Shown here one piece after another: positions 1 to 32,920 of a DNA stretch of 32,920 nucleotides. The stretch spans positions 1 through 32,920 of the forward strand of contig JAFQSP010000006.1 of assembly GCA_017409475.1 (NCBI GenBank), in the 5' to 3' direction. The notes beneath the pieces were generated by a model that had not been told where the DNA came from, did not search any database, and was given only the letters and a program-made list of their open reading frames with translations. A program made the translations under genes and the position numbers. The stretch is from Clostridia bacterium (lineage in GTDB: Bacteria > Bacillota > Clostridia > Oscillospirales > Acutalibacteraceae). Numbering within the stretch: the first letter of the stretch is position 1; each line of letters opens with the position of its first letter.

Positions 1-1
1 A

Positions 2-376
2 GTGTTTTCTTCAAATTATTTTTCAAGTTATAAAGGAACCTTTGTTTTAAAAACATCATTTGACGCATCTTTTTTTTATGGGTTTATTGGATTAAGCAAA
101 ACACAACAAACTGAAACCAACCTAAATCATGAGTATGGCCATGCTGTTCAAGCAGATAATGTGGGTATGTTCAAATATACTTTTAATGTTGCTATTCCAT
201 CTTTAACAGCTAATGTGTTGGACAGATATGAAAAGTTACCATATGATTATTATGGTTCTCCTTGGGAACTTGAAGCAGATATGCTCGGTGGGGTTAATAG
301 GACATCTGATAATACGCCTTGGCCGGAAGGAACATATAATTCATATTGGGATTTAATAGAAATGTTCTGGGAGTGA
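2..376 (+). CDS. C-terminal fragment of RHS-type protein, HEYGH metallopeptidase tip (5' partial)
   Basis: The reading frame is open to the left window edge, so this is probably the end of a longer protein; the GTG at position 2 need not be a real start. The visible 124 residues carry HEYGH at about residues 44-48, which fits the HExxH zinc-protease signature, and a downstream WELEAD motif near residue 88 whose Glu or Asp could be the third zinc ligand. From memory, a domain with HEYGH followed by PWE..AD..GGV is a common C-terminal module of clostridial RHS-repeat proteins, where it would be the variable toxin-like tip. A lipoprotein gene starts 18 bp downstream and an RHS core remnant follows, which supports this reading. 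Whether the domain is an active toxin protease or a processing peptidase cannot be seen here. Confidence 0.6.
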   Translation: MFSSNYFSSYKGTFVLKTSFDASFFYGFIGLSKTQQTETNLNHEYGHAVQADNVGMFKYTFNVAIPSLTANVLDRYEKLPYDYYGSPWELEADMLGGVNRTSDNTPWPEGTYNSYWDLIEMFWE

Positions 377-394
377 GATATAGGGAGAATTAAT

Positions 395-823
395 ATGAAA
401 AAAATTGCATTTGTACTGGAGATTATATTAATGTTATTTTGCTTTGTTTCGTGTAGGCATGCAAAGACATACAACTTGTTGAATCCAATTGATAAAATAG
501 ATAGCATTTCAATTGTTACAGTATCATTTAATGAAGACAGTGATATTGTGCAAACAGAAGTGAAAAAAATCGAAGATATACGATCTTTTTTAAATGAACT
601 TAGTAACATAGATTGCTATACTTTTTATGGAGATCCAAGAGGATTAACTAACGAGGGTGAAGAGGATACGGTTATTAAGATCTGTTATAAAAATGGTGAG
701 TATGAGATGATTAATTGGTCTGGACAAGCCAACTATACAATAAAGAGAGGGTTTCGTTTTTATGCAGGGTATAGTATCTTTGATGAGGACCAGTTTGAAT
801 TATTGTTAAGTAAATATTTATAA
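395..823 (+). CDS. Small lipoprotein, candidate immunity protein of the RHS tip
   Basis: This 142-residue protein begins with a basic and hydrophobic signal peptide ending in a lipobox (CFVSC, Cys at residue 20), so it should be a lipid-anchored exported protein. The rest is a short mixed alpha/beta-looking domain with no motif I can name. The ATG is preceded by an AGGGAG ribosome-binding site at about 381-386. The gene lies 18 bp behind the HEYGH fragment, the usual toxin-tip then immunity order of polymorphic toxin loci. If the upstream domain is a secreted protease, an outward-facing lipoprotein would be a sensible immunity protein. The immunity role is inferred only from position and localisation. 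Confidence 0.6.
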   Translation: MKKIAFVLEIILMLFCFVSCRHAKTYNLLNPIDKIDSISIVTVSFNEDSDIVQTEVKKIEDIRSFLNELSNIDCYTFYGDPRGLTNEGEEDTVIKICYKNGEYEMINWSGQANYTIKRGFRFYAGYSIFDEDQFELLLSKYL

Positions 824-1063
824 AGTGTAAATTGTAATATTGTCCTGCAAGGACAGCGTATTTCTAAAACGGTTGAAGACGTAACCACCGAGTTTTTCTA
901 TGCCGGCGATATTTTAGCAGGTCAAAAAACCGGCGACAATGTCCTAATGTGGATATACGATAACAACGGCGCATACATCGGCTTTACCTATAACGGCGTT
1001 GAATATTATTATGTATATAATTTGCAAGGTGACGTTGAAGCAATAATCGATGCATCAAGGTAA
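824..1063 (+). pseudogene. Headless RHS-repeat core fragment
   Basis: Translating the frame that continues directly after the stop of the lipoprotein gene gives about 79 codons to a TAA at 1061-1063, with no start codon or ribosome-binding site of its own. The peptide reads like the end of an RHS/YD-repeat core: GQRISKTVEDVTTEFFYAGD, then a YDNNGAYIGFTYNG stretch, then YYYVYNLQGDVEAIID. In intact RHS proteins this last motif comes just before the conserved junction and the toxin tip. Here it ends four codons later with no tip. It is best read as a leftover of a tandem or displaced RHS cassette after recombination. Confidence 0.75.
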
Positions 1064-1094
1064 GACAGTTTCATAAGCAAGCCAAAATAATGTC

Positions 1095-1133
1095 AAAACT
1101 GCTATTGATTAAATTTTAGTCAATAGCAGTTTT
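1095..1133 (+). terminator. Rho-independent terminator after the RHS debris
   Basis: A perfect 14-bp stem (AAAACTGCTATTGA at 1095-1108 with its complement at 1120-1133) closes an 11-nt loop and is followed by TTTTGTTTTA. It would end transcription from the RHS remnant locus. Confidence 0.8.
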
Positions 1134-1396
1134 TGTTTTATTTTACGTGGTTTACTTTGTTTGTATTTGTGAATAGAATATCTGCGCGCGTTACATGGCT
1201 GGCAGATCAATCATTAGCACACTTGTGCGCTGCCAGTATTGGTTAGTGCTATCCCCGAAAACAAACAACCATCTGTTGTACGGGTGGATATTTATTTTAT
1301 CTTCCATAAGTTATGCCAAAAATACTCTGTAAATCACAGTTCTTGCAATTTGGCGCGTCGTTGCAAAATTTTCACATTTTGCGTGCGAAAAAAATG
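1134..1396. other. Intergenic stretch with a small nested hairpin
   Basis: No convincing open reading frame was found here. A CTGGCAG/CTGCCAG stem lies at roughly 1199-1238 and encloses a smaller GCACA-CT-TGTGC hairpin. No named RNA class was recognised. The stretch ends at the promoter of the anchored surface-protein gene. Confidence 0.4.
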
Positions 1397-1425
1397 TTGA
1401 AAATAATGGGTATTATTGGTATAAT
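1397..1425 (+). promoter_or_regulatory. Sigma-A-type promoter of the SPKTG surface-protein gene
   Basis: TTGAAA at 1397-1402 and TATAAT at 1420-1425 are separated by 17 bp. The predicted leader of about 80 nt contains a small TCGGA-GTAG-TCCGA hairpin at 1461-1474, flanked by CAGG/CCTG, just ahead of the ribosome-binding site. Confidence 0.65.
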
Positions 1426-1509
1426 ATAACAGAATTAAAGTGACTTGTCGCACAGGGCGTTCGGAGTAGTCCGATTATACCTGGTTGCTGTTGTCAAGGA
1501 GGAATTGCT

Positions 1510-2784
1510 GTGAAAAAATGTTTACATTTATTTTTTGTTTTGGCAGTTATCTGTTGCATGATTGCTGTCAGCGTACCGACGGTCTGCGCCGAGGAGGATG
1601 ATTATTACTATTATAAGGTTAAAATTACTACAAAGATTGATGGAGACGAGCTTTTAGAAGATACTAATATCTATTACTCTCTTCATGGTGTCGATGCCAG
1701 TTATGAAAATTTTGTTATGTCCGCTTATAGCGTGGATGGAATACGCAATAACCATCGAAATATATGTCTTCAGCCGGGTGTCAGTGAACAAACCAACGAA
1801 TTGGTTTTTCGTAGCGAGCAGTCGATAATTGGTATCAGATTACTTCAAGAATATTGTGATTTACCGGGCTTGACCTTTGATACAAAACAATATTACCTCG
1901 ACATTTCCGCTCAGGAGCAACATACCGGAATAGAAAACTGTCTGGAAGCTACTCAGATGTGCATGATTGAAGGGTTTGCCGATGGCGGAGCTATGATATT
2001 GTCGGAGCTGAGAAATACCTCATTTACATTAAATTATAAGCAACCTCCGATGTTTTCAGGAGTTGAGGATTACGGCCAATATTTCACCACGCAGAAGGTA
2101 GTGGTAAAGGGTAAGAACATGCAATCTATAACGCTCAATGGTGAAGAGGTCGAGATTCAGGGCGAAGAGACGGTCGTCAGCCTGCCCGCAGATAAGAATA
2201 CAACCTACACCATTACCGCAACAAACGATGCAGCTACCTGTGAACTGACTGTATTTATGTATGAGTTGGAAGAGCTTATGACATATGTGTCAGATATAAA
2301 TGAAAAGAACGTTAAATCCGAGCATATGGAGGATATCCTGATGACGCTTGACTACGTCGATGCGGTCATAGAGCAGGGAACAAACGCTACTGCTAAAGAA
2401 AAAGCCCGTCTTAACGAAATGAAAAAGGAGCTGGAAGGTCTTCTTTCCCGCATCGACGAGGTTAATGCGAGTTTGGATAGCGAAAGCATTAAGCAAACGA
2501 AAGACATTACAGCGGATAATGTAAAGCCTGAAGATAAAAAAGCGCTCGATAAAGCGGCGTCTGACATTAAAAAGATGCTAAAAGAATATGACGGAAATTA
2601 CACCGATGACCAAAAAAAGACGCTTAATGATGACTTGACCCGAATTAAAGATGCGCTCAAGGTCATTTCAAAGCAGTATTCGGGTTCACCAAAAACGGGG
2701 GATAACAGCAACATCTCTCTGCTACTTGCGTTGTTTATGTTGAATGGGGTCGCTTTGGTTGCGCTTAAACGTAAAATTGCATAA
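1510..2784 (+). CDS. Secreted surface protein with SPKTG sortase sorting signal
   Basis: The GTG start is supported by AGGAGG about 8 bases upstream. The 424-residue product has an N-terminal signal peptide (about residues 1-28, cleavage near VCA). A beta-rich, unassigned middle (about 30-190) is followed by an Ig-like or bacterial-repeat-like stretch (about 195-255, with VVVKGKNMQSITLNGEEVEI) and a charged, helical, probably coiled-coil segment (about 258-390). The C-terminus has SPKTGD, a hydrophobic helix and a KRK tail, a cell-wall sorting signal. The leading Ser instead of Leu resembles the (S/P)PxTG motif used by clostridial SrtB enzymes. The gene has its own promoter and a strong terminator. 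It is a wall-anchored protein of unknown ligand; a binding role is only a guess. Confidence 0.8.
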   Translation: MKKCLHLFFVLAVICCMIAVSVPTVCAEEDDYYYYKVKITTKIDGDELLEDTNIYYSLHGVDASYENFVMSAYSVDGIRNNHRNICLQPGVSEQTNELVFRSEQSIIGIRLLQEYCDLPGLTFDTKQYYLDISAQEQHTGIENCLEATQMCMIEGFADGGAMILSELRNTSFTLNYKQPPMFSGVEDYGQYFTTQKVVVKGKNMQSITLNGEEVEIQGEETVVSLPADKNTTYTITATNDAATCELTVFMYELEELMTYVSDINEKNVKSEHMEDILMTLDYVDAVIEQGTNATAKEKARLNEMKKELEGLLSRIDEVNASLDSESIKQTKDITADNVKPEDKKALDKAASDIKKMLKEYDGNYTDDQKKTLNDDLTRIKDALKVISKQYSGSPKTGDNSNISLLLALFMLNGVALVALKRKIA

Positions 2785-2789
2785 AAAAT

Positions 2790-2821
2790 CGGCGGATAAG
2801 GAGCTTGTTCCTTATCCGCCG
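2790..2821. terminator. Bidirectional terminator between surface-protein gene and AraC gene
   Basis: A 13-bp perfect stem (CGGCGGATAAGGA at 2790-2802, complement at 2809-2821) has a 6-nt loop, with A-rich sequence to the left and TTCACTTTTTATTT to the right. It can serve both convergent genes. Confidence 0.85.
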
Positions 2822-2829
2822 TTCACTTT

Positions 2830-3720
2830 TTATTTATCAAAATATTGCTGTTTAAATTGGTTAGGTGTTATTCCTTTTACAGCCTTAAAGGTATGTATAA
2901 AATGACTTGAGGATGAGAAACCGAGACTTAGCGCAACATCGGTAACGCTGATGTTGCTTGATACAAGTAATCGCTGGGCTTCGTTAATACGAACGTGGTT
3001 AACGTATTGGTTAAAGCTCATTCCCATCAATTTTTTAAATGAACGAGAGAAATAGCTGTAGCTTATATTACATTCTCTTGCTAAATCGGCCTCGCTTACG
3101 TTGGTGCAATTATTCAGTATGTAATTCTGAGCATAGTTGATTGCATATGTAAGGTCGGATGAAACATTATTCGCATGGTTGGGCGATTGCTTTTCCCAAG
3201 CTCGAATGATAGCGACAAAAATAGCTGTAATACGGTTTCTCATTTGGAACATAAAACCGAGCGGTTTCTTTTCCCATTCGTTAACCAAACTTTCGATATC
3301 GGAACGGAGACTTCCGTGCGGCATAAGCTCGTTAAGCTCGGCGTTTTTAAAAATGCGTTGTCTGTTTCCCGGCGAAATGCAGAAGGGAATGATACATTTT
3401 AGCTCTTCAATCGATTGCTTTGAGGTGTAAAGAATAGAGGGCTCGAAACGCACTGCGAAATAGTAGCAAATACCTGCATTATGCTCAATTTTGTGGTATT
3501 CGTTAGAATGAATTATAACGAAGGTGTTGGGGCCAATTGTATGTTTCTGATTATTGATCCATAAATCCATTACACCCGTAACAACGTAAATAAATTCTAT
3601 TTGACTATGAAAATGCAGGGCGCAGCCGAGAGGATCGTCTGCAGTAAGCCATTGCCAAAATGCAGCAAAAGGGTATTCTTGATTTTTTGGATCCTTGAGT
3701 TCATCAAATGCATATTTCAT
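2830..3720 (-). CDS. AraC-family transcriptional regulator with cupin sensor domain
   Basis: The 296-residue product has an N-terminal cupin-like sensor (about residues 25-110, with the CALHFHSQIEFIYVV and NTFVIIHSNEYHKIEH motifs). It ends in a double helix-turn-helix AraC DNA-binding domain (about 195-292, including SYSYFSRSFKKLMGMSFNQY and the second recognition region ending GITPNQFKQQY). Regulators of this type usually sense a small ligand, often a sugar, and control nearby carbohydrate genes. I chose the ATG at 3720 (MKYAFDEL) because AGGTGA sits a proper distance upstream; the reading frame also allows a start 16 codons earlier without a clear site. The gene is divergent from a sugar-phosphate kinase across a 408-bp AT-rich gap, so that kinase is a plausible but unproven target. 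Confidence 0.9.
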   Translation of the reverse strand: MKYAFDELKDPKNQEYPFAAFWQWLTADDPLGCALHFHSQIEFIYVVTGVMDLWINNQKHTIGPNTFVIIHSNEYHKIEHNAGICYYFAVRFEPSILYTSKQSIEELKCIIPFCISPGNRQRIFKNAELNELMPHGSLRSDIESLVNEWEKKPLGFMFQMRNRITAIFVAIIRAWEKQSPNHANNVSSDLTYAINYAQNYILNNCTNVSEADLARECNISYSYFSRSFKKLMGMSFNQYVNHVRINEAQRLLVSSNISVTDVALSLGFSSSSHFIHTFKAVKGITPNQFKQQYFDK

Positions 3721-4056
3721 AATTATCACCTGATTAAGTAATGTTCTGTTAAGTATATTATAGTACAAAAAAATAGTATTTTAAATCAAAAATTTAATTT
3801 TTTTTGATTTTTTGGTGCAATATATAAAAAAATCTGCCTTATATTGTAAAAAAACAACAAAATTAGTGCAAAAAAATGTTAGTATCGAATTGAAAATATT
3901 AAAAAATGTATTTTTTTGTTGTAAAAAGTGAAAATGACATGCTGTTTTTAAAACATTTTTACAAAGGAATCATAAAATTTTGTTCCTGATTTTTTGAATA
4001 TAATAAAAAATCAAGTAAAATAAATGAACAGGTTATTTTGCGCGTCATCGTTTTAC
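3721..4056. other. AT-rich divergent intergenic region between AraC gene and kinase gene
   Basis: The region is very A+T rich, with no supported gene. On the minus strand a TATAAT (plus-strand positions 3757-3762) is a candidate -10 for the AraC gene, with only a poor -35. A 10-bp inverted repeat, AAATCAAAAA at 3783-3792 with its complement at 3801-3810, sits close upstream of that promoter and could be an operator. Given the base composition it could also arise by chance. Confidence 0.35.
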
Positions 4057-4085
4057 TTGAATGAATGCGATTTTTTTGATATAAT
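4057..4085 (+). promoter_or_regulatory. Promoter of the 1-phosphofructokinase-like gene
   Basis: TTGAAT at 4057-4062 and TATAAT at 4080-4085 are separated by 17 bp. A second TATAAT lies at 4090-4095, ten bases further on. A GGAGG ribosome-binding site precedes the ATG at 4129. Confidence 0.65.
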
Positions 4086-4128
4086 GCGATATAATATTTA
4101 CGCTATGTTTCTTTTTGGAGGATAAAAA

Positions 4129-5040
4129 ATGATTTATACGCTTACATTTAATCCTGCGCTCGATTATGTAATAAGAGCCGACCGCTTTTGCATCGGAAAG
4201 GAACACCGAACCGATAACGGCAGCTTTTTTTGCGGTGGAAAGGGGATAAATGTTTCTACCGTTTTAAACGAGCTTTCGGTAAAATCGGTTGCATTGGGTT
4301 TTGTTGCCGGTTTTACCGGAAAGGAAATCGAAAAGCGTCTTAATGATAGCGGAATCGAAACCGATTTTATTACCCTCAAAAGCGGTTTTTCACGCATAAA
4401 TGTGAAGTTGCGGTCCGATTCTGAAACCGATATAAATACGGCAGGACCCGAAATTTCCGCCAATGATTTGAATGCCCTTTACGAAAAAATTGAGGGGATA
4501 AATGACGGCGATATTCTTGTCGTTTCGGGTAGCGTGCCCGCAAGCTTGCCAAAGACGGTGTACGAGGACATTCTGCTGAAATTGAAGGACAGGGAGGTTC
4601 GTTTTGTCGTCGATGCGGCAGGTGATTTTTTGATGAATGCGCTTTGTTGCCGCCCATTTCTCATAAAGCCTAATAATGACGAGCTTGCCGATATTTTCGG
4701 GTATGATATTGATACCGTCGAAAAGGCGACCGAATGCGCCCGTGATTTACAGCAAAAAGGTGCCGCAAACGTACTTGTTTCTATGGGCGAAAAGGGTAGC
4801 TTATTACTCGACCAAAACGGCGAAACCCATTTTATGCGCTCGTATGGCGGTCATGCCGTAAATACTGTTGGCGCAGGTGATTCGATGGTTGCGGGATTTG
4901 TTGCAGGGTATATTAAAACAGGCGATTTCTCCTATGCGTTAAGGCTTGGTACAGCGGCCGGAAGCGCAACTGCGCTTTCTCTCGGTCTCGCCGATAGAAA
5001 AAAGATTGACGAAATGCTGGAAATTATTGAAAAAGAGTAA
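4129..5040 (+). CDS. fruK: PfkB-family sugar-phosphate kinase, probable 1-phosphofructokinase
   Basis: The 303-residue length and the motifs fit the 1-phosphofructokinase/tagatose-6-phosphate kinase branch of the PfkB family. These include the N-terminal TLTFNPALDYV, GGKGINVS at about 36-43, the PxNDE loop near 181-185, and the C-terminal NTVGAGDSMVAGF whose Asp251 is the expected catalytic base. The enzyme would phosphorylate fructose 1-phosphate to the 1,6-bisphosphate in the cytoplasm. No fructose PTS gene or DeoR repressor flanks it, unlike typical fru operons. Tagatose-6-phosphate or another hexose phosphate as substrate is therefore not excluded. The gene is monocistronic, with its own promoter and terminator, and is divergent from an AraC regulator. 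Confidence 0.85.
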   Translation: MIYTLTFNPALDYVIRADRFCIGKEHRTDNGSFFCGGKGINVSTVLNELSVKSVALGFVAGFTGKEIEKRLNDSGIETDFITLKSGFSRINVKLRSDSETDINTAGPEISANDLNALYEKIEGINDGDILVVSGSVPASLPKTVYEDILLKLKDREVRFVVDAAGDFLMNALCCRPFLIKPNNDELADIFGYDIDTVEKATECARDLQQKGAANVLVSMGEKGSLLLDQNGETHFMRSYGGHAVNTVGAGDSMVAGFVAGYIKTGDFSYALRLGTAAGSATALSLGLADRKKIDEMLEIIEKE

Positions 5041-5051
5041 TCGCATATGAA

Positions 5052-5082
5052 AAAAACCGACCGATATTTTCGGTCGGTTTTT
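5052..5082. terminator. Bidirectional terminator between kinase and amidohydrolase genes
   Basis: A 13-bp stem (AAAAACCGACCGA at 5052-5064 with its complement at 5070-5082) has a 5-nt loop and has A- and T-runs at the outer ends, so it can stop transcription from both convergent genes. Confidence 0.85.
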
Positions 5083-5093
5083 AGTTATCTATA

Positions 5094-5897
5094 TTATTTC
5101 AAGAATAATTTTTTTGCGTTTTCGCTGAGGATTTTTCGCTTTTCATCATCGGTGAGACCGAGCGACATAAAGGTTTTTATCTCCTCCATCGGCGACCACA
5201 TGGGGTAATCGGTGCCGTAAAGCACCTTGTCAGCTCCATATTTTCTGATGATGTCTAACGCCGTTTGCTTGTCGATAAAGGGAAACGACGATGAGCAATC
5301 GACGTATAAATTATCAAGTCCTGCTAATTTTTCGCTTGCCTCGTTCCATATCGAATATCCGCCGAGATGTGCTCCGATAACAGTCAACCCCGTAAAAATA
5401 TTGAGCACGGGAACAAGTCGGTTTGGATTCGAGTTATCATATCGGTTGTCACCCGTGTGCATCAGGATGGGTAACCCTTCTTGCTCACAAAGCTCGTAAA
5501 TTTTAAGACAGCGGTAATCGTCAATCTTAAAATTCTGAATATCGGGGTGGAGCTTTACCCCTTTTAATCCAAGCGAAATGAGGTGTCGCACGTCCTCTTT
5601 TATATTATCGCTGTCGGGGTAAAGGGTACCGAGCCCGACAAAAAGGCCATCACCTTTATCTACTTCGTTTGCGATAAATTCGTTGATACTGCCGACCTGC
5701 TTTGCGGTAGTTGCTACCGATTGTACGATGTAAAGGTCGGTTCCGCTGATTTCTTTCAGCTCGCGAAGCTGGTCGGTTATGCCGTTTCCGAACGAAACGG
5801 TACCGTAAAAATTGTCGGTTCCGGCAACGGCACGGGAGGCAATTTTTTCGGGATAGATATGACAATGTGAGTCGATAACGTAAAAGCCGTCAACCAT
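5094..5897 (-). CDS. Amidohydrolase-2 family metal-dependent hydrolase
   Basis: The 267-residue protein has the signature of the TIM-barrel amidohydrolase-2 (ACMSD-like) family. The N-terminal metal motif is HCH at residues 11-13 within DSHCHIYPE. Further candidate ligands are His147 (LMHTGD), His177 (GAHLGG) and Asp230 (YGTDYPMW). KLHP at 115-118 fits the barrel strand before the active site. Family members are zinc hydrolases or decarboxylases acting on varied small molecules, and the actual substrate cannot be told from sequence. The ATG is preceded by GGAGAG. The gene is a single transcription unit between a convergent kinase and the divergent proline operon, and neither neighbour suggests a pathway link. 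Confidence 0.85.
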   Translation of the reverse strand: MVDGFYVIDSHCHIYPEKIASRAVAGTDNFYGTVSFGNGITDQLRELKEISGTDLYIVQSVATTAKQVGSINEFIANEVDKGDGLFVGLGTLYPDSDNIKEDVRHLISLGLKGVKLHPDIQNFKIDDYRCLKIYELCEQEGLPILMHTGDNRYDNSNPNRLVPVLNIFTGLTVIGAHLGGYSIWNEASEKLAGLDNLYVDCSSSFPFIDKQTALDIIRKYGADKVLYGTDYPMWSPMEEIKTFMSLGLTDDEKRKILSENAKKLFLK

Positions 5898-5979
5898 TTT
5901 TTATACTTCTCTCCGTTAAATTTGATAAATACATTATAACCCATTTTTCAATTACTGCAAGAAAAAATTGCACTTAATA

Positions 5980-6008
5980 TTGCAAAAATCATAACAGTTT
6001 TGTATAAT
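5980..6008 (+). promoter_or_regulatory. Promoter of the proBAC operon
   Basis: TTGCAA at 5980-5985 and TATAAT at 6003-6008 are 17 bp apart, with a TG dinucleotide directly before the -10. The start codon of proB is 34 bases further on, with GAGGGA as the ribosome-binding site. Confidence 0.7.
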
Positions 6009-6041
6009 CAAGTAAATATAGATATATTAAGAGGGATTATT

Positions 6042-6818
6042 ATGCGAATTGTAATAAAGGTAGGCACCTCTACCTTAACTCATCAAAATGGTCATATCAA
6101 TCTTCGCAGGGTAGAAAAGCTTTGTCGAGTTATCAGCGATTTGAAGAATGAGGGATACGAGATTATCCTTGTTTCGTCGGGTGCAATCGGAATGGGCGTA
6201 GGTAAGCTTTCGCTGAACGAAAAGCCGACCGACATTCCCACAAAGCAGGCGGCAGCCGCCGTTGGTCAATGCGAGCTGATGTATATTTATGACAAGCAAT
6301 TTGCCGAATATAATCATACCATAGCCCAGCTTCTTATCACCCGTTTCGATATTGAAAACGAGGTTAATCATACTAATTTTAAAAACACCGTTTCCCGTTT
6401 GTTAGAGTTTGGTGCGTTGCCGATTATTAACGAAAACGATACCGTTTCTACCGAAGAAATTGTTATTGGCGATAATGATACCCTCGGCGCAGTTGTTGCA
6501 ACCAGCATATCGGCCGATTTGCTTGTAATTTTGTCCGATATCGACGGACTTTATACCACCGATCCGCATACCGACCCGAATGCCGAGCTTATCAGCGTAG
6601 TTGACGAGATTACTCCCGAAATTTACGCTCTCGCAAAGGGAAGGGGCACAAAGCTTGCAACCGGCGGAATGAGAACAAAGCTCAACGCAGCTACCATTGC
6701 CGCTGAGGATGGTATTTCGACCATTATCGCAAACGGAAGCAATCCCGAAATTCTCTATGATATCGCGGCCGGAAAGGCCGTTGGAACAATATTTAAGGGT
6801 AAGGTGAAGGGTGAATGA
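6042..6818 (+). CDS. proB: Glutamate 5-kinase
   Basis: This enzyme catalyses the first committed step of proline synthesis, ATP-dependent phosphorylation of glutamate to glutamyl 5-phosphate. The product has the amino-acid-kinase fold: IKVGTSTLTH at the N-terminus, VSSGAIGMG, INENDTV, GDNDTLGAVVA, the nucleotide-site LSDIDGLYTTDP, and GTKLATGGMRTKL. The start at 6042 is chosen because GAGGGA lies six bases upstream and the conserved domain begins there; an earlier ATG at 6000 lies within the promoter. At 258 residues it lacks the C-terminal PUA domain of the E. coli enzyme, as many Firmicute ProB proteins do. It overlaps proA by four bases (ATGA), so the two are translationally coupled. Regulation is probably by proline feedback, as known for the family. 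Confidence 0.96.
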   Translation: MRIVIKVGTSTLTHQNGHINLRRVEKLCRVISDLKNEGYEIILVSSGAIGMGVGKLSLNEKPTDIPTKQAAAAVGQCELMYIYDKQFAEYNHTIAQLLITRFDIENEVNHTNFKNTVSRLLEFGALPIINENDTVSTEEIVIGDNDTLGAVVATSISADLLVILSDIDGLYTTDPHTDPNAELISVVDEITPEIYALAKGRGTKLATGGMRTKLNAATIAAEDGISTIIANGSNPEILYDIAAGKAVGTIFKGKVKGE

Positions 6819-8074
6819 TTACCACCGCTGAAATACTGAAAAATGCAAGGGCGGCAAAGCCTTATATCGCCACCCTTTCAACAGAAAAAAAGAATAGCGC
6901 AATAATGACAATGGCCGATTGCCTCGTCGAAGCAACCAACGAAATTCTTGACGCAAACCGACTTGACATCGAGGCGGCAAGGGGGACAGTGTCGGACGTT
7001 ATGATTGACCGATTGGCGCTTAGCGAGGATAGAATAAAGGGAATGGCCGACGGAATGAAGCAGGTAGCGTCGCTACCCGACCCGGTTGGTCGCGTCCTCG
7101 CGTCTCATACCCGATTCGACGGACTTCTTATTGAAAAAACGGCTGTGCCTATGGGCGTTGTCGCAATTATTTACGAAAGTCGCCCGAATGTTACCTCTGA
7201 TGCCGCCGTTTTAGCCTTTAAGAGCGGCAATGTTTGCGTTTTACGCGGTGGAAAGGAAGCGTTCAGAACCTCCTTTGCCGTTGTGACTGCTCTTCGAAAA
7301 GGGCTCGAAAAGGAAGGTTTGCCGAAGGAGCTTATCAGCATTGTCGAGGATACTACTCGTGCAAGCGCAAACGAGCTTATGACGGCGGTCGGCTTTGTTG
7401 ACCTGCTTATTCCTCGCGGTGGAAAGGGGCTCATCACAGCCTGCACCGAAAATGCAAAGGTCCCTTGTATCGAAACGGGTACAGGAATTTGCACTATATA
7501 TGTTGACAAGGACGCCGATTTAGAAAAGGCGGTTAATATTATCGAAAATGCAAAAACAAGTCGTCCGTCGGTTTGTAACGCATGCGAAACCTGCCTCGTC
7601 GATAGGGAGGTAGCGGCTGAATTTTTACCGATGCTTTATGACCGACTTTGCGTTTCTCGTGGCGAAAAGGGGGTTGCACCTGTTGAACTTCGACTTTGCG
7701 CCGAAGCTGGTGAAATTATCGAGGGTGTTGCCGCCGCTGATGCCGATTTTGATACCGAATTCCTTGATTATATCCTTGCCGTAAAGGTGGTCGACGGGGT
7801 GAAAGAGGCGGTTTCGCACATCGCCGCCCATTCAACAGGACATAGCGAATCGATTATCACCGAGAATAGTTCTGCCGCAAGCTATTTTACAGCGGCGGTT
7901 GACAGCGCGGCTGTATACGTCAATGCATCTACTCGTTTTACCGACGGTGGCGAATTTGGGCTCGGTTGCGAGATGGGAATTTCAACCCAAAAGCTGCACG
8001 CAAGAGGTCCGATGGGACTTGACGAGCTTACAACCTATAAGTATATCGTTCGTGGTAACGGCCAGATTAGATAG
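6815..8074 (+). CDS. proA: Glutamate-5-semialdehyde dehydrogenase (gamma-glutamyl phosphate reductase)
   Basis: This is the second enzyme of proline synthesis, an NADPH-dependent reductase converting glutamyl 5-phosphate to glutamate 5-semialdehyde. The 419-residue length is typical. The aldehyde-dehydrogenase-type catalytic Cys is Cys254 in RPSVCNACET, and the nucleotide-binding part has YESRPNVTSDAA and FKSGNVCVLRGGKEA. The late motif VNASTRFTDGGEFGLG, characteristic of ProA, is present. The start overlaps the proB stop by ATGA; ProB and ProA act as a complex that channels the labile acyl phosphate, which fits the coupling. proC follows after 11 bases. Confidence 0.97.
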   Translation: MITTAEILKNARAAKPYIATLSTEKKNSAIMTMADCLVEATNEILDANRLDIEAARGTVSDVMIDRLALSEDRIKGMADGMKQVASLPDPVGRVLASHTRFDGLLIEKTAVPMGVVAIIYESRPNVTSDAAVLAFKSGNVCVLRGGKEAFRTSFAVVTALRKGLEKEGLPKELISIVEDTTRASANELMTAVGFVDLLIPRGGKGLITACTENAKVPCIETGTGICTIYVDKDADLEKAVNIIENAKTSRPSVCNACETCLVDREVAAEFLPMLYDRLCVSRGEKGVAPVELRLCAEAGEIIEGVAAADADFDTEFLDYILAVKVVDGVKEAVSHIAAHSTGHSESIITENSSAASYFTAAVDSAAVYVNASTRFTDGGEFGLGCEMGISTQKLHARGPMGLDELTTYKYIVRGNGQIR

Positions 8075-8085
8075 GAGAAAAAATT

Positions 8086-8895
8086 ATGAAATATACCTTT
8101 GGTTTTATCGGAACCGGAAACATGGGCGGTGCGCTTGCCGTTGCCGCAAAAAAAGGTAATGAAGAATTTTCGGCTCTTTTAGCCGATGCTAATAGCGAAA
8201 AGGCAACCAAGCTTGCAAGAAAACTTGGTTGCGACAATGGCGATGCTAAGGCGGTTGCTGAAAAATGCAAATACATTTTCCTCGGTGTAAAGCCGCAGAT
8301 AATGTCACTTGTAATCGACGAAATTGCCCCTGTGCTTAAAGCGCGTGAAGACCGTTTTGTACTCGTTACGATGGCGGCAGGAATCAGCATGTCGAAAATT
8401 TCGGATATGCTTGGTGAAGATTGCCCGATAATTCGCATAATGCCTAATGTGGCCGCAGCCGTAGGCGAAGGAATGATTTTATATACCGCAAACGACCTCG
8501 TCACCGATGAGGAAAAGGCTGAATTTGTTTCGCTGATGAAATGTGCAGGTCGCTTCGAAATGCTTGACGAGGGGCTTTTTGATGCCGGTTGCGCCCTTTC
8601 GGGAAGCGGTCCCGCCTTTGTATTTATGTTTATCGAGGCGCTTGCCGACGGAGCCGTTTCGTGCGGATTGCCGAGAGCGCAGGCTTTATCCCTTGCGGCT
8701 CAAACTGTTCTCGGCTCGGCAAAGCTTATGCAGGAAACAGGACGTCATCCCGCTGATTTAAAGGATTCGGTTTGCAGTCCCGCAGGAACTACTATTGCGG
8801 GTGTTAGCGCCCTCGAAAATGCCGATTTCAGAGCCGCCGCAATAAAGGCGATAAAGGCCGCTTACAACCGCTCAATCGAGCTTGGCAAGCAGTAA
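8086..8895 (+). CDS. proC: Pyrroline-5-carboxylate reductase
   Basis: This is the last step of proline synthesis, NAD(P)H reduction of pyrroline-5-carboxylate. The N-terminal Rossmann motif GFIGTGNMGG occupies residues 6-15, with LGVKPQ after the fourth strand. The C-terminal dimerisation domain carries ALSGSGPAFVFMFIEALADG and the conserved SPAGTTIAG. The length of 269 residues is standard. The ribosome-binding site (AGGAG) lies in the 11-base gap after proA. All three steps from glutamate to proline are therefore in one operon. A weak TAAAGCG/CGCTTTA stem at 8914-8956 follows the stop and may be its terminator. Confidence 0.97.
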   Translation: MKYTFGFIGTGNMGGALAVAAKKGNEEFSALLADANSEKATKLARKLGCDNGDAKAVAEKCKYIFLGVKPQIMSLVIDEIAPVLKAREDRFVLVTMAAGISMSKISDMLGEDCPIIRIMPNVAAAVGEGMILYTANDLVTDEEKAEFVSLMKCAGRFEMLDEGLFDAGCALSGSGPAFVFMFIEALADGAVSCGLPRAQALSLAAQTVLGSAKLMQETGRHPADLKDSVCSPAGTTIAGVSALENADFRAAAIKAIKAAYNRSIELGKQ

Positions 8896-8974
8896 ATTCC
8901 TGCAATATCGGCTTAAAGCGACAAAATGACTAAAAAAATCGGTCCGTAACGCTTTATTTCATTTATATTTGTTC

Positions 8975-9003
8975 TTGATTTTATTCGCCTTCGGTGATAT
9001 GAT
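8975..9003 (+). promoter_or_regulatory. Candidate promoter of the cation/proton antiporter gene
   Basis: TTGATT at 8975-8980 and TATGAT at 8998-9003 have a 17-bp spacer, about 59 bases before the ATG. AAGAAGG serves as the ribosome-binding site. Confidence 0.5.
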
Positions 9004-9061
9004 TTGGTTCGTTTAGAGTATATATTTACGAATCAGATTATATTAAGAAGGCGTAGTTTTT

Positions 9062-10336
9062 ATGGAAATTTATCTTATAAGTATCGCGGTTGCGATGTTG
9101 GTCGGTCTTATGCTTACCCGACCGGCGAAGCTTTTTGGACTCCCTGCCGTAACGGGATACCTTGTAGCAGGACTTTTAATAGGTCCGTATATTCTCGGTG
9201 CATTGGGAATTGACGGGCTTGGCTTTACTTCAATGGAGCATGTTGAGTCAATGAGCATATTGACTCAAACGGCGCTTGGCTTTATCGCCTTTACTATCGG
9301 AAACGAGTTTCGAATTTCCCAGCTCAAAAATATGGGTAAAAAGGCGATTACAATAGGAATCGCTCAGGCGGTTGGAACGACGATAGCCGTTGACGCTATC
9401 CTCATAGCCATTCACCTGATGTTCCCGAATGTTCTTTCGCTTCCGTCGGCGATTGTACTCGGCGCAATTGCTTCGGCAACGGCTCCTGCAGCTACTCTGA
9501 TGGTAGTTCGTCAGTATAAGGCGGAGGGCCCGCTTACACGGCTTTTGATGCTGGTTGTTGCAATCGACGATGCAGTTGGACTTGTGCTGTTTTCGGTTTC
9601 ATTCGGCGTTGCGTCGGCGATTTCTCACGGTTCGATTAATGTTATCGGCGTTGTTTTAGAGCCGTTAATCGAAATTGTGCTTTCCTTTGTACTCGGTACA
9701 ACAATGGGCTTTTTGCTTAATTTTGTCGAGCGCTTTTTCCACTCACGAAGCAAGCGAATGGCCGTGTCGGTCGGTTTTGTAATGCTGACGGTCGGCCTTT
9801 CGATGATAAAGTTTACCATTGGCGGTATTCATTTCGGCTTTTCGCTTTTACTCGTTTGCATGATGACAGGTACGGTATTTTGCAACATTTGTTCCACCTC
9901 GGAGGAACTTATGGGACGAATCGAAACCTGGACGGTGCCGCTGAATATTCTTTTCTTTGTAATTTCGGGTGCTGAGCTTGACCTTAAAATTCTTGCCAAC
10001 GTAGCCACCCTTGCGGTAGGTGTTGTGTATATTTTCTCGCGCTCACTGGGAAAATATTTTGGCGCAAGATTCAGCTGTCAGCTTACCAATTGTGAAAAGC
10101 CGATTACCGATAATTTGGGGATCACGCTTTTGCCGCAGGCAGGTGTTGCGCTCGGAATGGCTATGACGGCGATGACATTGCCGGGTGGAGCATTGGTGAG
10201 AAACGTAATATTATTTTCGGTGCTGATTTATGAGCTTGTCGGTCCCGCATTGACAAAGAAAGCGCTTATGCGTGCAGGCGAAATCAATCCCGAAGGAAAA
10301 ACAAGCGCCCGTATTCACAATACACCAAAGGCATAA
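9062..10336 (+). CDS. CPA2-family cation/proton antiporter
   Basis: The 424-residue polytopic membrane protein has about 11-13 hydrophobic helices and the layout of the Na+/H+ or K+/H+ exchanger domain. GLPAVTGYLVAGLLIGP lies near residues 26-42, and an acidic pair at Asp169-Asp170 in VAIDDAVGL is the expected ion/proton site. IASATAPAATLMVVR precedes it. It would exchange a monovalent cation for protons across the cytoplasmic membrane. There is no C-terminal TrkA-N/RCK nucleotide-binding domain, so it differs from KefB/KefC. The ion cannot be assigned. The gene stands alone after proBAC with its own candidate promoter and may contribute to ion and pH balance. Confidence 0.87.
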   Translation: MEIYLISIAVAMLVGLMLTRPAKLFGLPAVTGYLVAGLLIGPYILGALGIDGLGFTSMEHVESMSILTQTALGFIAFTIGNEFRISQLKNMGKKAITIGIAQAVGTTIAVDAILIAIHLMFPNVLSLPSAIVLGAIASATAPAATLMVVRQYKAEGPLTRLLMLVVAIDDAVGLVLFSVSFGVASAISHGSINVIGVVLEPLIEIVLSFVLGTTMGFLLNFVERFFHSRSKRMAVSVGFVMLTVGLSMIKFTIGGIHFGFSLLLVCMMTGTVFCNICSTSEELMGRIETWTVPLNILFFVISGAELDLKILANVATLAVGVVYIFSRSLGKYFGARFSCQLTNCEKPITDNLGITLLPQAGVALGMAMTAMTLPGGALVRNVILFSVLIYELVGPALTKKALMRAGEINPEGKTSARIHNTPKA

Positions 10337-10353
10337 TTTTTACATAAATAAAA

Positions 10354-10407
10354 TAGCGACCGATTTTTATCCTTTTTTAGCAAGGTGAAAACGAAGTCGC
10401 TTTTATT
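10354..10407 (+). terminator. Possible terminator after the antiporter gene
   Basis: TAGCGAC at 10354-10360 can pair imperfectly with GTCGCTTTTA at 10396-10405 across a 35-nt loop, followed by a T-rich run. The T-run is convincing but the stem is short. Confidence 0.4.
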
Positions 10408-10431
10408 TTTTTGAAAAGGGAATATGCCCAC

Positions 10432-10460
10432 TTGAAATAGCGGATATAATATAGTAGAAT
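10432..10460 (+). promoter_or_regulatory. Candidate promoter of the DUF1846-dut unit
   Basis: TTGAAA at 10432-10437 and TAGAAT at 10455-10460 have a 17-bp spacer, 32 bases before the ATG. An overlapping GGATATAAT lies at 10442-10450 and could be an alternative -10. Confidence 0.5.
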
Positions 10461-10491
10461 ATATAAGTATATGTAATTAGGGGTGTGAGGA

Positions 10492-11976
10492 ATGTTTAAA
10501 CGGGGATTTGATAACGACAAGTATATAAAAATGCAGTCGGAGCATATTCTCGACCGAATTGCACAGTTTGGTGGAAAGCTGTATCTCGAATTTGGCGGAA
10601 AGTTATTTGACGATTATCATGCGGCGCGAGTTTTGCCGGGATTTGAGCCCGACAGTAAAATTCGTATGCTCATCGAATTAAAGGAGCAGGCCGAAATTGT
10701 TATCGTAATCAATGCCGCCGATATTGAAAAGAATAAGGTACGAGGCGACCTCGGTATCACCTACGACGTCGATGTTCTTCGCCTTATTGATGCTTTCCGT
10801 GGCTTTGGCTTATACGTAGGAAGCGTTGTTCTTGCCCGTTACAGCGACCAGCCGGCTGCAATAGCCTTCCAAAAGCGACTTGAAGCCCTTGGAGTAAAGG
10901 TTTACCGCCATTATGTAATTGCCGGCTATCCGAGTGACATTTCGCGAATAGTCAGCGATGACGGACTTGGCAAGAATGAATATATCGAAACCTCACGTTC
11001 ACTTGTAGTTGTCACTGCACCGGGACCCGGAAGCGGAAAAATGGCCACCTGCCTCAGCCAGCTTTATCACGATAATCTTCGCGGAATAAAATCAGGGTAC
11101 GCAAAGTTCGAGACATTCCCGGTATGGAATTTACCCCTCAGCCACCCCGTAAATATTGCCTACGAAGCGGCAACTGCCGACCTCAATGACGTGAATATGA
11201 TTGACCCGTACCACCTCGAAGCGTATGGCGCAACGGTGGTTAACTATAATCGCGATGTCGAAATTTTCCCCGTTCTTTCCGCAATGTTTAAGAAGATAAG
11301 CGGAACCTGTCCGTATAAGTCACCTACCGATATGGGCGTTAATATGGCGGGTAACTGTATTTTCGATGACGATGCGGTATGCGCAGCGGCAAAGGATGAG
11401 ATTATTCGCCGATATTATAATGCCCTTTGTGACATTCGAAAGGGAAATATCGAAAGCACCGTTGCGCAAAAAATCGAGCTTCTTATGAATATGGTAGGAA
11501 TTTCATCCGATGACCGTCCCGTTGTCGCAGCGGCAAACAAAAAAGCCGCCGAAACCGAAGCGCCTGCAGCGGCAATCGAGCTTCCTAACGGAAAAATCGT
11601 GACGGGAAAAACGTCGAGCCTTCTTGGCGCAACGGCCGCAATGCTCCTCAACGCGTTAAAGGAACTTGGAGGAATTGACGATTCAATTCACCTTATTTCA
11701 CGTGAGGTACTCGAACCTGTTCAATCGTTAAAGGTTGACGTCCTCGGCAATCACAATCCGCGACTTCATACCGACGAGTTGCTTGTAGCCCTTTCAATTT
11801 GTTCGGTCAGCGACAATAACGCAAAGTATGCGCTCGAACAGGTTAAAAAGCTCGTAAATTGCAACGTTCATTCATCGGTTATACTGTCCCAGGTTGATAT
11901 GAATATCCTTAAAAAGCTTGGATTACAGGTTACCTGCGAGCCGGTTTATCAAACAAAGAAACTTTTTCACAGATAA
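10492..11976 (+). CDS. DUF1846 (UPF0371) family protein
   Basis: The 494-residue soluble protein matches my memory of the DUF1846/UPF0371 family in length and in its start, MFKRGFDNDKYIKMQSEHIL with YLEFGGKLFDDYHAARVLPG shortly after. A glycine-rich phosphate-binding-like loop, APGPGSGKMATCLSQLYHD, lies near residue 178. DPYHLEAYGATVVNYNRDVE and a conserved C-terminal part follow. Structures exist for members, but the biochemical role is not established, so no reaction is assigned. The weak low-complexity Ala/Glu stretch near residues 350-360 looks like a linker between two domains. dut begins 43 bases downstream, probably in the same transcript. A fairly clear GGGGTGTGAGGA leader precedes the ATG. 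Confidence 0.85.
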   Translation: MFKRGFDNDKYIKMQSEHILDRIAQFGGKLYLEFGGKLFDDYHAARVLPGFEPDSKIRMLIELKEQAEIVIVINAADIEKNKVRGDLGITYDVDVLRLIDAFRGFGLYVGSVVLARYSDQPAAIAFQKRLEALGVKVYRHYVIAGYPSDISRIVSDDGLGKNEYIETSRSLVVVTAPGPGSGKMATCLSQLYHDNLRGIKSGYAKFETFPVWNLPLSHPVNIAYEAATADLNDVNMIDPYHLEAYGATVVNYNRDVEIFPVLSAMFKKISGTCPYKSPTDMGVNMAGNCIFDDDAVCAAAKDEIIRRYYNALCDIRKGNIESTVAQKIELLMNMVGISSDDRPVVAAANKKAAETEAPAAAIELPNGKIVTGKTSSLLGATAAMLLNALKELGGIDDSIHLISREVLEPVQSLKVDVLGNHNPRLHTDELLVALSICSVSDNNAKYALEQVKKLVNCNVHSSVILSQVDMNILKKLGLQVTCEPVYQTKKLFHR

Positions 11977-12019
11977 TAGGGGATAAATCTCTTTTATTAA
12001 AAAAGGGGGAACCAAAAAA

Positions 12020-12457
12020 GTGGAAATAAAGGTTAAAAGGCTAAAAGAAACGGCAAAATTGCCAACATCAGGCTCCGAAAAGGCGGCGGGATACGACCTC
12101 TATGCCTGCCTCGATGTCGAAGGTGTAACCGTACAGCCCCACACGACCGAAAAGATTGGTACAGGGCTTGCAATAGCTGTACCTGATGGTTATTTTGGTG
12201 CGATTTTTGCTCGAAGCGGCCTTGCGACAAAGCAGGGACTTCGCCCGGCTAATTGTGTTGGCGTATGCGACAGCGACTATCGTGGAGAATATATTATCGC
12301 AATTCATAATGATACCGACCAGCCGAAAATAATCGAAAATGGCGACCGTATCGCCCAGCTTGTAATAATGCCGTATCTTTCGGTTTCGTTCAGCGAGGTC
12401 GACGAGCTAAGCGAAACGGCACGCGGCGATGGCGGCTTTGGCAGCACAGGTAAGTAA
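12020..12457 (+). CDS. dut: dUTP diphosphatase
   Basis: This enzyme hydrolyses dUTP to dUMP and pyrophosphate, keeping uracil out of DNA and supplying dUMP for thymidylate synthesis. The trimeric dUTPase motifs are all present in a 145-residue protein: GYDLYA (motif 1), FARSGLATK (2), GVCDSDYRGEY (3, with Cys where Ile or Val is usual), NGDRIAQLVI (4) and RGDGGFGSTGK (5, the P-loop-like lid). The start is GTG at 12020, supported by AGGGGGA ten bases upstream. It probably shares a transcript with the DUF1846 gene and ends at a strong terminator. Confidence 0.96.
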   Translation: MEIKVKRLKETAKLPTSGSEKAAGYDLYACLDVEGVTVQPHTTEKIGTGLAIAVPDGYFGAIFARSGLATKQGLRPANCVGVCDSDYRGEYIIAIHNDTDQPKIIENGDRIAQLVIMPYLSVSFSEVDELSETARGDGGFGSTGK

Positions 12458-12473
12458 AAACAGCATAAAATAC

Positions 12474-12516
12474 AACCGGCCGAAAAAGGGAAATTAAACA
12501 CCCTCATCGGTCGGTT
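12474..12516 (+). terminator. Terminator after dut
   Basis: AACCGGCCGA at 12474-12483 pairs with TCGGTCGGTT at 12507-12516 (10 bp with one G-U), and the stem is followed by TTTT. An inner GGG/CCC pair shortens the loop. Confidence 0.7.
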
Positions 12517-12530
12517 TTTTAACGTCGCAA

Positions 12531-12566
12531 AAAAAGCGGTCAAACTCAGTGGCTTGACCGCTTTTT
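12531..12566. terminator. Bidirectional terminator downstream of dut and of the mscL operon
   Basis: A perfect 13-bp stem (AAAAAGCGGTCAA at 12531-12543, complement at 12554-12566) has a 10-nt loop and A/T runs built into both ends. It most likely ends the minus-strand operon and acts as a backup for dut. Confidence 0.85.
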
Positions 12567-12574
12567 GTGTAATT

Positions 12575-13162
12575 CTATCTCTTAATTCTTAAAACAATTC
12601 CTTCTTTAAGGTCGCGCTTTCGGTTCCTTTTTCCGAGAATGTAAAAGGGATACAGCGCAAAGAAGTTAATCGGTAACGTAACAATTAAACCCGCAACCTG
12701 CGGCCAATAGAACATTCTTTCGGCCTCCATCAGCCAATCGTTTGTCTGGGTATGATTGTTAATCAGGTTGCTAAGCAGGAGACTTGGCTGGTAGCAAAGA
12801 CCTATAACGGTTGAGAAAACGGCTCCACCACCGCCGATTGAAAAAAGCGGCGGAATGAATACGTATATCAAAATAAGCGCCATTACACGAAGGTATGACC
12901 CGTAATAATGAACGTGGTCATAATCGTCAATGTACCCGATGTTTTCGACATATTTAAGCCCAAATGCTATTATAAACGCGACCCATTCGGCAATGTTTAT
13001 GTATAACCAACAGTGATTAAGCTGATAAACGTCATAGCCAAGATTTATTTTCAAATAAAATGAAAATAAAATGCCGACTATGTTTACGATTCCACTGTAA
13101 AGTAAAAACGAAAATGTACCGCGCAGGGCAAGCTTATACTTGTTGCCAACGTACCCAATCAT
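12575..13162 (-). CDS. Uncharacterised multipass membrane protein
   Basis: I do not recognise this 195-residue protein. It has about five hydrophobic segments (near residues 15-36, 52-70, 88-106, 110-130 and 150-172), a His/Tyr/Asp-rich loop around IDDYDHVHYYGSY (about 77-90), and a basic C-terminus (KRNRKRDLKEGI). The gene begins 10 bases after the mscL stop on the same strand and lacks a visible Shine-Dalgarno sequence, so its translation is probably coupled to mscL. That pairing hints at a role at the membrane under osmotic stress, but this is context only. It ends at a strong terminator. Confidence 0.75.
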   Translation of the reverse strand: MIGYVGNKYKLALRGTFSFLLYSGIVNIVGILFSFYLKINLGYDVYQLNHCWLYINIAEWVAFIIAFGLKYVENIGYIDDYDHVHYYGSYLRVMALILIYVFIPPLFSIGGGGAVFSTVIGLCYQPSLLLSNLINNHTQTNDWLMEAERMFYWPQVAGLIVTLPINFFALYPFYILGKRNRKRDLKEGIVLRIKR

Positions 13163-13172
13163 AATGAAATAA

Positions 13173-13634
13173 TTATTCTACGTCGCTTGTACAGTGAGCG
13201 CACTTAACGGCGTCGATTGCGATTTCGCTTTTACAGAAGGGACATACCTTGGTTGTAGGAGCAGCAGGAGCTTCCTCTTCCTTTTTCTTTCCAAGGTCGG
13301 AAATTTTGTTAATGGTCTTAACAAGAAGGAAGATTATGAATGCCATAATCAAAAAGTTGATAACAGCGGTGATGAATGCGCCGTAGTTAAGCATTACGGC
13401 TTCGCTTGTAACCTCGCCGGTTGCCTTGTCAACAACGGCCTCTTTAAGAGTTATTGCATATTTTGTGAAATCGGTACCACCAATGAGACCGAGCAGCGGC
13501 GAAATAAGGTCGTTAACAAGCGAGTTTACGATTGCCTGAAAAGCACCGCCGATGATAACGCCGACTGCAAGGTCGATTACGTTACCGCGCATAATGAACT
13601 TTTTAAATTCTGCGAAAAATCCAGTTTTTTTCAT
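13173..13634 (-). CDS. mscL: Large-conductance mechanosensitive channel with C-terminal zinc ribbon
   Basis: MscL is a homopentameric pore in the cytoplasmic membrane that opens on hypo-osmotic shock. The N-terminal amphipathic helix and TM1 ([20 protein letters not shown], about residues 13-32) carry the family signature, and TM2 lies near 86-106. After the usual cytoplasmic helix the protein continues through an acidic, proline/alanine linker into CPFC (131-134) and CAHC (145-148), a four-Cys zinc-ribbon-like tail, giving 153 residues. I recall similar tails in other clostridial MscL proteins. The start at 13634 (MKKTGFF) is preferred over one six codons earlier because GAGGGG lies at a workable distance. 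It follows the hemolysin III gene by 31 bases. Confidence 0.95.
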
Positions 13635-13665
13635 TTTTGTTTTACCCCTCATTTAATTTATTTTT

Positions 13666-14349
13666 TTAAGGCATTACATAAAGCAGTATGCAAACATATT
13701 GCAGTATGCTGCCTAAAAGTACAAATAGGTGAAAAATCGAATGCATATATCTCATTTTATGACCGACGCCGTAAAGTACAGCGCCAATTGTATATGCGAT
13801 ACCACCTGCAAGCAGCCACCAAAAGCCGATTGGAAGCGCGGCGACAATTGTTTTTCCCGTGAAAACTATGCACCAACCCATAGCAAGATAGCAAATCATG
13901 GAAAATTTTGAATACTGGCGAAGGTCGATTGCGTTAAAGGTTATTCCTATCGCGGCGAAGCCCCACTGAACGCCGAAAATTACCCAGCCGAGTGCGGCAT
14001 TATGCTTACAAATTGTAGAAAGCACAATTGGCGTATATGTTCCCGCTATAAGCAAAAAGATTGAGCAGTGGTCGATAATTTGCATAACCTTTTTACCCGT
14101 TGAGTTTTTATCATTCGGCTTTAATCCGTGATAAATGCTCGACATTGTGTAAAGGGTTATCATCGAAGCGCCATAAATTGAGCCACCGACGATTCCGCTA
14201 ATATTTCCGTTAACGGCGGCTACGATAACGCAGCTAATCAGCGCAATAACGCCAAAAGCACCGCCGACAATATGCGAAACCATGTTAAAAATTTCTTCAC
14301 CCCGAGTATAGTCGGGAAGAAGTCGATTATTAAGTTTAGTCCTTGCCAT
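13666..14349 (-). CDS. Hemolysin III family (PAQR-like) membrane protein
   Basis: The 227-residue protein has seven hydrophobic segments and the markers of the hemolysin III/YqfA group. These are an N-terminal GEEIFNMVSHIVGGAFGV, the TLYTMSSIYHGL segment, IDHCSIFLLIAGTYTPI, and a late GVGHKMRYMHSIFHLFVLLGS. The conserved Ser and His residues in these segments form the metal site of the PAQR superfamily. Family members are integral membrane proteins of uncertain activity; the hemolysin label comes from a Bacillus cereus homologue and does not prove cytolysis here. AGGAG lies before the ATG. The gene leads a three-gene minus-strand unit with mscL and a small membrane protein. Confidence 0.92.
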   Translation of the reverse strand: MARTKLNNRLLPDYTRGEEIFNMVSHIVGGAFGVIALISCVIVAAVNGNISGIVGGSIYGASMITLYTMSSIYHGLKPNDKNSTGKKVMQIIDHCSIFLLIAGTYTPIVLSTICKHNAALGWVIFGVQWGFAAIGITFNAIDLRQYSKFSMICYLAMGWCIVFTGKTIVAALPIGFWWLLAGGIAYTIGAVLYGVGHKMRYMHSIFHLFVLLGSILQYVCILLYVMP

Positions 14350-14432
14350 AATTACATCTCCTAAAAAAGTATTATATCACCTCGCCGCCAATAAATCAAT
14401 AATAATAGTTATGTAATAATGTATGAGACTTG

Positions 14433-14461
14433 TTGAAATTGGAAAATCGGTGTGATATAAT
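14433..14461 (+). promoter_or_regulatory. Promoter of typA with TGTGA-extended -10
   Basis: TTGAAA at 14433-14438 and TATAAT at 14456-14461 have a 17-bp spacer. The -10 is part of the longer word TGTGATATAAT, which recurs at 17513 and 23806. Confidence 0.75.
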
Positions 14462-14498
14462 AAATAGGTTTTATTGAAAAAGAGAGAAGTGGATATTT

Positions 14499-16322
14499 TT
14501 GAAACAGCAGAATTTGAGAAACATTGCAATTATTGCCCACGTTGACCATGGAAAGACGACCATTGTCGATAAATTGCTTAAACAGGCGGGTACCTTTCGC
14601 CAAAACGAGCACGTCGAAGATAGAGTAATGGATTCGGGCGATATCGAACGCGAAAGAGGCATTACAATTTTATCAAAAAATACAAGCCTTTATTACAACG
14701 ATGTAAAAATAAATATAGTTGATACTCCCGGACATGCCGATTTCGGCGGCGAGGTTGAGCGCATTCTTCAAATGGTTGACGCGGTTTTACTTCTCGTTGA
14801 CGCGTTCGAGGGCTGTATGCCGCAGACCCGCTTTGTTCTCAAAAAGGCGCTGTCTCTTGGTAAAAAGCCGATTGTCGTAATTAATAAAATCGATAGACCG
14901 ATGGCTCGACCCGACGAGGTAATTGACGAGGTAATCGACCTCTTCATCGACCTGAATGCCAATGATGACCAGCTCGAATTCCCCGTAATCTATGCATCGG
15001 CACGCGACGGCTACGCTTCCCTTGACCCGACCGTGCGCGAAGGGGATATGCGTCCCCTGCTCGACGCCATTATCGAACACGCGCCTGCACCCGAGGGCGA
15101 TACCGAAGCAGGACTTCAAATTCTCTTTTCTAATATCGATTCGGACGAATACGTCGGACGAATCGGCGTAGGAAGGGTAGAACGCGGAACTGTAAAATCG
15201 GGTCAAATTGTTACAATGTGTCACACCGACGGCACTGTGACGAATAACGTTCGCATCGGCAAGCTTTATCAGTTCGAAGGACTCGGCAAAAAGGAATGCG
15301 AAACGGCATCTGTCGGCGACCTTATAGCAGTTGCCGGCATTACGAATATCAATATCGGAGAAACTGCCTGTTCCCCCGAATGTGTCGAGCCGTTACCGTT
15401 TGTAAAGATTGATGAGCCGACCATTTCGATGAATTTTATGGTTAATAATTCGCCATTTGCAGGTAAGGAAGGCAAGTTTGTCACCTCGCGAAATATTCGT
15501 GACCGCCTTTTTAAAGAGGTCGAAACCAATATCTCAATGAGGGTGGAGGAAACCGATTCAGCCGACACGTTTAAGGTGTCGGGACGCGGTGAGTTGCACC
15601 TTTCCATTCTTATCGAAACAATGCGACGTCAGGGCTACGAATTCCAGGTATCGCGACCAAAGGTAATCTACACCTATTCGGATGACGGACGCCTTTTGGA
15701 GCCGATGGAGCTGCTTATGATTGAGGTGCCCGAAAGCTATGTAGGCGCTGTAATCGAGCGTCTTGGCGCCCGAAAGGCCGAAATGATAAATATGGGAACA
15801 CGCGACGGCGGCTCGACTCATATCGAGTTTAGAATTCCGTCAAGGTCGCTCATGGGCTACCGTACCCAGTTCCTCACCGACACCAACGGAAACGGAATTA
15901 TGAACCACGTTTTTGACGGATACGAGGAGTACAAGGGTGACATTCCGGAACGTCAAAACGGCTCAATAGTCGTTCACGAGGATGGCGAAACCAATTCCTA
16001 CGGCCTTTTCTCAGCCCAGGACAGAGGACGCCTTTTCGTTGGGCCCGGCGTTCCCGTTTATGAGGGAATGATTGTCGGCGAAAATGCACGTGGCGAGGAC
16101 ATTGTATGCAACGTGTGTAAGAAAAAACACGTTACAAATATGCGTGCAGCAGGCTCTGACGAGGCGCTTCGCCTTGTTCCGCCGAGCCCGCTCAGCCTCG
16201 AGCAGTCGCTCGAATTTATAAAGGATGACGAGCTTGTTGAGGTAACTCCCGAGTCCATCCGTCTCCGCAAGGTTATTCTTTCAAAGGAACAGAGAATGAA
16301 GCTCGCAAGTAAAAATAAATAA
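14499..16322 (+). CDS. typA: Translational GTPase TypA/BipA
   Basis: The 607-residue length and domains fit TypA/BipA, a ribosome-associated GTPase of the EF-G group involved in 50S assembly and stress adaptation. G motifs are AHVDHGKTT at residues 13-21, RGITI, DTPGHADF and NKID. An EF-Tu-like domain II follows, then EF-G-like domains, including the family motif GRGELHLSILIETMRRQGYEF, and the TypA-specific C-terminus with SGDIER-type lock sequences upstream and NVCKKKHVTNMRAAGSDEA near the end. The start is TTG at 14499, directly before the conserved N-terminus, with a modest GAGAGAAG ribosome-binding site. An exonuclease gene follows after 25 bases and probably shares the transcript. Confidence 0.96.
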   Translation: MKQQNLRNIAIIAHVDHGKTTIVDKLLKQAGTFRQNEHVEDRVMDSGDIERERGITILSKNTSLYYNDVKINIVDTPGHADFGGEVERILQMVDAVLLLVDAFEGCMPQTRFVLKKALSLGKKPIVVINKIDRPMARPDEVIDEVIDLFIDLNANDDQLEFPVIYASARDGYASLDPTVREGDMRPLLDAIIEHAPAPEGDTEAGLQILFSNIDSDEYVGRIGVGRVERGTVKSGQIVTMCHTDGTVTNNVRIGKLYQFEGLGKKECETASVGDLIAVAGITNINIGETACSPECVEPLPFVKIDEPTISMNFMVNNSPFAGKEGKFVTSRNIRDRLFKEVETNISMRVEETDSADTFKVSGRGELHLSILIETMRRQGYEFQVSRPKVIYTYSDDGRLLEPMELLMIEVPESYVGAVIERLGARKAEMINMGTRDGGSTHIEFRIPSRSLMGYRTQFLTDTNGNGIMNHVFDGYEEYKGDIPERQNGSIVVHEDGETNSYGLFSAQDRGRLFVGPGVPVYEGMIVGENARGEDIVCNVCKKKHVTNMRAAGSDEALRLVPPSPLSLEQSLEFIKDDELVEVTPESIRLRKVILSKEQRMKLASKNK

Positions 16323-16347
16323 AAAGGTTTACGAAGGGACAAAATTC

Positions 16348-17235
16348 GTGAAATATATTATTCTTGATTTGGAATGGAACAGCGCGTATAGCGTGAAGGA
16401 ATCCCGTTTCATCAACGAAATTATTGAAATAGGCGCGGTAAAATTGGATGAGCAGCTGAATGAGATAGGTCGATTTCAGCAGCTCATTCGCTCACAACTT
16501 AATAAAAAGCTATCCTCTCGAACAAAAAATCTTACCCATATCACAAATGAGGACATGCTCAGTGGCGTCCCGTTTAAAAAGGCACTTGCCGACTATACCG
16601 ATTGGGCCGGGGAGGACACGCTGACGATGACCTGGTCGAATACCGACCTATATGTAATTCGCGAGAATTTGAAGCTGTTTTTGAACAAGAATCGTATGGA
16701 CTTTATCGAAAAGTATGCCGATTTGCAGAAATTTGTTCAGTCAAAACTTGGTATCACGGGAAATCAGATTGCGCTTATGTCGGCGGTTGAACAGATGGGA
16801 CTTAACCCTGAAAAGTATCAGGCTCACCGAGCGCTTGGTGATGTTATCGCCTGTGCTGACTTGTTTAGGCTCACATTTGATGAAAAGGAGCTGAAGAAGT
16901 ACATTGTCGATACCACAGCTAAGGAATATTACGAGCGTCTCGATTTTAAATCCTACTACATCAGCGACTTGAATCATCCCGAGGTTGATAAGGAAAAGAT
17001 GAAGTTTGATTGTGATATTTGCGGAAATCCGATGAAGCGAATAAGCAAATGGAAATTCGTAAATAATGCGTTTAGAGCTAATTTTAAATGCTGTCACTGC
17101 GAAAATGTTTTTTCGGGAAGGGTAAGATTTAAAAAAACATATGACAAGGTAATAGTAAAGCAAAATTTTGTAAAACCGCAGCAAAAAACAGAGGACAAAA
17201 CAGAACAAAAAATTGAACAAAAAAGCACCGACTGA
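16348..17235 (+). CDS. DEDDh 3'-5' exonuclease domain protein with C-terminal zinc ribbon
   Basis: The N-terminal half (about residues 1-175) is an RNase T/DNA polymerase III epsilon-type exonuclease fold. The acidic residues Asp7 and Glu9 lie in LDLEWN, Asp100 in the middle motif, and His160 with Asp165 in HRALGD, so the catalytic DEDDh set looks complete. After a helical stretch there is a four-Cys segment, Cys222/Cys225 (CDIC) and Cys248/Cys251 (CCHC), which looks like a zinc ribbon for nucleic-acid binding. A lysine/glutamine-rich tail (KTEDKTEQKIEQK) follows. The start is GTG with GAAGGGA upstream. Whether it acts on RNA or DNA is not visible. Co-transcription with typA, a ribosome factor, makes RNA processing a reasonable but unproven guess. 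Confidence 0.85.
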   Translation: MKYIILDLEWNSAYSVKESRFINEIIEIGAVKLDEQLNEIGRFQQLIRSQLNKKLSSRTKNLTHITNEDMLSGVPFKKALADYTDWAGEDTLTMTWSNTDLYVIRENLKLFLNKNRMDFIEKYADLQKFVQSKLGITGNQIALMSAVEQMGLNPEKYQAHRALGDVIACADLFRLTFDEKELKKYIVDTTAKEYYERLDFKSYYISDLNHPEVDKEKMKFDCDICGNPMKRISKWKFVNNAFRANFKCCHCENVFSGRVRFKKTYDKVIVKQNFVKPQQKTEDKTEQKIEQKSTD

Positions 17236-17257
17236 TAGCGATAGTCGGTGTTTTTTT
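17226..17257 (+). terminator. Terminator overlapping the exonuclease stop codon
   Basis: CACCGACT at 17226-17233 pairs with AGTCGGTG at 17243-17250, followed by seven T. The stem contains the last codons of the gene and the TGA starts at its inner edge. Confidence 0.8.
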
Positions 17258-17494
17258 GTGGCAAAAAGCAGAAAAAACGGAAAAATTTATTGATTATGTT
17301 ACTCTTGATTTGTATAGAAATTTGTCAGTATTAACAATATAATTCATGTTGATATTGTCAAATTGCTAAAACAAATTAAGCTTTATTGTGTTTAATTCAC
17401 AAATTCAGCCGTTCAGCTTTATCAAAAACAAATATAAACTAACGCAGTTCAATTTATACAGTCAAAAAAACAAATAATTACAACAAAAAAATGA
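17258..17494. other. AT-rich gap before the esterase gene
   Basis: A+T-rich sequence with no supported gene or clear structure. It leads into the extended -10 promoter of the large secreted esterase. Confidence 0.4.
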
Positions 17495-17512
17495 TAGAGC
17501 GTGAAAATGGCG

Positions 17513-17523
17513 TGTGATATAAT
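17513..17523 (+). promoter_or_regulatory. Extended -10 promoter of the SGNH esterase gene
   Basis: TGTGATATAAT is present but no good -35 lies at the matching distance (the hexamer there is TAGAGC), so recognition would depend on the TG extension. The start codon is 60 bases downstream, with AGGAGG as the ribosome-binding site. Confidence 0.6.
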
Positions 17524-17582
17524 AAAAATGTAAAAAATTCATTAAAGTTCGAAAAAACTTTGTGAAATTAGGAGGAAAATCA

Positions 17583-20500
17583 ATGAAAACCGCTTTATTT
17601 AGAGCAATTTCAGCTGTACTTTCGGTTATCATGCTGGTATCAATGATGTCGTGCCTTTTCGGTATTACAGTTTCAGCTGCCGAAGTAGAAAAGGACAGCG
17701 GAAATATGCCGACCTACATTTTTGACACTGCATATTGGGAGACCAATTATAAGGAATATTCAAAGGCGCTTCCTGATGGTTCAACCCGTTTCAATTATCT
17801 TGTGCATGGTGATTTGGGCACGACCCTTATGAACGAAGCCATCGAATTTGACGTAAAGTCACCTAATGATTGGGCGGTTGGACTCAGATGCGATTCGTTG
17901 TTCACCGATGGATACAGAGTGGGTTATAACGGACAGCATCTTTTTATAGCCAGAATTAGTGATACATCTACAATTCTTGCTACCTCAGTTTGTGATGCTA
18001 CCTACACCGACCTTTACAATCCGTCTCAGTGGCACCGTGTGAAAATTACATTCGAGGATACCAACAATTACACATCGATTGAGGTTGAAATCGATGACAA
18101 GCCGGTTCCTTTTGTAGATAATGCTATATACAGCACCTCGAATATTAACGTTCTTGAATCCGTTTTGACCGATAGAAAGACACTCGGTGGCAAGTTCTAT
18201 GACTTTGACCCGATTCGTCGCGAACTCAATACATATATCGAAATCAATCCCGAAAAGATTGCACAGACAGCGATGACAGCCGCTATCAATCCGAGAGGTG
18301 TTATGTATCTGCGCTCGGTTGATGCCGATCTCACTAACGCTACCGACCCGTATAGAATTACCTTTATCGGTGACTCTATTACACACGGCGTTGCAGTTAA
18401 GCATAACCAGACATTATCTCACGAGGTAAATGAGTTGCTCGGCTATAACTATGACTGTTATAATGCCGGCGTTTCAGGTACCATGGCTTACGTAGGAATT
18501 GGTCGTAATCAGACCTACGTTTATCAGAATCAGTTTGTCGCAGCAAAGGGAAATCGAGCTGACCTTGTAGTTGTTATGCTCGGAACAAACGATTCAAGAT
18601 GCATAATGGACAGCGATGAGGTTATGTTTACCGGTGACGAGCTCGAATCATGGCACCAGAGATGGTTAACTGAGTACAGTGACCTCGTTGATGCTGTTAA
18701 TTACGAGGGTACACAGCTCGTATTTGTTACACCGCCCTGGCTTTGTATTCAGAACTGGACCGACGAAACCATCAGAAAGATGGGCGAATGGGTAAGAGAA
18801 TTGGCTGATATGTATGATAACGCAGTTCTCTTTGACATGTACGCAGTAACCGAGAATAAACCTGAATGGCTCGATGACAAGCTTCATCCGAACGCAACCG
18901 GATACGAAAATATGGCATCGGCGTTTACCACTTGGCTGGTTAACGAATCGGGCATCAGCTTGAATAAAACTGCCGCCAGAACAATTGATATTTCCCCTGT
19001 TGATAATTCCGATTACAAGGAAGCACATTCCGCTGTAATCAACAACTATTCGGGAACATTTAATAAAAATAATTTCAATATCATTTCGTCAAGCTATGAC
19101 GTTGAGCTTGGTGATAATTACATTCAGGCTATGGATAGCGATGTTGCAGCTATAATGGGCGCAATCAGTAATGATAAGTATAGCTTGGGCTCAAAGTGGT
19201 CTGTCACATTCCAGTATAAGCAGCCCTCCACACCCAGCAAGACTATTGACCCCGCAACAACTAATTGGGTAGCAGGACAGTATCGCTATTCAAATATGAC
19301 CATCGGCAATATCGAGCTCAAAATGTATCATTTCAAGAATAGCAATACATCAAATTATACCAGCGGATACCGTGTTTTATACAATAATATAGATGTTATC
19401 GATCCTGTAGCGGCAAACAACTTCCTCGCTGACGCAACCTACAAGGTTGAATATTTGCGCGGAGAGTTGAAGATTACTCGCACAAATGATAATTTTACCA
19501 TTTGCAACGTTGATTTGAAGGATTTAGACAATCCCGTTGCTGCTGATTATCGCTTTGATAATCTTAGATTGGCAATGACCATGTACGAATCCGAGGCTTA
19601 TTGCCGTTGGGATACTTTGATTGTCGAATCGAGCGACCCCGTTGTTGGTAATTACGACATCACCCCTACCGAAAACGGTCATATCGAGGTTGATGGAGTT
19701 ATTCTCGATTCAGAAAATAAGCTTTACATCGGCGAAAACGTTGTACTTAAAGCTGTTTGTGACACCGAAGGATACATGTTCTCAAAATGGGTTGACGGTA
19801 ATGGAAACAAGCTTTCTACCGACACTGAATACCCGCTTTCTATCACTGAAGATGAGATTGTTATCAAAGCCGTGTTTGAAAAATTCTGTGCTTATGCTGA
19901 TATGAATATTAGCGCGCAAGCAGGCGGAAAGTATTATATTGATGGCGCGGCTTATGATTATAATAAGGATTATCTTGTTGGCGAGGAAGTAACCCTTTCA
20001 GCCGAGGCGAATAGCGGATACGAATTTGGCTACTGGCTCGATTCATTCGGAAATATTGCATCGGATAAGGCATCATTTAAGGTAACACTTACATTAAACA
20101 CCGAATATACCGCAGTATTCTTTACCACAGGTGCAACCAATGCGACAATAGTATTTGTCGGACGTGGCGGAGTTATCACCGGCACACAGACTGTTGCAGT
20201 AGGAAGTTCGTTAACCCTTCCTAAAATGCCTAATAGCTATGGCTACACCTCATTGTACTGGGATGTTAACGGCGCAACTATGGATGCAGGCGATACATTT
20301 ACCGTTCAGCAGAGCTTGGTTATCAAGGCTGTATATTCAAGGGATGAAGCTCAGTATACCGTTTCGGTCGAAGGTGGAACAATTGATGGACGTCAGTCAA
20401 AAACCTTTGCTTATAATACAAAGGTTACAGTTGCCTTTGATAATTCGCTTCTCGGCGATGACGAGGCTTTCCTCGGTTGGCATAATGCTGCATCGACTAA

Positions 20501-20951
20501 TGATAGTTCAATAATCAGCTACGAGCAGGTATATACCTTCTATGTAGGTGCTGATGTAAACCTCGTTGCCGTAATTGCAAAGTCATACGCAGATGCTAAG
20601 CCGGTTACAGACGTTACTGATGTTACCTTAATCGAAAACGGTAAAAAGGCAACATTCCTTACCGAGCGTACAGTTCCTACCGGCTATACGGTTGTTAAAT
20701 CAGGCGTAATCTATACCGCTGATGAAACAAAGGCCGAATCGCTTACAGTTGATAATGTTGGCGATAAGATTTATACAAAGACAGCTGCATCAACATTGCC
20801 TAACGGTCAGTTGAGACTTACGCTTTCGGCAAAGAACGGCTCAGCAATCACAGTATACGTTGTTTCGTACCTTACCTATCTTGATAACGTAGGAAATGAA
20901 TATACAATTTACTCCGACGTATTCAGTGCAACAACCGTTGCCGCTTCATAA
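17583..20951 (+). CDS. Large secreted SGNH/GDSL-type esterase with InlB-like repeat modules
   Basis: The start at 17583 has AGGAGG at a good distance; the frame opens seven codons earlier without one. The 1122-residue product has a signal peptide (about 1-33, ending VSAAE). A beta-rich N-terminal domain (about 45-235) comes next, then an SGNH hydrolase domain (about 256-455). Its blocks are GDS with nucleophile Ser265, Gly299 in NAGVSGT, Asn336 in GTND, and Asp432/His435 in DKLHPN. A second LamG-like beta domain (about 480-680) follows, then at least two divergent InlB/bacterial-repeat modules (GYMFSKWVDGNG; GYEFGYWLDSFGN) and a further beta tail. No sorting signal or membrane anchor ends it, so it is probably released or held non-covalently. 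The family deacetylates polysaccharides or cleaves other esters; the substrate is unknown. Confidence 0.9.
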   Translation: MKTALFRAISAVLSVIMLVSMMSCLFGITVSAAEVEKDSGNMPTYIFDTAYWETNYKEYSKALPDGSTRFNYLVHGDLGTTLMNEAIEFDVKSPNDWAVGLRCDSLFTDGYRVGYNGQHLFIARISDTSTILATSVCDATYTDLYNPSQWHRVKITFEDTNNYTSIEVEIDDKPVPFVDNAIYSTSNINVLESVLTDRKTLGGKFYDFDPIRRELNTYIEINPEKIAQTAMTAAINPRGVMYLRSVDADLTNATDPYRITFIGDSITHGVAVKHNQTLSHEVNELLGYNYDCYNAGVSGTMAYVGIGRNQTYVYQNQFVAAKGNRADLVVVMLGTNDSRCIMDSDEVMFTGDELESWHQRWLTEYSDLVDAVNYEGTQLVFVTPPWLCIQNWTDETIRKMGEWVRELADMYDNAVLFDMYAVTENKPEWLDDKLHPNATGYENMASAFTTWLVNESGISLNKTAARTIDISPVDNSDYKEAHSAVINNYSGTFNKNNFNIISSSYDVELGDNYIQAMDSDVAAIMGAISNDKYSLGSKWSVTFQYKQPSTPSKTIDPATTNWVAGQYRYSNMTIGNIELKMYHFKNSNTSNYTSGYRVLYNNIDVIDPVAANNFLADATYKVEYLRGELKITRTNDNFTICNVDLKDLDNPVAADYRFDNLRLAMTMYESEAYCRWDTLIVESSDPVVGNYDITPTENGHIEVDGVILDSENKLYIGENVVLKAVCDTEGYMFSKWVDGNGNKLSTDTEYPLSITEDEIVIKAVFEKFCAYADMNISAQAGGKYYIDGAAYDYNKDYLVGEEVTLSAEANSGYEFGYWLDSFGNIASDKASFKVTLTLNTEYTAVFFTTGATNATIVFVGRGGVITGTQTVAVGSSLTLPKMPNSYGYTSLYWDVNGATMDAGDTFTVQQSLVIKAVYSRDEAQYTVSVEGGTIDGRQSKTFAYNTKVTVAFDNSLLGDDEAFLGWHNAASTNDSSIISYEQVYTFYVGADVNLVAVIAKSYADAKPVTDVTDVTLIENGKKATFLTERTVPTGYTVVKSGVIYTADETKAESLTVDNVGDKIYTKTAASTLPNGQLRLTLSAKNGSAITVYVVSYLTYLDNVGNEYTIYSDVFSATTVAAS

Positions 20952-20972
20952 GTCGAGCGAAGACCAATCCTC

Positions 20973-21436
20973 TAAATAACTAAAACAAATCACGCTATGC
21001 ATTGTAGAAATGTTCTTAGCGAACATTTCTACAGCTCTATTCGCCTGACGGCGAGTTGTATTGCTGCGCAGTGATATTCGGCTTTCAGCCGAGTGATATT
21101 TGCTTCGCAAGTTTATGGGCGAATAGAATATCACTGAAGCCGCAAGGCTTTAATATCACTTTCTTTTGAAATATTTCGCCATAGGCGAGGGATTTTCAAA
21201 AGAAAATATCACGCTGACTTTGGTCAGCATATCACTCAACAGACAAAAAGAAAGAGAAGACTCGTAATATACGAATCTTCTCTTTTCTGTTGTTAATGGG
21301 TTTGAGCTACTGCGCAAGTGCATTTGTACATACAAATGCGATGCTGGTTCTAACTTAATATATTATTGATTGCTAAAATAAAAAACTTCGCTAACAGCGT
21401 TATGCATTTCGCATAGCGTGATTTTTTAGCTATTTA
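20973..21436. repeat. Non-coding element with ~26-bp terminal inverted repeats, MITE-like
   Basis: The gap between the convergent esterase and lipoprotein genes is bounded by matching inverted ends. The left end at 20973-21000 and the complement of the right end at 21411-21436 share TAAATA(A/G)CTAAAA, then, after a 2-base indel, AATCACGCTATGC. The right end stops two bases before the stop codon of the neighbouring gene. The interior holds no reading frame of note but many perfect hairpins: 21003-21015/21021-21033 (13 bp), the array at 21037-21235, a long imperfect AAAGAGAAGA/TCTTCTCTTT stem at about 21238-21291, and 21320-21328/21331-21339 (9 bp). No clear target duplication was seen. It may be a MITE-type mobile repeat or a compound terminator between converging genes. 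Confidence 0.65.
21037..21235. repeat. Array of small hairpins separated by GTGATAT / ATATCAC words
   Basis: Two GTGATAT words (21071-21077, 21093-21099) are followed by four complementary ATATCAC words (21128-21134, 21153-21159, 21206-21212, 21229-21235). Between them sit perfect mini-hairpins: TCGGCT-TTC-AGCCGA (21078-21092), TTGC-TTC-GCAA (21100-21110), AAGCC-GCAA-GGCTT (21137-21150), a 12-bp TTTCTTTTGAAA stem (21160-21171/21194-21205) enclosing TCGCC-ATA-GGCGA, and GCTGAC-TTTG-GTCAGC (21213-21228). CTATTCGCC at 21037-21045 can also pair with GGCGAATAG at 21118-21126. The heptamers can pair across the centre, giving a branched cruciform or RNA. Confidence 0.85.
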
Positions 21437-21438
21437 AA

Positions 21439-22887
21439 TTATTTAGAATAGTTGATGGTTTTATCCTTTTCGATATCATCAAAGGTTATGTTCATTTTCC
21501 GGGGATTTGTGTTATATCCGACAACGCCTAAAGGATGATATCCTCCGTTAATATAATTTTCGCAGGCCAAGCGGATAGCCGGCTTATTGCACGAAGGGTC
21601 ATTGATGCTGATTGCGACAATATATGATTTGCCTGAAAGGCTTTCCGGTACTTTGGTAGATAGCTTGAAGGTATGGCTTTCGGCAGGAATGGAATATTCC
21701 TCTTTTGCAACATTATATTCGTCACCGGGATAAATTTTAGATATTTCGGCATCAAAGCGCGTGCTGTAAACGGGCTTTAACGTTTCGGTATCCAAAAGGG
21801 AAAGGGTCAAATCCCAATCGTAATAAAATGGAGCCGAGCCATCGTTTCTGATTGCAATTTCGGCATTTAAGCTGTTATCTGCTCCTATTTTTTCGGTATG
21901 TCCGAATTTTTCGATTATAAAGCGATATCCGAACGCCTTTTGAATTTCGGCAGCTCCTTCGGCGGCTGCTTTGTCGTTCTTATCGTATTGACATACCCAG
22001 CCTAATCCTGTTGCATGGAGTTTTTTTATCCACTGAATGAGCCAGTCACGATGAGCCTTATCCGAAACGGTATCGGTAGGATTATCTCCGGGTTGGGTTC
22101 TGTAATTGCCCCAGTCGTATGCAGTTTCGCCGCCGACTATGTTAGTTTTCCAGAAATCACCGCGTTCCAGTATGGGATCTACTTCATATAATGCGTCCAT
22201 ATGCCCAAAGGAATCCCAATAAACGCCAAAATCATAGTCCTTAAAATTAGATGCATATCTAATTTGCACCTTTTTATTCTTAAAGCTTTCGGTAAAAGCG
22301 TCACCTAAAACCTTTTGAGCTTCTTCCGTAATGTTTTCGGGCAAACCAAGCTTGTTTCCGTACAGGTGCTGTTCTCCCCAGAAACCGTACATTCCCATTT
22401 CGATATAAGCAATGCGAGGGTCATTGTCCCAAGCTTCGCCCATTTTTTTAATCAGATTGACCGCTCTGTCATAGAATTCCTGACTTGTAAAATCGTATTT
22501 TACCATATCTTCAGGCCAGTATTCGTCATTATTTACTCGGTCTGCACCCGGCCATACCAAATATACTCGCGGAATAATACGAATATTTCTTTCGGGCATA
22601 TCGCCCCATTTTTCGTTGGTGTAGTCTATAATTTCCTGAACGGTGGAATCGGCATTTTTTTCAATTGCATTCCACGGTACATAATCGCGTATGGTTGTAA
22701 TATATCCGTCGGTTTGGTCCATAAAGCCGCCTCTGAATCCGCACATCGGATTCGAAAAAGCGTCCTCGTATTCATTCGGTTCTATAAAAATCATGTTGGT
22801 TACACCCGCTTTTTCACAGGATGAAAAGGAAAGGGTCAATGCAATGATTGCAATTAAAGCCGTGATTTTGATAAAATAATGTTTCAT
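21439..22887 (-). CDS. DUF4832/DUF4874-type lipoprotein, glycosidase-like
   Basis: The 482-residue product has a lipoprotein signal peptide with lipobox SFSSC (Cys24), so it is anchored outside the membrane. The next part (about 38-335) resembles the DUF4874/DUF4832 pair: NPMCGFRGGF near the N-terminus, WGDMPERNIRIIPRVYLVWP, an EMGMYGFWGEQH strand end with acidic residues typical of a TIM-barrel glycosidase, and GLGWVCQYDKN. A C-terminal beta-sandwich (about 335-470) follows. From memory these domains occur in proteins annotated as beta-galactosidase-like or carbohydrate-active, but no activity is established. It has its own TTGACA/TAAAAT promoter. It is convergent to the esterase gene, and both could act on glycans at the cell surface. 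Confidence 0.8.
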   Translation of the reverse strand: MKHYFIKITALIAIIALTLSFSSCEKAGVTNMIFIEPNEYEDAFSNPMCGFRGGFMDQTDGYITTIRDYVPWNAIEKNADSTVQEIIDYTNEKWGDMPERNIRIIPRVYLVWPGADRVNNDEYWPEDMVKYDFTSQEFYDRAVNLIKKMGEAWDNDPRIAYIEMGMYGFWGEQHLYGNKLGLPENITEEAQKVLGDAFTESFKNKKVQIRYASNFKDYDFGVYWDSFGHMDALYEVDPILERGDFWKTNIVGGETAYDWGNYRTQPGDNPTDTVSDKAHRDWLIQWIKKLHATGLGWVCQYDKNDKAAAEGAAEIQKAFGYRFIIEKFGHTEKIGADNSLNAEIAIRNDGSAPFYYDWDLTLSLLDTETLKPVYSTRFDAEISKIYPGDEYNVAKEEYSIPAESHTFKLSTKVPESLSGKSYIVAISINDPSCNKPAIRLACENYINGGYHPLGVVGYNTNPRKMNITFDDIEKDKTINYSK

Positions 22888-22983
22888 ATGATTCTACCTT
22901 GCATTTTATAGTTTGGTTAAAATTTCACTTCGGAATTTAGTTGTTGAGCAAAAATTCGCCGTTGAAATTTAAATATCTTATGT

Positions 22984-23012
22984 ATTTTACAAAATTCTGA
23001 TATCAATGTCAA
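22984..23012 (-). promoter_or_regulatory. Promoter of the DUF4832-type lipoprotein gene
   Basis: On the minus strand, TTGACA (plus positions 23007-23012) and TAAAAT (22984-22989) are separated by 17 bp. The predicted leader is about 90 nt, with AAGGTAG before the ATG. Confidence 0.75.
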
Positions 23013-23054
23013 GTTGAGATAAAATATATCCGGGTATTTATTTCCAAAAATGAC

Positions 23055-23096
23055 AAAAAATCGATTCCGCTTTTAAAAAGCGAAATCGATTTTTTT
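23055..23096. terminator. Terminator after spoVT
   Basis: AAAAAATCGATT at 23055-23066 pairs with AATCGATTTTTT, and an inner CGCTTTT/AAAAGCG stem is separated by one C/A mismatch. The terminal A/T runs make it usable in both directions; spoVT reads into it. Confidence 0.75.
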
Positions 23097-23174
23097 GCTT
23101 TAAATGAGATTACATGCGCCCGATATGGTGGCGTTTGAACAGCAGATGTGCTATAAAAACAGCGTAGAATATTT

Positions 23175-23717
23175 TTATTCCTCCATTTGCTTTCCGAGAA
23201 AGGTTGCGGCAACCTGTGCCAGCTTGACGTCGGTATCGTCGGGAATATAGCTGTCGTCGGGGAGAATGAGGGCAATCGAGCCGCAAATATCGCCTGCGCT
23301 GATGATTGGCATGACAATTGCTGCCTTGTAGTCAACCCCTTCGAGAGGACTGACCGATTTCATATCGGCTGCGGTGCGGATAAAGGGACGTCTTGCGTCA
23401 ACAATGTCCTCGTATTCGGGGGTAAGTCGGCGTTCGAGCACCTCTTTTTTCGAAATTGCTCCGGCGGCGATACAATGGTCGCGGTCGCAGATGATAACCG
23501 ACATTGGTGTTGATTTGATAAGCGATTCGGTGTAAAGCGCCGCAAAGTTTGACAGCTCACCAATCGGCGAATATTTTTTAAAAATAACTTCACCATCCGC
23601 ATCGGTATAAATTTCCAACGGGTCTCCCTCACGGATACGCATAGTTCTTCTAATTTCTTTCGGAATAACAACACGACCCAAATCGTCAATTCTTCTCACA
23701 ATACCTGTTGCTTTCAT
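23175..23717 (-). CDS. spoVT: Stage V sporulation protein T
   Basis: SpoVT is a transcription factor that tunes late forespore gene expression under sigma-G. The 180-residue product has the N-terminal SpoVT/AbrB swapped-hairpin DNA-binding domain (MKATGIVRRIDDLGRVVIPK with RRTMRIREGDPLEIYT, residues 1-38). A C-terminal GAF-like domain (about 56-178) with ITAAG-type core segments follows. The length is standard. The start at 23717 is chosen from AAAGGAG upstream and the invariant N-terminus; an ATG eight codons earlier has no such site. Its presence is the best sign in the window that the organism forms, or descends from forms of, endospores. A truncated paralogue lies at 25847-26029. Confidence 0.95.
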   Translation of the reverse strand: MKATGIVRRIDDLGRVVIPKEIRRTMRIREGDPLEIYTDADGEVIFKKYSPIGELSNFAALYTESLIKSTPMSVIICDRDHCIAAGAISKKEVLERRLTPEYEDIVDARRPFIRTAADMKSVSPLEGVDYKAAIVMPIISAGDICGSIALILPDDSYIPDDTDVKLAQVAATFLGKQMEE

Positions 23718-23805
23718 ATATAAATTCTCCTTTAATTTCAAATCGTGTTGTTATTATTTGTGATAAAAGGGAATTTATACTGAGAGATTTACTTTTGAAA
23801 TGAAA

Positions 23806-23816
23806 TGTGATATAAT
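23806..23816 (+). promoter_or_regulatory. Extended -10 promoter ahead of the DUF4304-like fragment
   Basis: TGTGATATAAT is the same 11-mer as upstream of typA and the esterase gene. The hexamer at a 17-bp spacing is TTTACT. The GTG start is 20 bases downstream. Confidence 0.55.
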
Positions 23817-23836
23817 AAATTAAAGGCGGTGATTTT

Positions 23837-24109
23837 GTGAAACACTTTTTACCCGAAGAAGAACTAATTGAATATGTAAAGCCTTATTTGAAAGCAAAAG
23901 GGTTTAAGAAAAAGAATAAAACTTGGACAAAAGATATCGGTGACTTTACAATTTATTTTTATGTGCAAGGCAGTTGTTTTTCAAAAGAAACATATTATAT
24001 AAGACCAAGTATTCGTATCAATGCGCTTCCCTTTCCCATTGTGCGCAATTTTGCCCTAATGGGTATTTCGTTTTTTGCACTGGGAGGGAAAGTATGTTTG
24101 GTGTTGTGA
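23837..24109 (+). CDS. Truncated DUF4304-like protein, probably chimeric
   Basis: The GTG start has an AAAGGCGG leader. The first 65 or so residues (ELIEYVKPYLKAKGFKKKNK, then TWTKDIGDFTIYFYVQGS) resemble the start of DUF4304-type proteins, which I recall as at least about 130 residues long. The last 25 residues (SFFALGGKVCLVL and before) are hydrophobic, unlike that family, and run into the start of the metallophosphoesterase gene, overlapping it by 16 bases. The simplest reading is that a DUF4304-like gene lost its 3' part when another DNA segment was joined to it near 24030. Function unknown. Confidence 0.5.
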   Translation: MKHFLPEEELIEYVKPYLKAKGFKKKNKTWTKDIGDFTIYFYVQGSCFSKETYYIRPSIRINALPFPIVRNFALMGISFFALGGKVCLVL

Positions 24110-25248
24110 TATTTGTATTGTTTTCGGTGTTTGGAGGTGCGGGGTGGTATCTCGCGCGCAGAACATACCGAGGCTTTTCTGCACTTTTCCCGAAGGTGCG
24201 GTTTTGGCCTTTTTTGGTCGGCATCGTTACGCTCGTTTTGCTTTTGGTGCTTGGATTTGCGCGTTCGTTTTTGCCGTTTCCCGCAGAATTAAAGCATATT
24301 TTTGGCATCATCGGAAGCTATTGTATGGGAATTATACTGTATTTTCTGCTGTTTACGTTGGTTGCCGACGTTATATTTATCGTCCCTCGACTTTTAAAAC
24401 TGTCCTTTACGGTACACCGCTTTTTTAGGGGATTTGTTACCGTGGGTGTGCTGACTTTAACGTTGATTACCTGTGTGGGTGGATTTATCAACGCCCGAAG
24501 AATAGATCACGTATCCTATGAGGTCGAGCTTGACGGAGGATGCGATATTTCGGATATGAACATAGTGATGATCAGTGATCTTCATTTAGGCGCTGTTGGT
24601 TCTGAGGGACGGCTTGAGAAGATAGTTGACGAAATCAATTCGCTTAAGCCTGACGTGGTGTGCATTGTGGGTGATTTTTTTGATACAGATTTCTCGGCTG
24701 TCAAGGACCCCGATGCCGCTGTTGAGACACTTTTAAAATTACAGCCCACATACGGCACCTACGCTTGCTTTGGAAACCACGATGGCGGAGAGAGCAACGG
24801 TCAAATGGTGGAATTTTTGGAAAGAGCCAATATTTGCTTGCTTCGTGAATCCTATACGGTAATAGACGAACGCCTTGTGCTGATAGGTCGACTTGACGGC
24901 TCGCCCATCGGAGATTACAGTGAAGGGAAAAGAGGAAAACTGTCCGAGTTTTTTGTTCGAAATGATGCGGAAATGCCCGTAATCGTAATGGATCACAACC
25001 CCGCAAGAATTGATGAGTACACCACTGAGGCAGATCTAATACTCTGCGGTCATACTCACAAAGGTCAGGTATTTCCCGGTGGAATACTTACCGACTTAAT
25101 GTATACCGTGGACTACGGGTATTACAGAAAGGACACTCAAAGCCCTCACGTGATAGTTTCTTCGGGCATTGGTTGGTGGGGACCGCCTATGCGGGTTGGA
25201 ACAAATAGCGAGATAGTTTCCGTGAGATTTTCTTGCGGTGACAGGTAA
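24094..25248 (+). CDS. Membrane-anchored metallophosphoesterase (YkuE/YaeI-like)
   Basis: The start ATG at 24094 follows GGGAGGG directly; the frame is open further upstream but without a site. The 384-residue product has an N-terminal membrane part with about four hydrophobic helices (residues 1-135). A calcineurin-type phosphoesterase domain follows with all metal motifs: DLHLG, GDFFD, GNHDGG, and CGHTHKGQ near the C-terminus. Such YkuE/YaeI-like proteins are thought to hydrolyse phosphoester or pyrophosphate bonds of lipids or nucleotides at the membrane; the substrate here is unknown. The gene seems intact, while both its flanking genes are truncated chimeras, so it may have arrived with a joined segment. 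Confidence 0.9.
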   Translation: MFGVVIFVLFSVFGGAGWYLARRTYRGFSALFPKVRFWPFLVGIVTLVLLLVLGFARSFLPFPAELKHIFGIIGSYCMGIILYFLLFTLVADVIFIVPRLLKLSFTVHRFFRGFVTVGVLTLTLITCVGGFINARRIDHVSYEVELDGGCDISDMNIVMISDLHLGAVGSEGRLEKIVDEINSLKPDVVCIVGDFFDTDFSAVKDPDAAVETLLKLQPTYGTYACFGNHDGGESNGQMVEFLERANICLLRESYTVIDERLVLIGRLDGSPIGDYSEGKRGKLSEFFVRNDAEMPVIVMDHNPARIDEYTTEADLILCGHTHKGQVFPGGILTDLMYTVDYGYYRKDTQSPHVIVSSGIGWWGPPMRVGTNSEIVSVRFSCGDR

Positions 25249-25298
25249 CGGGATTAAGAGAATTTTAGGCATCTAAACAGAGAAACGGAAGAAACGAA

Positions 25299-25844
25299 AT
25301 GCAAAAAACATATTTTTTTGCCGGAATATCCATATTTTTCTGGTCTACTATTGCGGCTGTTTCAAAGCTTTTGCTAAACACCCTTAACAGCTATCAAATA
25401 CTCATGTTCAGCTCGCTTTTTGCCGCACTGGGGTTGTTTGTTGTTAATCTTTGGAGTGTAAAAGATTCGTTGCACTCGGCTATATATGTTTATAATACAT
25501 CGGATTTTTCTTTGACAAATAGAATTAATATAGATGACAAAATGATGGTTCACCATATTGAATTTGATAAAAACACAAATTTGTATTATGTTTTAGGTTT
25601 TGTTCGCGGTGATGACGGAGTTTTACAAAACGGTTTTGTTGCTAAATTTGAAAATCAACAAATAAATAACATGTTTCTTCTTTCTGAAGATGAGTTTGAT
25701 TTTTTCCGTTCTTATAAATCATTAGAAATGCACGGCTTTACCGAAAAGAAACATCGGTGGACATATATTGATTATGAACTTCAAGACCTTAAATCTATGA
25801 ATCATACACTTGCAAAACTATATGCACAAAAGAAAGCAGAGTGA
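25299..25844 (+). CDS. Chimera: EamA/DMT transporter N-terminus fused to an unrelated C-terminal segment
   Basis: Residues 1-50 look like the first two membrane helices of an EamA/DMT-family transporter (GISIFFWSTIAAVSKLLLNT, SSLFAALGLFVVNL). From about residue 52 the protein turns hydrophilic and no longer resembles a transporter: DSLHSAIYVYNTSDFSLTNR, later FLLSEDEFDFFRSYKSLEMH, ending LAKLYAQKKAE. A normal DMT protein is about 300 residues with ten helices, so eight helices are missing. The junction lies near base 25455. The reading frame stays open across it, so it could be translated, but a functional transporter is unlikely. The source of the C-terminal part is not recognised. Confidence 0.6.
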   Translation: MQKTYFFAGISIFFWSTIAAVSKLLLNTLNSYQILMFSSLFAALGLFVVNLWSVKDSLHSAIYVYNTSDFSLTNRINIDDKMMVHHIEFDKNTNLYYVLGFVRGDDGVLQNGFVAKFENQQINNMFLLSEDEFDFFRSYKSLEMHGFTEKKHRWTYIDYELQDLKSMNHTLAKLYAQKKAE

Positions 25845-25846
25845 TT

Positions 25847-26029
25847 TCACTCCGCTATATCTTTATATCTTTCCACCACACTATGTACCGCCATACAAAA
25901 CCTGTCGAATGGTGTCAATGTTGTCAGCAACGGGTCGCCTTCGCGAATTCTCATTGTTCTTCTAATCTCTTTCGGGATAACAACACGACCAAGGTCGTCG
26001 ATTCTTCTAACAATTCCTGTTGCTTTCAT
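25847..26029 (-). CDS. Mini SpoVT/AbrB paralogue lacking the GAF domain
   Basis: Its first 34 residues are identical in protein sequence to those of the nearby SpoVT (MKATGIVRRIDDLGRVVIPK through MRIREGDPL). It then switches to an unrelated 26-residue tail containing FDRFCMAVHSVVERYKDIAE. The DNA differs from spoVT at many third positions, so it is not a recent copy. AAAAGGAG precedes the ATG, so it is probably translated. The AbrB domain alone can dimerise and bind DNA, so this 60-residue protein might bind SpoVT-like sites without the regulatory domain. It may equally be a remnant made by deletion. Its stop codon and that of the convergent chimera sit in the palindrome GAGTGA-TT-TCACTC (25839-25852). 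Confidence 0.6.
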   Translation of the reverse strand: MKATGIVRRIDDLGRVVIPKEIRRTMRIREGDPLLTTLTPFDRFCMAVHSVVERYKDIAE

Positions 26030-26100
26030 ATATTTTACTCCTTTTCTCTACTCTAAAAATGTGCCAAAAGCCCAGTATTTATGCGGGTTTTCTGGATTTA

Positions 26101-26184
26101 TTGATTTGCTCAAATCAAGCCTCGTCCCACCCAAAAGCACGACTCTGCCAAGGTCCTTAGATGGGACGAGTTGTAGCTTTTTTG
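26101..26184. other. Structured non-coding segment of unknown class
   Basis: TTGATTTG-CT-CAAATCAA (26101-26118) forms a perfect 8-bp hairpin. It is followed by CTCGTCCCA at 26121-26129, which pairs with TGGGACGAG at 26162-26170 across 32 bases. On the plus strand a T-run (26179-26184) follows closely, as in a terminator. I do not recognise the class. It lies in the 410-bp gap between the mini SpoVT gene and the end of the pilus operon. Confidence 0.5.
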
Positions 26185-26269
26185 TTCTTTGTTAGTATCA
26201 CACTTTTTGTAGAAATTATGAGTAGAATTTCCAATTGTTTTTTATATTTTAAATCAAAACATCAAAGAA

Positions 26270-26293
26270 GCGATGACTTGTGATTGTCATCGC
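26270..26293 (-). terminator. Likely terminator of the pilus operon
   Basis: GCGATGAC at 26270-26277 pairs with GTCATCGC at 26286-26293, with an 8-nt loop. On the minus strand it is followed by TTCTTTGATGTTTTG, an imperfect U-tract. It lies about 150 bases beyond the last pilus-operon gene. Confidence 0.5.
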
Positions 26294-26439
26294 CCCTCAA
26301 GTTATATAATGTTAAAACAAACCATTTGGATTATAATATGAAACAACGTTGATTATGCTATGAGCATCAAACTAAGGACAATACTTTCTGATTATATTCG
26401 CAATCATCTTAATTGGGCAGCGTTAGAACAGCAGTACTT

Positions 26440-27030
26440 TCAATACATGATATCGCATGAAATAATCAAATACTCAAAAGCATACACATTTTTAATAAAC
26501 AAAGTAAGTGCAGATTCTTCTCGATTGAGGGCTGTTTGATCTGCATGTTTTTCATACCGTAGATTTGCAACTGCATAGGTATATCTGTTTCCTTCTACAT
26601 CAGTAAATATTACAGTATCACCAACCGAGATTTCACGGTAAAAATCGTATTGTCCTTTTTGGGTTGTTGCGCCGATTTGCAAAGCACCGTTGTAAATACT
26701 ACCATCGAATCTGCGAGGGTATTTTGTAAGGTTCCCCCAATCGGCACCAACTGGTAATGCTGACTCATATCGCGGCATTTCTATTATGCCAACAAAATCT
26801 GCTCCATCAACAGAAAGAACGGACATAGAATTATCCCTACGTTCCTCCGGAACTGCACCTTGAGGTTCCGGAATTAGAGTGCGGAGCGTCTCAACATAAG
26901 TTTCTGATTTTTGTATCGAAGAATTTATATTCCATTGCCAGAAAAATAAAGCTAATATACCGATAACCAGTAAAGAAATACCCGCTAAAACACAAATCTT
27001 TGAAATAAATGATTTATTTGTTTTCTTCAT
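26440..27030 (-). CDS. Sortase-like protein lacking the catalytic residues
   Basis: The 196-residue product has an N-terminal membrane helix (about 11-31) and a sortase-like beta-barrel. GIIEMPRYESALPVGADWGN (81-100) matches the start of the fold, YPRRFDGSIYNGALQIG the central strands, and ISVGDTVIFTDVEGNRYTYAV (134-154) a conserved strand pair. The catalytic His, expected in an IAGH-type motif, is replaced by ATT around 121-123. The catalytic Cys in LTLFTC is replaced by Lys180 (LTLFIK), and the late Arg is absent; only Cys192 near the end remains. There is no frameshift and the gene overlaps the minor pilin gene by 17 bases, so it looks maintained. It may be a non-catalytic partner in pilus assembly; that role is inferred. 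Confidence 0.75.
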   Translation of the reverse strand: MKKTNKSFISKICVLAGISLLVIGILALFFWQWNINSSIQKSETYVETLRTLIPEPQGAVPEERRDNSMSVLSVDGADFVGIIEMPRYESALPVGADWGNLTKYPRRFDGSIYNGALQIGATTQKGQYDFYREISVGDTVIFTDVEGNRYTYAVANLRYEKHADQTALNREESALTLFIKNVYAFEYLIISCDIMY

Positions 27031-27982
27031 GAGCGTTTCTCTTTCCTATGATACCTAAAATAATCAACATGCTTCCCGAAATGATCATAAGTATCACATA
27101 TAGCATAATGTTAGAAGTATCACCGGTTTGCGGAGCATCAAATGGCTCGTCGGGATTTTTCGGTGTATACGTATTAGTCAAAACGAAGGAATTGCCACGT
27201 TTTTCGAGCGTCATAGTATAACCTGACGGAGTATTTCGCTCTATTACCGTCCACTTAGCACCATCGTCTTTTGCTGTCCAACTGCATGACCAGTTATCAT
27301 CCTGTGAGAGTTCTACCTTTTGGTAGCTTTCTCCGTCTTTAAATATCTCAACCTCAATACTCTTTGGACGGTTATTTCTTCCTTCATCGCCTTTCCAAAG
27401 CTTTAGAACTTTTAGTTCTATTTCATCATCGATTGGCGGAATCAACTCCGATTTAGAAGCAACCGTAACTTGATACTCCCAAACACCTTCCGTGTTAAGA
27501 CCCGGCAAAGCAACCAACGCAGAATCAAAGAAACAAGTTATGTCTTCCTGCGTTACAGTGCCAACAACCGCAAGATATAAGCCGGGTTTTAAATCTTCAA
27601 AACAAACTATTCCTTCCGAATCGGTTTTTGCGATAGCATCGGCTGCAATATTTTCTGCAACAATATGTGCCTCAAGCGTGGAACGGATTACATCCCATTC
27701 ACCATTAGTCCTGACACCATTTAAGATAAGCGCTGATTTCTCAAAGGAAGAAGTTAGTTTATACTGAAAATCAGAGGATACGTCGGCAACCTTATACACC
27801 TTTAATGATACATCCTCAAAGGCTGTTCCATCACAAGTGTAAGAGAGCGTCAATGTACATTCTGCGTTCACATTGATTGGTTCAGACGCATCGGTTGTGG
27901 AGGTCGCCATTGCATAACACGGCGTTAACCAAAAGCAAAGACATAATAAAATGATGGTTACTGCCATTCTTCTTTTAGCCAT
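27014..27982 (-). CDS. Minor pilin / Cna-B protein with PQTGD sorting signal
   Basis: The 322-residue protein has a signal peptide (about 1-27), an N-terminal beta domain with a pilin-like segment (VSLKVYKVADV and DLKPGLYLAVVG, about 40-175), and a Cna-B domain (about 190-277). The Cna-B domain runs ELKVLKLWKGDEGRNNRPKS to YTMTLEKRGNSFVLTNTYTP with the expected ERNTPSGY E-box Glu, suggesting an internal isopeptide bond. PQTGD at 284-288, a hydrophobic helix and a charged tail make the sorting signal. It is likely the minor or basal subunit that joins the pilus to the wall. AAAGGAGG precedes the ATG. The gene overlaps the upstream sortase gene by 25 bases and the downstream pseudo-sortase by 17, indicating tight coupling. 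Confidence 0.87.
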   Translation of the reverse strand: MAKRRMAVTIILLCLCFWLTPCYAMATSTTDASEPINVNAECTLTLSYTCDGTAFEDVSLKVYKVADVSSDFQYKLTSSFEKSALILNGVRTNGEWDVIRSTLEAHIVAENIAADAIAKTDSEGIVCFEDLKPGLYLAVVGTVTQEDITCFFDSALVALPGLNTEGVWEYQVTVASKSELIPPIDDEIELKVLKLWKGDEGRNNRPKSIEVEIFKDGESYQKVELSQDDNWSCSWTAKDDGAKWTVIERNTPSGYTMTLEKRGNSFVLTNTYTPKNPDEPFDAPQTGDTSNIMLYVILMIISGSMLIILGIIGKRNAHEENK

Positions 27983-28821
27983 TCATCTTCCTCCTTTGAA
28001 ATAAGGGGTTTACTTCCCTTATCTCGATATTTTATCATCAAAACAATCAATAAAATCAATAGAATCGGTGCTGCTACAACGGGAGTTGCTACAAGTGAAT
28101 CAATAGGGTATGCGTTGGATGTAACATGTAATACCGGAGCCGCATTTTCAATACGGGTTCCTCTAACTAACAATCTGTGGGAATTGATGCCGTAGGGAGT
28201 GCAAGTAAGTAGCGTGCATAAATCTTCTCCCTCCACAATTTGAACATCGCTTGTTTCATTTGGCAGAACAACCTTGATTTGATCCACCTGATAGGTAACG
28301 GTTCGGTTCAGAACGGTAATGGTGAACGTATCACCAACCTCCATTTTATCGAGCTCGGTAAATAGCTTAGCATGTGGAAGTCCGCGATGTGCCGATAGAA
28401 CACAATGTGTATTCGCACCGCCAACTGGTAAAGAAGTTCCCTCTAAATGACCGCAAGCTACGTTTAGCACTTCAGCAGAAATTCCGTGGTACAACGGCAG
28501 TTCAACACCAAGTTTTGGAATGGATATATAACCCATAATGCCTATTCCGCTTACATCAAGAATATCGTTATATCCTTTAAGTTTATGGTAATCGGTTAAA
28601 GGAAAATTGAGTTCATTAAGCTGAGCGTTATAATTTTCGGCTTCTTCAAAAAAAGAGTCATAATCCTCTGGTTGTAAGGAGTCTAAAATCTCTCGGTAAT
28701 TTTCAACCGCTTTGGTTTGCGTTTTGGAATTCCAATACTGACTTACGGAGGGATAAAGCAGCCCACAGACGCCTATGAATAGCATCAGAACTAATAGAAT
28801 TCCTATTTTGTTTTTCTTCAT
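27958..28821 (-). CDS. Class C (pilus-type) sortase
   Basis: This transpeptidase joins pilin subunits by isopeptide bonds between the sorting-signal threonine and a pilin lysine. The 287-residue product has an N-terminal membrane helix (about 5-24), a sortase barrel beginning GYISIPKLGVELPLYHG, and the complete catalytic set: His145 in LSAHRGLPHAKLF, Cys207 in TLLTCTPYGINSHRLLVRG, and Arg216 or Arg220 in the same motif. A second hydrophobic helix near the C-terminus (about 245-265) is typical of class C. The TPYGxNxHR motif also fits class C. It lies between the major and minor pilin genes and overlaps the latter by 25 bases. It should be the polymerising enzyme of this operon. Confidence 0.95.
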   Translation of the reverse strand: MKKNKIGILLVLMLFIGVCGLLYPSVSQYWNSKTQTKAVENYREILDSLQPEDYDSFFEEAENYNAQLNELNFPLTDYHKLKGYNDILDVSGIGIMGYISIPKLGVELPLYHGISAEVLNVACGHLEGTSLPVGGANTHCVLSAHRGLPHAKLFTELDKMEVGDTFTITVLNRTVTYQVDQIKVVLPNETSDVQIVEGEDLCTLLTCTPYGINSHRLLVRGTRIENAAPVLHVTSNAYPIDSLVATPVVAAPILLILLIVLMIKYRDKGSKPLISKEEDEWLKEEWQ

Positions 28822-28851
28822 AAGTATCTGTCCACCGCCTTAAGTGAAAGT

Positions 28852-28882
28852 AGCGGCGGATGGCGGAAAACCATCCGCCGCT
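28852..28882 (-). promoter_or_regulatory. Strong intra-operon hairpin between major pilin and sortase genes
   Basis: AGCGGCGGATGG at 28852-28863 pairs perfectly with 28871-28882 (12 bp, GC-rich, 7-nt loop). The minus-strand 3' flank is ACTTTCACTT, not a clean U-tract. It may be a leaky terminator or an mRNA-stabilising stem that lets the major pilin be made in excess of the downstream sortase. Confidence 0.65.
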
Positions 28883-28920
28883 AAACTCAACAATAAATAC
28901 TATAAATGTAACTTTGTATC

Positions 28921-30534
28921 TTAGTCTTCGTATACAGACATCTTCTTACGAGTAATCATAAATACAGCAGCCAAGATCACGAAGATAGATCCACCAAGAA
29001 TGAGCCACATCGTGCCCATTGCACCGGTTTCAGGAAGGATAGTACCAGTGTTGTTTACGATATCTTTGGTGATTGAACCGGTATCCACAACGCCGGTACC
29101 CATCTGACCTGCATCCAAAGAAGTAAGTGTGGGATTACCGTCGGTTTCGCTATGTACTGCAGAAATAGAGAAAACGACATCTGCCATCTTGTTATAGCCT
29201 TCGGGAACGGTAGATTCTTCCAACTTATAATCGCCGTCATCAAGACCTGTCCAAGTAAATGTGGTCATATCTGCACCCTTTAACTCCGTACCGATTGCTA
29301 CGTAATTACCGGCAAGGTTCTTCTTGTAAAGAGTAAAACCTGCACCTTTCAAAGCGTGGTTATGGCTATCTACCTTGTTAACGATCAGTTGATAGGTGAA
29401 AACCGTTACCTTGTCAGTCCCAGTTTTACCGGTACCATCGCCGTAAGGATTGTTAGAGAACTCAAGATATACTTGGTTGGGGTTACCTGCACTGCCGATT
29501 ACAGCATTTTCGTTAAGGGTTGCATCATAGCAAACAACGAATGCGGTATCTTTAGTAACGCCATCAATGGCAAAAACATTCTCGCAGGTAACATCAAATG
29601 TACAACCATCGGTAGGATTGGTGTTTACGGTGAAGTTTGCAGTGACGTCCTTAGTATAATCATTCACATCAGTATCAACGTTTGCTTTATATAAAGTATC
29701 GTACATGTAAACCTTAAAAGAATCGTTATTAAGAGTTAAACCTGCAGAAAGAGTATCGTGGAATACGATTTTGTAGGTCTCATAATTAGGAGAGTTGCTG
29801 GGAAGAGTAGCAGTCAACTTAAAGGGTACGGCATCTCCGATATCGTGGTCAGCTGAATCGTGCCAAGCGTTGTCAGTAATGCTGTCGTCCTCACTATCGT
29901 CTATATCCTTTACCTTCTTTTCAACAGTAGGAAGTGCAGTTTTAGGAGTAATGGTAAGAGCGTCCTGACCTTTGGTATCTACCATAACCAAGGAATTAGC
30001 TTCGTTACCGGTAAGATTTGTTACATCAGCGAACATCCAATAACCTTGCGCGATAGTATCATTAGTACCGGTCAAGTTTGTTGCATCTGCTGCAATAGAA
30101 GCATCTTTGATTGCACGATAGAGACGGTCTGCCACCTGACGCATGGTTTGATATACATCACCGTTATCACTGGTCTGATTAGACAAATACTTCAAAATCT
30201 GGTCATCGGTAATACCTGCTTCAGTAGCGGGTTTTCCACCTTCAGTCCAGAGGTAGTTGCCACCGTTATCGAAAACTTCTTTTTGGAGAATTGCACGGTA
30301 TTTTTCGTTTACAGTGTATGCATAGTTGTAGCAATCACTTGTGTGTGCACCGTCGTGCGCAGTGTGATGGTCGCCTGTCTTTAAGCTGGTAGTCAAATCA
30401 AGCAGTTGATAACCATCATATTTTCTGCCTGCTTCGCCATTGATGGTAAGAGTTGTGTCCTCTGCCGCAAATACGGGAACACTAATTGCTAAGATCATTA
30501 CAATTGCTAAGAAAATAGATACTAATTTTTTCAT
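28921..30534 (-). CDS. Major pilin (fimbrial shaft subunit), LPETG-anchored
   Basis: The 537-residue protein has a signal peptide (about 1-24, ending VFAAE). The N-terminal pilin domain (about 26-195) ends at TPKTALPTVEKKV, where Lys198 or a neighbour is the likely pilin-motif lysine for polymerisation. A middle beta domain (about 212-375) and a SpaA/Cna-B domain (about 380-490) with KVDSHNHALKGAGFTLYKK and the E-box YKLEESTVPEGY suggest isopeptide-stabilised modules. LPETG at 500-504, a hydrophobic helix and a KK tail form the sorting signal. A His-rich loop (GDHHTAHDGAHTSDC, about 54-68) is unusual. GAAAGGAAAG precedes the ATG. It sits 76 bases behind the tip gene and ahead of the class C sortase. 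Confidence 0.93.
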   Translation of the reverse strand: MKKLVSIFLAIVMILAISVPVFAAEDTTLTINGEAGRKYDGYQLLDLTTSLKTGDHHTAHDGAHTSDCYNYAYTVNEKYRAILQKEVFDNGGNYLWTEGGKPATEAGITDDQILKYLSNQTSDNGDVYQTMRQVADRLYRAIKDASIAADATNLTGTNDTIAQGYWMFADVTNLTGNEANSLVMVDTKGQDALTITPKTALPTVEKKVKDIDDSEDDSITDNAWHDSADHDIGDAVPFKLTATLPSNSPNYETYKIVFHDTLSAGLTLNNDSFKVYMYDTLYKANVDTDVNDYTKDVTANFTVNTNPTDGCTFDVTCENVFAIDGVTKDTAFVVCYDATLNENAVIGSAGNPNQVYLEFSNNPYGDGTGKTGTDKVTVFTYQLIVNKVDSHNHALKGAGFTLYKKNLAGNYVAIGTELKGADMTTFTWTGLDDGDYKLEESTVPEGYNKMADVVFSISAVHSETDGNPTLTSLDAGQMGTGVVDTGSITKDIVNNTGTILPETGAMGTMWLILGGSIFVILAAVFMITRKKMSVYED

Positions 30535-30610
30535 AATAGTCTTTCCTTTCAGATAAATATTTTTGTTTGTTGATTCATCTCCGGCGCGTTTTCCGCAGAG
30601 ACAAGGGAAG

Positions 30611-32920
30611 CTAACCTACGCCCCTCCTTTCTCGCTTGCGCCTTCGAATGAATCTATATACAAGCGGTGTGACGATAAATAGCACACTCACAAGTATCAA
30701 GGGATAAACACCGAGACCGCCGGTTGCGGGCAGATCGTAATCCATTAATTGGTTTGTCGCATTTACCTTTCCAATCTGCTCAAAAGGTATTCGTGTAGCA
30801 TCGATTCCCGCTAAAACCTCATTACAGGTCTCACACCAATCTCCCGTATCATCACAGAAGCAGAACCAGTACTTTGTATCATCTAATTGATATCCGAGCG
30901 GTGCTTTCAGTTCTTGCATATAGTAAAGCACGTGCTCGCGCAAGATGATACCTTCAATGATATTGGTCTGGAACAACAATTGTCCCTTATCATCTGTTAC
31001 TTCAGTGGTGATTAAACCACCGTTTGCATTGTATAGTCCGAATGTTGCACCGCCAAGCGGTTCACCTGTTAAGGCTGATGTTTTAAACATCTCAACCTTA
31101 TAACTCTTTGCCGCAATATTGATATCGGCATAGACCTTTTCGACGGTGTTATCGGTAATATCTTCACCCCAAAGGGTGATAGTGGCTGAGTTGGTATATT
31201 TAATACCACCCGTTACAACTTTTGGAAGCACCAGCGTTGCATCATAATCCAATGTGTACATCACCGGTTGCGGTCGTAGAATTGTGATATCCAACACGTG
31301 AACCTCTTTGCCGCTTTGATCCGTTTGATTTCCGGTGCCATCGTAGGCGACCGTGTAATCCACACCGTGTTGCAAAGTGGCAACGTTTCCTGTGGCATCT
31401 TCCGCTGTAATAACAAGCGAACCACTGATATACGCCAATGTATCGGTCATAACATCATGAATCTTTAACGGTGAGCCATCGGTTAGCACCAGTTTGGCTT
31501 CGTTTATGGTAACCTTATAATTTGCAGTGTAACCATCAAAGTCATGTGTTAATTCCTTTTTGAAAAGACCGGGGATTGGTACGATTGCTTCCGATCTGGA
31601 TACCGAAGCGCCACCAACTGCACCATCCGGAATGTAGAACAATTCGGCAATGTTCTGGAGCTGATAACCATGACCTCCATAGTTTTCCACAACAGACAAA
31701 TCCTTTGTCTTGTAAATGAAAGTGAAGGTCACATTTTCGGTCGCTGTCCAGCATTGACAGAATCCGTTAGTTGCATAAGTACCATCATCTTTTTGGTACC
31801 AATACTCACCGCAACCATTTTCCCAGTGACAGGTGTCTTGTGTACACGTACAGCGTGTCAAAAGATTAAACTCTCTGCCGTGGTTAATGCCGTTTTCTGT
31901 TGCAGACCATCCGTTGTCCCATGCAAACATATCATTTGCAGTTGCATCCTGAACACGAGGAACTTCGAATGTAGTACCATTGTAGGTTGCCATAACCGTT
32001 GCCAGATGGGCATCATTTTCAATAAGCCCAACGGCTTGTCCACTGCTATCCAGTAGTTTCATGTTGTCCATGATGTACCAGTGATAGTCGGCACGGTTTT
32101 CTTCCTGTCTGCCCGGCACGGTTGCTTTGAATTCCCAAAGGAAGCCACCACCGTCGGCATCCGATGTGAAATATCCGTTCTTTACGATTTCACCGTATGC
32201 CTCGCTGTGAGTGAAATTCACCCAGGAATATCCGTATGCGCCATCAATGGTGGCATCATTCTCGTAGCCAAAGGTACCCGCCGTATTTTCGGGATTCGGC
32301 GTTGAAGAATAGTTGATGTAATAGTACCAGCCCTCGTTCCCAAGTTCGATCTCACCGCACCACTCACAAGTAGCAGTTTTGGGCATTTTATATGTCCATC
32401 CTGTCTCTGTCCAGATAAGATGCGGGTCATCAGCGGTAACCTGCCAGCTGTGCCAATTTCCATCAGGGCTTGATGCACCAAATGAAAGTCCTGCAGCAAT
32501 ATCCGATTCGGTAAATCGGTGTGTTTTACTCCACTGACCGTCTATAATATGGTCTGTGAGTATACTGCCGGGAATTTGTGAATCCTTGTTACCAATAATT
32601 TCAATTCCCCAATAGATTTTGTTGGGGTCAGTTCCGTTACTTCCCGGTATTCCGCCTTGGTTACCCCACTTGTTCACATATGTAGGATTGGATTGAGGCG
32701 GTGGTTTTTCTACCGTAACTGTAATTTTACCATCAAAATCAATGGGGTCTTCCTGCTCAGGGAAATGGATTCCCAAAGTAGCACTGATGGTAATATCGGT
32801 ACGGCTGTTCATATGCTCATTAAACACGAGGGTTATGAGTCCTGTATCGGTTACCACCCAACTACCTACATTTGTACCGTCGGTTAGGATAAAGGTTCCT
32901 TCACCGCCATCAACCATCAA
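30611..32920 (-). CDS. Pilus tip adhesin with LPATG signal and Cys clusters (N-terminus outside window)
   Basis: The frame is open to the right window edge, so the true start and signal peptide lie outside; 769 residues are visible. The sequence has several beta-rich adhesin-like domains (one begins near TYVNKWGNQGG at about 80; another near VSRSEAIVPIPGLFKKELTH at about 450). A C-terminal SpaA/Cna-B module (KSYKVEMFKTSALTGEPLGG) spans about 620-720. LPATG at 730-734, a membrane helix and a strongly basic tail (RRRKRERR) form the sorting signal. Unusual cysteine clusters occur: CEWC, CTCTQDTC through FCQCW, and FCFCDDTGDWCETC. Being first in the operon and largest, it should be the SpaC-like tip protein. 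The ligand is unknown. Confidence 0.85.
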   Translation of the reverse strand: MMVDGGEGTFILTDGTNVGSWVVTDTGLITLVFNEHMNSRTDITISATLGIHFPEQEDPIDFDGKITVTVEKPPPQSNPTYVNKWGNQGGIPGSNGTDPNKIYWGIEIIGNKDSQIPGSILTDHIIDGQWSKTHRFTESDIAAGLSFGASSPDGNWHSWQVTADDPHLIWTETGWTYKMPKTATCEWCGEIELGNEGWYYYINYSSTPNPENTAGTFGYENDATIDGAYGYSWVNFTHSEAYGEIVKNGYFTSDADGGGFLWEFKATVPGRQEENRADYHWYIMDNMKLLDSSGQAVGLIENDAHLATVMATYNGTTFEVPRVQDATANDMFAWDNGWSATENGINHGREFNLLTRCTCTQDTCHWENGCGEYWYQKDDGTYATNGFCQCWTATENVTFTFIYKTKDLSVVENYGGHGYQLQNIAELFYIPDGAVGGASVSRSEAIVPIPGLFKKELTHDFDGYTANYKVTINEAKLVLTDGSPLKIHDVMTDTLAYISGSLVITAEDATGNVATLQHGVDYTVAYDGTGNQTDQSGKEVHVLDITILRPQPVMYTLDYDATLVLPKVVTGGIKYTNSATITLWGEDITDNTVEKVYADINIAAKSYKVEMFKTSALTGEPLGGATFGLYNANGGLITTEVTDDKGQLLFQTNIIEGIILREHVLYYMQELKAPLGYQLDDTKYWFCFCDDTGDWCETCNEVLAGIDATRIPFEQIGKVNATNQLMDYDLPATGGLGVYPLILVSVLFIVTPLVYRFIRRRKRERRGVG

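Follow-up and report, generated by a model that had tools for sequence, protein, structure and literature searches.

The hairpin array at 21034-21236 of the window (the whole stretch of DNA that was analysed, 32,920 nucleotides) is very probably the left-end module of a mobile element whose family inserts in the loops of intrinsic terminators. Members of the family had inverted-repeat ends, a duplicated dinucleotide, insertion in a terminator loop, variable cargo and a conserved fold. Their targets had no sequence in common with the end of each element, only a terminator hairpin. In the window the element was about 400 bp long (21004-21405), lay in the loop of an intrinsic terminator with the array as its left end, and was hairpin-rich over its full length; no ORF of 80 aa or more was found inside 21004-21405. 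The parts of the element and of its target were as follows.

20987-21000, plus strand: 5' half of the host terminator stem, which the element interrupts (AAATCACGCTATGC), pairing with 21411-21424; a near-identical stem is the intact simple terminator at sister-genome loci L347 and L348
21001-21003, plus strand: left copy of the target duplicate ATT, from sequence and sister-genome comparison
21003-21033, plus strand: h0, a palindromic hairpin that is the left terminal inverted repeat, from the inverted-repeat listing and end alignment
21034-21236, plus strand: hairpin array with four F-type and four R-type spacers and seven hairpins
21032-21104, plus strand: match to the Rfam Gut-1 RNA, 45.1 bits (gathering score 50), E 1.1e-7 in 561 bases
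21123-21237, minus strand: weaker Gut-1 match in the inverted right half, 31 bits, E 4e-4
21037-21045, plus strand: 5' strand of the long-range pairing P1 (CTATTCGCC), covarying with 21118-21126
21118-21126, plus strand: 3' strand of P1 (GGCGAATAG), from covariation
21243-21293, plus strand: hairpin h8, terminator-like on the minus strand, with similar hairpins in L047, L079 and L111
21294-21385, plus strand: 3' module of the element (GGGTTTGAGC ... AAATGC hairpins), with similar sequence in L047, L079 and L111
21386-21405, plus strand: right terminal inverted repeat (CTTCGCTAACAGCGTTATGC), from end alignment
21406-21408, plus strand: right copy of the target duplicate ATT, from sequence and sister-genome comparison
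21411-21427, plus strand: rest of the host terminator (3' arm and T-run), from pairing with the 5' arm and sister-genome comparison

An earlier note on this DNA had described six copies of one heptamer, two forward and then four inverted, and all six were present (GTGATAT at 21071 and 21093; ATATCAC at 21128, 21153, 21206 and 21229). The cluster of six in 199 bp was beyond chance: first-order Markov simulations (n = 300) peaked at 2, and the whole window held 16 heptamer copies against a shuffle mean of 4.5. Two degenerate spacer variants lay upstream (GCTCTATT at 21034-21041 and AGTTGTATT at 21054-21062), indicating that the full plan of the array is four forward and four inverted spacers. 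Seven hairpins alternated with the spacers when the sequence was read, and their loops were TGAC, TGC, TTC, TTC, GCAA, long nested (at about 21161-21204) and TTTG. The same note had counted five or more perfect mini-hairpins; the number stood, but perfection did not hold throughout, the hairpin at 21136-21151 being slightly imperfect. The long-range pairing that it had proposed between 21037-21045 and 21118-21126 was an exact complement and covaried across copies. Since this pairing and hairpin h1 draw on shared bases, the fold might conceivably switch between the two. When folded as RNA, the array had a predicted fold z of -7.7; that of 20980-21436 was -12.7, and the outer terminator stem closed the predicted fold.

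The window site was occupied by a simple terminator, AAAAAATCACGCTATGC-AAAA-CGCATAACGTGATTTTTTT, in the same-genus sister genome G003, and that of G002, likewise of this genus, was similar and simple. Both empty terminators lay behind a gene 88-89% identical to the DUF4832 gene of the window. The more distant G004 (79%) had a different terminator after its DUF4832 gene. At the site of the copy on contig C14 of the same genome as the window (about 1.1 kb), the same terminator was simple and without insert in G001, G002 and G003, and G004 had a different terminator and no insert. The empty terminators in relatives indicate that the stems at the window and C14 sites are host terminators and not parts of the element. 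Downstream of the DUF4832 ortholog in G001 (L349), another insert, about 840 bp long, occupied the orthologous terminator; it had related inverted-repeat ends and contained an ORF for an HNH endonuclease (PF01844).

The set used for comparison comprised 108 distinct array cores (5 from the genome of the window, 47 from public genomes, 1 viral and 55 from further genomes); 4 of 112 had been dropped as duplicates, and loci L001-L013 and L256-L285 were excluded as overlapping. A script placed an h0 hairpin just 5' of the first spacer in 94 of the 108; the remaining 14 had no F1 or no h0 by its rules, and included L016 and L135, both visibly 3' of tRNA terminators. The h0 of 69 copies was without A and T runs, like the left inverted repeat of the element, and 58 of these had sufficient flank for testing. 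The upstream and downstream arms paired at a score of at least 14 in 33 of the 58 testable copies, compared with 9 of 340 mismatched controls; an outer stem at score 14 was absent in 25. Five inverted-repeat-type copies, including that of the window, were filed as 'A-like' by a crude A/T rule and stood outside the 58. In the resolved cases the left arm was A-rich and the right arm T-rich, as in terminators. At least 13 of the 108 copies had an h0 that started 0-2 nt past a tRNA gene (aragorn) and was itself terminator-like; a right end was resolved in none of these tRNA-linked copies. Identical h0 hairpins stood behind different tRNAs in different genomes (tRNA-Ser in L313 and tRNA-Gln in L301; tRNA-Tyr in L024 and tRNA-Gln in L311), so h0 seems to move with the array. 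Several copies ran directly into the apparent promoter of the next gene, as judged by eye. The region behind tRNA-Cys varied among four genomes of the genus (L016, L357, L358 and L372) in its terminators and in most of its small genes, and looked like an insertion hot spot. Another short repeat (ACTTTTTACCT..TTCACTTTTCACTAAA), perhaps another terminator-targeting element, lay inside or behind terminator stems in L304 and in the G003 region downstream of tRNA-Cys (L357).

Ends were aligned in 35 copies and were imperfect inverted repeats of uneven score, from 10 to 30, the lowest being unconvincing; the window copy scored 19.5. The adjoining dinucleotide (TA, TT or AT) was duplicated in all 17 copies in which both ends fitted the patterns, and the duplication covered three bases in 8 of the 17. 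One subfamily had no dinucleotide but TA; the informative one was therefore the other, with TT in 9 copies and AT in 3. When the ten target bases beside the insertion were compared with the element end in 18 copies, 55 identities were found, compared with 54.7 after shuffling. The target arm is thus unrelated to the element end, indicating that the target is recognised by something else, most simply the hairpin. A 10-bp target duplication at the window, first suggested by a 7/10 identity between element end and target arm, was rejected; the window was an exception and general homology was lacking. At 21386-21424 the right end of the element resembled the left arm of the terminator, and a second complete local terminator hairpin (21397-21419) could form there. 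A further right-end match, at 24401 of the window, was taken as chance because it lay inside an open reading frame.

Larger copies with both terminator halves (0.6-1.7 kb) carried unrelated ORFs. The Pfam scan covered the HNH ORF and 20 proteins that were either cargo or neighbours of arrays or element ends. The cargo included VanW (L344), a 23S_rRNA_IVP protein together with an AraC protein with a Cass2 domain (L299), and TetR (L345); that of L050, L297 and L017 had no Pfam family, and the match in L337 was below the cut-off. ORFs beside right ends encoded VanZ (twice), GNAT, methyltransferase, AraC, HAD and LRR proteins, and two had no convincing family; for several of these the right end alone was observed, which makes their membership less certain. 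The part of the ORFs scanned in the copies inspected gave no transposase or recombinase gene, and defence models matched nothing but one generic HTH protein, encoded behind an array next to a tRNA gene. A 2-kb ABC-transporter cassette (L407/L411, G004:C48:40604-42591) had inverted ends in a terminator loop and no hairpin array.

The earlier note had said that it would be wrong if arrays were limited to this site or if the copies did not covary. Arrays were found in many genomes. The genome of the window had five copies, one each in the window and on C8 and C14 and two on C10. A pattern scan of public genomes gave at least 118 stretches, many in Clostridia and Oscillospiraceae MAGs labelled ruminant gut; unrelated bacteria and archaea, apparently chance matches, also stood among the matches listed. 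The core with at most one mismatch was present in 42 of 148 genomes (that of the window included) at 1 to 17 matches per genome, and some single one-mismatch matches may be chance, the reversed control having matched once each in two genomes. Copy numbers could diverge sharply within a genus (17 in G112 vs 0 in G131). MAG assemblies break at repeats. The order of the hairpins recurred across genera. Stricter viral scans gave 0 matches, and a looser one gave one real copy recognised among the matches listed (L148), in IMG/VR contig 3300018495_002688 near a phage capsid ORF (PF05065). A viral scan with the Gut-1 spacer gave 98 stretches, with no array recognised in the 6 contigs passing a filter, and the C14 copy's left end found no match among plasmids. 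A separate palindromic repeat (CCTCCCTTGTGCAAAGGGAGGTGGC ... GGAGGGATTG) was observed directly downstream of the array in L041, at about 350-500.

Covariation among the copies was strong. In a structure alignment of 55 of the 95 available sequences, chosen for variety, 96.2% of pair cells held standard pairs, falling to 32-46% when the structures were slid. Both-sided changes occurred in 171 pair cells, compared with 47.9 in shuffles, in agreement with the earlier claim that the folded form is under selection. The variable base of P1, whose segments are about 70 nt apart, was Watson-Crick paired in 96 of the 98 cores (among the 108) with a readable F1 (A-T 34, T-A 34 and C-G 28) and G-U in one more; shuffled data averaged 32.7 and never exceeded 50. 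Because the identity of this base seems to go with subfamily, the number of copies overstates that of independent events. Hairpin h1 was nearly invariant and was therefore not probed by covariation. Pairing between forward and reverse spacers was weak within the subfamily of the window (best z 2.7; 54 copies with eight spacers found). A generic array finder gave nine places with other spacers, L418 and L437 being the same place; L101 and L132, also from this finder, were rejected as not being hairpin arrays. In sister subfamilies (L130, L345, L418, L432, L434 and L435) a spacer change in one half was matched in the other half and in the long-range pair, as listed.

L130: spacers GTGAAAT/ATTTCAC
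L432: spacers AGTGAAGTT/AACTTCACT
L434: spacers GATGAAATC/GATTTCATC
L435 and L345: spacers GCGATAT/ATATCGC
L418: spacers TGATGTT/AACATCA

The two halves of the array differed in loops and wobble pairs. Frequent loops of the right half were GAA, GCAA, AAA, GTAA and GCA, and those of the left half were mostly reverse complements (such as TTC, TTAC and TAC); GNA loops are very stable in DNA. G-U outnumbered A-C mismatches 13:2 in the right half and stood at 1:4 in the left half, both ratios resting on small numbers. This split by half fits recognition on opposite strands, and thus folded DNA more than one RNA. Selection may act on different strands in the two halves, a pattern for which a single transcript would not account. 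Energies were compared in the 12 copies passing a length filter. RNA parameters favoured the plus strand for the left half (12/12) and the minus strand for the right half (11/12), against the opposite-strand reading; DNA parameters agreed weakly with the strands given by loops and wobbles (9/12 for each half). We take it only tentatively, at a little under even odds, that folded DNA hairpins are the form in which the array is recognised.

Nothing in the window matched Rfam at the gathering score, and the Gut-1 match (RF01706) in the feature list came from a permissive search; the right-half match was missing from a shorter Gut-1 search with E up to 0.01. At the gathering score, Gut-1 was found in 6 of 16 other array loci, including the four other copies of the same genome (no match in the other 10), and in 2 of 6 sister-array loci (no match in 4); the loci that passed were these four copies together with L097, L299, L130 and L434. 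The spacer of L130 was that of the Gut-1 consensus. The left half of the window array looks homologous to Gut-1 and has the same hairpin-spacer plan, although its score stayed short of the gathering value. The difference is that here the motif makes up half of an inverted array within a mobile element, and that many of the MAGs concerned are labelled ruminant gut. Gut-1 was filed as a 77-nt sRNA, and the excerpted text of the 2010 paper has it as certainly an RNA, not cis-regulatory, from the human gut only and with no function given there (PMC2864571). Among the papers searched by name or accession, the 2010 description was the one match.

Gut-1 as filed would make the array a stand-alone structured RNA, acting for example as a 3'-end or regulatory sRNA. 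The covariance-model matches, the strong covariation, the fold z values of -7.7 and -12.7, the preference of RNA parameters, in 12/12 copies tested, for the left half's plus strand and the grading as certainly RNA in the part of the 2010 paper available (PMC2864571) all favour this explanation. However, the array is inverted and Gut-1 covers its left half alone, the right half being a mirror image with loops and wobbles fitting the opposite strand. The copies are inserted in terminators that differ from one another, with target bases duplicated, several abut the apparent promoter of the next gene (by eye), and no outstanding promoter was present at 20900-21500 (2 found, 2.0 expected). We regard a free-standing RNA as quite unlikely. 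The earlier idea of a local RNA device acting on both neighbouring transcripts found no support; the array is the end of an element inserted in the terminator between them.

The array might instead be a mere RNA fold that keeps the interrupted terminator working and has no part in movement. The predicted fold of the whole insert does close the outer stem, and the hairpins extend throughout the window element. However, the 13 of 108 arrays found by aragorn behind tRNA genes follow complete terminators, with no outer stem in need of help; the array-less cassette L407/L411 sits in a terminator loop all the same, and compact folding alone requires neither constant spacers nor their concerted change. 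This explanation is unlikely. A neutral origin, in which template switching during replication makes palindromes perfect and local recombination makes the spacers, with no selection involved, would account for the 230 perfect hairpins among 261 distinct ones and for spacers that are homogeneous within an array, as under concerted evolution. It does not account for P1, whose distant segments covary in 96 of 98 copies, for the same hairpin order across genera or for the unequal counts of G-U and A-C mismatches, and we consider it improbable.

The reading that we prefer is the mobile element with the array as its left end. Members are probably moved in trans by an outside enzyme, because no transposase or recombinase gene was seen in the copies inspected. 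The hairpins would be extruded from both strands, given their inverted orientation, and the mobilising enzyme would read the array as folded DNA. After landing in a terminator loop, the compactly folded element would let the outer stem still form, so that insertion may be cheap for the host. The 2-bp duplication may reflect the action of a DDE transposase, or else mark where a site-specific recombinase has its crossover core. IS30-type HTH_38, Y1_Tnp and DDE_Tnp_1_6 gained no support as mobilisers, since none tracked copy number across 25 genomes. PF01797 (Y1 transposase) was detected in 8 of the 14 carriers and in 4 of 11 genomes used for comparison, and was not found in carriers G001, G004, G008, G100, G112 and G146, all counts being from incomplete MAGs.

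A bolder proposal, which we put forward as speculative and more doubtful than not, is a new gene-mobility system. Folded hairpin arrays would serve as cassette ends and any intrinsic-terminator hairpin as an attachment site by shape, a trans-acting recombinase would swap cargo across Clostridia as integrons do at attC, and the Gut-1 'RNA' would be a DNA attachment module. The results provide context for the Gut-1 motif, listed without function in 2010, and point to a class of mobile elements in terminator loops, where neighbouring genes stay intact and the terminator stem can re-form. Genes for regulators, an acetyltransferase, VanZ-like proteins and transporters occur in relatives, so the system may be a route by which genes spread between uncultured Clostridia of the gut. 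The results also raise the question of which enzyme recognises terminators by shape.

No description of such an element was found among the matches listed in the literature searched (spacer, terminator-targeting elements, mobile cassettes and Gut-1). The pneumococcal BOX, RUP and SPRITE MITEs are described in the excerpts available as short, intergenic and highly folded, with inverted-repeat ends and no transposase, BOX being modular (PMC3049150, PMC10969869). The present element shares shortness, intergenic position, folding, inverted-repeat ends and the lack of a transposase with them; terminal inverted repeats, several of them weak, and a target-site duplication were both found. It differs in its insertion in terminator loops, its seven different hairpins with constant spacers and the cargo genes of its larger members. 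REP/BIME sequences, with their RAYT transposases, are inverted hairpin sets with a constant flanking motif, and both the inverted sets and the constant motif beside them recur here. However, the stems vary freely here, and the Y1 transposase that a RAYT link would call for went undetected in 6 of 14 carriers, among them G112, the genome with most copies. Group IIC introns prefer terminators and are alike in this preference; no group II intron family, judged by domain V, matched in Rfam at gathering in the window and 22 other loci. Mobile insertion cassettes and integron gene cassettes likewise carry cargo without a transposase of their own. A passenger gene in place of a transposase was found in the larger relatives, the window copy being without an ORF of 80 aa or more, and the cargo types (GNAT, VanZ, regulators and a Cass2-domain protein) are ones that we take to resemble those of integron cassettes. 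In contrast to integron and mobile cassettes, the elements described here stand alone at scattered terminator loops, are bounded by terminal inverted repeats and have a dinucleotide duplicated beside them.
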